A stretch of 64,000 nt of DNA, taken from NCBI RefSeq assembly GCF_030823375.1, contig NZ_JAUSXB010000001.1:3596001-3660000 (forward strand). The letters run 5' to 3'. Of the stretch, positions 1-64,000 are shown in pieces. Position numbers and translations under genes: made by a program. Source of the DNA: Pseudarthrobacter siccitolerans. GTDB taxonomy: Bacteria; Actinomycetota; Actinomycetes; Actinomycetales; Micrococcaceae. A model generated the notes under the pieces. The model was not told the origin of the DNA and did not search any database. It was given only the letters and a program-made list of their open reading frames with translations. Numbering within the stretch: the first letter of the stretch is position 1; each line of letters begins with the position of its first letter.

Positions 1-2
1 CA

Positions 3-479
3 TTGGGCTTTTTCAGCGCCGCCAGGCAGGGGCGCAAAGACGACGCGGAATTGGGGCAGGGGTTGTGGCGCCGCGCCCACGACCGTTTCCACCGGGGGCT
101 GGACCGGTTCCACCAGGTCCTCGAGGGCGTGGAGGACGACCAGCTCTACGGCGAACTGGTGGAGATCGCCAATGAGCTCGCCGGCCTGCTGGAACGCGTC
201 AGGGCCGTCTGCATGGAAGCGCAGCGGCGGTCGCCCAGCGAAGGATTGGACATTCCGGTGGGCCTGGCAGGGGTCCACCGTGCACTGTCCAAAGCGGGCA
301 ATTCCCTGGCCACCACCTCGGAAGCCGCGGCCATGCTCCGCCTTGCCGTTGGTCCGGTCCCCGTGGGCGCCGTGTCCGTACGACGGCGCGCCGAGGCGGT
401 GTTCCAGCAGGTGGCCGACGCCGAGAGGCACCTCGCGGAGGAACGTACTGGTTCCGGGCGGGAAGATATTCCCGGTTAA
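3..479 (+). CDS. Hypothetical helical protein (possibly 5'-partial)
   Basis: I do not recognise a family. The protein has 158 residues if it starts at the TTG at position 3, which gives a natural-looking N-terminus (M-G-F-F-S). The frame is also open to the window edge, so the true start may lie outside. It is soluble, with no signal peptide or membrane segment. It looks mostly helical, with Leu/Glu/Arg-rich stretches around residues 20-75 and 120-150. It ends with TAA, 62 bases before the aldo/keto reductase start. Codon use is typical of the host (G/C in most third positions), which supports it being real. Confidence 0.55.
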   Translation: MGFFSAARQGRKDDAELGQGLWRRAHDRFHRGLDRFHQVLEGVEDDQLYGELVEIANELAGLLERVRAVCMEAQRRSPSEGLDIPVGLAGVHRALSKAGNSLATTSEAAAMLRLAVGPVPVGAVSVRRRAEAVFQQVADAERHLAEERTGSGREDIPG

Positions 480-541
480 GCGTGTGGCTTACCGCTGGTA
501 TTTCTGCTTGCCTGCGCCGGTTCGTTTGGCAGGATAAAAGG

Positions 542-1387
542 ATGACTCTTTCACCCACATTGACTTTCAACGACGGAAACCAGGTCCCCCAGCTCGGCTA
601 TGGTGTGTGGCAAGTTGAGGACGGAGTGGCGGAAAAGGTTGTCCGCCAGGCCTTCGAAGCGGGCTACCGCCACATCGACACTGCCAAGATCTATGGCAAC
701 GAGGCCGGCGTTGGCCGGGCCATCGCCAGCTCCGGGCTGTCACCGGAGCAGCTTTTTATCACCACCAAGCTGTGGAATGCCGACCAGGGCTACGAGTCCA
801 CCCTCGCCGCATTCGAGGAGTCGATGGACCGGCTCGGCCTTGAGACGCTGGACCTGTACCTGATCCACTGGATGCAGCCCAAGCAGGACAAGTACGTGGA
901 CACCTGGAAGGCACTGATCGAGCTGCAGAAGCGCGGCCGGGTCAAGTCCATCGGTGTTTCAAACTTTACGGTTGATGGCCTGCAGCGGCTCATCGACGAA
1001 ACGGGCGTAGTCCCGGCCATCCACCAGATCGAGCTGCACCCGTACTTCAGCCAGCGGGAACTGCGCGAGTTCGGTGCCTCGAAGGGGATCCTGACCCAGG
1101 CCTGGTCCCCGCTGGGCCAGGGCGGCGAGCTCCTCGAGGATCCGGCAGTGGCCGCCATTGCTGCCAAGCACGGCGCTACGCCTGCCCAGGTTGTTATCGC
1201 CTGGCACCTTGCCATTGGCAACGTGGTGATCCCCAAGTCCGTCACCGAGTCCCGGATCCGCGAGAACTTCGCAGCGCTGGAGGTCTCCCTGGCCGCCGAC
1301 GACGTCGAGGCCATCAATGCGCTGGACCGCACCGCGAACGGCGAAGGCCGGATCGGGCCCGACCCCGCAGTTTCCGACTTCGCGTAG
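542..1387 (+). CDS. Aldo/keto reductase, 2,5-diketo-D-gluconate reductase type
   Basis: NADPH-dependent reductase of carbonyls and sugar aldehydes, cytosolic, 281 residues, the usual length for the AKR5/DkgA group. The catalytic tetrad is visible: Asp46 and Tyr51 in HIDTAKIYGNE, Lys76 in TTKLW and His109 in YLIHW. The C-terminal NADP-binding motif IPKSVTESRIREN is present. The frame stays open for 20 codons upstream, but the ATG at 542 matches the family N-terminus (MTLSPTLTFNDGNQVPQLGYG begins the first strand) and has AGGA upstream. The physiological substrate cannot be told from sequence; these enzymes are often broad-range. It stands alone, with no obvious operon partner. Confidence 0.9.
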   Translation: MTLSPTLTFNDGNQVPQLGYGVWQVEDGVAEKVVRQAFEAGYRHIDTAKIYGNEAGVGRAIASSGLSPEQLFITTKLWNADQGYESTLAAFEESMDRLGLETLDLYLIHWMQPKQDKYVDTWKALIELQKRGRVKSIGVSNFTVDGLQRLIDETGVVPAIHQIELHPYFSQRELREFGASKGILTQAWSPLGQGGELLEDPAVAAIAAKHGATPAQVVIAWHLAIGNVVIPKSVTESRIRENFAALEVSLAADDVEAINALDRTANGEGRIGPDPAVSDFA

Positions 1388-1477
1388 TTCCGGCGGAGCT
1401 TCCAACCCGTGCTGCCAGGGCTTTTGCCCGGGCGGCGCGGGTTGCTGCTTTAAGCCGCTTTGAGCAGCGCCAGAGAC

Positions 1478-1663
1478 TTAGGCGGCGATGCGGACCTGCT
1501 GGACGGGAACGGCGTCCACAACCGCCCAGCTGTCCTCGCCGTGGCAGTGCCGGCTGGCGAAGCGCTCTGCCTCTGCGAGGGTGTCAAAGACTTCGGCCCG
1601 GGCACGGCCGCAGTCAGCGTCGAAGTAGGTGACCTGAAATTCCTGTACGGGCTGATTTTCCAT
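1478..1663 (-). CDS. Small conserved-looking hypothetical protein (61 aa)
   Basis: Unrecognised small acidic protein. The start chosen is the ATG at 1663 (MENQPVQEFQVTYFD), which has a short GGA-containing stretch upstream; a TTG five codons earlier is possible. It reads like one compact alpha/beta unit: a strand (FQVTYFD), a helix (AEVFDTLAEAERFA), then CHGEDSWAVVDAVPV. One cysteine-histidine pair (RHCHG) is present. It has no signal peptide. It lies just downstream of the coiled-coil protein on the same strand, 38 bases from it, so the two may be co-transcribed. Confidence 0.55.
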   Translation of the reverse strand: MENQPVQEFQVTYFDADCGRARAEVFDTLAEAERFASRHCHGEDSWAVVDAVPVQQVRIAA

Positions 1664-1701
1664 AAATCCAGTGTGCAACCGGGGTCTGACATTCTTTGGA
1701 A

Positions 1702-2691
1702 TCAGGACGGCGTGTCTGTGCTGCCCAGCCGGAGGACCCGTTCCTGCGCCAGCCTGGCCGCCCGCTCGGCCTTGTCCGCAGCCCGCATGGCCTGCTTTGC
1801 CTCGGCGGTTGTGGCGGCCACGCTTCTCCGCGAGCGCTCCAGCCGGTCCTCGGCCGCTTTGAGGCGTGCCCGGAGGTCTGCCGTCTCCTCGAGGAGCTCA
1901 GTGATCTGGGTGCGTGTCTCATCCGCCTGGTCCTGCAGGTCCCGGGCCAGCCGTGCGGTTTCTGCATGTGCCGCCTCCGCTTCTGCGAAGGCGGCTTTTG
2001 CTTTCTCCAGGGCGGGCGGTGACGCTGGCCGGGGGGCCTGCCGGACTGCCTGGAGCCGTGGCCTGTCCGGCTGCGCGCGGGACGTACGCTCCGTCGTCGT
2101 ACCCGCCTTCTGTGGCTTGACCGGCGCCGGCTTGGCAGGAGCGGGAGCTGTCCGGGGCGTCGCCGGCAGTGCGGCGGCCACCGCGACTGAGCCGTCCAGG
2201 TCGACGGCGTTGACGCCATCCGCCGAGAGCGTCTTGAGCAGGCGGCCGCTTTGGACAGCGGCCGCCGCCCCTGCATCGGCGGTCAGGGCGCGCAGGGTCT
2301 CCTCGACGTCGGTAGCCATGGCGTCGCTGATGGACCGGCCCTCCTCCTGCGCCACTGCGCGGGCGGTGTGGACGGCGGCGGCCAGCACCGTGCGGCGCTC
2401 CCGCCCCAGTTCACGCAGGGCCGTGGCGTCCAGTGAGGCTTGTGCTTCGCGCATCCGGCCGCCGAGGTCCGCCAGCCTGGCGAGGACCTCAGGCTGGTGC
2501 AGGGCCAACATGTTGACGGCCCACGCGGCAACCGACGGCTTGGGCAACCCGCGCACGGCCGCCCCCAGTTCCTTGTCGGACCCGGCGGCTTCCTTCGCCG
2601 CGGCTGCGCGGGCGGCGATAAAGTCCTCCAACGGCTTGGCGTAGAGCTCGTTTGCAATCTCCGCCAGCGCCTCGTCATCCATGCACGCCAT
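1702..2691 (-). CDS. Hypothetical protein with long C-terminal coiled coil
   Basis: Cytosolic protein of 329 residues with no assigned function. The N-terminal 110 residues form a helical domain with the recurring actinobacterial stretch LPKPSVAAWAVNML. Residues about 165-210 are a Pro/Ala/Lys-rich linker. Residues about 220-320 are a long Ala/Glu/Arg heptad coiled coil (for example EKAKAAFAEAEAAHAETARL). ATGs at 2691 and 2682 are both possible starts, differing by three residues; neither has a strong ribosome binding site. No enzyme motif is visible. A structural or nucleic-acid-associated role is possible but not shown. Confidence 0.7.
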   Translation of the reverse strand: MACMDDEALAEIANELYAKPLEDFIAARAAAAKEAAGSDKELGAAVRGLPKPSVAAWAVNMLALHQPEVLARLADLGGRMREAQASLDATALRELGRERRTVLAAAVHTARAVAQEEGRSISDAMATDVEETLRALTADAGAAAAVQSGRLLKTLSADGVNAVDLDGSVAVAAALPATPRTAPAPAKPAPVKPQKAGTTTERTSRAQPDRPRLQAVRQAPRPASPPALEKAKAAFAEAEAAHAETARLARDLQDQADETRTQITELLEETADLRARLKAAEDRLERSRRSVAATTAEAKQAMRAADKAERAARLAQERVLRLGSTDTPS

Positions 2692-2748
2692 CTTAGGGGC
2701 CAGCGTTGCTCCAGGCTGGCACCGGGCAGCGGGTGGGCGCAGCCCTTC

Positions 2749-3405
2749 CTACGTGTTGTCCTGCCGCCGCACCATTTCCGCGATCCATGTTGGCGCAAAG
2801 GGAGACGTACAGCCCGGGGGAGTGGGGTAGTCCTTGAGCACCGCCAGGCGCTCGCCGATGCTGACTGCCCTGCTGCGCTGGTCGGGGTGCCAGATGCCGA
2901 TGGTGGCCAGGCAGGTATTCATCGCCCACTGCAGCCGCTCCGGAGCGTCCTTCATTTCAGCTTCAACGACGTCCAGGAGCCCTGCGAGGTCCAGTCCTTC
3001 GGGCTGCTTCGCCACGCGTTCACTGGTCAGCGCCCAGCCCGCGCTCGCAACCAACGGATCGCGGTCAGCCAACCATGTGGTTCGAAGCTCTTCCGAGTGC
3101 GGGCTTTTCTTCACCACGTAACTCACGAGCCAGTCGTGCACCTTGGGTGTGCGGGCCTCGCGCAGCATGGCATCCAACTCGTCGGGCGCGAACGCCTTCG
3201 GGCGGCAGATCAGGAGCGCCAGCAGCCTCGCCGCCGTGTCACCAGTTGCCCAGAGCTCATTGGCGAGTTCCTGTTGCGTCTTGAGCCGCTTGGCGACAGC
3301 GCGGAGTTTGCCGAGGTTTACCCCGTGATCGTCACCGTGCTTTTCGTTAACCTCGCGTGCACGCGGTTCCTCAAGGCCCGCCAGCTCGGCCATCACTCCG
3401 GCCAT
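2749..3405 (-). CDS. DNA alkylation repair protein, AlkD-like HEAT-repeat family
   Basis: Resembles the AlkD/AlkC-like HEAT-repeat glycosylases that remove bulky or cationic alkylated bases. Family hallmarks are the N-terminal helix with VNEKHGDDHGVNLGKLR, then RLKTQQELANELWATGDTAARLLA and CRPKAF, followed by repeated helix pairs up to about residue 205. The frame is open to 3603, but homologues begin near MAxxMAEL, so I place the start at ATG 3405 (GGGGCGG just upstream), giving 218 residues. A TTG at 3420 is an alternative. This start also avoids overlap with the small gene at 3560-3880. The closest subfamily lacks biochemical proof that I can name, so activity is inferred. Confidence 0.75.
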   Translation of the reverse strand: MAGVMAELAGLEEPRAREVNEKHGDDHGVNLGKLRAVAKRLKTQQELANELWATGDTAARLLALLICRPKAFAPDELDAMLREARTPKVHDWLVSYVVKKSPHSEELRTTWLADRDPLVASAGWALTSERVAKQPEGLDLAGLLDVVEAEMKDAPERLQWAMNTCLATIGIWHPDQRSRAVSIGERLAVLKDYPTPPGCTSPFAPTWIAEMVRRQDNT

Positions 3406-3559
3406 ATCCGCCCCGGCCAACGCTGTCTTGTTCAATGCTGCCCCGGCCACCTCGGGCTCCTCTCCGCCGCCTGCGAGGTCCAGCCTACGACGGAAGCCGG
3501 CCGGCCGCATGCGGTCGTGCTCCGGCAGGCTTGCACCTATGCTGATCGGTTCCTCCGCC

Positions 3560-3880
3560 TTACAGCCGGCGCACCAGCCAACTTGCCAGCCACCTGCTCT
3601 CACGATCGCCGTCGTTCGCCCATTCCACCAGGACGTGCGTCACCGTATAGGCAACGGCGTGCCCTATGGCGGAACCGACCCTGACGGGTGCTGGCCGGAG
3701 CATCAGGATAGGTCTGCCCGGCGCTTGCCGGAGGGCGTCATCGCGTATGGCTGACTGCGCCATACAGCCCGGCAACTGCTTGGAAAGCCGATCCAGAACT
3801 TCGTGCCGATCGGCGGGATCTGGAGATAGCGGCATCGGAGGTCCTGAGAAAAGTGCGATTAGCACCAGTACCGTCGTCAT
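3560..3880 (-). CDS. Small hypothetical protein (106 aa)
   Basis: Unrecognised. It begins with a short hydrophobic N-terminus (MTTVLVLIALFSG) that could be a signal anchor. A stretch rich in Arg, Asp and Leu follows, then a second hydrophobic segment near residues 65-85 (SAIGHAVAYTVTHVLVEW). It ends 154 bases before the AlkD-like gene on the same strand. The opposite strand is also open here, and codon bias is weak, so this could be a spurious frame. Confidence 0.4.
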   Translation of the reverse strand: MTTVLVLIALFSGPPMPLSPDPADRHEVLDRLSKQLPGCMAQSAIRDDALRQAPGRPILMLRPAPVRVGSAIGHAVAYTVTHVLVEWANDGDRESRWLASWLVRRL

Positions 3881-4124
3881 CGGCTGGAGCCAGGTTCACC
3901 GGGCAAGCCCCGAGTGCGGCGGCTCCGTGTGAGCGTGCCGCCGTACAACAAGATTAGGAGCGGCCCCCACACTATTCATCGGTAGGAAGTACTCGACTCT
4001 CGCGGCGTCCACTACTTGCCGCGCCAGGGCGCCTGCAAGTCACCTGTGGGCGCAGGAGTGACACAAGCAGCGTCACCAGAAGAGTCCCGCGAAGTGCCTC
4101 CGCCGGAGTCTTCCCGGTTTTGTT

Positions 4125-4520
4125 TCAGCGCCCGTGTGCCCGGCCCTGTCCTCCTGTCTCCGTAGACGTGATGTTGAAGTTCTCATCGAAGTGGACGGTT
4201 GCACGGGTTCCGTCGGACTTCACGATGTGGGCCTCGTAGGCTGCGCCCTCGGCGTCCGTCTCAACCCGCTGAATGGTGGCACCGGGATTGGCGGCCAGGG
4301 CTGCATCCGTGACCTTGGTGGCCGTCCCGCCCGTCAGGAGGCTTTCGGTGATTCCGTTGGCCTGGTGTCCGCCCTTGGACTCATCGCGGGCCTGGGCGGT
4401 GGAGGACTGGCTGGAGTCCGGGGAAGGCGGCGCTGTGGCGGCGTTGGCAGCGATCGCCCCGCCTCCCACGACTGTTGCAAGGGCAAGACCGGCGAAAGCT
4501 GACTTTTTGCTGGTCTCCAT
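4125..4520 (-). CDS. Secreted PepSY-domain protein
   Basis: Exported protein of 131 residues. A textbook ribosome binding site (AAGGAG, 7 bases before the ATG) fixes the start at 4520, although the frame is open to 4748. N-terminal signal peptide: METSKK, then a hydrophobic Ala/Gly-rich core to about residue 28 (probable cut after ANA). A Ser/Gln/Asp-rich linker follows, then one PepSY-type unit: helix with TATKVTDAALAANPG, strands with IQRVETDAEG and YEAHIVKSDGTRATVHFDENF. PepSY modules usually act as inhibitory or binding domains outside the membrane; the partner is unknown. A similar layout recurs in many Micrococcaceae. Confidence 0.8.
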   Translation of the reverse strand: METSKKSAFAGLALATVVGGGAIAANAATAPPSPDSSQSSTAQARDESKGGHQANGITESLLTGGTATKVTDAALAANPGATIQRVETDAEGAAYEAHIVKSDGTRATVHFDENFNITSTETGGQGRAHGR

Positions 4521-4777
4521 GTCACATCTCCTTACTTCGAACGGACCCCTTTGCTTGAAGGGGATCCCTATATCATGCGCGCGCCGGTTCCCGCGGTTCC
4601 TTAGACAGGGCTGTGAATCTCCTGTGCATCCCGGCGGTCGACCGCGCCCAGTGTTGGTCGTAGTGGATCTGTTGTGACCTGGGCACACGGATCTACACTG
4701 GACTATTCCGCAATGGTGCGGGCCGGGCCGGCTGGGGGCACGAGCCAATAAAAGGTAAATATCGGGAAGGGCCGGTC

Positions 4778-5602
4778 ATGGTCAGTGCCTCGGGGAAAGC
4801 TAATCGGGCGGTATCCGAAGCTGCATCAGCGAGCCGAAGCCCGGCCTTGCGCGCCTTGGCTCGAGCCGGATACGTCTTCATCGGACTGGTCCACATCCTG
4901 ATCGGCGTCATCGCCCTTCAGGTTGACCGGGGACAGGGCGGCCAGGCAGATCAATCCGGCGCGATAGCATCTATCGCTTCCAAACCTGGTGGCCCCGCAC
5001 TGCTTTGGGCGGGGCTCGTGGCGTGCGCGGCGTTGGCGCTCTGGATGTTCAGCGAGGCGTTCTTCAATGCCCGCACCGAAACCGAGTCAAAAGAGAAACT
5101 GAAGAAGGCCGGGTCCGCCGTTGGAAAAGCCGTGGTGTTTGCTTTCCTGGCCTTTACCTTTGCGGTCTTCGCCTCCGGCGGAAGCAAGAACTCCAGCCAG
5201 TCTGCGAGCGACTTTACGGCCAAGTTAATGGGGGTACCCGCCGGCATGGTGCTGCTGGTCGCGGCCGGTCTGGCGATCATCGCAGCCGGTGCTTTCTATG
5301 CCTATCGCGGCGTTTCACGGAAGTTTATGGAGGACCTGCAGGACCCCGGCAACGGCCGGGCGGCTATCAAGTGGATCGGGACCATCGGCTACGCCGCAAA
5401 AGGCGTTGTTCTCGCCGTGGTGGGGGTTCTGATCATTGTTGCCGCGGCAACCGCGGACCCCTCGAAATCCTCAGGCCTGGACGGCGGGCTGAAAACTCTG
5501 GGTTCCCAGCCGTACGGGGTGTTCCTGCTGGCCGGCATCGCGGCAGGACTGATCTGCTACGGCGTGTACTCGATGGCCCGTGCGCGGTACGGGAAGTTTT
5601 AG
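4778..5602 (+). CDS. DUF1206 integral membrane protein
   Basis: Membrane protein of 274 residues built from three copies of a two-helix unit, the DUF1206 pattern: ARAGYVFIGLVHILIG near residue 30, GSAVGKAVVFAFLAFTF near 110, and IGTIGYAAKGVVLAVVGVL near 205. Each is followed by a second helix, so about six transmembrane segments. The ATG at 4778 follows GGGAAGGG. It ends with a basic tail (ARARYGKF). The function of DUF1206 is unknown. No partner gene is apparent: the NAD(P)-binding protein begins 108 bases downstream. Confidence 0.85.
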   Translation: MVSASGKANRAVSEAASASRSPALRALARAGYVFIGLVHILIGVIALQVDRGQGGQADQSGAIASIASKPGGPALLWAGLVACAALALWMFSEAFFNARTETESKEKLKKAGSAVGKAVVFAFLAFTFAVFASGGSKNSSQSASDFTAKLMGVPAGMVLLVAAGLAIIAAGAFYAYRGVSRKFMEDLQDPGNGRAAIKWIGTIGYAAKGVVLAVVGVLIIVAAATADPSKSSGLDGGLKTLGSQPYGVFLLAGIAAGLICYGVYSMARARYGKF

Positions 5603-5710
5603 GAGTGCTGCCCCTGCAACAGTCAGTGGCGGAGCGTTGACGCCTGCGGTGCCCGGTCCCAGGTTCTACACGCACTACAGCACCTCCACCCAATTTGAAG
5701 TGGAGCGGTC

Positions 5711-6613
5711 ATGATTCTCATTGTCGGTGCCACCGGTGATCTCGGCGGACGTGTTACCAGCCGGCTGCGCCTCGAGGGACAATCCGTCCGCTGCCTGGTA
5801 AGGACCAGCACCGACGACGCCGGGTTGCGCGGGATCGGTGCGGAGGTGGTGCGCGGGGACCTCACAATGCCGGCCAGCCTCAGGGCTGCATGCGGGGGCG
5901 CCGACGTCCTGATCGCGACCGCCACGGCGATGACCCGGCGCCTGGCAGGGGCCAGAAGTCCAAGCATCCGGGAGGTGGATGAGGAGGGCATGGTCGCATT
6001 GGTTGCGGCCGCCGAGGCCGCCGGCGTGCAGCGCTTCGTCTATCTTTCCTTCGCAGGGGTTGAGGCCTCTATCGGTACACCGCTTGAACACGCCAAGCTT
6101 GCAGTCGAGAGGCGCCTCAACGACTCAACTATGCAGACGGTCATCGTCCGCGCGGACGCCTTCCAGGAAGTCCACCTGGCCCCGATGGCCCGCTTTGACA
6201 TGGCCACAGGAAAGGCAGCCATCATCGGCAAAGGCAACACCAGGAGGCGGTGGGTGGCCACGGAGGATGTTGCCTCTCTCCTTTGCGCGGTAGCACTCGA
6301 GACTGACCCTCCTGCGCTGATCGAGTTCGGAGGCCCGGAGCCCCTGACCAAGAACGAGGCCATCGCGGTTGCTCAGGACCTCACTCATCGCAGGATGAAG
6401 GTCCAGCGGATGCCCCGCCCCGTAGCCCGTCTTTTGGTGCGTTTGCTCAAACGCCGTAACGACGCACTGGCCTCCGCCTTCGGCGCGGGGGTACACCAAG
6501 ACCTGAACGAGGCCACCTGGGACGATGAGCCCCTGCGCCGGCGTGGTATCAAGCCGAAGGCGGCCACGGACTTTCTCCGCGAACAGGCAAGCCGGCTCCC
6601 TACCCAAACCTAA
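5711..6613 (+). CDS. NmrA-like / atypical SDR NAD(P)-binding protein
   Basis: Rossmann-fold protein of 300 residues. The N-terminus carries the NAD(P) motif ILIVGATGDLGGRV (GxxGxxG, residues about 6-12). NADP-preferring basic residues follow strand 2 (CLVRTS), then GDLTMPASLRAACGGADV. There is no classical YxxxK pair, which fits the NmrA/HSCARG group of redox sensors and atypical reductases rather than classical dehydrogenases. The C-terminal half (about 200-300) is a variable substrate or partner domain. It is the last gene before the island boundary at 6628, only 14 bases away, and its codon use is host-like. Confidence 0.8.
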   Translation: MILIVGATGDLGGRVTSRLRLEGQSVRCLVRTSTDDAGLRGIGAEVVRGDLTMPASLRAACGGADVLIATATAMTRRLAGARSPSIREVDEEGMVALVAAAEAAGVQRFVYLSFAGVEASIGTPLEHAKLAVERRLNDSTMQTVIVRADAFQEVHLAPMARFDMATGKAAIIGKGNTRRRWVATEDVASLLCAVALETDPPALIEFGGPEPLTKNEAIAVAQDLTHRRMKVQRMPRPVARLLVRLLKRRNDALASAFGAGVHQDLNEATWDDEPLRRRGIKPKAATDFLREQASRLPTQT

Positions 6614-6627
6614 TGGGGTGGCCAGGC

Positions 6628-6729
6628 TTAACCAGCGAAAAACCCCGGAAACCCCCGTTTCCAGGGCTGTCCGGGGTTTCCCGAGCTTCCTATCAGAATC
6701 GAACTGATGACCTTTTCATTACGAGTGAA
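6628..6729. repeat. Island boundary repeat, distal copy (partial tRNA-Thr plus terminator)
   Basis: Direct repeat partner of 11042-11146. Three identical blocks are visible: 28 bases (6628-6655), 16 bases in the middle, and 50 bases (6680-6729) that include the T arm, variable loop and most of the anticodon arm of tRNA-Thr. Identity stops at 6729/6730, inside the anticodon stem. The inner part of the terminator hairpin differs between the two copies, while its outer stem is kept. This copy cannot make a tRNA because the 5' 27 bases are missing. Confidence 0.85.
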
Positions 6730-6858
6730 GGTATCCCGAACCTTCACGGCCACTCCCGCCACTGCCTTGAGACCCGTCATCTAGCTGTTTTTGCTAGACG
6801 AAGCATTCACGAGCGCTCCCGTGAATCACTTTTCAAAGTTGGTGGCCAGCCTTGAGCC

Positions 6859-7446
6859 CTACCTGGATAGGAGCAGGTCAAGCAGAGCAGGCAGGCTTGT
6901 GACGCCGTCTTCCGTCATGAAGTGTCCTGCTCGCGGGTGAATCTGCACCCGGGCGCTTAGGCGCCTGGCGATGTCATCGGATGCTTCCGGCGGCACGAAG
7001 GGATCCGTATCGGAGCGAAGGACTGTTCGTTCCCCGATGCTCATTGCCACCCGCTCAACGTCAACGTCAGTGGCGAGGAAACCATCGAGCTCCGGCAATG
7101 CTTCCAGGGGTTCAGTGAACCCGGCCACCAACACGAGACCGCCAAGCTCCCATGGCTCCGGCAACGCCGCGAGTACTCGCAGGACTGTGACCACACCGAG
7201 GGAATGGGCCACAACCACCGTTGCCGCATCGGGCACTCCGAGTGCCGCACTGACCGCGTTATCCCAAGCTGCCTTGTCAGGCTCGTCCGGATCGGGGAGG
7301 GAAACGACCGTGACTGCTATGCCTTCAGCTTCGAGGGCACTTTGAAGCCAAGGGAACCAGTTTGCATCCGGAGACGATTCGTACCCGTGGACGATGACGC
7401 ACTGTTGGACGGGTCGAACCGGGACTCTGCTGCCTTTTACCTTCAT
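6859..7446 (-). CDS. RBBP9/YdeN-family alpha/beta hydrolase
   Basis: Small serine hydrolase of 195 residues, the normal size for this family. The catalytic triad is visible: nucleophile Ser82 in VVAHSLGVV, acid Asp146 or Asp148 in LRSDTDPFVP, and His175 in RAGHFM. The oxyanion segment VIVHGYESSP lies near residue 20. Members hydrolyse esters or amides of mostly unknown substrates. It is the first cargo gene inside the island, pointing toward the distal repeat, and has no partner in an operon (its upstream neighbour is the 52-aa membrane peptide, 33 bases away on the same strand). Confidence 0.85.
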   Translation of the reverse strand: MKVKGSRVPVRPVQQCVIVHGYESSPDANWFPWLQSALEAEGIAVTVVSLPDPDEPDKAAWDNAVSAALGVPDAATVVVAHSLGVVTVLRVLAALPEPWELGGLVLVAGFTEPLEALPELDGFLATDVDVERVAMSIGERTVLRSDTDPFVPPEASDDIARRLSARVQIHPRAGHFMTEDGVTSLPALLDLLLSR

Positions 7447-7479
7447 AGGTAAAGACTCTAAGGGCCAGCTCGCGGAGCA

Positions 7480-7638
7480 TCAGCTGTCACCGCCCCGCGC
7501 GGCCCGCTTCAGCTCGGCGATCCTCAGCCGTAGGAAGATGATGGCCAGGACCAGGGCGTACACCGCCAGGACGGCCACCGCGATCATGAAGACGGCGTAC
7601 AGGATGCCCATAATGCCGAATGCTGGACTTGAAAACAT
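7480..7638 (-). CDS. Single-span membrane mini-protein (52 aa)
   Basis: Short gene found by reading the reverse strand. The ATG at 7638 is preceded by a purine-rich GGGGGT site about 6 bases away; the stop TGA is at 7480-7482. The product starts MFSSPAFGIMG, then has one hydrophobic span of about 25 residues (ILYAVFMIAVAVLAVYALVLAIIF, residues about 12-35). A basic amphipathic tail follows (LRLRIAELKRAARGGDS). Topology is probably N-out, C-in. No known family is recognised. It lies 33 bases upstream of the hydrolase on the same strand and may be co-expressed. Confidence 0.6.
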   Translation of the reverse strand: MFSSPAFGIMGILYAVFMIAVAVLAVYALVLAIIFLRLRIAELKRAARGGDS

Positions 7639-7712
7639 TTGCTACCCCCAAATAGTCGCTGGACCTAGGCTACGTGAGGGTGGCAGCTCAAGTTGCTGGA
7701 TAGGGTGAGCGG

Positions 7713-8249
7713 ATGAACTTCTCGTCCGAACTTTTCGACGGCGTTGTCCTCCGACCGGTCCGGAAGATGGACGCCCGCGCGCTGACGGAAGCGTTTCAGA
7801 AGAACCGAACCTATCTCGCGCCGTGGGAGCCGATCCGGCCCGACAGGTTCTACACCGTTCAGGGCCAGCAAGAAGTAATCGCGCGGCAACGGACCGAGCT
7901 GGGCGCGGGAACAGCTCTTCCTATGGTGCTGGCGAAAGAAGGAACCATCCTCGGTCTGCTGACCCTCAGCTCGATTGTGCGCGGCGCCTTCCAGAATGCT
8001 CATCTTGGCTACTGGATCGACCAGGCCGCCCAAGGTGCGGGACTGATGACCGCAGCCGTCGGCGCTGCCGTGAATATCGCCAAGCATGACTTGGGATTGC
8101 ACCGTCTGGAAGCGGCAACCCTTGTGCACAACACCGCATCGCAGCTGGTCCTGGAGAAGAACGGGTTCGCGTCATATGGCATGGCTCCCGCTTATCTGCA
8201 AATTGCTGGCCAGTGGCAGGACCACCGGATGTTCCAGCGGATTCTCTAA
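7713..8249 (+). CDS. GNAT N-acetyltransferase, RimJ/RimL type
   Basis: Acetyl-CoA-dependent acetyltransferase of 178 residues, the usual length. It shows the N-terminal VVLRPVRKMDARALTEAF, the central LGLLTLSSIVRGAFQNAHLGYWID strand pair (RimJ/RimL-specific), the acetyl-CoA pyrophosphate loop in DQAAQGAGLMTAAV, and the C-terminal LHRLEAATLVHNTASQLVLEKNGF. RimJ/RimL relatives acetylate N-termini of ribosomal proteins or small molecules; the substrate here is unknown. It is the only plus-strand gene in the island. A GC-rich hairpin with a weak T tract (8280-8303) follows. Confidence 0.87.
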   Translation: MNFSSELFDGVVLRPVRKMDARALTEAFQKNRTYLAPWEPIRPDRFYTVQGQQEVIARQRTELGAGTALPMVLAKEGTILGLLTLSSIVRGAFQNAHLGYWIDQAAQGAGLMTAAVGAAVNIAKHDLGLHRLEAATLVHNTASQLVLEKNGFASYGMAPAYLQIAGQWQDHRMFQRIL

Positions 8250-8279
8250 CTGCACGGTCCAGTTCCAGGGCAAAGAGGA

Positions 8280-8303
8280 GCGGGCCCAGTTCGCCGGGCC
8301 CGC
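8280..8303 (+). terminator. GC hairpin after the GNAT gene
   Basis: Inverted repeat GCGGGCCC / GGGCCCGC around an 8-base loop, 31 bases after the acetyltransferase stop. The downstream T tract is poor (CTAGTTTG), so termination is plausible but not certain. Confidence 0.45.
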
Positions 8304-8352
8304 CTAGTTTGCTGCCAGTCACTGTTCGGCAGGTTCTGCATGCACTTGAGTC

Positions 8353-8496
8353 TCAACCTCCCGAAGGGTTTTCCTTGGGTGTCCCATCAGGGTCCTCGGT
8401 TATAGGACGGTCTTCCTCGGGCTTCGTCTTCGGGCTTTCGGTCTGCGGGTCCTTTGGCTCGCCGACTGGCTGTTCCCTGGTTTCGGAGTCGCTCAC
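8353..8496 (-). CDS. Acidic Pro/Glu-rich mini-protein (47 aa)
   Basis: A perfect ribosome binding site (AGGAGG, 6 bases before GTG 8496) decides the start; longer upstream readings lack one. The product is 47 residues, almost wholly Asp/Glu/Pro/Lys/Ser/Thr (SDSETREQPVGEPKDPQTE and onward), hydrophilic and likely disordered. No family is recognised. It sits in the island between the GNAT gene and a hairpin that probably ends the membrane-protein operon. The strong start signal and lack of frame overlap with anything else argue that it is translated. Confidence 0.6.
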   Translation of the reverse strand: MSDSETREQPVGEPKDPQTESPKTKPEEDRPITEDPDGTPKENPSGG

Positions 8497-8529
8497 AATA
8501 GTCCTCCTGTTGAGTAAATTTGAGTGCGA

Positions 8530-8562
8530 AAAGGGGTGCGCCCCGTTCGCTGAGCGCACCCT
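8530..8562 (-). terminator. Probable terminator of the AlbA_2/membrane-protein operon
   Basis: On the minus strand, GGGTGCGC and GCGCACCC form an 8-bp stem around a 12-base loop and are followed by a CTTTT-containing tract. It lies about 150 bases beyond the membrane-protein stop and just ahead of the 47-aa gene. Confidence 0.5.
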
Positions 8563-8712
8563 TCTCGATTACCCCTCGCACCGGATCCCCATCCGACTGA
8601 GAACATAATAAGCATGCTTAGCAATGTGTGCGCAAGCCCATTTCGTATTCATAGCGGAAGCACAACCAGCATGTAGTCGGACCTTGCTGACGGCCAGATG
8701 CCCATGCAGAAC

Positions 8713-9411
8713 CTAGACGACTGCTCCGTCGTTGAGCTGCTTCCGCCTGGAACGCCGGGTAAGTCCACTCGCCCAGAAGGCGATCATGAGTCCTGCCGTC
8801 GCTGCCCCGCCGGCATGTATCCAGGGCGACGCCCATGCTCCTTCAGGAGTAGGAATTGCCACGGCCACCATCACTGCGGACACTGCCAGGAGTACCTCCA
8901 CGGCCGCCTGCGCCGGTCTGGCCCGATAATCAGGGCTGGCCAGCCGGGTCAGAGGAATGGCCGGCAAGAGGAACAGGCCGACGCTGAAGATCACGAAGAT
9001 GGCATTGAAGGTGAAGATCACCAGCCCCAGCACCAGCAGACCGACGAACTTCAGCAGCTGGCCAACCCGAAGCGGGTTATCCGGTGCCCACCGGCTCAGC
9101 AACAGCCCCCATGCAGGAAGCCCCAACAGCCAGCCGCCGGCCCAGAACCCAAGATCCAGGAGCGCCAGGGGAGCGAGCAGCGCCCCGGGAAGCAGGAACG
9201 CCACGGCCTGCCGAAGCGACGGGAGCTTGCCGGTGGGGCCGAAGATGCAGGCGCCGATCAGCAGGTAGGTCACCTCGTACCAGGGGAGCAGCTGGATTAT
9301 GGGGTCGGCCAGGCTGAACACAAGGAGGGTCAGAGCGGGAACCATGACGCAGACCGAGGCGAACGTCCACGGCTGGCGGGCAGTCGTCAGTTCATGGTGG
9401 TCCGAATTCAT
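8713..9411 (-). CDS. Polytopic membrane protein of unknown function
   Basis: A 232-residue membrane protein with about six or seven hydrophobic spans, starting with FASVCVMVPALTLLVF (about residues 17-32). Later spans include VTYLLIGACIFG, AVAFLLPGALLAPLALLDLGF, FVGLLVLGLVIFTFNAIFVIF, AAVEVLLAVSAVMVAVAI and AATAGLMIAFWASG. It ends with a basic tail (RRSRRKQLNDGAVV). I recognise no transporter or enzyme motif. Its ATG overlaps the end of the AlbA_2 gene by 4 bases, so the two are translationally coupled and probably work together. Both lie inside the tRNA-Thr island. Confidence 0.75.
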   Translation of the reverse strand: MNSDHHELTTARQPWTFASVCVMVPALTLLVFSLADPIIQLLPWYEVTYLLIGACIFGPTGKLPSLRQAVAFLLPGALLAPLALLDLGFWAGGWLLGLPAWGLLLSRWAPDNPLRVGQLLKFVGLLVLGLVIFTFNAIFVIFSVGLFLLPAIPLTRLASPDYRARPAQAAVEVLLAVSAVMVAVAIPTPEGAWASPWIHAGGAATAGLMIAFWASGLTRRSRRKQLNDGAVV

Positions 9412-10703
9412 GTTCCGACGAAGGAGCGGTTGAACAATTCAGGAGCCGCGACAAGGTCGGCCGGCTCGATGTTGAATTCCCCGGTAGTCACGACATCACT
9501 GCCGTCCTCAGTCAAAACCCAGGTCACAGCTACAGCTTCCGCATGAGGATCACGCGTCACGAGGACGTAGTCGTCCTCGTCGCTTGTCCAGGGCACATTG
9601 GGACGGAATGATTCTGGCGTGAGGACGACTACGACGTTGTTCCCTCTGTTGTTCCACTGGACCGGGTAGCCACGGACTGCGACGTGCAGGTCTGCGGGAT
9701 CGAATGCCGGTCCGTATGGACTAATTCGACGCATAACCGGCTCGACTACCTTCGCGAAATTCGCGTCGGCGGTCTCCCGATGATCGAACACCTCACAGTC
9801 GTGGAACGTAACTATGAGATGGGGCTTGGCCACAAACCGATCACGGCTCACAACCCGAATGCCGGCGCCCGGAAGTGCAACGCCGAGGAAATGGCGCCGG
9901 CCGTTTTGTAGGTGTTCTGGTCTTTCTTGACGCCATGTTGCCAGGCTGCCGGCACGATTTTCATCACTCGCTGGCTCTGTACCGCCGAGGATGGCTGGCA
10001 TGAAGACTGGGATGGTTGCCGTGGAGGAGGTCGGAGGCTTAGCAAAGCGTTCCTCCTCGCGCTTGTACAGGTACTCCAGTACCTCGTCCACACGAGCGAC
10101 TCGATTAATGGGTCCAAGGACCTGAACGTCCAGTGTGATTGCTGACCTGCCTGCCGCGCGTGCCCTTTCTACAAGGGCAAGTACTTCTCCTGCCCTTGCA
10201 GGGCGCGTGTTGCTGGCACCTCGCAGGTAGATTGCGCCGTCGTCCAAGTTGTCCTGCCTTTTGAATCCCTGGAAAGACTTGTGGCAGGGAAATATAGTCT
10301 GGCCGTCTACAGGGGGCGGGGAGATGACGAAGAGAACTTCACTTTCGGCGTCGATAGGGAGTCGGCCTAGTTCGAATGCCGGGAACTGTGGCCCAAGGTA
10401 AGGGCGCAACCGATCTTCTAGCTCGTGGGCTTCAGTACCTCGGGGGATGCCACCGGCCTTCCCCTTCTCCACCCCCACAACCAACACCGCATATCCATGG
10501 AAGTGCTTAGCCGCGTCATTCGGTCGACGATTTGCAGCTCCCAGGAGAAACTTCGCTACCTTCGCGATTCCTTCGGCTTTGGAAAAGTCGAGTTGGCTCT
10601 TCACCTCCAGATACCCTGCTTCTGCTTCATCGCCCACCGAAATTACGTGGTCCAAAATGTTGCGCAGTGCTCGCTCGCCTAGTGGGATCGTCCCTGTATC
10701 CAC
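9408..10703 (-). CDS. AlbA_2 (Schlafen-type) domain protein
   Basis: A 431-residue protein whose N-terminal third matches the AlbA_2 / Schlafen-like fold. It has the acidic-lysine motif YLEVKSQLDF (Glu33, Lys35), helix KVAKFLLGAANRR, then the strand HGYAVLVVGVEKGK typical of the GG-(A/T)-LxxGV element, and a later strand ESEVLFVISPPPVDG. The C-terminal 250 residues look unlike the common AAA_4 or winged-helix partners. Such proteins act as nucleic-acid-binding regulators or as nucleases in anti-phage and RNA-cleaving systems; the role here is unknown. It overlaps the membrane-protein gene by 4 bases. Third codon positions are unusually A/T-rich for this chromosome, suggesting recent transfer. 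Confidence 0.7.
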   Translation of the reverse strand: MDTGTIPLGERALRNILDHVISVGDEAEAGYLEVKSQLDFSKAEGIAKVAKFLLGAANRRPNDAAKHFHGYAVLVVGVEKGKAGGIPRGTEAHELEDRLRPYLGPQFPAFELGRLPIDAESEVLFVISPPPVDGQTIFPCHKSFQGFKRQDNLDDGAIYLRGASNTRPARAGEVLALVERARAAGRSAITLDVQVLGPINRVARVDEVLEYLYKREEERFAKPPTSSTATIPVFMPAILGGTEPASDENRAGSLATWRQERPEHLQNGRRHFLGVALPGAGIRVVSRDRFVAKPHLIVTFHDCEVFDHRETADANFAKVVEPVMRRISPYGPAFDPADLHVAVRGYPVQWNNRGNNVVVVLTPESFRPNVPWTSDEDDYVLVTRDPHAEAVAVTWVLTEDGSDVVTTGEFNIEPADLVAAPELFNRSFVGT

Positions 10704-11041
10704 GCGCTACTCTCCAGCCATCTAGTCCTGCCTTAACGGTAGCTGCCGTCTATGGATAGCTTCGGCGATGCTTGTACGGGGCATGTCGGACTCTGAAGCC
10801 TTGGATAGCCAAGATCGTGCCCAAGCGTGTTTCCGACGCCGAAACCGACACGAACTCTTTCCGCCTGTTCCACAACAGGTGGAGGATTAGCAGTCGGTGC
10901 CCAGATGCAAGTGAGCAGGGGAGCCCTAGCAGGACCGCTTACTGGAGCGGGACTAAAATCGCTTCACACCTACATAAGTGCTGCTGAAGGAGCGCGAAAG
11001 TGTGCCATAAATGTGCCCCGAACCTAAAGAGGGCTTCAGGA
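10704..11041. other. Island end without recognisable gene
   Basis: About 340 bases between the AlbA_2 start and the tRNA-proximal repeat. Short open frames exist on the plus strand, but none has a family signature or a convincing start site. It probably contains the promoter of the AlbA_2 operon. An integrase gene would be expected here, and I see no trace of one. Confidence 0.5.
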
Positions 11042-11146
11042 TTAACCAGCGAAAAACCCCGGAAACCCCTAAATTTAGGGGCTGTCCGGGGTTTATCCCG
11101 AGCTTCCTATCAGAATCGAACTGATGACCTTTTCATTACGAGTGAA
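11042..11146. repeat. Island boundary repeat, tRNA-proximal copy
   Basis: Direct repeat partner of 6628-6729. It contains the tRNA-Thr terminator and the 3' 46 bases of the intact tRNA-Thr gene (11101-11146). The 50-base block 11097-11146 is identical to 6680-6729. Confidence 0.85.
11052..11094 (-). terminator. Terminator of tRNA-Thr(CGU)
   Basis: On the minus strand, an outer stem (CCCCGGA / TCCGGGG) encloses a perfect inner hairpin (CCCCTAAATTTAGGGG) and is followed by five Ts. It lies just after the tRNA 3' end. A variant copy with a different inner hairpin lies at the far end of the island. Confidence 0.8.
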
Positions 11147-11173
11147 ACGCTCTACCGACTGAGCTAAGGAAGC
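11101..11173 (-). tRNA. tRNA-Thr (anticodon CGU)
   Basis: A 73-base cloverleaf on the minus strand: acceptor GCTTCCT / AGGAAGC, D arm GCTC / GAGC, anticodon stem TTTCA / TGAAA around loop CTCGTAA (anticodon CGT, codon ACG), and T arm ATCAG-TTCGATT-CTGAT. CCA is not encoded. The 3' end serves as the insertion site of the island at lower coordinates, and the integration leaves the tRNA intact. Confidence 0.95.
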
Positions 11174-11276
11174 ACCGCATTCCTGCCCGGAAGAACCGGG
11201 CCCTTCATGCAAGAGTCAACTGTAATAGAGTCCCGGCGCCCGGGTCAAAATGGCCGGGGGTAGGGGGCTGAGGCCT

Positions 11277-12842
11277 TTAGCACACTGTGTTGTCGGCCGG
11301 GACCTGACCGCTCACCAGGTAGCGGTCAACAGGGTCCTCGATGCAGCTGTTGGACCGACCGTAGGCAGTGTGGCCTTCGCCGTTCCAGGTCAGCAGGGAG
11401 GCATTGCCCAGCTGCTTCCGGAGCGAGGCGGCCCACTCCACCGGTGTGGCGGGGTCACCCGTAGTACCGATGACCACAATGGGGGTTTCGCCCCTGTACT
11501 CCATGGGTGCCGGGGTGCGGAGGTTCTTGTACGGCCAGCCGGCACAGTTGGTGCCGCCGTAGGCGAAAAAGTACCCGAATGTGGGGGACTCCTGCACCAG
11601 CTGCTGCTTTTCGGCCCGCATGCTGGCCGTGTCGGACGCCGTGGGATAGTCCAGGCAGTTGATGGCGCTAAATGCGAACGATGAATTGGAGGTGTACGTC
11701 CCGTTGGAGGCGCGGTCGGCACTCAGGTCTGCGAGTCGAAGCATCAGGCTCACGTCCCCTGCCATGGCCGCATCGAGGGCCTGCGTGAGCGCAGGCCAGC
11801 TCTGATCGTTGTACAGCGGGGTAATCAGGCCGCTGACGAACATGGTGGCGTTAACCATCCGGCCGTCCTTGGCGGTGCGGGGCGTCTGCTGTACAGCGTT
11901 GATGAGGTCCCGGATCTGCTGCACGCCGGAATCGACATTTCCGCTCAGCGGGCACTTCTCCTGCTCAAGGCAGCTCTCAACATAAGCCCCGAGGGACTTT
12001 TCAAAGGCGCGTGCCTGGCCGCGGGTCAGTTCCTCGCTGCTGATGGAGGGATCAAGGGCACCATCGAGCACCATACGGCCCACATTGTCCGGGAACAGCG
12101 AAGCGTAGGTGGACCCCAGGAACGTGCCGTAGGAGTACCCGAGGTAGTTCAGCTTTGCGTCGTTGACCACGGCACGGAGGATGTCCAGGTCCTTCGCGGA
12201 GCTCACAGTATCGATATGGGCCAGCACGGGCCCGGTCTGCTCAGAGCACTTGGCGGCGACGGCCTTATTGTCTGTCAGCGCCTCCTGCAGGCCGGCGTCC
12301 GTGTCCAGGTTGTAGATCTTGGCACGGGCCGCGTCGCGTTCGGCATCCGTCATGCAGGCAACGGGCGCGGAGCGCTTTACACCCCGGGGGTCGAAGCCCA
12401 CCAGGTCGTAGGCGTTCCGCACCGCCTGCGAAAAGTGCGTTCCCGCTGCGTCCTTGACGAAGTCGTACCCGGACGCGCCGGGGCCGCCGGGGTTGACGAG
12501 CAGGCTGCCCGTTTTGTTGCCCGTGCTCGGGGCCCGCAACGCCGCCAGTTCAATGGTTTCGCCGCCGGGATTACCGTAATCCATGGGCACTTCGACCTTG
12601 GCGCACTGGAAGTTGTTTTCGCACGGCTCCCACACCACTTCCTGCGAGTAGAACTGTTCAAGCCCGGCCGGAGCGGACGCCACAATCGAGGGGTCAGCCT
12701 TCGCCGTGGCTGCCTCCTGGCTGCGGTCTCCGCCGTTCAGGAGGCTGCAGCTGGCCAGGACCATGGCAAGGGCCATGGCCCCGGCGGCACGTGCCGCAAT
12801 CGCCCAGGATGCGGGGCGTGCAGGCAGGGGGCGGGCAGTCAT
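11277..12842 (-). CDS. TAP-like alpha/beta hydrolase lipoprotein (tripeptidyl aminopeptidase type)
   Basis: Exported peptidase or esterase of 521 residues. A lipoprotein signal ends in the lipobox LASC with Cys32 as the acylated residue, so it is anchored to the outer face of the membrane. The hydrolase core shows LLVNPGGPGASG (oxyanion region), FDPRGV, and the nucleophile Ser237 in NYLGYSYGTFLG. The C-terminal TAP-like domain supplies Asp (TGDPATPVEW) and His (GEGHTAYG). Relatives in Streptomyces (SlpD/SlpE, Tap) release tripeptides from N-termini. It is followed on the same strand by nothing; upstream, 19 bases away, is holB, a common order in Micrococcaceae. Confidence 0.88.
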   Translation of the reverse strand: MTARPLPARPASWAIAARAAGAMALAMVLASCSLLNGGDRSQEAATAKADPSIVASAPAGLEQFYSQEVVWEPCENNFQCAKVEVPMDYGNPGGETIELAALRAPSTGNKTGSLLVNPGGPGASGYDFVKDAAGTHFSQAVRNAYDLVGFDPRGVKRSAPVACMTDAERDAARAKIYNLDTDAGLQEALTDNKAVAAKCSEQTGPVLAHIDTVSSAKDLDILRAVVNDAKLNYLGYSYGTFLGSTYASLFPDNVGRMVLDGALDPSISSEELTRGQARAFEKSLGAYVESCLEQEKCPLSGNVDSGVQQIRDLINAVQQTPRTAKDGRMVNATMFVSGLITPLYNDQSWPALTQALDAAMAGDVSLMLRLADLSADRASNGTYTSNSSFAFSAINCLDYPTASDTASMRAEKQQLVQESPTFGYFFAYGGTNCAGWPYKNLRTPAPMEYRGETPIVVIGTTGDPATPVEWAASLRKQLGNASLLTWNGEGHTAYGRSNSCIEDPVDRYLVSGQVPADNTVC

Positions 12843-12861
12843 CGGGTCTCCTTGGAGGGGG

Positions 12862-14004
12862 CTAGATCAGGCTGGCTGCCATGGACTCAATGGTCAACAG
12901 CGGGGCAACGTTGGTGGTGGTGATGCGTTCACGGGCTTTGTTGATGGCGTCCATCCGGGCAAGGGTGGCTTCTGGGGTGGAGCGGCTGGCGAACTCCTCC
13001 AATTCACCCCTGATCTCAACGTTTACGAGCTCCACAGCATTCCCGAGCTGGATAATCATCACATCCCGGTAGAAGGACAGCAGGTCTGTGAGGGTACGGT
13101 CCAGGGAATCGGTGACGGACCGTTTGGCACGGCGTTTCTGGTCTTCCTCCAGTTGCTTCACCTGGCTCCGCATGGCCGGCGGAAGCGTGCCCGACTCGGG
13201 TGCTCCAAGCGTGGCCAGCAACGCGGCCTTCTCGGCGGCGTCGCGTTCCTCGTTGGAACTCGTGGCCTCGGCGGTGGCAATTTTAACCAGCTTTTCCGCC
13301 ATCATCACCGCGGCTGTGACCCCGCGCAGGCCCAGCGGGAACCTCACCGTCTCCAGCCGGCGCTCCCGGGCCGCAGGATCCCGCGCGAGCCGCCGGGCGA
13401 TGCCCACATGGCTTTGTGCCGCCCGGGCCGCGCGCTCCGCCAAGGCCGGCTCCACGCCGTCGCGCTTTACCAGCAAAGCAGCCACATCAGCGGCGGGCGG
13501 CAGACGCAGCGCCACGCTGCGGCAGCGCGAGCGGATGGTCACCAGTACATCGGCGGGGGACGGCGCGCACAGCATCCACACCGTCCGCGGGGTTGGCTCC
13601 TCGATCGCCTTGAGGAGGACGTTCGTGGTCCGCTCGGCCATCCGGTCCGCGTCCTCCACCACGATGATCCGCCAACGGCCGGCTGATGGCCGGTTCCCTG
13701 CTGCGGCCACCAGTTCCCGGGCCTCGTCAATGGTGATGGTCACTTTTTCAGTCCGGACGAACGTGACGTCCGAATGGGTTTCGCCCAGGATGGTCAGGCA
13801 CGCGGGGCACTGCCCGCAACCGCGCCGGGTGACGTCCTCCTGGTCGCAGTTCAACGCGGCCGCAAAAGCCTTGGCCGCATTCGAACGGCCCGAGCCCGGC
13901 GGCCCGGTGAAGAGCCAAGCGTGCGTCAGGTTTTCGCCGCTCGAGGCCTGGCGCAATTGTTCGACGACGGCGGCCTGGCCCTGCAGGTCTTCCCATACGC
14001 TCAT
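12862..14004 (-). CDS. holB: DNA polymerase III subunit delta'
   Basis: Clamp-loader subunit, 380 residues. The AAA+ fold begins with a P-loop GPPGSGRSN (residues 34-42) where the ATP-binding Lys is Arg, as is usual for the non-hydrolysing delta'. A zinc module is formed by Cys53, Cys63, Cys66 and Cys69 (CGQCPAC). Further landmarks are the Walker B-like region IIVVEDADRM, LLKAIEEPTPRTVW, and the SRC motif (IRSRC), which supplies the arginine finger. The C-terminal collar is helical. It overlaps the tmk stop by 4 bases and so is translationally coupled to it. Confidence 0.95.
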   Translation of the reverse strand: MSVWEDLQGQAAVVEQLRQASSGENLTHAWLFTGPPGSGRSNAAKAFAAALNCDQEDVTRRGCGQCPACLTILGETHSDVTFVRTEKVTITIDEARELVAAAGNRPSAGRWRIIVVEDADRMAERTTNVLLKAIEEPTPRTVWMLCAPSPADVLVTIRSRCRSVALRLPPAADVAALLVKRDGVEPALAERAARAAQSHVGIARRLARDPAARERRLETVRFPLGLRGVTAAVMMAEKLVKIATAEATSSNEERDAAEKAALLATLGAPESGTLPPAMRSQVKQLEEDQKRRAKRSVTDSLDRTLTDLLSFYRDVMIIQLGNAVELVNVEIRGELEEFASRSTPEATLARMDAINKARERITTTNVAPLLTIESMAASLI

Positions 14005-14657
14005 GCGCTGCCCACTTCCGCGGCGGCCAGCAGGGCGTCCACGCGCTGGAGGATGTGCGCTGCCAGCTCATCGACGGGAAGGTGAGCCGGAAGCACCAGG
14101 TAGGAACCGGCACGGCTGGCTGCCAGTTCCAGGAAGGCGTCCCGGATCCGCACGTGGAAGTCGTCAGCTTCGGATTCCAGCCGGTCTTCGGCAGCATCGC
14201 CAGCGGTCCTGCGGCTGCGGCCCACTTCTGGGTCAACGTCCAGCAGCACGGTGAGGTGGGGCTCCAGGCCGGAGGTGGCCCAGGCATTAATGGACCGCAC
14301 GGCGTCCTTGCCGAGGTCCCGCCCGGCGCCCTGGTAGGCAACCGATGAATCGATGTAGCGGTCCGTCAAAACCACCTCGCCGCGGTCAAGGGCGGGCCGG
14401 ATGACCTGGGTTGCATGCGCCGCACGCGAGGCGGCAAAGATCAGCGCTTCGGTGTGGGCATCGATGTGCCCCTGGCCATGGTCCAGGACCAGGGACCGCA
14501 GTTTCTCGCCAATCGGGGTACCGCCGGGCTCCCGCGTACGCAGGACAGTGAGTCCGCGCGATTCGAGGGCGTCCGCGAGCCGGGCCGCCTGGGTGGACTT
14601 ACCGGCGCCGTCCCCGCCCTCAAAAGCGATGAAAAGGCCCGCCCGTTGTTTGCTCAC
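14001..14657 (-). CDS. tmk: Thymidylate kinase
   Basis: Phosphorylates dTMP to dTDP with ATP, cytosolic, 218 residues (family 205-220). It shows the P-loop EGGDGAGKST (residues 13-22), dTMP-binding REPGGTPIGE, the DRYIDSSVAYQG motif, and the LID with two Arg (RSRRTAGDAAEDRLE). The longer LID-side arginines and lack of a P-loop Arg place it with the Gram-positive/mycobacterial type. It heads the tmk-holB operon and is divergent from the PLP enzyme gene, with 110 bases between them holding the promoters. Confidence 0.95.
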   Translation of the reverse strand: MSKQRAGLFIAFEGGDGAGKSTQAARLADALESRGLTVLRTREPGGTPIGEKLRSLVLDHGQGHIDAHTEALIFAASRAAHATQVIRPALDRGEVVLTDRYIDSSVAYQGAGRDLGKDAVRSINAWATSGLEPHLTVLLDVDPEVGRSRRTAGDAAEDRLESEADDFHVRIRDAFLELAASRAGSYLVLPAHLPVDELAAHILQRVDALLAAAEVGSA

Positions 14658-14767
14658 TGCATAAGCCTACCGATCCGCACCGTCAAGTGCAGTTTGAAGG
14701 CGGTGCCATGTGGACAGTGCAGTAACGGCTTTCAGGGGCCTGCACAGCGGACAGTACGCTTTTCACC

Positions 14768-15958
14768 ATGAGTCTTTCCGAACATCAAGCGGTGTCCCTG
14801 GCAGCTGAGACGGTAGTGGTGGCCGCCGGACGCCCCCCAAGGGAGAGGGACCAGCCGGTCAACCCGCCCATCGTCCTGTCCTCCACATACTTTGGCACCG
14901 GACCGCTTGCTGACGGCGACCGCGGCTATGGCCGGTACTCCAACCCCACCTGGGATCCCTTTGAAGAAGCGCTCGGCCAGCTCGAAGGCTCGGAACTGCC
15001 CGGCCTCCTCTATGCATCCGGCCTGGCCGCCGTCAGTTCGGCGCTCTCCCTCATCCCGGCCGGGGGAGTGCTCGTGATGCCGGCGCACAGCTATTCCGGA
15101 TCCCTGGTGATGGCCGCAGAGCTGGCCCAAAAGGGTTTCATCGAACTCCGGACCGTAGACATTGCGGAAACGGACGCCGTCAGGGAAGCACTCTCGCCCA
15201 GCGGTCCGGCAGCGCGCTCCGCCGCCATGCTGTGGCTGGAGAGTCCCACGAATCCCATGCTGGGCATTGCCGACGTGCCTGCCCTCGCTGACGCCGCGCA
15301 CGCTGCCGGAGCCATCGTGGTCACAGACAACACCTTTTCCACTCCCTTGGTCCAGCAGCCCCTGCTGCTGGGATCCGACGTCGTCCTGCACTCGGTGACC
15401 AAATACCTGGCGGGCCACTCCGACGTCGTCCTCGGAGCCCTGGTGACGTCCAACCCTGACATCCGTTCGGCACTGCTTCATCACCGGATCATCCACGGCG
15501 GGATCGCAGGCCCGTTCGAAGCCTGGCTCGCACTGCGCGGGCTGCGGACACTCGCGCTGAGGATCGAGCGGTCCCAGGCCTCTGCCCTGGTCCTGGCGGA
15601 CAGGCTAGGGTCCCATCCCCTGGTCGAATCCCTCCGGTTCCCGGGCCTTCCCACGGACCCCGGGCACGAGCGGGCGAAGGCGCAGATGAAGGGCTTCGGC
15701 TCGATCATCTGCATCCAGGTGGCACCAGCGGGAGGGCTCAGCGGAGCCGAAGCCGCGGACGCGCTGGTGCAGGCGCTGGAACTGTGGCTTCCGGCGACGT
15801 CACTGGGCGGGGTTGAATCGCTGATCGAACGCCGCCGCCGGCATACGGCCGAACCGGCCAGTGTTCCCGAAAACCTGGTCCGCCTCAGCGTCGGCATCGA
15901 AAACGTCGAGGACCTCTGGGCTGACCTGAAGCAGGCGCTGGACGCGTTGGGCGGCTAG
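14768..15958 (+). CDS. Trans-sulfuration PLP enzyme (cystathionine gamma-synthase/lyase family)
   Basis: Fold-type I PLP enzyme of 396 residues. The internal aldimine Lys212 sits in HSVTKYLAGHSDVV. The PLP phosphate is bound by YASGLAAVSS (about 82-91) and by Tyr/Arg in GYGRYSNPT, and the ring Asp lies in VTDNTFSTPL. It catalyses gamma-replacement or elimination on O-acyl-homoserine or cystathionine. The family does not let me separate synthase from lyase by eye; annotations vary. The ATG at 14768 gives the normal N-terminus. It is followed 9 bases later by the DUF2516 gene, so both may share a transcript. Confidence 0.85.
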   Translation: MSLSEHQAVSLAAETVVVAAGRPPRERDQPVNPPIVLSSTYFGTGPLADGDRGYGRYSNPTWDPFEEALGQLEGSELPGLLYASGLAAVSSALSLIPAGGVLVMPAHSYSGSLVMAAELAQKGFIELRTVDIAETDAVREALSPSGPAARSAAMLWLESPTNPMLGIADVPALADAAHAAGAIVVTDNTFSTPLVQQPLLLGSDVVLHSVTKYLAGHSDVVLGALVTSNPDIRSALLHHRIIHGGIAGPFEAWLALRGLRTLALRIERSQASALVLADRLGSHPLVESLRFPGLPTDPGHERAKAQMKGFGSIICIQVAPAGGLSGAEAADALVQALELWLPATSLGGVESLIERRRRHTAEPASVPENLVRLSVGIENVEDLWADLKQALDALGG

Positions 15959-15967
15959 GCTGGGCTT

Positions 15968-16321
15968 GTGGACGGTGAACTTCTTATTCGGCCTGTAGAA
16001 CAGGCAATTTTCTTCATTCTTGCCCTGGTGGCGCTGGGACTGGAGCTGTGGGCCGTGGTGGACTGCGCCCGCCACCGCGCGAATGCGTTCGAGGCTACCG
16101 GAAAGAGGACCAAGACTTTCTGGCTGGCATTGACCGGCGGCGCCGCCCTGGTAGGCGTCATCTCCTTTTTCGGCAGCGGCGGTGGCTTTTTCGGCACGCT
16201 GGGGCTGTTCGGGCTCGCGGCCGTGGTGGCGGCGTCCGTCTACCTCGCCGACGTCCGCCCGGCTGTCAAGGATGCCGGCCGCGGCGGCAGCCGCAACACC
16301 GGCCCTTACGGGCCCTGGTAA
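15968..16321 (+). CDS. DUF2516 membrane protein
   Basis: Small membrane protein of 117 residues with a GTG start at 15968. Three hydrophobic spans are visible: AIFFILALVALGLELWAVVDC (about 13-33), TFWLALTGGAALVGVISFF (about 50-68) and GTLGLFGLAAVVAASVYL (about 76-93). A hydrophilic tail follows (GRGGSRNTGPYGPW). The first span with VDCARHRANAFEATGKRTK is the DUF2516 signature, restricted to Actinobacteria. The function is unknown. It is closely spaced after the PLP enzyme, without functional link evident. Confidence 0.8.
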   Translation: MDGELLIRPVEQAIFFILALVALGLELWAVVDCARHRANAFEATGKRTKTFWLALTGGAALVGVISFFGSGGGFFGTLGLFGLAAVVAASVYLADVRPAVKDAGRGGSRNTGPYGPW

Positions 16322-16326
16322 TCCCC

Positions 16327-16440
16327 ACCGGCCCCCTAGCCTCGCAAGCTCGCCCAGGGAACCCTGCCGGCGTGGGCCCACCACCGGGCCCCTAGCCTCG
16401 CAAGCTCGCCCAGGGAACCCCCCGGCGTGGGCCCACCACG
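16327..16440. repeat. 56-bp tandem repeat in a convergent intergenic gap
   Basis: Two near-identical 56-base units, in phase at T16337 and T16393, plus a degenerate start of a third (around 16447). Each unit contains CCTAGCCTCGCAAGCTCGCC, then CAGGGAACCC, and ends with the perfect palindrome GTGGGCCCAC. The array lies between the convergent DUF2516 and methyltransferase genes, and the palindromes may act as a two-way terminator. Confidence 0.75.
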
Positions 16441-16463
16441 GCCCCCTGCGTCGCAGAGTTGGA

Positions 16464-17309
16464 TTAGCCGCGCGGGGCCACCGCTTCCCAACCCACCGTC
16501 AACTCTCCCAGCCGCCACCGCCCCGGCCCGTCCTGCACCGGCCACCCGGCGTCGCGCAAAAGGCGGCACATGGACTGCCAGCGCTGCCGGTTGCCGAACG
16601 CTGCCAGCGGGGCAGACTCCAGCCAGAACCGGTCCATGGCCTGCATCAGGGCATGGACCGGTTCGCCGGGGACGTTGCGGTGGATCAGCGCCTTGGGCAG
16701 CCGCTCGGCTGCGTCTGAGGGCAGGGTAAAGCTGCCGAACCGCATGGATATGCTGAGCGAGAGCGGCCGCTCGGCGTCCAGTGCCACCCACGTCACCCGC
16801 CGCCCGATCTCGTCGCAGGTGCCATCGATGAACAGTCCGTCCCGGGACAGCCGGTCCTGCACCAGCCGCCAGATGCCCGCCACATCCGCTTCCTCGTACT
16901 GCCGCAGCACATTAAAGGCGCGCACCAGCACCGGCCTGCCCGGAACAGGAATTTCAAAACCGCCCACATGGAAGCTCAGACCGGGCCGTTGAAGGGGCAG
17001 GGCTGCGCGGACGCGGTCAGGCTCGATCTCGATCCCGCACACCTGTACGTCCGGCCGCACAGCAGAGAGCCGCTCAAAAAGTTCGACGGCGGTGGCCGGG
17101 GTGGCGCCGTATCCCAGGTCCACCACCAGGGGGCTGGCGGCGGACCGGAGCCGCCAGGCCTGCGGCCCGGTCAACCAGCGGTCCAGCCGTCGCATGCGGT
17201 TGGGGTTGGTGGTGCCCCGGGTGACGTTGCCGACCGGCCGCCCCTGCCTGCCGGCCAGGTTCCTGCCGGTGATCTGCGGGGAAGTCACCCGTTCAGCTTT
17301 TTGCACCAC
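16464..17309 (-). CDS. Class I SAM-dependent methyltransferase, actinobacterial type
   Basis: Predicted methyltransferase of 281 residues. After a basic N-terminus (RGTTNPNRMRRLDRW, about 32-46) comes motif I, LVVDLGYGATPATA, then VCGIEIEPDRV (motif II, acidic residue for SAM ribose), and FNVLRQYEEADV in the motif IV region. No target-recognition domain is evident. The closest actinobacterial relatives sit next to gpm and phoU, as here. The substrate is unknown. The start at 17309 is one choice; a later Met (NRMRRLD) would still keep the fold intact. Confidence 0.7.
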   Translation of the reverse strand: MVQKAERVTSPQITGRNLAGRQGRPVGNVTRGTTNPNRMRRLDRWLTGPQAWRLRSAASPLVVDLGYGATPATAVELFERLSAVRPDVQVCGIEIEPDRVRAALPLQRPGLSFHVGGFEIPVPGRPVLVRAFNVLRQYEEADVAGIWRLVQDRLSRDGLFIDGTCDEIGRRVTWVALDAERPLSLSISMRFGSFTLPSDAAERLPKALIHRNVPGEPVHALMQAMDRFWLESAPLAAFGNRQRWQSMCRLLRDAGWPVQDGPGRWRLGELTVGWEAVAPRG

Positions 17310-17422
17310 CGCCCAACCTTATCGCTGCGGCTTGCCGTTGGTGACGGCCCCTTCGTGACGCTGGAGGGGTGCCGGCTGTAACGCTGGGCGGGCGGCAGCG
17401 GCGCTCGGCTAGGATGAAAATC

Positions 17423-18169
17423 ATGACTTACAAGCTGATTCTGCTGCGCCACGGCCACAGCGAATGGAACGCCAAGAACCTTTTCACCGGCTGGGTGGAC
17501 GTAGACCTTAACGACCAGGGCCGTACGGAAGCAGCACGGGGCGGGGAGCTCCTGGTTGAGAACGAAGTTCTCCCGGACATCCTCTACACCTCCTTGTTGA
17601 AGCGCGCCATCAACACCGCCAACATCGCGCTGGACAAGGCCGACCGCGGCTGGATCCCGGTCAAGCGGGACTGGCGCCTCAACGAACGCCACTACGGTGC
17701 CCTGCAGGGCAAGGACAAGGCCCAGACCCTGGCCGAATACGGCGAAGAGCAGTTCATGGAGTGGCGCCGTTCCTACGACACCCCGCCGCCGCCCCTTGAC
17801 GACAACTCCGAGTTCTCCCAGGCACGGGACCCCCGCTATGCAGATCTCGGCGACGCCCTTCCGCGCACGGAATGCCTGAAGGATGTCCTGGTCCGCCTGC
17901 TGCCGTACTGGGAATCAGATATCAAGGAAGACCTGAAGGCCGGGAAGACCGTCCTGGTTACCGCCCACGGCAACTCGCTGCGCGCACTCGTCAAGCACCT
18001 CGACGGCGTCAGCGACGAAGCCATCGCAGGCCTCAACATTCCCACCGGCATCCCGCTGGTCTATGACCTGGACGAAGACTTCCAGCCGATCAAGCCGGGC
18101 GGCACGTACCTCGACCCGGAAGCCGCTGCCGAGGCGATCCTGGCAGTTGCCAACCAAGGCAAAAAATAG
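17423..18169 (+). CDS. gpmA: 2,3-bisphosphoglycerate-dependent phosphoglycerate mutase
   Basis: Interconverts 3- and 2-phosphoglycerate in glycolysis, cytosolic, 248 residues as usual. The phosphohistidine lies in [10 protein letters not shown] near residue 10. [25 protein letters not shown] and the second active-site His ([15 protein letters not shown]) follow. The start chosen is [11 protein letters not shown], with AGGA 9 bases upstream; ATG 17414 would add three residues. A strong terminator follows immediately. It is monocistronic. Confidence 0.96.
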
Positions 18170-18189
18170 GCCTTCTTACGCGTACGACC

Positions 18190-18226
18190 GCGGGCCGGTC
18201 ACTTTTGGTGACCGGCCCGCCGTCTT
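18190..18226 (+). terminator. Rho-independent terminator after gpmA
   Basis: Perfect 13-bp stem GCGGGCCGGTCAC / GTGACCGGCCCGC around a TTTTG loop. It sits between the convergent gpmA and phoU genes and may serve both, though the T tract (GTCTTTG) is better on the plus side. Confidence 0.85.
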
Positions 18227-18244
18227 TGTTCGCAGCGTTTGCTG

Positions 18245-18907
18245 TCAGCTGTGCTCGATGCCGTTCGGCTGCCAGGCACCGGTCACCAGGTAGGTGACTT
18301 TCTGCGCCACGGAGACGCCGTGGTCCGCAAACCGCTCGAAGTAACGGCTGGCCAAGGCCACGTCCACGGTAGTGGCGGGCGTCTCGTCCCAGTCCGGGGC
18401 CGCGATGGCCTTAAAGACGCTCAGGTGCAGATCGTTGATGGCGGTGTTTGCCTTCAGGATGTCCCGGGCCACCTCAAGGTCGCGGGTTTCCAGGAGAACC
18501 GTGAGCTTGTCCGCAATTTCCTGGTCCAGGTCCGCCATGCTCTTGAACGTCGCCGTCATGGATTCCGGGATAACGATCGAGGGGAAGCGGAGGCGGGCCA
18601 GCTGGGCGATGTGCCGCGCAAGGTCACCCATGCGCTCCAGTGAGGCGCTCATCCGCAGGGACCCCACGATCATCCGGAGGTCGCTGGCAACAGGGCCCTG
18701 CAGCGCCAGGATGTCGATGGCCCGTTCGTCCAGGCTGTTCTGCAGGAAGTCGATGCGGGCGTCCGCAGCGATCACGTCCTGGGCAAGATCCACGTCCGCC
18801 ACCTGGAACGAGGTGGTGGCCTTGACCATCGCCTCGCTGACCAGCCGGGAAATCTCCACCAGCTGGTCACCAACCTGGGTGAGCTCTTCCTGAAAAACCT
18901 TACGCAC
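18245..18907 (-). CDS. phoU: Phosphate-signalling regulator PhoU
   Basis: Cytosolic helical protein of 220 residues made of two three-helix bundles. It represses Pho signalling by bridging the Pst transporter and the sensor kinase. Metal-binding repeats ExxxD are seen in both halves: SASLERMGDLARHIAQLA (about 80-97) and ASRYFERFADHGVSVAQKV. The GTG at 18907 (VRKVFQEEL) matches the family N-terminus and has AAGGA upstream; longer frames do not. It is divergent from senX3, and the 198-base gap holds a PHO-box-like array. pst genes are not in the window. Confidence 0.95.
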   Translation of the reverse strand: MRKVFQEELTQVGDQLVEISRLVSEAMVKATTSFQVADVDLAQDVIAADARIDFLQNSLDERAIDILALQGPVASDLRMIVGSLRMSASLERMGDLARHIAQLARLRFPSIVIPESMTATFKSMADLDQEIADKLTVLLETRDLEVARDILKANTAINDLHLSVFKAIAAPDWDETPATTVDVALASRYFERFADHGVSVAQKVTYLVTGAWQPNGIEHS

Positions 18908-19006
18908 GTAGGCGTCCTTTCCTTGGAACTCCCGTGCCGCCCGCACCCGGACAGCAGGAATTCATGTCGCCGTTCGGCAGTCCAACTCGTTACTCTGCCA
19001 GTATCC

Positions 19007-19046
19007 GGTAAACGGTTGAGCCCCTGAAGATGAACGTTAGTTGAAC
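19007..19046 (-). promoter_or_regulatory. PHO-box-like array (11-bp period) between phoU and senX3
   Basis: On the minus strand, heptamers occur at exact 11-base steps: GTTCAAC (19046-19040), GTTCATC (19035-19029), a degenerate GGGGCTC (19024-19018) and GTTTACC (19013-19007). This fits the actinobacterial PhoP/RegX3 consensus of GTTCACC direct-repeat units with 4-base spacers. Its position, about 100 bases upstream of phoU and 60 upstream of senX3, suits autoregulation. Confidence 0.65.
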
Positions 19047-19105
19047 CGTTGGCGCAGCAGGCCCGGACGTGCCGATGGCCGGTTACCAGCACATAAGGTG
19101 GAGCT

Positions 19106-20356
19106 GTGGATCCTATGCTCATCGGTCTCGTCGCCGGCCTCATTGGCCTGGCGCTCGGCACCTTCGGAGTGCTTGCCTCCAGGGTCAGCGAGAAGCAGCG
19201 GCAGCTACTGGACATCGACGCCGATGAGCTGGCACTGCCGGCCGGTGCGGCCGAGGTGCTCGCCGTCGTCGGACGCGCCTTTGTGGTGGTGGACGCGGTG
19301 GACGGTGTGGTCCGCGCCAGTCCCGCCGCCTACGCTTACGGGCTGGTCCGCGGGCACACGGTGGTCCACAAGGAACTGCTGGCCATGACGGCAGGAGTCC
19401 GGCGCGACGGCGTCATCCTTGAGAAGCAGCTGGAGCTGCCGCGGGGACCGCTGGGGCACGGCACCATCATTGTCCAGGTGCGCGCAGCCATGCTCGGTGA
19501 GGAATACATCCTCCTGCTGGCAGACGACCGCACGGAGATCACCCGCACCGAGGAAATCCGCAACGACTTTGTGGCCAACGTGTCCCACGAACTGAAGACT
19601 CCCGTTGGCGCCATTTCCCTGCTCGCCGAAGCACTGGAGTCCTCGGCCGATGACGAAGAGGCAGTGCGGCGGTTCGCCAAGCGCATGCATAAGGAGTCCG
19701 GCCGGCTCGCTGCCCTGGTCCAGGACATCATCGAACTGTCCCGGCTCCAGGGCGCCAGCGTCTCGCAGGAGGGCCGCCCCGTTGACGTCAATGCGGTGAT
19801 TGCGGAGGCGGTGGACCGTTCCCAGCTCCCGGCCGAAAGCAAGAACATCCGCATCGAGGTTGGCGGCCGGACCGAGGGAATGGTCTTCGGCGACCAGGAC
19901 CTCCTGGTGACCGCGCTGCGCAACCTGATCGACAACGCCATCCGCTACTCCCCGGCGAACACCCGGGTAGGCATCGGCGTCCGCTCCAGGGACGGGCTGG
20001 TGTCGATCTCTGTGACGGACCAGGGGGAGGGACTCAGCGCCGAGGACCAGGAGCGCGTTTTCGAGCGTTTCTACCGCGTTGATGCGGCCCGCTCCCGCCA
20101 CACGGGCGGCACAGGCCTGGGACTGAGCATCGTCAAACATGTCGCTTCCAACCACGGAGGGGAAGTCACCCTCTGGTCCCAGCCCGGCCAGGGTTCCACG
20201 TTCACCCTCCGCCTTCCCGAGATGGAGGGCCAGGACGGCGAGGAAGTGCTTCCGCTGCCCGCAGTTCACAGTGCCTCAACGCAGGGGCCTGCACAGCCCA
20301 ATGTCACCCAAGGATCACGCGCCGCAGGCGCAAAAGAACGAGGAGCCAACGCTTGA
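19106..20356 (+). CDS. senX3: Sensor histidine kinase SenX3-like
   Basis: Membrane-anchored phosphate-sensing kinase of 416 residues. One N-terminal span (PMLIGLVAGLIGLALGTFGVL, about 3-23), a PAS-like region (about 45-140), the dimerisation helix with phospho-acceptor His161 in NVSHELKTPVGAI, and the ATPase with N box LRNLIDNAIRYSP, G1 DQGEG, F box ERVFERFYR and G2 GGTGLGLSIVKH. It starts at GTG 19106 after AAGGTGG. The C-terminal tail (about 385-416) is Ala/Gln-rich and unstructured. It is coupled to regX3 by a 4-base overlap. Confidence 0.93.
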   Translation: MDPMLIGLVAGLIGLALGTFGVLASRVSEKQRQLLDIDADELALPAGAAEVLAVVGRAFVVVDAVDGVVRASPAAYAYGLVRGHTVVHKELLAMTAGVRRDGVILEKQLELPRGPLGHGTIIVQVRAAMLGEEYILLLADDRTEITRTEEIRNDFVANVSHELKTPVGAISLLAEALESSADDEEAVRRFAKRMHKESGRLAALVQDIIELSRLQGASVSQEGRPVDVNAVIAEAVDRSQLPAESKNIRIEVGGRTEGMVFGDQDLLVTALRNLIDNAIRYSPANTRVGIGVRSRDGLVSISVTDQGEGLSAEDQERVFERFYRVDAARSRHTGGTGLGLSIVKHVASNHGGEVTLWSQPGQGSTFTLRLPEMEGQDGEEVLPLPAVHSASTQGPAQPNVTQGSRAAGAKERGANA

Positions 20357-21033
20357 GCAGGATTTTGATTGTGGAGGACGAGGAATCGTTCAGCGATCCC
20401 TTGTCCTATTTGCTGGGTAAGGAAGGGTTCGAGGTGGAAGTGGTGGACAACGGACTGGACGCCATCACCGAATTCGACCGGAACGGAGCCGACCTTGTCC
20501 TGCTGGACCTCCAGCTTCCCGGACTGTCCGGCACGGAGGTCTGCCGCCAGTTGCGCCAGCGCTCCACGGTCCCTGTGATCATGCTGACGGCCAAGGATGC
20601 CGAAATCGACAAGGTAGTGGGCCTGGAACTGGGCGCGGACGACTACGTCACCAAGCCGTACTCGTCGCGTGAACTGGTGGCCAGGGTCAGGGCCGTACTG
20701 CGCCGCCAGGGCGAACCGGAGGAGCTGATCTCCTCCACTGTCCAGGCTGGGCCCGTGCGGATGGACATCGAACGGCACGTTGTGAGCGTGGGCGGCGAGC
20801 AGGTGCTGCTCCCGTTGAAGGAGTTCGAACTCCTGGAGATGCTCCTGCGCAACTCGGGTCGGGTGCTCACGCGCGGGCAGCTGATAGACCGCGTCTGGGG
20901 TTCGGACTACGTGGGCGACACCAAAACCCTCGATGTCCACGTCAAGCGGCTGCGCGGCAAGATTGAACCCGACCCCTCGGCGCCACGGTACCTGGTGACG
21001 GTCCGCGGGCTCGGTTACAAGTTCGAGCCGTAG
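20353..21033 (+). CDS. regX3: Response regulator RegX3-like (OmpR/PhoB family)
   Basis: DNA-binding regulator of 226 residues. Receiver domain: ILIVEDEESF, phosphorylated Asp52 in LVLLDLQLPG, Thr/Ser and Lys in MLTAKDAEID. After GADDYVTKPY comes the winged helix (about 128-226) with FELLEMLLRNSGRVLTRGQ and TLDVHVKRLRGKIE. It starts at TTG 20353, the T-T-G-A overlapping the SenX3 stop, which makes a rare start codon likely. It should bind PHO-type repeats such as the array upstream of phoU. A terminator follows. Confidence 0.94.
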   Translation: MSRILIVEDEESFSDPLSYLLGKEGFEVEVVDNGLDAITEFDRNGADLVLLDLQLPGLSGTEVCRQLRQRSTVPVIMLTAKDAEIDKVVGLELGADDYVTKPYSSRELVARVRAVLRRQGEPEELISSTVQAGPVRMDIERHVVSVGGEQVLLPLKEFELLEMLLRNSGRVLTRGQLIDRVWGSDYVGDTKTLDVHVKRLRGKIEPDPSAPRYLVTVRGLGYKFEP

Positions 21034-21069
21034 CGCCTAAGGGCGCAGGCGGGACCGAAGGACAAACAA

Positions 21070-21100
21070 AAAGGGAGGGGCCGGCAGGCCCCTCCCTTTT
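21070..21100 (+). terminator. Bidirectional terminator between regX3 and the lipoprotein gene
   Basis: Perfect 13-bp stem AAAGGGAGGGGCC / GGCCCCTCCCTTT around the loop GGCA, with T and A tracts on either side, between convergent genes. Confidence 0.88.
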
Positions 21101-21120
21101 CCATGCGTTGCCTGCAGGCC

Positions 21121-21729
21121 TTAGTGGCCGGTTCCGCTGGCGGAGGGCGAAGACGTTGCGCTTTCGGAAGCGGTCGATGACGTTGCGCTTTCGGTAGCGG
21201 TCGATGACGGGGAAGCTGAGGTGCTGGCCGAAGGGGAGCTGCCGGCCGGCAGGTATTCCTTGTACTCCGGAAGTGTTGCGTCCACCACCGGCACCTTCAC
21301 GGTGTTGCTGACGTTGGTGCCGTCTTCGGTGACCTTCACGTCAACGAGGGAGCCAGGGGCGCCGCCGCTGGTGCTCAGGATGGCTTCGTCCGAGCTTTCG
21401 TTCAGCAGCGTGTACGAGTTCGCCTTGACCGGAACTTCAGTCTGGGAGCCTTCGGCCCCGTTGAGCTTCAGCGTTACATCTTTGGAGGACGAGTTGTAGA
21501 CAGCACCGATCACCCGTCCGGGCTCATCCTTGCCGGAAGAAACAATGAGGATGTTGCGCAGCTGGAGCGGGCCGAGGTCGGCGCGGATGCCGTCCGAAGC
21601 GGAGTACTGCCGGTTTGTCTGCTGGGGTGTGATGTATCCGCAGCCCGCCGTCAGCAGGCCGACGCTAAGGGCGGCCCCCGTCAGTGCCAGTTTGGCGCGT
21701 TGGGCCCGGTTCATCGCAGTGAAACGCAC
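21121..21729 (-). CDS. Lipoprotein of unknown function with Ser/Thr/Ala repeat tail
   Basis: Exported lipoprotein of 202 residues. GTG 21729 is preceded by GAGGAG (8-base spacing), so it is preferred to the ATG five codons later. Signal peptide with lipobox LLTAGCG (Cys at about residue 29). The folded part (about 35-155) is beta-rich (NILIVSSGKDEPGRVIGAVYNSSSKDVTLKL), like a copper-chaperone or immunoglobulin-type sandwich. The last 45 residues are low-complexity Ser/Ala/Thr/Glu, coded by 27-base tandem repeats. The same gene precedes carD in related genomes; the function is unknown. Confidence 0.75.
   Translation of the reverse strand: MRFTAMNRAQRAKLALTGAALSVGLLTAGCGYITPQQTNRQYSASDGIRADLGPLQLRNILIVSSGKDEPGRVIGAVYNSSSKDVTLKLNGAEGSQTEVPVKANSYTLLNESSDEAILSTSGGAPGSLVDVKVTEDGTNVSNTVKVPVVDATLPEYKEYLPAGSSPSASTSASPSSTATESATSSTASESATSSPSASGTGH
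21152..21205. repeat. 27-bp tandem repeat within the lipoprotein gene
   Basis: Two adjacent 27-base units (21152-21178 and 21179-21205) differ at one base. They keep the reading frame and encode a 9-residue Ser/Thr/Ala/Glu motif. Copy number is likely to vary between strains. Confidence 0.8.
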
Positions 21730-21986
21730 GTCACGTACTCCTCGAGAGTTTTGAAAAATTATTCAGCCATAGCCTAGCCGCAATCCCGGGCAAAAGAGGA
21801 TTCGGGAAGCGTCATAACACCCTTGGCAGCGCACCCGCGATGCACTATTATCCGCGTTCGTCAAGGGGTTGAAGGGGGTCGATTGTGCCGTTTTTCCGCG
21901 GATTTTCGCGGTTCCGGACCCTTTTGGCGGCCGGTCATATGCCTGAATCGTGATAAACTGGTCTGCGGGAAAGGGGAAATGTCCAC

Positions 21987-22469
21987 ATGGTATTTGAGGT
22001 CGGCGAGACAGTAGTTTACCCTCACCACGGTGCTGCGAAAATTGAAGAAATCAAGATGCGCACCATCAAGGGCGAAGAGAAGATGTATCTCAAGCTCAAG
22101 GTGGCTCAGGGTGATCTGACCATTGAAGTTCCAGCAGAGAATGTTGATCTTGTTGGCGTTCGGGACGTAGTGGGCAAGGAAGGCCTGGAGCACGTGTTTG
22201 ATGTGCTTCGCGCCGAGTTCACCGAAGAGCCCACCAACTGGTCACGCAGGTACAAGGCAAATCTGGAGAAGCTTGCTTCCGGTGACGTCATCAAGGTAGC
22301 AGAGGTCGTCCGCGACCTGTGGCGCCGCGATCACGACCGGGGCCTTTCCGCAGGCGAAAAGCGAATGCTGGCCAAAGCCCGGCAGATTCTGATTTCAGAA
22401 CTGGCCTTGGCTGAAAAGACCGACGAGGAGAAGGCTGCAAGCGTTCTCGACGAGGTTCTGGCTTCCTAA
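21987..22469 (+). CDS. carD: CarD family transcription factor
   Basis: Essential RNA-polymerase-binding regulator of 160 residues that stabilises the open promoter complex, especially at rRNA promoters. The N-terminal RNAP-interaction (Tudor-like) domain begins [20 protein letters not shown] and includes [22 protein letters not shown]. The C-terminal DNA-binding helical bundle has [36 protein letters not shown] and the tryptophan (W in DLWRR) that wedges the minor groove. Length and order match mycobacterial CarD closely. It is monocistronic, with a terminator straight after. Confidence 0.97.
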
Positions 22470-22476
22470 GAATTGA

Positions 22477-22514
22477 ACCCCGGTGGCACCCAAGTGCCGC
22501 CGGGGCTTCTTTTT
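22477..22514 (+). terminator. Rho-independent terminator after carD
   Basis: A 12-bp stem with one wobble pair (CCCCGGTGGCAC / GTGCCGCCGGGG), loop CCAA, followed by CTTCTTTTT. Confidence 0.9.
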
Positions 22515-22566
22515 GCCCGGATTCAGGTCCGGGCGGGGCAGGCTGCCGGGACGTAGGCTAGTCGGC

Positions 22567-23349
22567 ATGAGTGAATCTCCCACCCGCCTTGTCACTGCCG
22601 TGATCCTGGTGGCCGCCGGCTCCGGGCAGCGGCTTGGCTACGGCATGCCCAAAGCTGCGGTTCCGCTGGGCGGCGAACCTATTCTCCTGCACGCCCTCAG
22701 GGGCATCGTCGCGTCCGGAGTCGCCAGCCAGGTCTGCATCGCGCTTCCAGCCGGCGATGACGCGCTCCGGCAGCTGTGCGAGGACTTCAGGGAGGAACTG
22801 GCCGACGGCGGCCCCCTCCTTTCAATGGTCGACGGCGGCGCCACCCGTGCCGACTCCGTCCGGGCCGGCATTGCTGTCCTGATGGACGGGATTGAGGCCG
22901 TGCTGGTCCACGACGCCGCCCGCGCTCTGACCCCCGAATCCGTCTTCCACCGGGTAACGGATGCCCTTGCGGCCGGCGCAGCCGCGGTGATTCCAGCCGT
23001 CCCGGTTGTGGATACCGTCAAGACCGTGGCTGCCACCACGGGAGAGGACAGCGCACTGGCGCCGGAGATTGTTACCGGCACCGCGCCCCGGGAGGAGCTG
23101 CGCGCGGTGCAGACGCCCCAGGGTTTCCAGCTCGGCACCCTCCTGAAAGCGCACGAGGCCGCCGGGACGCTGGACCGGCAGCAGTCCGCCGCCGTCACCG
23201 ACGACGCCATGCTCGTGGAAATGCTGGGTACGCCCGTCCACGCCGTCCGCGGCTCCAGCCAGTCACTGAAGATCACCACCCCGCTGGACCTGATCCTCGC
23301 CGAGGGACTGCTGGAAGGGCCCTTGGGCGCCCGCTGGGTGGAGGGCTAG
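22567..23349 (+). CDS. ispD: 2-C-methyl-D-erythritol 4-phosphate cytidylyltransferase
   Basis: Third step of the MEP isoprenoid pathway: MEP + CTP to CDP-ME, cytosolic. 260 residues. The nucleotide-binding loop [22 protein letters not shown] carries the catalytic Arg and Lys. [11 protein letters not shown], the Thr/Asp-containing PVVDTVK and AVQTPQGFQ follow. The ATG at 22567 fits the family; the frame is open upstream into the carD terminator. It is followed 2 bases later by ispF, a common pairing for the consecutive enzymes, with IspE encoded elsewhere. Confidence 0.95.
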
Positions 23350-23351
23350 CA

Positions 23352-23867
23352 GTGGATTTCACAATGGTGATTCTTCCCCGTACCGGAATCGGCCTCGACG
23401 TCCATGCCTACGCGGCCAATGACACACCCCGTCCGCTCTGGCTTGGCGGCCTCTATTGGGAGGGGGAGCGCGGCCTCGCCGGGCACTCCGACGGCGACCC
23501 TGTGGCCCACGCGGCGGCGGACGCCCTTTTTTCGGCAGCCGGCATCGGCGACCTCGGAACCCATTTTGGAACCAGCCGCCCCGAATTCGCCGGCGCGTCC
23601 GGGGTCGCGTTGCTCGCGGAAGCGGCACGGATCGTGCGGGCTGCCGGCTTTGAAATCGGCAATGTCGCAGTCCAGTTCGTGGCCAACCGGCCCAAGTTCG
23701 GCCCCCGCCGGGAGGAATCGCAACGGGTTCTCAGCGAGGCCGCCGGCGCGCCCGTTAGCGTCACGGCAACCACCAGCGACGGCCTGGGGTTCGCCGGCCG
23801 CGGGGAAGGCATCAGCGCAGTGGCCACCGCACTGGTGTATCCGAGCCAGTCCGGCGCCATCGGCTAA
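23352..23867 (+). CDS. ispF: 2-C-methyl-D-erythritol 2,4-cyclodiphosphate synthase
   Basis: Cyclises CDP-ME 2-phosphate to MEcPP with loss of CMP; a zinc/magnesium trimer. 171 residues. Metal ligands sit in GLDVHAY (Asp16, His18) and in [18 protein letters not shown]. Also visible are DLGTHF (active site), the [15 protein letters not shown] region and [17 protein letters not shown] (CDP binding). GTG start at 23352, three bases after the ispD stop codon begins, so the two are almost certainly coupled. The cysS gene follows after 9 bases. Confidence 0.95.
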
Positions 23868-23876
23868 TCTGGAGCG

Positions 23877-25355
23877 GTGACCCTGCGCTTCTATGACACT
23901 GCCTCCGCCGAAGTCCGGAACTTCGTCCCCCTCGTCGAGGGCAAGGCCAGCCTCTACTACTGCGGGGCCACGGTGCAGGGGATGCCCCACGTTGGCCATA
24001 TCCGCTCCGCCATTGCGTTCGACCAGCTCACCCGCTGGCTCCAGTACCGCGGCCTCCGGGTCACCGTGGTCCGCAACGTCACTGACATCGACGACAAGAT
24101 CCTGGCAAAGTCCGAGGCCTCGTTCGCGCCGGACTTCAGCCCGGAACCCGGCGAAGTGGCGGGGGAAGAATGGTGGGCCCTCGCCTACCGCTACGAGCAG
24201 GAATTCCTGAAGGCCTATGACGCCCTGGGCGTTTCCCGGCCCACGTACGAGCCCCGTGCCACGGGGCACATCCCGGAGATGCACGCGCTGATCCAGCAGC
24301 TGATCGACCGCGGGCACGCCTACCCGGCCCTGGACGACTCCGGGGACGTGTACTTTGACGTCCGTTCTTGGAGCAAATACGGCGCCCTCACCAGGCAGAA
24401 CATCGACGACATGCAGGCAGCCCCGGACGCCGACCCGCGGGGGAAGAAGGATCCCCGCGATTTCGCGCTATGGAAGGGGTCGAAAGCCGGCGAACCGGCG
24501 ACGGCGGGTTGGGCCTCCCCGTGGGGAACGGGACGGCCGGGCTGGCACCTTGAGTGCTCCGCCATGGTCACCAAGTACTTGGGCATCGAGTTTGATATCC
24601 ATGGTGGCGGCCTGGACCTGCGGTTCCCGCACCATGAAAACGAGCTGGCCCAGTCCCAGGCGGCAGGCCACCCGTTCGCCAACTTCTGGATGCATAACGG
24701 CATGGTCACCTATGAGGGCGAAAAGATGTCCAAGTCCATCGGGAACACCGTCAGTCCTGCCGAGATGCTGGAGCTGGCCCCACCCCGGGTAGTCCGCTAC
24801 TACCTCGGCCAGGCGCATTACCGCTCCGTCCTGGACTACCGCCCCACCTCCCTCCAGGAAGCCGCGGCCGCCGTCGAACGCATTGACGGGTTTATCGCCA
24901 AAGCTGCCGCCCGCTCCGGCGATGGCGCCGGGTCCGCGGGCAGCCCGGTGGCGGGGGCCTTTGGTTCGTCCGAGGAGGCAGTGCGTACGTTCTCCGAGGC
25001 GATGGACGACGACCTTAACGTTCCGCGCGCACTTGCGGCACTTCACGAGACCGTCCGCGCCGGGAACACGGCCCTCGCCGAAGGTGACGATGTCTCGGCC
25101 CGGGATGCGCTGAATGCTGTGACCACCATGACTGAGGTCCTCGGCCTCAATGCCGTGGCTGGTACCGATGCCGGCAACAGCAAGGAAGCAGCCGCCCTGG
25201 AGGTCCTGGTGCAGGCGCAGCTGGAAGCACGGGCTGCGGCGCGTGCGGACAAGAACTGGGCGGCATCGGACGCCATCCGGGACACGCTCAACCAGGCCGG
25301 CGTCGTGGTGGAGGACGGCCCGGACGGGGCAACCTGGACCCTGAAGCGGGACTAA
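23877..25355 (+). CDS. cysS: Cysteinyl-tRNA synthetase
   Basis: Charges tRNA-Cys; class I synthetase of 492 residues with a GTG start. The zinc-binding Cys of [10 protein letters not shown], the HIGH-type signature [10 protein letters not shown], the second zinc site (LECSAMV and HHENE), and KMSKS in [10 protein letters not shown] are all present. The C-terminal helical anticodon-binding domain runs from about 360. This is CysS proper rather than the mycothiol enzyme MshC, which is shorter. It follows ispD-ispF, and rlmB starts 103 bases downstream, a conserved actinobacterial order. Confidence 0.96.
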
Positions 25356-25458
25356 GCCGCTGCACCGGCCGGGTACGTCAAAACCGTTGACCGCCGATTT
25401 TTCTTCGGTCAGTAGACTGGTAGGCAGACTCAGTCAGCACAATCAAGGGTGGAACACA

Positions 25459-26448
25459 ATGGCCAACAATGGTCGCCGATCGGTTAAAGCGAAGAAGGGC
25501 CCAACCATCGGGACCGGTGGCCATGGCCGCAAGGCCCTGGAAGGCAAGGGACCCACGCCCAAGGCGGAGGACCGCCCGTACCACAAAGCACACAAGGCCA
25601 AGCAGCTCTCCGAGCGCTCCGCGGCCAAGCGCGGCACCGGGGCACGCAGCGCCGGTGCAGCAAAGTCCGGTCCCAAGGGGCGTGCCACCGAAGAAGTGGT
25701 CACGGGCCGGAACTCCGTGGTGGAGGCGCTCCGGGCAGGCATTCCCGCCAAAGCCCTGCACGTTGCCATCCGCATCGAAATGGACGACCGAGTTAAGGAA
25801 TCCCTGAAGCTTGCCGCCGAGCGCGGCATCCCCCTGATGGAGACCGGCAAGCCTGAACTGGACCGGATGACGGACGACGCCGTCCACCAGGGCCTGGTGC
25901 TCCAGATTCCGCCCTACGAGTACCAGGACGCCTACGAGCTCGCCGAGGACACTGTGGCGAAGTGGAAGAAGGGCCACGTCGCCAACGCACCGCTCTTCGT
26001 CGCCCTGGACGGCATCACGGACCCCCGCAACCTGGGCGCGATCATCCGCTCCGTTTCCGCCTTCAGCGGCCACGGCGTGATCGTGCCGGAGCGCCGCTCA
26101 GTGGGCGTCACCGCCTCCGCCTGGAAGACCAGCGCCGGGGCGGCCGTGCGTGTTCCCGTGGCCCGCGCCTCCAACCTCAACAGCGCGTTGAAGCAGTTCA
26201 AGAACATGGGCATCTTTGTCCTGGGCCTGGACGGCGACGGCGACGTGTCACTTCCCGACCTGACGCTCGCCACCGAACCGGTGTGCATTGTGGTGGGTTC
26301 GGAAGGCAAGGGCCTCAGCCGGCTAGTCCGCGAAAACTGCGACCAGATCGTGTCGATCCCCATTGACTCGGCCATGGAATCCCTGAACGCCTCCATGGCC
26401 GTGGGCATCTCACTGTACGAAGTGTCCCGCCAGCGCGCGGCAAAATAG
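25459..26448 (+). CDS. rlmB: 23S rRNA (guanosine-2251-2'-O)-methyltransferase
   Basis: SPOUT methyltransferase that modifies G2251 in the ribosomal P loop, 329 residues. The first 80 residues are a basic Lys/Arg-rich, disordered extension typical of actinobacterial forms. An L30e-like substrate-binding domain follows (about 80-165). The catalytic knot shows motif 1 LDGITDPRNLGAIIRS, motif 2 VCIVVGSEGKGLSRL and motif 3 SIPIDSAMESLNASMAVGI. The start is ATG 25459 after AAGGGTGG; the frame is open upstream but without a site. Confidence 0.93.
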   Translation: MANNGRRSVKAKKGPTIGTGGHGRKALEGKGPTPKAEDRPYHKAHKAKQLSERSAAKRGTGARSAGAAKSGPKGRATEEVVTGRNSVVEALRAGIPAKALHVAIRIEMDDRVKESLKLAAERGIPLMETGKPELDRMTDDAVHQGLVLQIPPYEYQDAYELAEDTVAKWKKGHVANAPLFVALDGITDPRNLGAIIRSVSAFSGHGVIVPERRSVGVTASAWKTSAGAAVRVPVARASNLNSALKQFKNMGIFVLGLDGDGDVSLPDLTLATEPVCIVVGSEGKGLSRLVRENCDQIVSIPIDSAMESLNASMAVGISLYEVSRQRAAK

Positions 26449-26474
26449 CAGGTCCGGTGGCGGCTAGGATTTAG

Positions 26475-28607
26475 ATGATGGCCATGCCGCTTTTTGACAC
26501 TGCTGCGTCCACCACGGACGCCTCTATGGCGCTTCCGCTCGGTGTCAGTGTCCCGCGCCCGGACGTGGCCCGGGTTGGTCTAACGAGCAACGGAAAGGCA
26601 TCCGCGGCGCAGGCCAACGTGGCCTGCTACGCCCCGGGTGTCCGCAACCTGGAAATTGTCTACAAGGCTCCCGGCGGCGATTGGCGTGTCCAAGCACTGC
26701 CCAATGTGAGCCAGGGCGTCCATCACGGGTTGGTGGACAACCTGCCGTACGGCTCGCGGTATGGCTTCCGTGAAGCAGCGGCGGGGCATTCCCTGCCGGT
26801 GGCTGTGCCCGCCGGCGGCATTGACGACGACGGCCGGCAGCCGCTGCTGCTGGACCCCTATGGCCGTGCGGTGGACCAGTCTGACGGTTTCCTGACGAGC
26901 GTACGGATGGCCGGCGACTTCGACTGGGGGCAGGACGCGCGGCTGAAGCTGCCGTGGCGGGACACCATCGTTTATGAGGCGCATGTCCGCGGGCAGAGCA
27001 TGCTCCACCCGGACGTGCCCGAAGAACTCCGCGGAACGTACGCCGGCCTGGCACACCCTGCCATCCTGGAGCACCTCAAAAGCCTCGGCATCACGTCCGT
27101 CCAGCTGCTGCCCGTGCACTTCCACCTGGATGAGCCGCACCTGCAGGACCTGGGCCTGACCAATTACTGGGGTTACAACACCGCCGCCTTTTTCGCCCCG
27201 CACCCCGGCTACGCCACCAAGGCTGCGCAGGAAGCCGGCCCCCAGGCTGTCCAGGATGAGTTCAAGGGCATGGTCAAGGCGCTGCATGGCGCCGGGCTGG
27301 AAGTCATCCTCGATGTGGTCTACAACCACACGGCTGAGGGCGGCGCCGATGGCCCGGCGATCAGCTTCCGCGGCCTGGGGGAGGACAAGTACTACCGCAC
27401 CGACGGGCACGGCAAGTACGTGGACACCACCGGCTGCGGCAACAGCCTGGACTTTTCCCAGCCCCGTGTGGTCCAGCTGGTCCTGGACTCCTTGCGGCAC
27501 TGGGTGGATGAGTTCCACATCGACGGCTTCCGGTTTGACCTGGCAGTGACGCTCTGCCGGAATGCGGCCAACGAGTTCGATCCGAAGCACCCGTTCCTGG
27601 TTGATATCGCAGCGGATCCGGTTTTGGCCGATGTGAAGCTTATTGCCGAACCTTGGGATGTGGGTTACGGCGGGTGGCAGACCGGGCGGTTCCCGGCGGG
27701 CTGGGCGGACTGGAATGATCATTTCCGGGACGCCGTACGCTCCTTCTGGCTGGCCGACCGGGCTGCCCTGGAGTCCGGCGGCCAGGGTGGTTCGGTTTCC
27801 AGGCTCGCGGACGTCCTGTCCGGTTCCGCAGCCCTCTTTGCCGCCTCCGGCCGTTCCCGCCTGGCCTCGCTGAATTACATCGCCTCCCACGACGGCTTCA
27901 CCATGAATGATCTCGTTTCCTATGACCGGAAGCACAACGAGGCCAACGGCGAGCAGAACCGGGACGGGCACGGCGACAACCGCAGCTACAACCACGGTTT
28001 CGAAGGCCCCACCGAGGACGGCCTGGTCCTGGCCAGGCGTGCGCAGTCGCGCCGCAACCTCATGGCCTCGCTGATGGTTTCCCTGGGCGTCCCTATGATC
28101 ACGGCCGGCGACGAACTGGCGCGGACGCAGCAGGGTAACAACAACGCCTATTGCCAGGACAACGCCATCGCCTGGCTGGACTGGACCAGGACGCCGGAAT
28201 CGCATGAGATGCTCCGGAGCACCAAGCGGTACATCCGCCTGCGCAAGGAGTTCCTGGCCGCACAGCCCAGCGACTTCCCGGTGCGGGACGAACAGTCCTA
28301 CCTCTACTGGTTCGACCAGGCCGGCCAGCCCATGTCCATGGAACGCTGGCACGATCCGCAGGACCGTGTCATGCAGCTCCTGCTCGGCTCCGACGACGGC
28401 ACCCTGGCCGGCCTGGTGGTGGTGAACGGCAGTACGTCCGACGTGGAGATCACCCTGCCCCGGATCATTGCGGAGGGCGCTCCGCACCGGATGTTCGAGC
28501 TGCGTCTGACCACCTCGCCGCTGCATGAGCTCCGGCAGGGGATCCGGGTTTCGTCGGGGGAGAAGGACCTCGTCGAAGCCAACTCCATGAACATTTACCG
28601 CACGTAG
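26475..28607 (+). CDS. glgX: Glycogen debranching enzyme GlgX
   Basis: Isoamylase-type GH13 enzyme that removes alpha-1,6 branches from limit dextrins, cytosolic, 710 residues. N-terminal carbohydrate-binding domain (about 20-140). The barrel shows VVYNHTAEG, the nucleophile Asp at about 354 (GFRFDLA), the acid Glu at about 391 (IAEPWDVG) and ASHDGFTMNDL, with the GlgX landmark NNAYCQDNAIAWLDW. ATGs at 26475, 26478 and 26484 are alternatives for the start. It works with GlgP downstream. A long open frame on the opposite strand is a compositional mirror. Confidence 0.93.
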   Translation: MMAMPLFDTAASTTDASMALPLGVSVPRPDVARVGLTSNGKASAAQANVACYAPGVRNLEIVYKAPGGDWRVQALPNVSQGVHHGLVDNLPYGSRYGFREAAAGHSLPVAVPAGGIDDDGRQPLLLDPYGRAVDQSDGFLTSVRMAGDFDWGQDARLKLPWRDTIVYEAHVRGQSMLHPDVPEELRGTYAGLAHPAILEHLKSLGITSVQLLPVHFHLDEPHLQDLGLTNYWGYNTAAFFAPHPGYATKAAQEAGPQAVQDEFKGMVKALHGAGLEVILDVVYNHTAEGGADGPAISFRGLGEDKYYRTDGHGKYVDTTGCGNSLDFSQPRVVQLVLDSLRHWVDEFHIDGFRFDLAVTLCRNAANEFDPKHPFLVDIAADPVLADVKLIAEPWDVGYGGWQTGRFPAGWADWNDHFRDAVRSFWLADRAALESGGQGGSVSRLADVLSGSAALFAASGRSRLASLNYIASHDGFTMNDLVSYDRKHNEANGEQNRDGHGDNRSYNHGFEGPTEDGLVLARRAQSRRNLMASLMVSLGVPMITAGDELARTQQGNNNAYCQDNAIAWLDWTRTPESHEMLRSTKRYIRLRKEFLAAQPSDFPVRDEQSYLYWFDQAGQPMSMERWHDPQDRVMQLLLGSDDGTLAGLVVVNGSTSDVEITLPRIIAEGAPHRMFELRLTTSPLHELRQGIRVSSGEKDLVEANSMNIYRT

Positions 28608-28626
28608 TCCACCGGAGAACAACACC

Positions 28627-29133
28627 ATGCGCAACCGCAACACCCTGTCCTTGCTGCTGGGTGCGCTCCTGGTGCTGGTGCTGCTGGCGTTCGGCGGCAC
28701 CGGCGTCCTGGGCCAGCTGACGCAAAATACGACGCCGGGGGGCACCTCGAGCGCCGAGGCCCCGCCCTCGACCCTCACGTCTTCTGTGCCGGCGCCGCCT
28801 GTGTCCCAAGCGGCGCCACCTGAAGCGTCCGCGCGTGGGAACCCGTCGGACCTGTCGGAGGTGCGTGAGTCAGAGCTTCCTGCCGAAGGCCGCGGCACCC
28901 TCGCCCTGATCCGGGCCGGGGGTCCCTTCCGTTACAGTCAGGACGGCCAGCCGTTTGGGAACTTCGAGCGGATCCTGCCGCGGAAGGACCGGGGCTACTA
29001 CCGGGAGTACACCGTGCCCACGCCGGACGAATCAGACCGTGGAGCCCGGCGCATCGTGGCCGGCAACGGCGGGGAGAAGTACTACACGGATGATCACTAC
29101 GGGACATTTCGATTCATAGCGGAAGGCAGTTAG
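28627..29133 (+). CDS. Secreted/anchored barnase-type ribonuclease
   Basis: Microbial RNase (N1/T1/barnase family), 168 residues. An N-terminal hydrophobic signal or anchor (LSLLLGALLVLVLLAF, about 7-22) is followed by a 45-residue Pro/Ser/Thr linker. The enzyme domain occupies about 82-168: NFERILPRKDRGYYREYTVPTP holds the catalytic Glu, ARRIVAG the Arg and TDDHYGTF the His. The product cleaves RNA after guanosine and would be toxic inside the cell. The barstar-type inhibitor starts 8 bases downstream, so this is a toxin-immunity pair. The role may be nutrient scavenging or competition. Confidence 0.88.
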   Translation: MRNRNTLSLLLGALLVLVLLAFGGTGVLGQLTQNTTPGGTSSAEAPPSTLTSSVPAPPVSQAAPPEASARGNPSDLSEVRESELPAEGRGTLALIRAGGPFRYSQDGQPFGNFERILPRKDRGYYREYTVPTPDESDRGARRIVAGNGGEKYYTDDHYGTFRFIAEGS

Positions 29134-29141
29134 GCGAAACC

Positions 29142-29498
29142 ATGAAGATCTATTCCGGTGAGACCTGGACCTTGGAAGAGCTGCAGGAACAGGTGGTGGA
29201 CGCCGGGCGCCGCAGCCTGGTGGTCCCGGCCGCGGACAGCCGGAAGGCCGTCCTGGAAACCTTCGGGGAGGTCCTCAACTTCCCGGAACACTACGGGGTC
29301 AACCTGGATGCGCTGAACGATTCCCTGCACGACTTCGCGGACAGCATCACGGACAACGGCAACCCCCCGGTCACGGTCCTCTGGCAGGTGGCCGCGCCGT
29401 TCCGCGGCGACCGGTCCTTCGGGATCATCTGCGAGATCCTCCAGGACGCCGAGCGCTATGCCGGCAAGGACTTGGCCGTTACCGCGGTCCTGCTCTGA
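29142..29498 (+). CDS. Barstar-family ribonuclease inhibitor
   Basis: Cytosolic immunity protein of 118 residues for the barnase-like RNase upstream. It has the barstar pattern: N-terminal strand, helix with SRKAVLETFGEVLNFPEHYG, then NLDALNDSLHDF, where the family's two inhibitory Asp residues plug the RNase active site. A strand pair follows (VTVLWQVAAPF). It lies 8 bases after the RNase, so co-expression is expected. Its last codons (GTC CTG CTC TGA) form the first unit of a tandem array that continues past the stop. Confidence 0.88.
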   Translation: MKIYSGETWTLEELQEQVVDAGRRSLVVPAADSRKAVLETFGEVLNFPEHYGVNLDALNDSLHDFADSITDNGNPPVTVLWQVAAPFRGDRSFGIICEILQDAERYAGKDLAVTAVLL

Positions 29499-29593
29499 AC
29501 CCAGCCTGCTCTGAACCGGTCCTGCTCTGAACCCAGCCTGCTCTGAACCGGTCCTGCTCTGAACCGGTCCTACTGTGAGCCCGGCTCTGAACC
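29486..29593. repeat. 16-bp tandem array derived from the barstar 3' end
   Basis: Six 16-base units and a shortened seventh starting at 29486, 29502, 29518, 29534, 29550, 29566 and 29582. Two types alternate, GGTCCTGCTCTGAACC and CAGCCTGCTCTGAACC; the later units are degenerate. The first unit spans the barstar stop codon. The array fills the gap to the convergent ThDP enzyme gene. Confidence 0.85.
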
Positions 29594-29603
29594 CTGCCCG
29601 CCT

Positions 29604-31385
29604 TTAGCCGCGTTCCTCTTGCCGGGTGTAGGTTTCCAGCAGATCCAAGGCACGGCCGCCGCCGTCCTCCCCGGCAAGGGCCTTGCGCATGCTCTCCGCC
29701 TTCTCCTTGCCGCCCGGGAAGGGCGGCAGCAGCGGGACCTCGGGGTCAGTCAGAACGTCAATCACCACCGGCCGGTCTGCCGCGAAAGCGCGCTCCCAGG
29801 CATCCGCAAGCAGCTCAGGATCTTCCACCCGGATCCCGGTAAAGCCCAGCAGTTCGGCGTATCCGGCGAACGGAAAGTCCGGAAGCTCCTGGCTGTCCTT
29901 GAACCGCGGTTCGCCCTCGGACTCGCGCTGCTCCCACGTGACTTCGGTAAGCTCCCGGTTGTTGAAGACGCAGACGATGAACCGGGGGTCCTGCCACTGC
30001 CGCCAGCGGTGGGCCACCGTCACCAGTTCGGCGATCCCCGCCATCTGCATCGCGCCGTCCCCGGCCAGCGCCACCAGCGGCCGGTCCGGGTGCGCAAGCT
30101 TCGCCGCGATGCCGTACGGGATGGAGCAGCCCATGCTGGCCAGCGTGCCGGACAGGTGGGCCGGAACACCGGGCGGAAGCACCAGTTGGCGGGCGTACCA
30201 GTAAACGCAGCTGCCGACGTCGACACTTATCTGGGCATTGGCCGGCAGCCTGCCATTTAGTTCCCGCACCACCCGCTCCGGGTTCACCGGACTGGCCGGC
30301 ACGGCGGCGCGTTCCTCCGCCAGGGCGCGCCAGCGGACCACTTCCTGTTCGACGTCGTCCCGCCACTGTCCGCGCGAACGGGCCGTCAGCCGGGAGCTGA
30401 GCGCCTGGAGTGCGGCTGCCGCGTCGCCGGCAAGTCCCACTTCAACGGGGTACCGGTTGCCGATCTTCCGTTCGTCGATGTCGATCTGGACTGCGCGGGC
30501 GGCGCCAGGCGGGGGATAAAACTCCGTCCAGGGATCGTTCGATCCCACGATCAGCAGGGCGTCGCAGTTGCCCAGCAGGTGCGCGCTGGCCGTGGTGCCC
30601 AAATGTCCCATCGTGCCCACGGCGAACGGCAGGGTCTCGTCCACGTACGGCTTGCCCAAGAGGCTGGTGGCAATCCCGGCACCAAGCTGTTCCGCGATGG
30701 CCACCACTTCGGCGCCGGCATGCCGGGCGCCCTGGCCAACGAGAAGTGCCACCTTCTCCGCACCGTTAAGGATCGCGGCGGCGGCGTCCAGGTCTTCGGT
30801 GCGCGGGGTCTTGGCTGATGTGCTCCAGGACGGGGCGGTGACCACAACGCCGTGTTCCTGCTGCAGCTCCGGCGCGGGTGCGGACTGGATGTCGTGGGGC
30901 AGGATCACCACGCACGGGGATGAGGTGGCCTTTGCCGTCCGGAAGGCACGGTCCAGGACCATGGGCAGCTGCTCCGGGGCGTTGACCTGCTGCACGTACT
31001 GGGCGGCAACATCCTTGAAGAGAACGGTGAGCTCGATTTCCTGCATGTAGGCCGAGCCCAGCACTGTCCGGCTTTGCTGTCCCACGATTGCCACCACCGG
31101 CACACCGTCGAGCTTTGCGTCGTAGAGGCCGTTCAGCAGGTGGACGGCCCCAGGTCCCTGGGTGGAGGTGACTACTCCCACCCCGCCGGTGTACTTCGCG
31201 TGGCCCACCGCCATAAAGGCCGCGGTTTCCTCGTGCCGGGCCTGAACGAATTCCACGCGGCCTCCGGCCCGGCGGAGGGCGCCCATAAAACCGTTGATCC
31301 CGTCGCCGCTGTAACCGAAAACACGGCTGACGCCCCATGTTTCCAGCCGTTCCACAACCAGGTCTGCCACGGTGCGGTCGTTCAT
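29604..31385 (-). CDS. ThDP-dependent enzyme, pyruvate oxidase (PoxB)-like
   Basis: Thiamine diphosphate enzyme of 593 residues with the three-domain acetolactate synthase/pyruvate oxidase layout. Activating Glu in QARHEETAAFMA (about 53), FAD/nucleotide domain in the middle (about 185-330), and the ThDP motif GDGAMQMAG ending in NN. The family oxidises or decarboxylates pyruvate, often to acetate with quinone as acceptor. A C-terminal membrane-binding helix is not obvious, so it may be a relative rather than PoxB itself. The start has AGGAGG 6 bases before the ATG at 31385. It lies 43 bases after glgP on the same strand. Confidence 0.82.
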   Translation of the reverse strand: MNDRTVADLVVERLETWGVSRVFGYSGDGINGFMGALRRAGGRVEFVQARHEETAAFMAVGHAKYTGGVGVVTSTQGPGAVHLLNGLYDAKLDGVPVVAIVGQQSRTVLGSAYMQEIELTVLFKDVAAQYVQQVNAPEQLPMVLDRAFRTAKATSSPCVVILPHDIQSAPAPELQQEHGVVVTAPSWSTSAKTPRTEDLDAAAAILNGAEKVALLVGQGARHAGAEVVAIAEQLGAGIATSLLGKPYVDETLPFAVGTMGHLGTTASAHLLGNCDALLIVGSNDPWTEFYPPPGAARAVQIDIDERKIGNRYPVEVGLAGDAAAALQALSSRLTARSRGQWRDDVEQEVVRWRALAEERAAVPASPVNPERVVRELNGRLPANAQISVDVGSCVYWYARQLVLPPGVPAHLSGTLASMGCSIPYGIAAKLAHPDRPLVALAGDGAMQMAGIAELVTVAHRWRQWQDPRFIVCVFNNRELTEVTWEQRESEGEPRFKDSQELPDFPFAGYAELLGFTGIRVEDPELLADAWERAFAADRPVVIDVLTDPEVPLLPPFPGGKEKAESMRKALAGEDGGGRALDLLETYTRQEERG

Positions 31386-31428
31386 GGTTCCTCCTGCTGC
31401 GTTCAGCCCTGCGGGTCGGGCTTAGGTC

Positions 31429-34050
31429 TTACGCGTTGACGATCAGTCCCAGTTCGGCCTTGGACGCGAGCGCGTCATGCTGCGGCAGTACACGCACGGT
31501 GTAGCCGAAGGACCCTGAGCGGTCGATCACCAGCGAGCCGCTGAACAGGTGCCGGCCGCTGCCCAGGTCTTCCTGGACCTTGAGTTCCATCACGGTGATC
31601 TCTGCCAGCGTGTCGCTTTCCTCGGCCCGGCCGTAGGCTACTTCCACGCTCACGTCCTCGGGAGTGAGGCTGTGCAGGGCCACGTAGGCGTTGACCTGGA
31701 GCGTGTCGCCGATCTGCGGGTCTTCGGAAACACCCACCGAGTCAACGTGCTCCACATGCACGTGAGGCCAGGCGGAGCGGACGTTTGCCGTCCAGGTTGC
31801 GAGGCTGCGCGCCTGCGAGTACGAGTTCGCGCCGGCACTCCGGCCTGCCTCCGCCGCCGGGCGGTAGAGGATGTTCACATAGTCGCGCAGCATGCGCTCG
31901 GCCGAAACCTGCGGCCCAAGGTGCGAAAGCGTGTGCTTGATCATTGATACCCAGTGTGTGGGCACCTTCTCTGTGGCCGACGTCGTGGACGGACCTGCGG
32001 CCCCCGCGTCTTCGGACACCGTGTTGCCGTAGAAGCGCGGAGCAACCTGGGTCTCAAGGAGCTCGTAGAGGGCCGCGGCCTCGATATCGTCACGTTCGTC
32101 CGGCGACGCGCCGTTGTTGGCGGTGGGAATCGCCCAGCCGTTCTCGCCGTCGTACATCTCATCCCACCAGCCGTCCATGACGGAAAGGTTCAGCGAGCCG
32201 TTCAGGGCGGCCTTCATGCCGGACGTTCCGCAGGCCTCAAGCGGCCGGAGCGGGTTGTTCAACCACACGTCGCACCCCGGGAACAGGGTGCGTGCCATCG
32301 CGATGTCGTAATTTGGCAGGAAGGCGATGCGGTGGCGGACCTCAGGATCATCCGTGAAGCGGACCAGGTCCTGGATCATCTTCTTGCCCGCATCGTCAGC
32401 GGGGTGGGACTTGCCGGCAATGACCAGCTGGATGGGGTGTTCCTTGTGCAGGAGCAGTGCCTTGAGCCGTTTGGGCTCGCGCAACATCAGGGTGAGGCGC
32501 TTGTACGTGGGAACACGGCGGGCGAACCCGATGGTGAGCACGTCCGGGTCCAGCACGTTGTCCGTCCAGCCCAACTCGGCGTCGGCGGCGCCGCGCTTCT
32601 TCCAAGCGGCGCGCAGCCGCTTGCGGACGTCCTCCACCAGGGCGGCGCGCATTTCGCGGCGCAGCGCCCAGACATCGGCGTCGCTGACGTTATAGGCGAG
32701 GTCCCAGCGGCCGTGGGCTTCCGCTTCGCTGCCGAACTGGTCCCGGGCGAGCTTGGAAATCCGGCTGTCCACCCAGGTGGGCACGTGCACGCCGTTGGTC
32801 ACGGACGTGATGGGCACCTCGGAGTGGTCGAACCCGGGCCACAGGGCCGAGAACATGCCGCGCGACACTTCACCGTGCAACTTCGCCACGCCGTTCGCCC
32901 GCTGGGCCAGCCGGAGGCCCATCACTGCCATGTTGAATACTGATGGGTTGCCGTCGGCGTAGTTTTCCCGGCCCAGTTCCAGGATCCGGTCCACGGGCAC
33001 GGCCGGTGCCAGGCCAGCTTGGAAGAAATGGTGGATCTGGGCGATTTCGAACCGGTCAATGCCCGCGGGCACCGGCGTATGGGTGGTGAAGACGGTGGAG
33101 GCGCGGCCGGCCGCCAGTGCCTCATCAAAGGTGAGCTTCTCGTCCCCGGCCATCAGTTCCTGAATGCGTTCGATGCCCAGGAAACCGGCATGGCCCTCAT
33201 TGGTGTGGAACACCTCCGGGGCTACAGTCCCCGTCAGCTTCTGGAATGCGCGGAGTGCCTTGACCCCGCCCATGCCCAGCAGGAGTTCCTGCTGCAGCCG
33301 GTGGTCCCCGCCGCCGCCGTAGAGGCGGTCGGTGATGCTGCGGGCCGCTTCGTCATTGCCAGGGACGTTGGAGTCCAGGAGCAACAGCGGGACACGCCCG
33401 ACGTCGGCACGCCAGATGTGAGCCAGCAGGCGGCGGTTGTTGGGAAGGGGCAACGAGACCTGCAGCGGCCGGCCGTTGCCGTCCGGGGAAGGCTCGCGGA
33501 GGAGGGTCAGCGGCAATCCGTCCGGATCCAGGACCGGGTACGTTTCCTGCTGCCAGGCGTCGCGGGAGAGTGACTGCTTAAAGTATCCGGCCTGGTACAG
33601 CAGGCCAACACCGATCAGGGGCACGCCCAGGTCCGACGCCGCCTTCAGGTGGTCGCCGGCCAGGATGCCCAGGCCGCCGGAGTACTGCGGAAGGACTTCG
33701 GTGATGCCGAACTCGGGGGAGAAGTAGGCAATCGCAGCCGGCGCGTCCGGGCCCAGGCCCTGATACCAGCGCGGCTCCTCAAGGTACCGGTCAAGATCTT
33801 CTTCGGCGGCCCGGACGCGTTCCACCACGGACTGGTCCGCGGCAAGCTGCTGCAGCTCTTCGCGGCTGACCAGGCCCAGGAAGCCGACGGGATCCTCGCC
33901 GCTTTCGGTCCAGAGGCGGGGGTTCAGCCCGGCAAAGAGATCACGGGTGGGACGGTGCCATGACCAGCGTAAATTGCTGGCCAGCCGGGCCAGCGGGCGG
34001 ATCGGCTCAGGGAGGACTGTACGGACCGTAAATCTGCGGATTGCCTTCAC
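31429..34050 (-). CDS. glgP: Alpha-glucan (glycogen) phosphorylase
   Basis: GT35 PLP enzyme releasing glucose-1-phosphate from alpha-glucan chain ends, 873 residues. The N-terminus begins (M)KAIRRFTVRTVLPE at GTG 34050, matching homologues. The frame is open to 34173, but the extra 41 residues look non-coding. It shows LRWSWHRPTRDLF, YFSPEFGI, EGHAGFLGIERI, the PLP/substrate region RVPTYKRLTL and EACGTSGMKAALNGSLNLS. It is the shorter, non-allosteric actinobacterial type. It is divergent from the glgE operon, with a 153-base gap holding both promoters. Confidence 0.92.
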   Translation of the reverse strand: MKAIRRFTVRTVLPEPIRPLARLASNLRWSWHRPTRDLFAGLNPRLWTESGEDPVGFLGLVSREELQQLAADQSVVERVRAAEEDLDRYLEEPRWYQGLGPDAPAAIAYFSPEFGITEVLPQYSGGLGILAGDHLKAASDLGVPLIGVGLLYQAGYFKQSLSRDAWQQETYPVLDPDGLPLTLLREPSPDGNGRPLQVSLPLPNNRRLLAHIWRADVGRVPLLLLDSNVPGNDEAARSITDRLYGGGGDHRLQQELLLGMGGVKALRAFQKLTGTVAPEVFHTNEGHAGFLGIERIQELMAGDEKLTFDEALAAGRASTVFTTHTPVPAGIDRFEIAQIHHFFQAGLAPAVPVDRILELGRENYADGNPSVFNMAVMGLRLAQRANGVAKLHGEVSRGMFSALWPGFDHSEVPITSVTNGVHVPTWVDSRISKLARDQFGSEAEAHGRWDLAYNVSDADVWALRREMRAALVEDVRKRLRAAWKKRGAADAELGWTDNVLDPDVLTIGFARRVPTYKRLTLMLREPKRLKALLLHKEHPIQLVIAGKSHPADDAGKKMIQDLVRFTDDPEVRHRIAFLPNYDIAMARTLFPGCDVWLNNPLRPLEACGTSGMKAALNGSLNLSVMDGWWDEMYDGENGWAIPTANNGASPDERDDIEAAALYELLETQVAPRFYGNTVSEDAGAAGPSTTSATEKVPTHWVSMIKHTLSHLGPQVSAERMLRDYVNILYRPAAEAGRSAGANSYSQARSLATWTANVRSAWPHVHVEHVDSVGVSEDPQIGDTLQVNAYVALHSLTPEDVSVEVAYGRAEESDTLAEITVMELKVQEDLGSGRHLFSGSLVIDRSGSFGYTVRVLPQHDALASKAELGLIVNA

Positions 34051-34203
34051 CTGCGTCACACTAACGGACAACATGCACAGCCGGAACCAGCTTTGGGTTT
34101 CTTTTGGGTAAATGACTGTTGGCGTCCAGGAAATGACGCGAACCGCAACAAAATTAGTGAGCAGGCTTAGCAATCTCCGTCATTTCTCGCTAACGTCGAG
34201 GCT

Positions 34204-36285
34204 GTGACGACTAACTCAGGAACCAGGGCCGCATTGGACAATAAGCCGAAGGGCCGCATCACTGACGGCCTGCGGTTTGGACGTTTTCCCATCACCGCCG
34301 TAGAGCCGGTGGTCGAGGGAGGAAAGTTCTCCGCGAAGGCCCTGCCGGGCGAGGGAATAGTCGTTGGAGCCACGGCATTCCGGGAAGGGCATGACCAGCT
34401 TGGGGTCAGCGCCGTGCTCCTGGATCCGGAAGGCAACGAACGCCAGCGCGTGCGGCTCGCAGCCCCCCGAGGGGAACGCGGCATGGGAACGGACCGCTGG
34501 GAAGGCATCCTCACGCCGTCGGACGTTGGCAACTGGTCCTTCGTCATCGAAGCCTGGCACGACCGCTACGGCACCTGGCACCACAACGCCGAGGTGAAGG
34601 TGGCCGCCGGAATTGACGTGGAGCTGATGCTCGCCGAGGGTGCGGCCCTGCTGGGTGAAGCGTCCGAGGACGGCTCCCGCAGCGAGGCGGACAGGGCAAC
34701 GCTGCGCTGGGTCGCCGAGCGGCTGGCCGACGGCTCCCTCAGCCCGGAGGAGCGGCTCGCCGCCGGGTTCAGCCAGGGAGTGGCCGACATCGTGGGGCGC
34801 GAGCCCATCCGCGAACTGGTGACAGTCTCCGAGCAGTTCCCGCTGCTGGTGGAGCGCGACCTCGCCGGCCGCGGCGCCTGGTACGAATTCTTCCCCCGCT
34901 CCGAAGGCGCCGTCCGCGACCACGAAACGGGGACGTGGACCTCCGGCAACTTCCGCACCGCCGCCAACCGCCTTGACGCCGTTGCCGCCATGGGCTTCGA
35001 CGTCCTGTACATGCCGCCCATCCACCCCATCGGCATCCAGCACCGCAAAGGTCCCAATAACACCCTGATCGCCGGTCCCAACGATCCCGGTTCGCCGTGG
35101 GCCATTGGCGCCAAGGAGGGCGGCCACGATGCCATCCATCCGGACCTGGGCACGTTCGAGGACTTTGACGCTTTTGTGGCCCGCGCCAACGAACTCGGCC
35201 TCGAGGTCGCCCTGGACCTGGCGCTGCAGGCCGCACCGGACCACCCCTGGGTGCAGTCGAACCCGGAATGGTTCACCACCCGCGTGGACGGCAGCATTGC
35301 CTATGCCGAAAACCCGCCCAAGAAGTACCAGGATATTTATCCGCTGAATTTCGATAATGATCCGGAAGGCCTCTCCAACGAAATTCTCCGCATTGTCCTG
35401 CTGTGGGTCAGCCACGGGGTCAAGATATTCCGCGTGGATAACCCGCATACCAAACCGGTGTGGTTCTGGGAATGGCTCATCGAACAGGTGAACAAAGAAG
35501 TTCAGGGCGTCGTCTTCCTCGCTGAAGCCTTCACCCGCCCGGCCATGATGCACGCGCTGGGCCGCGCGGGCTTCCAGCAGTCCTACACCTACTTCACCTG
35601 GCGCAATACCAAGAAGGAGATTACGGAGTACTTCACAGAAGTCAGCCATGAGTCGTCAGCCTTCTTCCGGCCCAACTTCTTTGTGAACACCCCGGACATC
35701 CTGACCGAATACCTCCAGTTCGGCGGCCCGGCGGCCTTCAAGATCAGGGCTGCGCTGGCTTCCACGGCAAGCCCGCTGTGGGGCGTGTACGCCGGCTACG
35801 AGCTGTACGAGCACGTGGCCCGGCCGGGCGCCGAGGAGTATATCGACAACGAAAAGTTCGAGTACAAAGCCCGCGACTGGGATGCCGCGGACCGTTCCGG
35901 GCGGACCCTGGCCCCGTACATCACCAGGCTGAACGCCGTGCGGCACGCGCACCCTGCCCTGCAGGACCTGCAGAACCTGACAGTGCATTACAGCACTGAC
36001 GATTCCACCGTTGTCTACTCCAAGCACAAGACGCTCCCCGACGGATCCAAGGACACCATCATTGTGGTGGTGAACATCGATCCCCACGTCACCAAGGAGT
36101 GCAGCGTCTCGCTGGACCTCGCGGCCCTGGAACTGGACCCGGATGACCTCACGGCGAACGGCGGCTTCTATGTGGACGACCTCATTTCCGGGGAAAGCTG
36201 GGAATGGGGCGAGTTCAACTACGTCCGGCTCGACCCGCACATTGAGCCCGCGCACATCCTGAGTGTCAGGAGAGCGCATCAGTGA
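34204..36285 (+). CDS. glgE: Alpha-1,4-glucan:maltose-1-phosphate maltosyltransferase GlgE
   Basis: GH13_3 enzyme that transfers maltose from maltose-1-phosphate to the non-reducing end of alpha-glucan. 693 residues, GTG start. N-terminal beta domain ([21 protein letters not shown], about 20-40) is the GlgE hallmark, followed by a helical insert. Catalytic nucleophile Asp at about 411 ([12 protein letters not shown]) and acid/base Glu at about 440 (FLAEAFTRP) align with M. tuberculosis GlgE. Operon order glgE-treS-pep2/glgB, with a 4-base overlap into treS. It is essential in mycobacteria when substrate accumulates. Confidence 0.95.
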
Positions 36286-38078
36286 GTTTTAATCCGCAAA
36301 GCTCGGGCCAGCACTTCACGCCGAAGAGCACCTTCGAACTGAATGCGCCAGGCCTGCAGCACGATCCTCTGTGGTACCGGAAGGCCGTTTTCTACGAGGT
36401 CCTCGTCAGAGCTTTTGCGGATTCCAACGGTGACGGCTCCGGAGATTTCTCGGGCCTCATCGACAGGCTTGACTACCTGCAGTGGCTGGGCGTCGACTGC
36501 CTCTGGCTGCCCCCGTTCTTCCAGTCGCCGCTGCGCGACGGCGGCTACGACATTTCCGACTACAACTCGGTGCTGGACGAGTTTGGCACCATCACCGACT
36601 TCAAGCGGCTGGTGGCCGAAGCGCATGCCAGGGGTGTGCGGGTCATCATCGACCTGCCCCTGAACCACACCTCCGACCAGCACCCCTGGTTCCAGGAATC
36701 GCGGAAGGACCCGGACAGCCCGTTCGGCGACTTCTACGTCTGGAGCGACACCGACGAGAAGTACCAGGACGCCCGGATCATCTTCGTGGACACCGAGGAA
36801 TCGAACTGGACCTTCGACCCCATCCGCCGGCAGTTTTTCTGGCACCGGTTCTTCAGCCACCAGCCGGACCTGAATTTTGAGAACCCCAAGGTTATCGAGG
36901 CCCTGTTCGACGTGGTGCGTTTCTGGCTGGACCAGGGGATCGACGGATTCCGCGCGGACGCCATCCCGTACCTCTTTGAGGAGGAGGGCACCAACTGCGA
37001 GAACCTCCCCGCCACCCACGACTTCCTTCGGAAGCTGCGGACCATGGTGGACGAGAGCTACCCCGGGCGCGTCATCATTGCCGAAGCCAACCAGCCGCCC
37101 AACGAGGTGGTGGAGTACTTTGGCACGGAAGAGCAGCCCGAGTGCCATATGGCCTTCCATTTCCCGATCATGCCGCGCCTGTACTACGCCCTCCGGGACC
37201 AGAAGGCAGCGCCCATCATCGAGACGATGCAGGACACGCCGGACATTCCCGAGGGCGCACAGTGGGGCACCTTCCTGCGGAACCACGACGAACTGACCCT
37301 GGAAATGGTCACCGCCGATGAGCGCGCAGCCATGCTGGGCTGGTATGCGCCGGATCCGCGGATGCGGGCCAACATCGGAATCCGCCGCCGGCTCGCGCCC
37401 CTCCTGGACAATTCGCGGGCGGAGATCGAACTGATCAACGCCCTGCTCCTGTCGCTTCCCGGCAGCCCGTTCCTGTACTACGGGGACGAAATCGGCATGG
37501 GGGACAACATCTGGCTTGAGGACCGCGACGCCGTCCGCACACCCATGCAGTGGAACCCCGACCGGAACGCGGGCTTCTCCAACGCAGACCCCGGCAAGCT
37601 GTACCTGCCGGTGATCCAGTCGCTGGTCTATAACTACAACATGGCCAACGTCGAGGCTGAGGCTGCGCACTCGGGCTCCCTGCTCCGCTGGACCCGGCAG
37701 ATCCTCAGCGTCCGCAGGAACCATCCGGCTTTCGGCCTCGGTACTTTCAAGCACGTCGAGGCCGACCATGACGCCGTCGTGGCATACCTCCGGGAGTTGC
37801 CGAACGGCAATTCCGCGGGGGTGGACGGTGAAACAGTCCTGTGTGCCTTCAACCTCTCGCAGCATCCAGTGGCCGCCAGGCTGCGCGTTCCCGACTACGC
37901 CGGGCGCGGCCTTCGGGATGTGTTCGGCGGCCAGCCATTTCCTGGCATCAACGAGGACGGGACGCTGACGCTGACCCTGGGCAGCCACGATTTCTTCTGG
38001 CTGCGCGTCCGGTCGGCAGCGTCCAATCCTTCGTCCCCCTATACGCAGGCAATGCCGATCCTCTCGATTGAGAACTGA
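36282..38078 (+). CDS. treS: Trehalose synthase (maltose alpha-D-glucosyltransferase) TreS
   Basis: Interconverts trehalose and maltose; GH13_16, 598 residues. GTG start at 36282 overlaps the glgE stop by 4 bases, so coupled translation is likely. Barrel motifs: [14 protein letters not shown], nucleophile Asp at about 226 ([16 protein letters not shown]), acid Glu at about 267 (IAEANQ), and [10 protein letters not shown] with the transition-state Asp. It lacks a fused maltokinase at its C-terminus; the kinase is instead fused to GlgB in the next gene, 2 bases after the stop. Confidence 0.95.
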
Positions 38079-38079
38079 C

Positions 38080-41000
38080 ATGAACCAGCCCATCCTTACT
38101 CCCGCCCTGACCGCGCTGCTTCAGGAATGGCTTCCGAGGCAACGCTGGTTCCCCGTCAAGACACCCGGCTTCGAGGTGGCCCAGGCGGGCAGCCTGGGGC
38201 TGGAGGATCCTTCCGGCCATGCGGCGCTCGCAGTGTTCCTGCTGAAGGTCACCACCAAGGGGGCCGACGGCGGCCGGCGCACCGAAGTGGTGCAGGTCCC
38301 CTTGAGTTTCCGGCCGGCACCGGCGGCGGGCATGGAACGGGCGCTCATCGGTGAAGCCGCGGGAACGGATCCTTCCAGGCCCTGGATCTACGACGCAGTG
38401 CACGATCCGGACTTTGTGGGGGCGTGGCTTGAACTGATGCGCGGCGGGGAGAAAGCGCCCAGCGGCACGGCCGCCGGGTTCCGCAGTCCGGGGGACCACA
38501 AGCTGCCCACCGCCCGGGGCGTGGTCAAAGTCCTTTCGGGGGAGCAGTCCAACACTTCAGTGATCGTGGACGACGGCGAAGCTGCCACTATCGTGAAGTT
38601 CTTCCGCGTCCTGTCAGAAGGGACCAACCCCGAAGTCGAGGTGGGGGCCGCCCTCACCTCTGCGGGTACTGCTGAAGTCCCGGCCACCCTCGGCTGGGTC
38701 CGCGGCGAGTGGCTGGCGCAGGGCGTCCCTTCCCCGGATGGGACTGCTACGGGTTCCCGGCACGCGGAGGGGGAGTTGGCCGTAGCGCATGAGTTCCTGG
38801 CCGGCGGGCTTGATGCCTGGCGCCTTGCTGTTGATGCGGCGCGGTCCGGAATCGACTTTACGGCGGAGGCGCGCGCCCTCGGCGCCGCCACCGCAACGGT
38901 GCACCGCCGGCTGGCCGAAGCACTTGGCCAATCCAAGGAGGCCGAGCCCGGCAAGGTGATCGCGCCGGGAGTAGCCCAGCGGGTCCGGCAGGCCTGGGCG
39001 GAAGCCGCCTCCGCCGTCGGGCCTTACGACGCAGCCCTGGACAACCTGCTGGACGGGCTCGACGGCGTCCCTGCAGGTCCGCTGCAGCGGATCCACGGAG
39101 ACCTCCACCTGGGCCAGATCCTCCAGGTGCCCGGGCAGGCCGGACAACCGCCCCGGTGGGCAATCCTCGACTTTGAAGGCGAACCGCTGCGTCCCATCGC
39201 CGAACGGAATTTCCCCGACGTTCCCCTCCGCGACGTGGTGGGGATGCTGCGGTCCTTCGACTATGCGGCAGGGGCCGCGCAGCGCGAGCAGGAAGGCGCG
39301 CAGGTGCCCGCCTCCTGGGTTGACGAGTGCGCCGCCGCGTTCCTTGCCGGCTATGCGGAGGTCACGCCCGGCACCGTGGACAAGGACTCGCCCCTCTTTG
39401 TGGCATTGTGGCTGGACAAGGCACTCTACGAAGTAGTTTATGAAATGCGTAACAGGCCCGACTGGCTGGCGATCCCCGTGAACGCCGCCAGGCGGCTCCT
39501 CAGCGGTAACGGCGCCGGCGACCAGGCCGGGGCAGCATCGGAAGGTAACGAAATGACAGGCTCAGCACGAACCGACCATCCGGGGGTGCCGCTGCATGTG
39601 GATGCAGGCATCCTTGGCAGGATCGCGAACGGCGAACACCACGCCCCCCACTCCGTCCTTGGCGCGCACCTCGACGACTACGGCCACGTCACCATCCGTA
39701 CCGTGAAGCATTTGGCCGAGTCCGTCACCGTGATCACCGCCGCGGGTGAAATTCCGATGGAACATGAGGCCCACGGTGTCTGGGTGGCCGTGATGGAGCC
39801 CCTGCAGCAGGGCCACGTCCCGGACTACCGCCTTGCCGTCACCTACCCGGGTGCCGAACCCGTCACCGTGGACGAGCCGTACCGGTACCTGCCCACCGTG
39901 GGTGAAGTGGACCTTCACCTCATCGGCGAAGGCCGGCACGAGAAGCTGTGGCAGGTGCTGGGCGCGCACGTCCAGCACTACAAGTCCTCACTCGGCGACG
40001 TGGACGGCGTGTCCTTTGCCGTCTGGGCGCCCAACGCCCAGGCCGTGCGGATCAAGGGCGATTTCAACGCCTGGGACGGGCGCGAGAATTCGCTCCGCTC
40101 CCTCGGCTCCTCCGGGGTCTGGGAAATCTTCATTCCCGGTGTAACAGCGGGGGCGTGCTACAAATTCGAGATCCGCACCAGGTCCGGCTACTGGGTGGAA
40201 AAAGCCGATCCTCTCGCCTTCGGAACCGAGGTCCCGCCGCTGACGGCCTCGCGGGTTGTGGAGCCCTCGTACGCCTTCAAGGACGACGAGTGGATGGAGG
40301 CCCGGGCCAAGCGGGATCCGCACAACTCGGCCATGAGCGTCTACGAAGTGCACCTCGGTTCCTGGCGCCTGGGGCTGGGCTACAAGGAACTGGCCAAGGA
40401 ACTGGTGGACTACGTCAAGTGGCTGGGGTTCACCCACGTGGAGTTCATGCCGGTGGCAGAGCACCCCTTCGGCGGCTCGTGGGGCTACCAGGTCACCTCG
40501 TACTTCGCACCCACCTCCCGGTTCGGCCACCCGGACGAATTCCGGTTCCTGGTGGACGCACTCCACCAGGCCGGGATCGGTGTCCTGCTGGACTGGGTGC
40601 CCGCGCACTTCCCGAAGGACGCCTGGGCCCTGGCCCAGTTCGACGGCGAGCCACTCTATGAGCATGCAGATCCTTCCCTGGGTGAACACCCGGACTGGGG
40701 CACGCTGATCTTCGACTTCGGCCGGACCGAGGTCCGCAACTTCCTCGTGGCCAACGCGCTGTACTGGCTGGAGGAGTTCCACATCGACGGCCTGCGCGTG
40801 GATGCGGTAGCTTCCATGCTCTACCTGGACTACTCCCGTGAGGAGGGGCAGTGGCGGCCCAACCGCTTCGGCGGCCGGGAGAACCTGGAAGCGATCTCCT
40901 TCCTCCAGGAAGTGAACGCTACCGTGTACAAGACGCACCCCGGAGCGGTGATGATCGCGGAAGAATCCACGGCTTTCCCGGGCGTGACTGCTCCCACCGC

Positions 41001-41778
41001 GCACGGCGGCCTGGGGTTCGGCCTGAAGTGGAACATGGGCTGGATGCACGACTCCCTCAAGTACGCCTCCGAGGACCCGGTCAACCGCAAGTGGCACCAC
41101 GGCACCGTCACGTTCTCCCTGGTCTACGCCTTCACGGAGAACTTCCTGCTGCCCATCAGCCACGATGAGGTAGTCCACGGCAAGGGCTCCATGCTCCGGA
41201 AGATGCCCGGCGACCGTTGGCAGCAACTGGCCAACCTGCGCGCCTTCCTGGCATACCAGTGGGCCCACCCCGGCAAGCAGCTCATTTTCATGGGCACGGA
41301 ATTCGGGCAGGAAGCGGAATGGTCCGAACAGCACGGGCTCGACTGGTGGCTTGCGGATATTCCGGCCCACAAGGGAATCCAGCTGCTGACCAAGGACCTC
41401 AACGAGCTCTACGCCTCCACGCCGGCGCTCTACAGCCGCGATAACGAACCGGGCGGCTTCCAGTGGATCAACGGGGGAGACGCGGACCGCAACGTCCTGT
41501 CGTTCCTCCGCTGGGACAAGGAGGGCAACCCCCTGGTCTGTGCCATCAACTTCTCCGGCGCACCGCATGCCGGCTACACACTCGGAGTCCCGGAGGCCGG
41601 TGCCTGGACTGAGGTGCTTAACACCGATGCCACCACCTACGGCGGATCCGGTGTGCTCAACAACGGTGAACTGAAGGCGACCGGGGAGGGGCAGGACGGA
41701 CAGCCGGCCACGCTGAGCGTCACCTTGCCGCCGCTGGGTGCTGCGTACTTCAAGCCGGCGGCGCCGACCGCCGGCTGA
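38080..41778 (+). CDS. Fused maltokinase (Pep2) - 1,4-alpha-glucan branching enzyme (GlgB)
   Basis: One polypeptide of 1232 residues with two enzymes. Residues about 1-480: maltokinase with the N-terminal cap (LTPALTALLQEWLPRQRWF), ATP-binding LSGEQSNTSVIV, catalytic HGDLHLGQ (about 338-345) and metal Asp in LDFEGEP (about 364). It makes maltose-1-phosphate for GlgE. Residues about 492-1232: GlgB with CBM48 (about 590-690) and a GH13 barrel with nucleophile Asp at about 907 (GLRVDAVASM), acid Glu at about 960 (MIAEES) and SHDEVVHGKGSM. Met492 is preceded by GGAAGG, so free GlgB (741 residues, normal length) may also be made. Last gene of the operon. Confidence 0.93.
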   Translation: MNQPILTPALTALLQEWLPRQRWFPVKTPGFEVAQAGSLGLEDPSGHAALAVFLLKVTTKGADGGRRTEVVQVPLSFRPAPAAGMERALIGEAAGTDPSRPWIYDAVHDPDFVGAWLELMRGGEKAPSGTAAGFRSPGDHKLPTARGVVKVLSGEQSNTSVIVDDGEAATIVKFFRVLSEGTNPEVEVGAALTSAGTAEVPATLGWVRGEWLAQGVPSPDGTATGSRHAEGELAVAHEFLAGGLDAWRLAVDAARSGIDFTAEARALGAATATVHRRLAEALGQSKEAEPGKVIAPGVAQRVRQAWAEAASAVGPYDAALDNLLDGLDGVPAGPLQRIHGDLHLGQILQVPGQAGQPPRWAILDFEGEPLRPIAERNFPDVPLRDVVGMLRSFDYAAGAAQREQEGAQVPASWVDECAAAFLAGYAEVTPGTVDKDSPLFVALWLDKALYEVVYEMRNRPDWLAIPVNAARRLLSGNGAGDQAGAASEGNEMTGSARTDHPGVPLHVDAGILGRIANGEHHAPHSVLGAHLDDYGHVTIRTVKHLAESVTVITAAGEIPMEHEAHGVWVAVMEPLQQGHVPDYRLAVTYPGAEPVTVDEPYRYLPTVGEVDLHLIGEGRHEKLWQVLGAHVQHYKSSLGDVDGVSFAVWAPNAQAVRIKGDFNAWDGRENSLRSLGSSGVWEIFIPGVTAGACYKFEIRTRSGYWVEKADPLAFGTEVPPLTASRVVEPSYAFKDDEWMEARAKRDPHNSAMSVYEVHLGSWRLGLGYKELAKELVDYVKWLGFTHVEFMPVAEHPFGGSWGYQVTSYFAPTSRFGHPDEFRFLVDALHQAGIGVLLDWVPAHFPKDAWALAQFDGEPLYEHADPSLGEHPDWGTLIFDFGRTEVRNFLVANALYWLEEFHIDGLRVDAVASMLYLDYSREEGQWRPNRFGGRENLEAISFLQEVNATVYKTHPGAVMIAEESTAFPGVTAPTAHGGLGFGLKWNMGWMHDSLKYASEDPVNRKWHHGTVTFSLVYAFTENFLLPISHDEVVHGKGSMLRKMPGDRWQQLANLRAFLAYQWAHPGKQLIFMGTEFGQEAEWSEQHGLDWWLADIPAHKGIQLLTKDLNELYASTPALYSRDNEPGGFQWINGGDADRNVLSFLRWDKEGNPLVCAINFSGAPHAGYTLGVPEAGAWTEVLNTDATTYGGSGVLNNGELKATGEGQDGQPATLSVTLPPLGAAYFKPAAPTAG

Positions 41779-41803
41779 CCCTCGGTTTATTTGTGCCGGA
41801 AGG

Positions 41804-41834
41804 GCCCGGGATCCTTGTGATTCCGGGCTTTTTC
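41804..41834 (+). terminator. Terminator of the glgE-treS-pep2/glgB operon
   Basis: Stem GCCCGGGATC / GATTCCGGGC (one wobble pair), loop CTTGT, then TTTTT; 26 bases after the stop codon. Confidence 0.85.
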
Positions 41835-41876
41835 GTGGCCAGATACCCTACCCAGAGGCGCTGCGGGCAGGGCCGG

Positions 41877-41906
41877 TTGGCCATCCCGGAAGAGTGGTGG
41901 TAGAGT
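41877..41906 (+). promoter_or_regulatory. Candidate rrn promoter
   Basis: TTGGCC (41877-41882) and TAGAGT (41901-41906), 18 bases apart, about 340 bases upstream of 16S. The -10 resembles the actinobacterial housekeeping TANNNT and the region beyond is A/T-rich. Other promoters in the leader cannot be excluded. Confidence 0.45.
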
Positions 41907-42073
41907 TTATTTCCGCGCTGCTCCACGGAGTCAGACGGAAAAACCGACCCTCAAACCTCAAGTTGATGAGGGTCGCGGAGGCCGGTTTGACAAGTGAGAA
42001 GCCAGCCGGTAAGTTTGAAAAGTTGCTCCGGAGCGATCCTGAATGTTTGGTTTGGGTGGTGTCGGGTGTGTCT

Positions 42074-42095
42074 GTTGTTTGAGAACTCAATAGTG
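42074..42095 (+). promoter_or_regulatory. rrn leader motif (antitermination / 16S processing)
   Basis: GTTGTTTGAGAACTCAATAG is the common actinobacterial rrn leader element that carries boxA-like antitermination sequence. A near-copy is found in the 16S-23S spacer at 44137-44157. The 340-base leader (about 41907-42246) contains no gene. Confidence 0.7.
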
Positions 42096-42246
42096 TGCCA
42101 AGTTTGTTGATACCGATTTTTTATTAAATTGGTTGGATTTGCCGGGCTGCCCGCCCCTGTGGGTGGTCTGGTTTTTACAGCTGGTTTCAAATTTTGTGCA
42201 GCTTTTGGTCCCGTTTTCCCGGGGCTGGGGGTTGTGTCTGTTTTTC

Positions 42247-47437
<5,191 letters not shown>

Positions 47438-47504
47438 ACACCATCCACCGTGAACGGACTCTTCAAAGACGTTCACACCAGGTGATGGTAAAAAGAAACA
47501 AGAC

Positions 47505-47536
47505 TGCTTGCGTCCACTATGTGGTTCCCAAACAAC
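47505..47536 (+). other. 3' arm of the 23S processing stem
   Basis: GCTTGCGTCCACTATG and the following bases are the near-perfect reverse complement of the spacer segment 44137-44167. The pair encloses the 23S gene and is an expected RNase III substrate. The rest of the 233-base 23S-5S spacer holds nothing else recognisable. Confidence 0.8.
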
Positions 47537-47670
47537 AAACCAAACCAATGGTTTCGTTGCCACAGGAACACACAATTGAATAACAACACCACTGCTGCAT
47601 CACTGCAGAACATGTTGTAACCACAGATTTCCCACACCACCCCGCAAAGGGTGTGTGACGGGTAGAAGGG

Positions 47671-47787
47671 TTACGGCGGTCATAGCGTGGGGGAAACGCC
47701 CGGTCCCATTCCGAACCCGGAAGCTAAGACCCACAGCGCCGATGGTACTGCACCCGGGAGGGTGTGGGAGAGTAGGTCACCGCCGGA
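47671..47787 (+). rRNA. rrf: 5S ribosomal RNA
   Basis: About 117 bases, starting TTACGGCGGTCATAGCG and ending GGTCACCGCCGGA, whose ends pair. The conserved loop CCCATTCCGAACCCGGAAGC is present. It is followed by the operon terminator. Confidence 0.96.
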
Positions 47788-47796
47788 CATAAATTA

Positions 47797-47841
47797 AAGA
47801 GTAGGGCCCTGACAAACGACGTCAGGGCCCTACTCTGCTTT
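47797..47841 (+). terminator. rrn operon terminator
   Basis: Perfect 16-bp stem AGAGTAGGGCCCTGAC / GTCAGGGCCCTACTCT (47798-47813 and 47821-47836), loop AAACGAC, then GCTTTA. Confidence 0.93.
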
Positions 47842-47860
47842 AACCCCCCAAACCACCAAC

Positions 47861-48114
47861 ACGCCCCATCACCTCCCGCACCCATCCAGGGAACGCCCCA
47901 TCACCTCCCGCACCGATCCGCGAAACCCTCCACCACGTCCCGCGCCACATCCCGGAACGCCCCATCAGCTCCCGAGCCCACCGGGCGAACGCACTATCAC
48001 CAGGGGGAGCAGCGCCGCCGTCGAACTCCTGGAAGTGATGGGGCGTTGGGTCGGAGCCTGCAGGACGTGATGGCGCGTCGCCTCAAAAGCTGCAGGACGT
48101 GATGGAGCGTTGTG
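47861..48114. repeat. Cluster of REP-like repeats after rrn
   Basis: About eight copies of a 20-base motif. Core: ACGCCCCATCACCTCCCGCA. Five are in plus orientation (near 47861, 47892, 47923, 47956, 47988) and three inverted (near 48027, 48058, 48089), so the two sets can pair. Two are exact and the rest vary. The cluster fills the gap before the SRPBCC gene. It looks like a mobile-free interspersed repeat family of the genome. Confidence 0.75.
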
Positions 48115-48145
48115 GGAAGGGGCTGCACGGGTAGAGTTGGGCACC

Positions 48146-48661
48146 ATGAACAGCCTCTTCAGCCACGGTGCCGAGCCCTTCGGAAGCGACGATCAAGCGC
48201 CCGCCGGGCTCCTCGAACCGGTGGTCAACACAGTGATCGTGCCCGGGTCCGTTGCCCACGCCTTCGCCGGGTTTACCGACCATACGCACCTCTGGTGGCC
48301 CCTGGAGTCATTTGGCATCTACGGCGCCGGTTCGTATGTTGAGTTTGAGGAAAACCTCATCCTGGAGACGGCGGACGACGGCCGGACCAGCACCTGGGGA
48401 ACACTCGACGACTGGCAGCCGCCATTGTCGTTCCACGCGACCTGGCACCCGGGCTCCACGGCGCTCTGGTCAACCGAGCTGCGGGTGGCCTTCCGCGCGG
48501 TAGGGGAGGGCACGGAGGTGCGTGTCTTCCACGACGGCTGGGAGGGGGCCGAGAACCCCGGCGCGGAGCGTCAACGGTACGTGGAGGCGTGGCCCGATAT
48601 TCTCGCCAGGTATGCCCGCTTTATGGGCGCCCCGGATGCAGGCGGGAGTGAGGGCCGCTAA
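48146..48661 (+). CDS. SRPBCC / AHSA1-like domain protein
   Basis: Cytosolic protein of 171 residues with the helix-grip (Bet v1-like) fold. It has the initial strand VVNTVIVPGSVAHAFAGFTD, the Trp pair HLWWPLESFGIYG, then paired strands (SYVEFEENLILETA, RTSTWGTLDDWQPP, LRVAFRAVGEGTEVRVFHDGW) and the final helix RYVEAWPDILARYARFM. The fold binds hydrophobic ligands or, in AHSA1, Hsp90; no specific ligand is suggested. ATG 48146 is the family-like start. Its stop overlaps that of the convergent lacI gene by 4 bases. Confidence 0.8.
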   Translation: MNSLFSHGAEPFGSDDQAPAGLLEPVVNTVIVPGSVAHAFAGFTDHTHLWWPLESFGIYGAGSYVEFEENLILETADDGRTSTWGTLDDWQPPLSFHATWHPGSTALWSTELRVAFRAVGEGTEVRVFHDGWEGAENPGAERQRYVEAWPDILARYARFMGAPDAGGSEGR

Positions 48662-49704
48662 CGGCCGCGCGGGGCCCGGGGGACGGCTGTACTTGTCCTG
48701 ATCACAAACTCCGTGGGGAACTCCTGGTCGGCTTCCTGCGGGATGGATCCATCGGCGGCATCCTTCGTGCCGGCCTCGAGCAGCTGCAGCGCAGTGGCAG
48801 CCGCCAGAACGCCCTGCCTGCGGGGAGCCTGGTCTACCGTGGTCAAGCCGAACGTCTCGCCTAGCTCGTGCCCGTCCATTCCCACCACCGAGAGATCCTG
48901 CGGTACCTGCAGCCCGAAGTCCCGGGCCGCGAGGATGGTGCCAACTGCCATTTCGTCCGAGGCCGCGAAGACAGCGGTTGGCCGTTCTGCGGCGCTGCCC
49001 AAAAGGCGGCGAGCCGCGGAGTACGCGCCCTGGACGGTGAAATCCGCACTGATCTGCCATTCCGGCCGGATCTCCAAACCGGCCGCCGTCATGGCCTTCT
49101 GATAACCGCCCTGGCGGATGCCGGGCAGCTTGAAGTCCTGGTTCAGGGCCGCATCACCGGTGACATGGGCTATCTGCGTATGTCCAAGCCGGATCAGGTG
49201 GTCAGTGGCCATCCGGGCGAGCCGTTCGTCGTCGATCCTGATGGTGGAAGCCCCCGGCAGGGTGCCGCCGATACCCACGATGGGACGGTGGACAGCCAGC
49301 AGCTGCTGGATTTCGGCGTCACTCAGGACCAGGGCCACTGCGATGACCGCGTCCAGGCGCTTCCGGAGGAGGAAATCGTTCAGCACGCTGCGGCGGCGCT
49401 CGGGCTGGTCGCCTACGTTGTACAGCGTCAGGTCGTAGCCGGCATCCAGCAGCGTCTCAGACACACCCTCCAGAACGGAGGAGAAGTACCAGCGGTGGAT
49501 GGACGGTACCACCAGGCCGATGTTGTGGTTCCGGCCGGAAGCAAGGCTGGAGGCATGGTAGGACGGGACGAACCCCAGTTCCCCCGCCGCCTCCAGCGCC
49601 AGCTTCTTGCTCTTCGCAGAGACATTGGACTTTCCGCTCAGCGCCCGCGAGACAGTGGCGATGGATAGCCCGGCCCTGTCTGCGACGTCCTTGATGCCCG
49701 CCAT
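48658..49704 (-). CDS. LacI family transcriptional regulator
   Basis: Sugar-responsive repressor of 348 residues. N-terminal HTH with hinge (MAGIKDVADRAGLSIATVSRA, about 1-21, then ALSGKSNVSAKSKK), followed by a periplasmic-binding-like ligand domain (about 60-340) with IGLVVPSIHRWYFSSVLEG. ATG 49704 lies 2 bases beyond the GH13 stop and has GGGTGAG just upstream, so the two genes share a transcript. It most likely controls the GH13 gene through the operators at 51449 and 51516, responding to a glucoside or maltose-type inducer. Confidence 0.93.
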   Translation of the reverse strand: MAGIKDVADRAGLSIATVSRALSGKSNVSAKSKKLALEAAGELGFVPSYHASSLASGRNHNIGLVVPSIHRWYFSSVLEGVSETLLDAGYDLTLYNVGDQPERRRSVLNDFLLRKRLDAVIAVALVLSDAEIQQLLAVHRPIVGIGGTLPGASTIRIDDERLARMATDHLIRLGHTQIAHVTGDAALNQDFKLPGIRQGGYQKAMTAAGLEIRPEWQISADFTVQGAYSAARRLLGSAAERPTAVFAASDEMAVGTILAARDFGLQVPQDLSVVGMDGHELGETFGLTTVDQAPRRQGVLAAATALQLLEAGTKDAADGSIPQEADQEFPTEFVIRTSTAVPRAPRGR

Positions 49705-49706
49705 GC

Positions 49707-51416
49707 TCACCCTGCGGAAGAGATGCGGATCCAAGCCGTTTCGCCCGACCCCAGCAGGCCTTCCGAATGCGAGGAGGTACTGCGGACGAGGACCTGCCCG
49801 GAAGGCATCTCCAGCGGCTCGTGGTTGAGGTTCATAAGCACCAGCGTAGCGCCGTTGACATACGCCAAGGACGAACATGTGCACCAGTCCTCCGCCCACG
49901 CCAGGGACCCCCGCCCCAGGTCCAGCTCGCGGCGCACCGCGAGCATGGTCCGGTAAAGAGCAAGGTGCGACGACGGCGAAGTGGCCTGCACGTCCCGCGC
50001 CAATTCCCCAAATGAGGCAGGAATGGGCAGCCAGGGGTCGTCACCGTGGCCGAAGCCGAGGTGGGTTTCGGCGGCGCGCCACGGGAGGGGAACCCGGCAG
50101 CCGTCCCTGCCCAGACGTTGCCCGCCGGTACGCGCGAACGTAGGATCCTGGCGGAGGTGCCCGGGAATATCAATGCCGTCGGGCAGGCCAAGCTCCTCGC
50201 CCTGGTAGAGATACGCCGCACCGGGCAGCCCCAGCATAAACAGCGATGCGGCTGCGGCCCGCTGTCTTCCCAGATCGGTGTCGGGTTGTGGATCTGCCGG
50301 GCCGATGCCGTCGCCATCCCGTGGCCCCTGCCCGTTGTAGCCGAAGCGGCTGGCATGCCGGACGACGTCGTGATTGGACAGCACCCAGGTGCTGGGAGCA
50401 CCCACGCCGTCCAGGATGGTCAAGGAGTCCGTGATGACCGAGCGAAGCCGGTACACGTCCAGTCCCGCGTGCAGGTACGGAAAGTTGAATGCCTGGTGCA
50501 TTTCGTCCGGCCTGACCCAGTGGGCGAGGCGGGGCAGGTCGACGCTGGCTTCCGCGCAGAGGATCCGGTCAGGGCCGTATTCGTCGAGGATCCTGCGCCA
50601 GTTACGGTAGATGTCGTGGATGGCCGGCTGGCCGAACATCGGGGCCTCATGGCCGGGGAAGCCGTCTGAACTTCCGCCGTCGGCCCGCCCGCCCCAGGCG
50701 GGGAGTCCGGGCGCCTTCACCAGCGCGTGCGCTACGTCCACGCGGAAGCCGGAGACACCCCGGTCCAGCCAGAACCGGAGGATCCGCTCGAATTCGCTGT
50801 GGACGGCCGGGTTGTCCCAATTGAAGTCGGGCTGGGAGGAGTCGAAGAGGTGCAGGTACCACTGGTCCGGCCGGCCGTCCGGGTTGGTCACCCGGGTCCA
50901 GGCGGGCCCGCCGAAGTGGGACTGCCAGTTGTTGGGCGGCTTGTTGCCCTCGGGGCCGGTGCCGTCCCGGAAAATGAACATGTCCCGTTCAGGGCTGCCG
51001 GCAGGTGCGGCGAGGGCCGCCTGGAACAGGGCGTGCTGGTCGGAGCAGTGGTTGGGAACGAGGTCCACGATGACCCGCAGGCCCAGCCGGTGGGATTCGG
51101 CCATCATCACGTCGAAGTCCCCGAGCGTGCCGAAGATCGGGTCCACGTCGCAGTAGTCACTGACGTCGTATCCGGCATCCCGCTGGGGGGAACGGTAGAA
51201 GGGGGACAGCCACACGGCGTCCACCCCGAGGTCCGCCAGATGGGGCAACTCTTCCGTGATGCCCGCAAGGTCTCCCACGCCGTCGCCATTCAGGTCACGG
51301 AACGAGCGGGGGTACACCTGGTAGATCACGGCAGATCGCCACCAGCCCGGCAGGTTGTCGGCAGGGTGGATCAGGGTCAGCGGACCCGCGGCGGGTGTCA
51401 GGGTTTCAACAGACAT
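49707..51416 (-). CDS. GH13 alpha-glucosidase / oligo-1,6-glucosidase
   Basis: Retaining alpha-glucosidase of 569 residues, cytosolic. WWRSAVIYQVYPRSF near the N-terminus and DLVPNHCSDQH, nucleophile Asp in GFRVDVAHALVK, acid Glu in ILCAEASVD and LSNHDVVRH complete the GH13_30-type site. The C-terminal beta domain ends near SSAG. ATG 51416 fits the family start; the frame is open to 51662 but overlaps the divergent gene region. It probably splits imported maltose, isomaltose or sucrose-like oligosaccharides. Forms an operon with lacI. Confidence 0.9.
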   Translation of the reverse strand: MSVETLTPAAGPLTLIHPADNLPGWWRSAVIYQVYPRSFRDLNGDGVGDLAGITEELPHLADLGVDAVWLSPFYRSPQRDAGYDVSDYCDVDPIFGTLGDFDVMMAESHRLGLRVIVDLVPNHCSDQHALFQAALAAPAGSPERDMFIFRDGTGPEGNKPPNNWQSHFGGPAWTRVTNPDGRPDQWYLHLFDSSQPDFNWDNPAVHSEFERILRFWLDRGVSGFRVDVAHALVKAPGLPAWGGRADGGSSDGFPGHEAPMFGQPAIHDIYRNWRRILDEYGPDRILCAEASVDLPRLAHWVRPDEMHQAFNFPYLHAGLDVYRLRSVITDSLTILDGVGAPSTWVLSNHDVVRHASRFGYNGQGPRDGDGIGPADPQPDTDLGRQRAAAASLFMLGLPGAAYLYQGEELGLPDGIDIPGHLRQDPTFARTGGQRLGRDGCRVPLPWRAAETHLGFGHGDDPWLPIPASFGELARDVQATSPSSHLALYRTMLAVRRELDLGRGSLAWAEDWCTCSSLAYVNGATLVLMNLNHEPLEMPSGQVLVRSTSSHSEGLLGSGETAWIRISSAG

Positions 51417-51448
51417 GAGCCCAAGCTTAGGTCGCGTTACCGCCTTTA

Positions 51449-51462
51449 TGGAAACGCTTCCA
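51449..51462. promoter_or_regulatory. LacI-type operator 1
   Basis: TGGAAACGCTTCCA, an imperfect palindrome with the central CG of LacI/GalR-family sites, 33 bases upstream of the GH13 start. It is a likely target of the adjacent repressor. Confidence 0.65.
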
Positions 51463-51515
51463 CGATTGCTTAGAGCCGCCTTCGCGTCCATATCACTGTT
51501 TCTGCTGGTCAGGAC

Positions 51516-51529
51516 TGGAAGCGCTTGCA
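51516..51529. promoter_or_regulatory. LacI-type operator 2
   Basis: TGGAAGCGCTTGCA, closely matching the same palindrome, 67 bases from operator 1 (about six helical turns), 63 bases before the GTG of the FAD oxidase gene. It may extend repression to that gene or allow looping. Confidence 0.6.
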
Positions 51530-51591
51530 TGAGTGTTACAGGCTCCGGCCAATAGACTGATGGAAAACGTGCGACGGCGGATGGAGGCCTT

Positions 51592-52965
51592 GTGGGAAGC
51601 GTGGCAATCGAGGAGCTGGAGACCATCCTGTCGGCTGGCCAGGTGGACCGGGAAGAGATCACCCTTCGCCGGTATGCGGTGGACCAGGCACCCGTCCTTG
51701 ATTATCAGCTCCCCTTGGCGGTGGTGTTTCCCGAGTCCGTGCCAGACGTGCAGGCAGTGGTACGGATCTGTGCGGCCCGCAAGGTGACGATTGTGCCCCG
51801 TGGAGCGGGAACGGGAGTGTCGGGCGGCGCCCATGCCACAAAAGACTGCATCATCCTGTCCCTCGAGCGGATGGACCGGGTCCTGTCGCTGAGCCCGGAC
51901 GATGAAACAGCAGTGGTGGAGCCGGGCGTCATCAACGCCGTGCTCAATGAGGCTGCCGCGGAACATGGGCTGATGTACGCGCCGGACCCCGCCAGCTTTC
52001 GCAGCTCAACCATCGGCGGAAACGTAGCGACGAATGCCGGCGGTCTGCGCTGCGCCAAGTACGGCGTCACCCGGGACTCCGTCCTGGCGCTGGACGTCGT
52101 CCTCGCGGACGGCTCGCTCCTGCACACCGGCCATCAGACCTTCAAGGGCGTTGCCGGGTACGACCTCACCGGGCTCTTTGTGGGGTCGGAAGGGACGTTG
52201 GGCATCGTGGTGGGCGTGACCGTGCGCCTGAAGTACCTACCCCGGGACGTGCACACTGTCGCCGCCTTCTACCCGGACTTCCGCCAAGCCGCAACCGGGG
52301 TCCTGGCCGTGGGCAGGGCACGGGTCCAGCCGGCCATTATGGAACTGCTCGACGGCGGCACGCTGGCCCAGCTGGACAGCATCCACGGCTCGGACCTGAC
52401 CGCCCGCGGAAGCTCCCTGCTGCTGATCCAGACGGACGGCTTCGGCGCCGCGGCCGAGGCCCGGATGGTCCGGGAAGTCCTGGCAGCCGGCGGGGCAACT
52501 GTTACCACTGAAGCCAGTGCGGAAGCGGAACGGCTCGTGGAACTGAGGCGCCACAGCCGGGGCGTGGAAGTGGACGACGAGTTCCGGGTGGGGGAGGACG
52601 TTGCCGTTCCCCGCTCGCGCCTGGTTGACTACGTGGCCGCCCTGGAGGTCATGGCCGTGAAACACGACGTGCACCTCAAAGTGGTGGCACACGCCGGCGA
52701 CGGGAACCTGCACCCGACTTTCTGGATCGACCGCAAGGACAACGCGGTGGACGGCGAGGCGCTGGGGAGGCTCCATCGGGTACTGGACGAATCCATTACG
52801 GCAGCCCTGGGCATGGGTGGCACCATCACCGGCGAACACGGCGTGGGCCAGTACAAACTGCGGTGGCTGGGCCAGGAACAGCCCGAACCGCTCCGGGAAC
52901 TCCAGCGCCGGATCAAGGACCTGTTCGATCCGGCAGGGATCCTGAACCCCGGAAAGGCGATCTAG
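51592..52965 (+). CDS. FAD-linked oxidase, GlcD / D-lactate dehydrogenase family
   Basis: Flavoenzyme of 457 residues that oxidises an alpha-hydroxy acid (glycolate, D-lactate or similar). FAD-binding PCMH domain with PRGAGTGVSGGA (about 65-76), GGNVATNAGGLRCAKYG and VGSEGTLGIVVGVTV. The cap domain has the metal/substrate residues KVVAHAGDGNLHPTFW and GTITGEHGVGQYK near the C-terminus. GTG 51592 is preceded by GGAGG. No GlcE or GlcF partner follows; the next gene is unrelated. The exact substrate is uncertain. Confidence 0.88.
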   Translation: MGSVAIEELETILSAGQVDREEITLRRYAVDQAPVLDYQLPLAVVFPESVPDVQAVVRICAARKVTIVPRGAGTGVSGGAHATKDCIILSLERMDRVLSLSPDDETAVVEPGVINAVLNEAAAEHGLMYAPDPASFRSSTIGGNVATNAGGLRCAKYGVTRDSVLALDVVLADGSLLHTGHQTFKGVAGYDLTGLFVGSEGTLGIVVGVTVRLKYLPRDVHTVAAFYPDFRQAATGVLAVGRARVQPAIMELLDGGTLAQLDSIHGSDLTARGSSLLLIQTDGFGAAAEARMVREVLAAGGATVTTEASAEAERLVELRRHSRGVEVDDEFRVGEDVAVPRSRLVDYVAALEVMAVKHDVHLKVVAHAGDGNLHPTFWIDRKDNAVDGEALGRLHRVLDESITAALGMGGTITGEHGVGQYKLRWLGQEQPEPLRELQRRIKDLFDPAGILNPGKAI

Positions 52966-52968
52966 CGT

Positions 52969-54387
52969 TTAGTCGTCAGAGTCCGGGTATTCGTCGACGT
53001 CCTCGTCGTCGCCGTACCGCGACTCCTCAGTCTCCACTTCGAGGATCTTCAGCAGCCCGGTGGGCGGGTCCAGCATGATGGCCGCTTCATCCCGGCGGTG
53101 CCGCAGGATGGAGTCGATGTAGGACTGGACGGCCTCCGCCAAGGGAATGTGCCGCTCCTGCTTTTCGGACATGTACCAGCGGTGCTCCAGGACCTCGTGC
53201 ACCGCTTCGGCCGGCTCCAGTTTTCCGGAGAGGTCGCGCGGAATGGACCGGACGATCGGCTCGAAAATCTGGCTGACCCACAGGTGGGCACTGTATTCCT
53301 CGTCCATGTCCGGGTTGTTGTCCGCCCGGAAGGAATCCATGTCATTGAGCAGCCGCCGCGCCTGGTTCTCCTGGGCGTCCAGGCCGGTCAGCCGCAGCAG
53401 GCGCCGCATGTGGTGCCCGGCGTCCACCACCTTGGGCTGGAGCTGGATGGTGGTCCCGTTCTGGGTAGTCTTGATGGCGTACTCCTCGACGTCGAAGCCG
53501 AGTTCGTTGAGCCGCCGGATGCGCGCTCCCACCCGCCAGCGTTCGCCGAGTTCGAAGGATTCCTTCTCCGTCAGTTCCGCCCACAGGCGGCGGTAGCTGT
53601 CCATAATGAGCTCGCTGGTGGCTACGGGGTCCACCTTTTCCTCGATCAGCCCGCCGTCCAGCAGGTCCATCAGCTCTCCGGCGATGTTCACGCGGGCAAT
53701 TTCCAGATCGTACTCGCGCTGGCCCATGGAAAGGTCCGGATACAGCTCACCGGTTTCGGCGTCCACGAGGTAGGCGGCAAAGGCGCCGGCGTCGCGGCGG
53801 AACAACGTGTTGGACAAGGAGACGTCGCCCCAGTAGAAGCCGATCAGGTGCAGCCGCACCAGCAGCAGCGCCTGCGCGTCGATGAGCCTGGTGAGGGTGT
53901 CCTTGCGGAGCATCTGGGAGAAGAGGGCGCGGTAGGGCATGGAGAACTTCAGGTGCCGGGTGACCAGCACTGGGTTCAGCGGCCTTCCATCCAACGTGGT
54001 GCGGCCTGTGATGACGGCAACCGGCTCCACGCACGGAACGTCCAGCCGGGCCAGTTTGCGGAGCATGTGGTACTCATGCCGGGCGACGTGCTCGGAGGTT
54101 TCCTTGATGGCGATCACCGAACCGCCGAGGTGGGCGAACCGGACGATGTGCCGGGAGATGCCGCGGGGAAGGGCGGCCAGGTTTTCTGCCGGCCAGTCCT
54201 CCAGCGCGATGTGCCACGGCAGGTCAAGCAGTTCAGGATCAGCCGCTGCTGCCGTGATGTTCAGCGAGCTGGAGACCGAGGCGATCTTGCCGTCATCGGC
54301 ACTCGCCGCAACGAACCGGGGCAGTTTGCCCACCTGCGCATAGTCGGTGGGTTCGTCGTGCCACTGGGCGCTGTATTCCTCGGTCAT
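52969..54387 (-). CDS. DUF4032 protein with kinase-like core
   Basis: Protein of 472 residues with a WaaP/lipopolysaccharide-kinase-like fold. Possible ATP-binding Lys lies in VIAIKETSEHVARHEYHML. The putative catalytic loop is HLIGFYWGDVSLSNTLFRRD, and AAYLVDAETGE supplies a metal-like Asp. The C-terminal DUF4032 region (about 230-440) is helical, and the tail is strongly acidic (EESRYGDDEDVDEYPDSDD). Kinase activity has not been proven for the family as far as I know. It is convergent with the GlcD-like gene (3-base gap). Upstream on the same strand is the ABC ATPase gene, separated from it by a terminator. Confidence 0.8.
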   Translation of the reverse strand: MTEEYSAQWHDEPTDYAQVGKLPRFVAASADDGKIASVSSSLNITAAAADPELLDLPWHIALEDWPAENLAALPRGISRHIVRFAHLGGSVIAIKETSEHVARHEYHMLRKLARLDVPCVEPVAVITGRTTLDGRPLNPVLVTRHLKFSMPYRALFSQMLRKDTLTRLIDAQALLLVRLHLIGFYWGDVSLSNTLFRRDAGAFAAYLVDAETGELYPDLSMGQREYDLEIARVNIAGELMDLLDGGLIEEKVDPVATSELIMDSYRRLWAELTEKESFELGERWRVGARIRRLNELGFDVEEYAIKTTQNGTTIQLQPKVVDAGHHMRRLLRLTGLDAQENQARRLLNDMDSFRADNNPDMDEEYSAHLWVSQIFEPIVRSIPRDLSGKLEPAEAVHEVLEHRWYMSEKQERHIPLAEAVQSYIDSILRHRRDEAAIMLDPPTGLLKILEVETEESRYGDDEDVDEYPDSDD

Positions 54388-54441
54388 ATTTCAATTCTTC
54401 CGTACATGGGCGCGGCCAGCTAATTCTTCTGCAGGAACGGT

Positions 54442-54484
54442 TAAAAGGCCGACGGCGGCCGTCCAATAAGGAGGCCGCCGTCGG
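54442..54484 (-). terminator. Terminator after the UgpC/MsiK ATPase gene
   Basis: On the minus strand, a perfect 12-bp stem CCGACGGCGGCC / GGCCGCCGTCGG around a 12-base loop, followed by CCTTTTAA. It separates this gene from the DUF4032 gene. Confidence 0.85.
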
Positions 54485-54519
54485 TAATTCAGCGCCGGTG
54501 GTTAGGGCGCCGGTGGGGA

Positions 54520-55602
<1,083 letters not shown>

Positions 55603-55819
55603 AGTTATCAATCCCTTCACCGGCAGGTACGTGCCGGACGATCCGTTGTGAATGGTTCATGTTTGTTCAGTTTTGTGGTGCAGATGCTCCCCGGCCAAGG
55701 CCAGAGAGCATCATGTGACGCCGCACGGTACTTGTGCGCCACATCACAAAGAAGAGTATGTCAGATACTGTTCGAATTGGTGCGAATGTTACGAACGTCA
55801 CAAGTGAGCTTCGTAACTG

Positions 55820-56647
55820 TCACCCCTGCGGGTCTTCCTCCGCGACGGCGAGGCTCCGTTCCTGGAGCAGGACTTCGAGCATCTCCGCCACATGGACAGG
55901 AGCTTCCACACGGTACTGCGCCTGGGTGAAATCAAGGCCCACTTTGATGCCCACGTCGCCGGGCTCCAGCCGGGCAAGCGCATCCTCATCAGTGGTGTCG
56001 TCGCCGGCGAACAGGACGGCGCTGGCACCGCTGATCTGCCGCAGGAACGTGACGCCCTCGCCCTTGGACGCGTTCACCACAGAGGTTTCCAGGACCCGCT
56101 TTCCGTCCTTGAGGAAAACGCCTTTGCGGTCCTGCAGCAGCGAGCGTGCAGCTGCCACCGCATCCTCGGCCACGTCGTCCGCGGCCTGGCGGGTGTGCAG
56201 CACCACGCCCGCCGGCTTGTCCTCCAGCATGGTGCCCGGCGCTTCCGCAACAATGTCGGCGAGGATGCTGCGCACCTCGGCGAGGAGTGCTTTCTGCTCA
56301 TCTTCCAGCGTCAGCCCGGCCGACCCGGGGCCGAGCCACGCTTCTGCCCCGTGGCTGCCGATCAGGAGTGTGTCCACCGGTGGCGAAGCGACCTGGCGCA
56401 GGCTGGCGAGGGCGCGCCCGGAGATGAGTGCCGTCGTCGTGCGCGGCAGCACGGCGAGCCCGGCGAAAGCTGTGGCCGCCCGGGGAAGCGGCCGCGCGTC
56501 GTCGGCATGCCCCACGATGGGCGCCATGGTTCCGTCAAAGTCCATCGCCACCAGCAGGTGGTCTGTCCGGGCGATGGCGCGGATGGCTTGGCGGAGCTCC
56601 GGCGTCAGCGCCAGCTTGCCGTTTCCGGTCCGGTTCTCACGTGTCAT
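55820..56647 (-). CDS. otsB: Trehalose-6-phosphate phosphatase
   Basis: HAD phosphatase (275 residues) that converts trehalose-6-phosphate to trehalose. Motif I VAMDFDGTMAPI (nucleophile Asp36, acid Asp38), motif II TALISGR, motif III Lys in NASKGEGVTFL and motif IV FAGDDTTDEDA are all present. Its start overlaps the end of otsA by 11 bases, so the two are coupled. A 199-base gap without genes separates it from the ABC ATPase. Confidence 0.93.
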   Translation of the reverse strand: MTRENRTGNGKLALTPELRQAIRAIARTDHLLVAMDFDGTMAPIVGHADDARPLPRAATAFAGLAVLPRTTTALISGRALASLRQVASPPVDTLLIGSHGAEAWLGPGSAGLTLEDEQKALLAEVRSILADIVAEAPGTMLEDKPAGVVLHTRQAADDVAEDAVAAARSLLQDRKGVFLKDGKRVLETSVVNASKGEGVTFLRQISGASAVLFAGDDTTDEDALARLEPGDVGIKVGLDFTQAQYRVEAPVHVAEMLEVLLQERSLAVAEEDPQG

Positions 56648-58139
56648 CGCGGACCACTTTCTCCTTCAACGCCTGCAGGAAGTCCGCGGACCAGTGGTCC
56701 ACGTCGTGCTCCAGGATCTGTTTCCGCATGGCCCGCATCCGCCGCGACGCATCCCGGGGGGACATCTCGACGGCGCGCATGATGGCATTTTTCAGGCCGT
56801 CGATGTCGTGCGGGTTCATCAGCAGGGCCTGCTTGAGCTGGTCCGCTGCGCCGGCGAACTCGCTGAGCACCAGCGCGCCGTCGTTGTTGGTGCGCGCCGT
56901 GACGTATTCCTTGGCCACCAGGTTCATGCCGTCCCGCAGTGCGGTGACCAGCATGACGTCGGCCGCCAGGTACAGGGCCACCATTTCCTCCACCGGGTAG
57001 CTGTGGTGCAGGTAGCGGACGGCCGTGTTCTCCAGGGTGTCGTAGGTACCGTTGATGTGGCCCACCGTGCCCTCCACCTCTTCACGGAGGAGCCGGTACT
57101 GCTCAACGCGTTCACGGCTGGGGCTGGCCACCTGGATCAGGGTGGCGTCGCTGACGGACAGCTTGCCGTCGGCCAGGAGTTCCTCGAACGCCTTCAGCCG
57201 GTGCCGGATGCCCTTGGTGTAGTCCAGGCGGTCCACACCCAGCAGGATGGTTTTCGGATTTCCGAGGTCCTGGCGGATCTGCCGTGCCCGCTCAATGATT
57301 TCCGGTTTGGCGGCCAGCTCGCTGATCTGCCGCACGTCGATGGAAATGGGGAACGCCTGGGCCCTGGCGATGTGGGTGATTTCCCCGTCCTGGCCCTTGA
57401 CGTGCACCTGCTGCTGCTTGACGCTGGCGCCCAGGAAGCGGCGGGCCGAGCGCATGAAGTTGCCTGCGTCGCTGGGCCGCTGGAAGCCCACCAGGTCAGC
57501 ACCGAGGAGGCCATCGATGATGGCCTGGCGCCAGGGCAGCTGGGCGAAGATCTCGGGCGGGGGGAAGGGGATGTGGTTGAAGAAGCCGATCTTGAGGTCG
57601 GGCCGCGCTTCCCGGAGCATCCGCGGCACCAGCTGCAGCTGGTAGTCCTGGATCCATACCGTCGCGCCGTCGTCGGCATGGCGTACGACGGCGTCGGCGA
57701 ACCTTTTGTTCACCATGCGGTAGGCGTCCCACCAGGTGCGGTGGAACTCCGGCGGGGCGATCACGTCATGGTAAAGCGGCCAAAGGGTGGCGTTGGAGAA
57801 GCCTTCGTAGTAAAGCTCGACGTCGTCCGCGCTGAGCTGGACGGGCACCAGGTCCATGCCGCCGTGGCTGAAGGGTTCCACGGTCTCGTCGGGGGCGCCG
57901 TGCCAGCCCACCCAGGCGCCGTCGGTCTTGGTCATCATGGGTGCCAGCGCCGTCACCAGTCCGCCGGGGGATCGCCGCCACCCGGAGCCGTCGTCGCCGT
58001 TTTCGCCGGGAGCGACGCGGTCCACGGGCAGCCTGTTCGAGACCACCATGAAGTCATACTTGGTCTCCGCGCTTTCGCCCGCGCCGGCGGCGCCTGGTGC
58101 GGCTGCGGCGGCGGAATTTTCCTGGACAGGTGTTTGCAT
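56637..58139 (-). CDS. otsA: Trehalose-6-phosphate synthase
   Basis: GT20 enzyme joining UDP-(or ADP/GDP-)glucose with glucose-6-phosphate, 500 residues. It shows NRLPVDRV, the Gly-rich GWRRSPGGLVTAL, GWHGAP, VWIQDYQLQLVPRML, NHIPFPPPEIFAQLPW (acceptor site), and the donor-site Arg/Lys in GVDRLDYTKGI. The first 28 residues are an Ala/Gln-rich extension. ATG 58139 has GGGGG upstream; longer frames are unlikely. OtsAB is a second trehalose route beside TreS. Confidence 0.95.
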   Translation of the reverse strand: MQTPVQENSAAAAAPGAAGAGESAETKYDFMVVSNRLPVDRVAPGENGDDGSGWRRSPGGLVTALAPMMTKTDGAWVGWHGAPDETVEPFSHGGMDLVPVQLSADDVELYYEGFSNATLWPLYHDVIAPPEFHRTWWDAYRMVNKRFADAVVRHADDGATVWIQDYQLQLVPRMLREARPDLKIGFFNHIPFPPPEIFAQLPWRQAIIDGLLGADLVGFQRPSDAGNFMRSARRFLGASVKQQQVHVKGQDGEITHIARAQAFPISIDVRQISELAAKPEIIERARQIRQDLGNPKTILLGVDRLDYTKGIRHRLKAFEELLADGKLSVSDATLIQVASPSRERVEQYRLLREEVEGTVGHINGTYDTLENTAVRYLHHSYPVEEMVALYLAADVMLVTALRDGMNLVAKEYVTARTNNDGALVLSEFAGAADQLKQALLMNPHDIDGLKNAIMRAVEMSPRDASRRMRAMRKQILEHDVDHWSADFLQALKEKVVRDDT

Positions 58140-58318
58140 TGCGGCCCCCTGGGGTTGCTTGTGCCTCTTAGCCCACCCTAACGGGAGGGAATCTTCGGTG
58201 CTATTCGTCTTTTGGCCGGCCCGTAAGAATACTTGAACCAGCAAGCTCTCAGATTTCTCCCCTAAAATGAGGGGGTTGCCACGAAATGGTCCCCCTCGTC
58301 GATCGACCCAAGGAACAC

Positions 58319-59206
58319 ATGAGCCCCGCAAACGAAGTACGTAAGTCCAAGGCTGAGCGCACCGCGGACGCCCGCGAGAAAGCGCGGCTGATCCGCGAAG
58401 AGCAGCTGAAAAAGGACAAGCGCAACAAGCTGCTGATCGGGTGGGGGATTGTGGCTGCCGTGGTGGCCATCCTGGTGGTGGTGGCACTGGTTGTCACCAC
58501 GTCGATGAAGCAGAACGGACCGGTTGCCGACCAAGGCCCGACGCCGGCCAACGGCAACGCCCACGGCGGCGTTACGCTGCTGGCCAACACGGAAGTTGCC
58601 AAGCTGGACCCTGCCACGGTTGACGCAGCCGCTGTTGGCGAACCCCCGCAGGCTGCGCCGGCCGAAGTGGTGGCTCCGGGCGCCGAGGCCGAAGCAGGCA
58701 AACCGGTGAAGGTTGTCCTCTACATCGACTTCATCTGCCCGGTCTGCAAGAATTTCGAGGCCCAGTACAACGAACAGCTCACGTCCCTGCGCAACGAAGG
58801 CAAGATTACGGTCGAATACCGCGCGCTCGGATTCCTCGACAGCCGCTCCACCACGAACTACTCGTCGCGGGCAGCCAACGCCGCCGCCTGTGTTGTGAAC
58901 GAATCGCCGGAGAAGTACGCGGAGTTTGTGGACGCACTCTTCGCCAACCAGCCTGCAGAAGGCGGCGCAGGGCTCTCAGACGACAAGCTCAAGAGCATGG
59001 CCTCGGACATCGGCGTTGACATCAACAGCTGTGTGGACGAAAAGACCTACCGGCCCTTCGTAAAGTTCACCACCAAGGAGGCCTCAGCGATCGGAGTCAC
59101 CGGCACGCCGAGCGTCTTTGTGGAAGGCAGGCAGTGGGGCAAGGGCGCCAGCGCCCAGACCCCGTTCCCCGAGTTCCTCCAGGCCGCGATCGACGCCAAG
59201 GCCTAA
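58319..59206 (+). CDS. Membrane-anchored DsbA-like thioredoxin-fold protein
   Basis: Predicted extracytoplasmic thiol oxidoreductase of 295 residues. Cytosolic basic N-terminus (about 1-37, coiled Lys/Arg/Glu), one span (about 38-60), and a DsbA/Thioredoxin_4 domain with active site CPVC (Cys140, Cys143) and cis-Pro in GVTGTPSVFVEG. It probably introduces or reshuffles disulfides in exported proteins; actinobacterial relatives work with VKOR. ATG 58319 with AAGGA upstream is chosen over the open frame before it. It is monocistronic with a strong terminator. Confidence 0.9.
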   Translation: MSPANEVRKSKAERTADAREKARLIREEQLKKDKRNKLLIGWGIVAAVVAILVVVALVVTTSMKQNGPVADQGPTPANGNAHGGVTLLANTEVAKLDPATVDAAAVGEPPQAAPAEVVAPGAEAEAGKPVKVVLYIDFICPVCKNFEAQYNEQLTSLRNEGKITVEYRALGFLDSRSTTNYSSRAANAAACVVNESPEKYAEFVDALFANQPAEGGAGLSDDKLKSMASDIGVDINSCVDEKTYRPFVKFTTKEASAIGVTGTPSVFVEGRQWGKGASAQTPFPEFLQAAIDAKA

Positions 59207-59220
59207 GGGTTCTGTACAGG

Positions 59221-59260
59221 GCCCGCCTCCGGATCAATTCCGGAGGCGGGCTCTTTCCTT
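59221..59260 (+). terminator. Terminator after the DsbA-like gene
   Basis: Perfect 12-bp stem GCCCGCCTCCGG / CCGGAGGCGGGC, loop ATCAATT, then TCTTTCCTTT. Confidence 0.9.
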
Positions 59261-59363
59261 TGGCCCCCCTGTCTTGACCGCCAACGAGGCCGGCGTTTTT
59301 ACCACCGGGAGGACTTGGGCTAACCTTATCTAGCGTCGTTCAGGCGCCCGCCCGCAAGGGCAC

Positions 59364-59437
59364 GCCTCCTTAGCTCAGTTGGCCAGAGCACCGCTCTTGT
59401 AAAGCGGGGGTCGTCGGTTCGAATCCGACAGGGGGCT
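59364..59437 (+). tRNA. tRNA-Thr (anticodon UGU)
   Basis: A 74-base cloverleaf: acceptor GCCTCCT / AGGGGGC (one G-U pair), D arm GCTC / GAGC, anticodon stem CCGCT / AGCGG with loop CTTGTAA (anticodon TGT, codon ACA), and T arm GTCGG-TTCGAAT-CCGAC. CCA is not encoded. It is a different isoacceptor from the tRNA-Thr(CGU) at the island; no island repeats lie next to it. Confidence 0.95.
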
Positions 59438-59473
59438 CTATTTTTTTGCCCGATCCCGGCCCTGCCCGGCCTG

Positions 59474-60895
59474 CTAACCGCCCGACGGCGCTATGTTGTG
59501 GTTCAGGCGCAGGAGATTCTGCGGATCGTAGCGGTCCTTAAGGGCCACGAGGCGCTGGTACTTTTCCTGTCCGTAGGCGCTGCGCGCGGCGTCCGGCGCC
59601 TGCACTCCCAGCTCCGCCCCCAGGAAGTTGACGTATTCGCCCTGCTCCGCGAACGGCTGCATCACCGCGTAGGCTTTGCGGGCGAATGCTGTGAGCCGTT
59701 CGTCTTCGGCGGGATCGCGCCAGAATCCGTAGACGTTGAGCCAGTACCGCGCGGACCTGTTCGGGAACGCCGTGGCGTCTTCCGGCACCCGCCCGAACAC
59801 GCCCTCCAGGTGATGGATATCGATGCCCGTTCCCTCCCATGCCAGCCCGGAAGCGAAGCCAACCACAACATCCACCACCTCCTCGTCCAGGCGGGAGAAC
59901 GAAAGGTTCTTCCAGTAGCCGCGTGAACCCTTGGGGAACACGGCGTCCATAACGCTTTGCCAGTCCGGCCACGACGTCGGTCCCACCTCCTCGCCGTCCG
60001 GCGGAGCAGCGACGCGGAGCTGGTCCACGAGCCGCAGACCTGCCTGGTGGTCTTCGGCTACCCACGCAAATCCAATGCTCATCCAGGGCTCGCTGCCCAT
60101 GCCGAACTCTGGTGGGAGTACCACGAACGAGATGATGGAGTTCATCTCGTCGGGCAGATCCCTGGTCCACGCATCGAAAGCGAGAAGGGCATGGCGCCAG
60201 TTGTCCGGGCGGTAGAAGAGATTCCCACCCAACGGCGCGGCCGGCAACGCGAGGGCGCGGAAGGTAAAGGAGGACACCACGCCGAAGTTTCCGCCGCCGC
60301 CGCGCACTCCCCAGAACAACTCCGGGTTCTCCTGGGCGCTGGCGCGGACATGCTCCCCGGCGGGAGTGACCACCTCCACAGCGTCCAGGTTGTCCAGGCT
60401 CAAGCCTCCGCTCCGGGTCAGCCAGCCCACCCCGCCGCCCAAGGTGAGTCCTGCCACTCCCGTTCCACTGATGACCCCTAGGGGTACTGCCAGGCCATGC
60501 GCGGCGGTGGCCCGGTCCACGTCCCCAAGGGTCGCTCCGGGTTCGACGGCAACAAGCCGGCTTTCGGCGTCGACGCTAACGCCCCGGTGCGATCCCAGGT
60601 CCAGGACCAGGCCGCCTTCCACAGTGCCGTGGCCGGCGATGTTGTGCCCGCCGCCGCGGACGGCCAGGGCGAGGCCTGTGCGCCGCGCGCTCTCCAGGAC
60701 GACGTCGATGTCCGCTACGGCCCCTGCCCTTGCGATGGCACGCGGACGCAGGTCGATCATGCCGTTCCATACCGCACGGGCTTCCTCATACTGGGCATCT
60801 TGCGGCTCGATCAACGATCCCTGCAGCCGCCCGCGCAACTCGTGCAGGGACTGCTGGAGCTCAGGTTCCGCCTGGTGTTCATGAACAGTGGCCAT
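59474..60895 (-). CDS. FAD-binding oxidoreductase, berberine-bridge type
   Basis: Flavin oxidase of 473 residues with a PCMH FAD domain. The likely covalent attachment His84 is in VRGGGHNIAGHG. GVAGLTLGGGVGWLTRSGGLSLDN lies at the second site, but the Cys of bicovalent enzymes is absent. A middle substrate domain and the C-terminal BBE motif (QEKYQRLVALKDRYDPQNLLRLN) complete it. Relatives oxidise sugars or aromatic alkaloids; the substrate is unknown. ATG 60895 is the family-like start, although the frame is open to 61249. It is convergent with tRNA-Thr(UGU). Confidence 0.88.
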   Translation of the reverse strand: MATVHEHQAEPELQQSLHELRGRLQGSLIEPQDAQYEEARAVWNGMIDLRPRAIARAGAVADIDVVLESARRTGLALAVRGGGHNIAGHGTVEGGLVLDLGSHRGVSVDAESRLVAVEPGATLGDVDRATAAHGLAVPLGVISGTGVAGLTLGGGVGWLTRSGGLSLDNLDAVEVVTPAGEHVRASAQENPELFWGVRGGGGNFGVVSSFTFRALALPAAPLGGNLFYRPDNWRHALLAFDAWTRDLPDEMNSIISFVVLPPEFGMGSEPWMSIGFAWVAEDHQAGLRLVDQLRVAAPPDGEEVGPTSWPDWQSVMDAVFPKGSRGYWKNLSFSRLDEEVVDVVVGFASGLAWEGTGIDIHHLEGVFGRVPEDATAFPNRSARYWLNVYGFWRDPAEDERLTAFARKAYAVMQPFAEQGEYVNFLGAELGVQAPDAARSAYGQEKYQRLVALKDRYDPQNLLRLNHNIAPSGG

Positions 60896-61084
60896 CGCTG
60901 ATACTTCCAGATCAAGGGCGAAAAGAATCCACCGGGAATACCGATGCCTGAGTTTAGGAGTGGCCCTTGAACGGGTCAACAACTTCTTTTTGCAGGAGCC
61001 CACCCGGGTATTACCGCACCGGATTAATCTGGGCGAGACCAGGACGAAACGCACCCACAACAATGGCTGCGTAGCCTCGCAGGC

Positions 61085-61288
61085 ATGACAACCCGATTTC
61101 CCGCCCGAGTCCGGACCTGGCTGGCGGATGCCTTCTACTACGAGACCCCCGGACAGGCGGCCGACGCTATGGCCGATGCCACCCGTTGGGGGTGGCTGCC
61201 GGCGCTCAGCGGAGTGGCGGCGGGGGCGGATCAGGCCCGCGGAAAGCACTCAGAAACCGCATCACAAGAGGCTGGATTGTCCGGTTGA
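61085..61288 (+). CDS. Possible small protein (67 aa)
   Basis: Open frame of 67 residues starting at ATG 61085 (MTTRFPARVRTWLADAFYYETP). It contains an aromatic stretch and an Ala/Trp-rich middle. There is no convincing ribosome binding site, no family, and no partner. It lies divergent from the BBE-type gene, in a region that should hold promoters. I keep it only as a possibility. Confidence 0.25.
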   Translation: MTTRFPARVRTWLADAFYYETPGQAADAMADATRWGWLPALSGVAAGADQARGKHSETASQEAGLSG

Positions 61289-61380
61289 GCACACTATTGC
61301 GCGGGTAAGGGCATTATGACCTAAACTGCTTCACTGAGGTGCCTGAAATGGCGCTGTGCAGCAACGAAAGTGAACACGCT

Positions 61381-61683
61381 ATGGCTACCGATTACGATGC
61401 TCCACGCAAGCAAGAAGAAGAGTCTCCCGGCGACTCACTCGAAGCCCTCCAGGCCTCCCGCGGCGGCAACGCCCAGACCGCGGTTATCGACGTTGACGAA
61501 AACGACACGGCCGAGGGCATTGACCTGCCCGGCGCCGATCTTTCCAACGAGGAACTGACGGTCATCGTTGTTCCCGAGCAGTCAGACGAATTCACCTGCT
61601 CATCGTGCTTCCTGGTCCGCCACCGCTCTCAGGTGGCCCGCGAGAAGAACGGCATGAAGTACTGCCGCGAGTGCGAAGGCTGA
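61381..61683 (+). CDS. DUF4193 zinc-ribbon-like protein
   Basis: Actinobacteria-specific protein of 100 residues. The acidic N-terminal half (MATDYDAPRKQEEESPGDSL, then VDENDTAEG) is likely flexible. The C-terminal half has paired CxxC knuckles (FTCSSCF and YCRECEG), suggesting a zinc site. LSNEELTVIVVPEQSDEF is the DUF4193 signature. The family may bind RNA polymerase or RNA, but that is unproven. ATG 61381 chosen because the family begins MATDYD. A strong terminator follows. Confidence 0.88.
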   Translation: MATDYDAPRKQEEESPGDSLEALQASRGGNAQTAVIDVDENDTAEGIDLPGADLSNEELTVIVVPEQSDEFTCSSCFLVRHRSQVAREKNGMKYCRECEG

Positions 61684-61698
61684 AACTTCAAGGGCAAG

Positions 61699-61743
61699 AC
61701 AGCGCCGGCCACCCCTTCGGGTGACCGGCGCTGTTTCGTCTTT
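61699..61743 (+). terminator. Terminator after the DUF4193 gene
   Basis: A 16-bp stem with one mismatch (ACAGCGCCGGCCACCC / GGGTGACCGGCGCTGT), loop CTTC, then TTCGTCTTT. Confidence 0.88.
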
Positions 61744-61959
61744 CCGCCGCGCCGTTATCCGGCATAACGGCCGGGTCCAGAAACGGCACCGGAACGGTTA
61801 AGGACAGCCGCAAATGGCCCCTGGATTTACAGCCGCGTGACACGGATCCGGTGTTCCTTACGGTTGCGCGCCGAAGCGGCTACAACCCTCGTTTCGGGCA
61901 CCTGACACTCCTACGCTTGAGCTATCCAACCGCACCACTTCCTCTGGATGGCACCCACA

Positions 61960-62508
61960 ATGAAAAAGCTCCTCCTCTGGCTCACGGCGCTCCTCGCGGC
62001 CGTCGGGCTGGGAATCCTGGCACCGGGGCCCGCCTCGGCAGCCACATCGTATTGCGGTCTCACATGGGGATCCCTGGCCAAAACCGGGCCGGATCTGAGC
62101 ACCGCCTCCGTCACCAACGTCCGCACGGGGCAGCATTACTGCTTCGACCGGATGGTGGTCGACCTCAACGGCCCCGTCAAGGGCTACACCGTCCGCTACG
62201 TCCCGGACATCGTCCAGGACGGCTCCGGCTTCACCATTCCGGTGCAGGGCAATGCTCGCCTGCAGGTCACCGTGAACGCACCCTCCTACGACCAGAACGG
62301 CAACGTCACCTACAACCCCGCCGCCAAGGCCGAGCTGTCCAACGTGGCCGGCTACCAGACCTTCCGGCAGGTGGTCTACGCCGGAAGCTTCGAGGGTTAC
62401 ACCAGTATCGGTATGGGCGTCCGCGCCCGGCTGCCGTTCCGGGTCCTGACACTGGACGGCCCGGGTTCGGGGTCCCGGCTGATAGTGGACGTGGCCCACT
62501 TCTGGTGA
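61960..62508 (+). CDS. Secreted AMIN-like domain protein
   Basis: Exported beta-rich protein of about 182 residues. Signal peptide MKKLLLWLTALLAAV to about residue 27, cut near ASA-AT. The mature part has two Cys (YCGLTW, YCFDR) probably forming a disulfide. It then shows the AMIN-like strands VTNVRTGQHYCFDRMVVDLNG, YTVRYVPDIVQDG and, at the end, PFRVLTLDGPGSGSRLIVDVAHFW. ATG 61948 is also possible (four more residues). AMIN-like domains are thought to bind cell-wall glycans; the role here is unknown. Confidence 0.82.
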   Translation: MKKLLLWLTALLAAVGLGILAPGPASAATSYCGLTWGSLAKTGPDLSTASVTNVRTGQHYCFDRMVVDLNGPVKGYTVRYVPDIVQDGSGFTIPVQGNARLQVTVNAPSYDQNGNVTYNPAAKAELSNVAGYQTFRQVVYAGSFEGYTSIGMGVRARLPFRVLTLDGPGSGSRLIVDVAHFW

Positions 62509-62546
62509 CGATCACTGCACGGCGACAACCGTGCAGCGGTAACCGC

Positions 62547-62594
62547 AAAAAAGGGTGCCGCACCCCGCTGATCCGGGATGCGGCACCTTTTTCC
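62547..62594. terminator. Bidirectional terminator between the AMIN-like and permease genes
   Basis: Stem AAGGGTGCCGCA / TGCGGCACCTTT (one wobble), with an A run on the left and T run on the right, so it works for both convergent genes. Confidence 0.85.
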
Positions 62595-62610
62595 GTGCGC
62601 TTGCTAGGCC

Positions 62611-64000
62611 CTATTCCGGCACCACCAGGGCCGGGGTGTCCTGCTTCAGGGTCTCGCCGCGGAAAAAGCCGGGGTGCGTGCGGGACATGACGAGCATGAC
62701 GACGGCGCCCAAGGCCAGGATGCCGATGCCCAGGATGAACACCAGGCCCACGCCGAAGACCTCGGAACCACTGCCGAACTCCGGCGCCAGGCTGTCCACG
62801 GCGGTCTGGGCGAACACCACGAACAGGCCCACGCCGCCCACCACCGGGCAAACCAGCCGGAGCACGAAGTGGCGCACGCTGTTGAACAGGCTGTGGCGGA
62901 AGTACCAGGTGCAGGCCAGTGCGGTGAGGCCGTAGTAGAAGCAGATCATCAGGCCCAGGGCCAGGATGGTGTCGTTCAGGACGTTTTCGCTGAGCACGTG
63001 CATCACCGCGTAGAACCCCGCGGACAGGATGCCGGCCGCGATGGTGGCGTAGCCCGGTGTCGCAAAGCGCTTGCTCACGCGGCTGAACGGTTCCGGCAGC
63101 GCCCCGTAGTGGGCCATGGCCAGCAGGCTCCTCGATGGCGACATGAACGTGGACTGCAGGGAAGCCGCGGAGCTGGAGAGCACGGCGAGGGACATCAGGA
63201 TGGCGAACGGTCCCATGATGGGCGAGGCCAGTGCCGTGAAGATGTTCTCGTGGTTTTCGACGTTGTTCAGGCCGTTGCCGGTATCACCCACGCCGGCGAA
63301 CATCATGGTGGCGATGCTGACCAGGAGGTAGATGGCCAGGACGATGACAGCCGTCAGGGTGCCGGCCACGCCGGCGGTCTTCTTGCCGTTGGCGGTTTCC
63401 TCGTTGACCGTCAGGCAGACGTCCCAGCCCCAGTACACAAAGATGGACAGGGAGATGCCGGCGGCGATCTGGCCGAAGGTTTCGATCTTGGTGACGTCGA
63501 ACCAGTCCCAGCTGAACGGGATCGCCGTTTCAGACGCGGACCAGTTGGCGAACGCCATGCCCACGAACAGGCCCAGCACCAGCAGCTGGAACCCCACCAG
63601 GCCGTACTGCACCACTTTGGTGGTGTGCAGGCCGCGGTAGCTGACCCACACTGCAAGGGCCACGAACACGAAGCAGGTGAGCACGTTCAGCGGCTTGTTG
63701 GCTGCGAGGTCAGCCAGTTCGGGTGAACCGGTGAGCTGGGAGAGGAAGAGGTAGAAGAAGTCGACGGCGACCCCGGCCAGGTTGGACAGGACGATGATGT
63801 TGGCTGCGAGGAGGCCCCATCCGCCCATCCAGCCCACCCAGGGGCCGAACGCTTTGGTGACCCACGTGAAGGTGGTGCCGCTGTCCGGGGAGTCGGCGTT
63901 GAGCTCCCGGTAGGCCAGGGACACCAGGATCATCGGGATGAACCCAATGAGGAAGATGACGGGCAGTTGCAGCCCTGCTTCGTTGACGGTGGGGCCCAGC
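62611..64000 (-). CDS. APC-family amino acid permease (5' end outside window)
   Basis: Integral membrane transporter of the amino acid/polyamine/organocation superfamily. 463 codons are visible and the frame is open to the window edge (upstream of the Met at 63933 it reads LGPTVNEAGLQLPVIFLIGF), so the start is missing. About eleven hydrophobic spans are seen. APC landmarks: AYRELNADSPDSGTTFTWV with FGPWVGWMGGW (span 2-3 region), SIFVYWGWDVCLTVNEE (span 6), and SPSRSLLAMAHYGALP (before span 9). Substrate not predictable. It ends at a bidirectional terminator. Confidence 0.9.
   Translation of the reverse strand, partial: LGPTVNEAGLQLPVIFLIGFIPMILVSLAYRELNADSPDSGTTFTWVTKAFGPWVGWMGGWGLLAANIIVLSNLAGVAVDFFYLFLSQLTGSPELADLAANKPLNVLTCFVFVALAVWVSYRGLHTTKVVQYGLVGFQLLVLGLFVGMAFANWSASETAIPFSWDWFDVTKIETFGQIAAGISLSIFVYWGWDVCLTVNEETANGKKTAGVAGTLTAVIVLAIYLLVSIATMMFAGVGDTGNGLNNVENHENIFTALASPIMGPFAILMSLAVLSSSAASLQSTFMSPSRSLLAMAHYGALPEPFSRVSKRFATPGYATIAAGILSAGFYAVMHVLSENVLNDTILALGLMICFYYGLTALACTWYFRHSLFNSVRHFVLRLVCPVVGGVGLFVVFAQTAVDSLAPEFGSGSEVFGVGLVFILGIGILALGAVVMLVMSRTHPGFFRGETLKQDTPALVVPE

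What the first reader, a model, noticed from the sequence alone, without database searches (positions are those of the whole stretch)
6628..11146. A 4.5 kb island in the tRNA-Thr(CGU) 3' end with no integrase
The 3' 46 bases of the tRNA plus its terminator are duplicated at 6628-6729 and 11042-11146, enclosing six cargo genes with odd codon use. This is the mark of site-specific integration, yet I see no recombinase. The element may be a decayed island, or a minimal cargo unit moved by a recombinase acting in trans.
Basis: partly seen in the sequence, partly recalled or inferred. Interest (0 to 1): 0.7.

Follow-up and report, generated by a model that had tools for sequence, protein, structure and literature searches.

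The report
Integrase-less remnant island beside tRNA-Thr
A small patchwork of six genes sits between two copies of the end of a transfer-RNA gene in a bacterium; it looks like the worn-down remnant of mobile elements that once inserted there, and relatives that still carry the inserting enzyme show how it was lost.

Summary
The 3' half of tRNA-Thr(CGU) plus its terminator is duplicated at 6628-6729 and 11042-11146, enclosing six genes and no recombinase. Both ends look like attachment sites of one tyrosine-integrase family. The right end keeps a tandem pair of putative arm-type sites (AAGTGTGCC) at the spacing of an integrase-bearing relative, G100. The left end matches G100 for 110 bp (79%) beyond the repeat, then stops inside G100's first integrase-side arm site, upstream of where its integrase begins. 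The genome has two Phage_integrase hits, both of XerC/XerD size. Sites without the island, integrase-bearing elements and eroded copies occur in the genus. The interval is a composite: its right 2.5 kb was found at high identity in one relative only; there the 431-aa gene diverged about 6-8 times less at silent sites than neighbouring genes, so it was probably exchanged recently. Best reading: a decayed, composite, CIME-like remnant. A cargo unit still moved in trans is disfavoured, not excluded. New member of a known kind. In passing: the elements checked at this tRNA carry their own terminator behind the tRNA half, and a dispersed RNA-like element lies inside the island.

The parts
6628..6729 (+). 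attL-side repeat: intrinsic terminator (6638-6679) plus 3' half of tRNA-Thr(CGU); core TTTTCATTACGAG at 6713
6730..6839 (+). remnant of the integrase-side attP arm; ends inside the first left arm-type site of G100 (CAAAGT, then no homology)
   Evidence: 79% over 110 bp with G100:C51; 84.7% over 215 columns when the repeat is counted in; G100's integrase starts 285 bp beyond the end of the match
6840..6856 (.). junction between attP arm and hydrolase gene
   Evidence: arm homology ends at 6839; homology to hydrolase loci elsewhere starts at 6852-6857
6859..7446 (-). alpha/beta serine hydrolase (PF06821), 195 aa
7480..7638 (-). small membrane-type protein, 52 aa, no family
7713..8249 (+). GNAT acetyltransferase (PF13302), 178 aa; best NCBIfam model is ribosomal protein S5-alanine N-acetyltransferase, below its cut-off
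8353..8496 (-). small acidic protein, 47 aa, GTG start
   Evidence: homologues at 69-73% in L126, L129, L130
8527..8650 (-). dispersed RNA-like element (promoter-like hexamers around a TAAGCATGCTTA palindrome, about 75 nt, terminator-like hairpin: read by eye from the alignment); its edge at 8527 is the homology breakpoint with G176
   Evidence: no Rfam match
8713..9411 (-). hydrophobic protein, 232 aa, no family; overlaps the next gene by 4 nt
   Evidence: dS to G176 0.27
9408..10703 (-). conserved actinobacterial protein, 431 aa; some homologues are titled 'Schlafen AlbA-2 domain-containing' in UniRef; no Pfam, NCBIfam or PADLOC match
   Evidence: dS to G176 0.041
10998..11017 (+). tandem pair of putative arm-type sites AAGTGTGCC / AAATGTGCC (10998, 11009)
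11042..11146 (+). attR-side repeat: terminator plus 3' half of tRNA; core at 11130
11100..11173 (-). intact tRNA-Thr(CGU), the integration target

Best explanation
This is a decayed, composite remnant of site-specific integrations at tRNA-Thr(CGU). A tyrosine-integrase element of the type still present in G100 and G192 recombined at or beside the anticodon loop; its attP supplied a new tRNA 3' half and terminator, so the tRNA stayed whole (inferred from anatomy). Its integrase gene and integrase-side arm-type sites were then deleted, joining the attP arm to the end of a hydrolase gene (comparison shows the join; deletion is inferred). Cargo in between was replaced piecemeal: the genes left of 8527 are absent from the matching place in G176, and the 431-aa gene with the right end was probably exchanged recently between the two lineages. 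In this genome it should be stuck (inferred).
For: Left end: 79% over 110 bp beyond the repeat to the integrase side of G100:C51, stopping inside its first arm-type site. Right end: arm-type pair at -132 and -121 from the core, the same offsets as in G100:C8. The 19-nt right-arm motif (up to 1 mismatch) occurs in 15 of 206 genus genomes, reversed control 0; 14 of the 15 lie at this tRNA or a partial copy (positions). Integrases of at least 50% identity to G100's: 3 of 206 genomes. Own genome: 2 PF00589 hits, of XerC/XerD size and score. Single-copy sites without arm pair in the fetched stretches: G182, G123, G127. Erosion series: attL core lost with a terminator fragment left in G037 and G095; no left copy in the fetched stretches of G176, G143, G064. 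Composite: G176 shares 8527-11040 only; dS 0.041 for the 431-aa gene against 0.24-0.33 for four other genes, with the step at about 9400.
Against: No relative seen has both repeats with this cargo plus the integrase, so the direct parent is unseen. The closest integrase-bearing element (G100) lies on two contigs, so that its two ends belong to one element is inferred. Arm-type sites are inferred from repeats and spacing, not from binding data. The low divergence of the 431-aa gene rests on one pair of genomes. XerC/XerD identity rests on size and score, not on a tree. Single cargo genes lie near this tRNA in G095, G117 and G143 without a full second repeat, so part of the cargo may be resident at the locus rather than brought by this element.
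Confidence: 0.8

Rival explanations
1. A still-mobile cargo unit (CIME-like): attL and attR work and a visiting element's integrase excises it, alone or together with itself after tandem insertion.
For: Both cores and the right arm pair are intact; integrase-bearing relatives exist in the genus; repeated occupancy is visible, e.g. an arm-type site outside the left repeat in G197; accretion of an incoming element beside a decayed one is described for CIMEs (PMC5704250, passages read).
Against: The integrase-side arm-type sites are lost; no further PF00589 hit in the genome; the 232-aa gene diverges from G176 at chromosomal rate, as expected of a resident.
Confidence: 0.12
2. Not site-specific integration: a partial tandem duplication of the tRNA with its terminator, later separated by inserted genes.
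For: The terminator is part of the repeat, which a crossover in the anticodon loop does not require.
Against: A phage, a plasmid and int-bearing elements carry a tRNA-half-plus-terminator segment near tyrosine integrases; the repeat ends 4 nt past the anticodon loop; both ends match attP arms. Phage Hestia is tabulated with attB tRNA-Thr-CGT, 52-bp core and tRNA reconstruction in PMC10865867 (passages read).
Confidence: 0.04
3. Old chromosomal region inherited vertically, not an insertion.
For: The 232-aa gene differs between G000 and G176 as much as core genes (dS 0.27 against 0.24-0.33), so that part is old in this pair; single cargo genes lie near the same tRNA in a few relatives.
Against: Island absent from the fetched loci of near relatives G182, G123 and G127; long cargo match beside the tRNA only in G176 of 197 others; low GC and odd codon use of two genes.
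Confidence: 0.04

Closest known systems
CIME (cis-mobilizable element), as defined in PMC5704250 (passages read)
   Same: Lacks integration and transfer genes, bounded by att cores in a tRNA gene, at a site occupied repeatedly.
   Different: Integrase-side arm-type sites are lost; descent from an ICE or IME is not shown; the cargo is a mosaic.
Arthrobacter phage Hestia (cluster AY), attB tRNA-Thr-CGT, 52-bp core (PMC10865867, Table 2 passage)
   Same: Same target tRNA and core; terminator carried beside the tRNA half.
   Different: A whole phage. Of its two annotated integrases, gp38 has no match to the G100 integrase at E 1e-3 and gp36 has 25% over 156 aa; no AAGTGTGCC-like site within 5700-6500 of L033.
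Integrase-bearing elements of the genus: G100 (C51 and C8), G192 (about 54 kb, with BREX genes), G197 (9.6 kb, with a type ISP restriction gene)
   Same: Same tRNA or a copy of its 3' half; G100 and G192 share arm sites and integrase family with this island's ends.
   Different: Keep an integrase. No cargo homologue in the fetched part of G192's interval; on G100:C8 a homologue of the 232-aa gene lies about 38 kb from the tRNA, where the element's extent is unknown.

Membership tests
CIME | No integration/excision gene | tested here: met
CIME | No conjugation genes | tested here: met
   Pfam on the gene products; four of the six have no family, so the negative is by lack of match
CIME | Retained attL and attR | tested here: inconclusive
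   Cores and right arm pair present; left arm-type sites cut
CIME | Derived from an ICE or IME by deletion | tested here: inconclusive
   Ends match an integrase-bearing element; whether that element has transfer genes was not searched
CIME | Mobilised in cis after accretion | not testable with these tools
   needs an excision/transfer assay
tRNA-targeted genomic island (tyrosine integrase type) | Target tRNA left whole, with a second copy of its 3' half at the far end | tested here: met
tRNA-targeted genomic island (tyrosine integrase type) | Integrase at the end opposite the intact tRNA | tested here: not met
   absent here; present in G100 and G192

The most novel reading that the evidence does not exclude
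Mobile elements at this tRNA carry a replacement terminator as a second restored part of the gene, and right-end segments (tRNA half, terminator, arm sites and the adjoining gene) are exchanged between species as units at an already occupied site, so that integrase-less remnants keep taking up new cargo.
Probability: 0.2. Interest if true: 0.55.

Novelty: new member of a known kind. Interest (0 to 1): 0.35.

Why it matters
It gives a sequence-level erosion series for one integration site: int-bearing element; island with int and left arm sites gone; island with left core gone; right-arm sites only. By two patterns at least 22 of 206 genomes, occupied ones included, carry right-arm sites beside this tRNA or a partial copy of it (with positions), while a close integrase is found in 3 of 206; so short arm motifs beside a tRNA show past occupancy that integrase searches miss. 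Of the integrase-bearing elements, the proteins I picked for scanning in G192, G197 and G100 include BREX, restriction and methylase genes, so the locus may be a defence hotspot.

Tried and rejected
Trans-acting recombinase in the same genome: PF00589 gives 2 hits. PF00239 gives 6 domain hits at 4 places, one in a 464-aa frame; I set these aside because serine integrases are not known (recalled) to use tRNA halves with arm-type sites. This was not tested.

Integrase fragments inside the island: tblastn of 6 integrases gave no hit with E below 0.1 anywhere in the window and none inside the interval.

Function of the 431-aa protein: the AlphaFold2 model is weak (pLDDT 66) and the Foldseek hits have query TM of 0.2 or less; discarded as uninformative. 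Whether it is an AlbA_2 protein is not settled; the name comes from UniRef titles.

Plasmid and phage collections: no record holds 80% of the island. Rfam on 5500-12000: only the tRNA passes its gathering score. A search of both collections with the tRNA 3' half alone (7 phage and 5 plasmid records) added no further element that I followed up.

Literature: no paper of the held library has all my terms for attP, tRNA and terminator; one paper for a wider set (listing only). This is weak evidence, since most subscription papers are missing. Arthrobacter plus genomic island plus tRNA-Thr plus integrase gave one unrelated paper (listing). CIME terms: listing, then passages of PMC5704250. Arthrobacter phage terms: listing, then passages of PMC10865867 and PMC5513430. 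Small-RNA terms: two papers, listing only.

Limits of the searches: the whole-genome DNA and protein searches score only the best few candidate places per genome (up to 2, 4, 8), and print a capped list.
Full report
WHAT IS THERE. tRNA-Thr(CGT) lies at 11100-11173 on the minus strand. Its 3' 47 nt, 4 nt beyond, and a similar terminator recur at 6628-6729. With 6628-6760 as query these are the only two matching places in the genome; with the whole tRNA in the query one search counts four, two of them not printed. Between the copies are six genes: alpha/beta hydrolase, 52-aa peptide, GNAT acetyltransferase, 47-aa acidic peptide, 232-aa hydrophobic protein and a 431-aa conserved actinobacterial protein. 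GC is 59.7% against 64.4% for the rest of the window. Codon use is odd for the hydrolase and the 431-aa gene, borderline for GNAT and ordinary for the 232-aa gene (the 35 reference ORFs were pre-filtered for GC3 above 0.7; no size-matched reference for the two small genes).

THE SITE IN RELATIVES. Of 198 genomes of the genus (own included), all 198 match the tRNA region. In the 20 stretches first fetched, the backbone (a 158-aa gene, an aldo-keto-reductase-like gene [name recalled], the tRNA, a TAP-like hydrolase) recurs in most, and what lies between reductase and tRNA varies. Nearly empty sites: 318 bp between the last backbone match and the repeat in G182, and 481 bp in G090, though G090 keeps one arm-type site. 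G123 and G127 have a single repeat with other genes to its left (ORFs of G127). The cargo DNA search found one long match beside the tRNA outside the window's own genome, in G176 (window 8527-11040, 94%). The other matches of its printed list cover one or two genes, mostly at other loci; a few lie near this tRNA (G095, G117, G143).

BOTH ENDS LOOK LIKE ATTACHMENT SITES OF ONE INTEGRASE FAMILY. G100:C51 holds a repeat copy at 4246-4350 and a 438-aa tyrosine integrase (PF00589, E 2.3e-22) at 4746-6062. Beyond the repeat the window's left end matches it over 110 bp at 79%; with the repeat counted in, 215 columns at 84.7%. Tandem AAGTGTGCC sites (the first one in G100 and the second in G192 with a mismatch) begin 119 and 131 nt after the start of CATTACGAG in G100:C51, and at the same two distances in G192; G167 has the pair too. 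On the other side the pair stands at -132 and -121 from TTTTCATTACGAG in both the window and G100:C8 (all). In the window the left pair is missing: homology ends at CAAAGT, the start of the first site, and homology to hydrolase loci elsewhere begins 12-17 bp further on. I read this as deletion of integrase and integrase-side arm sites. The repeat ends just past the anticodon loop, so the crossover was probably there (inference; the anticodon loop is called common for mycobacteriophage sites in PMC10865867, passages read).

HOW COMMON. The right-arm motif with at most one mismatch is in 15 of 206 genomes, reversed control 0. Fourteen lie at this tRNA or a partial copy (positions); for G154 no printed tRNA match is near. 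A looser pattern, one arm site plus terminator start, is in 15 of 206, control 0; 8 of those are additional, giving 22 of 206. It misses G000 and G176, whose second site reads AAATGTGCC. G117 shows a further variant. Left-arm homology is in 4 of 206: G000, G100, G167, G192. Integrases of at least 50% identity are in 3 of 206 (23 of 206 at E 1e-30 or better): G100, G192 and G167, the last broken into two pieces. G192's interval from tRNA to left copy is about 54 kb, of which 3 kb was not fetched, and carries PglX, PglZ, BrxL and a BrxC cut by the end of the fetched stretch.

COMPOSITE HISTORY. Against G176, dS is 0.041 for the 431-aa gene but 0.27 (232-aa gene), 0.24 (reductase), 0.33 (TAP) and 0.32 (158-aa gene). 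dN/dS of the 431-aa gene is about 0.6, and in G176 it has one in-frame stop. The divergence step is at about 9400; 10704-11041 is 95.5% identical; the right limit is blurred between 11042 and 11400. So 9400 to the tRNA was probably exchanged after the two lineages split, the 232-aa gene is older, and the part left of 8527 differs altogether. The 8527 breakpoint coincides with the edge of a dispersed element: many matches in other genomes start at the same base of the cargo query.

PORTABLE TERMINATORS. Behind the tRNA half, nine attachment copies folded into a strong hairpin (window left and right, G100 C51 and C8, G197 left and right, G138, phage Hestia, plasmid pYJN5-2), and a tenth, in Microbacterium phage R1, shows one by eye (all): ten copies from seven elements. 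The hairpin is followed by a T run except in pYJN5-2, where the run is poor. The hairpins of Hestia, pYJN5-2 and the tRNA-side copy of G197 differ in sequence from the terminators at single-copy sites of G127, G182 and G090, so copying of the host sequence for recombination does not explain them; the terminators of the phages' and plasmid's own hosts were not looked at, nor those of G192 and G167. No shuffled control was run; I treat it as a lead. In PMC10865867 'terminator' occurs 0 times in the main text.

MECHANISM AND CONFIDENCE. Shown by comparison: repeats, arm homologies, missing integrase, relatives with and without elements, mosaic divergence. Inferred: order of events, arm-site function, present immobility. 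Confidence 0.8 for a decayed composite remnant.

NOVELTY. Elements that lost integration and transfer genes but kept att sites are known as CIMEs in ICE/IME biology (PMC5704250, passages read). Membership is not claimed, because the left arm is incomplete and the parent's transfer type is unknown.

Noticed in passing
8527-8650, minus strand: Dispersed element of about 115 bp: promoter-like hexamers around a TAAGCATGCTTA palindrome, about 75 nt with conserved hairpins, and a terminator-like hairpin with an almost invariant loop (read by eye from 29 aligned copies). Matches in 62 of 198 genus genomes at E 0.01 or better, many partial; no Rfam match; fold z -3.9 on this strand and -4.4 on the other. 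Different genes follow it: 47-aa acidic peptide, small membrane proteins, GlsB/YeaQ-like (name recalled). Candidate small RNA or leader.
   Followed up: partly
6613-6855 (+) and Hestia gene 42 (L033:5886-6071): Open frames run antisense through the tRNA half; the phage one is annotated as a gene though it overlaps attP. Probably spurious.
   Followed up: no
6603-6627 against 11017-11041: Weak similarity (about 17 of 25, from the 85% over 53 nt) continues outside the repeats; the NmrA-like gene's stop lies in it. May be a scar of a still earlier element, as the arm site outside the left repeat in G197 suggests.
   Followed up: partly
L064:14819-14821 (G176): In-frame stop in the G176 copy of the 431-aa gene, which is open in the window.
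   Followed up: no
L203:9039-19495; L065:12853-16101; L068:14626-16035: Stretches between this tRNA and int-bearing ends carry BREX type 1 genes (G192), a type ISP restriction enzyme (G197) and a cytosine methylase (G100).
   Followed up: partly
L119, L122, L124-L130: Hydrolase, GNAT, 47-aa and 232-aa genes recur in varying order at other loci of the genus, some within about 0.4-4 kb of tRNA-Leu or tRNA-Ser genes.
   Followed up: partly
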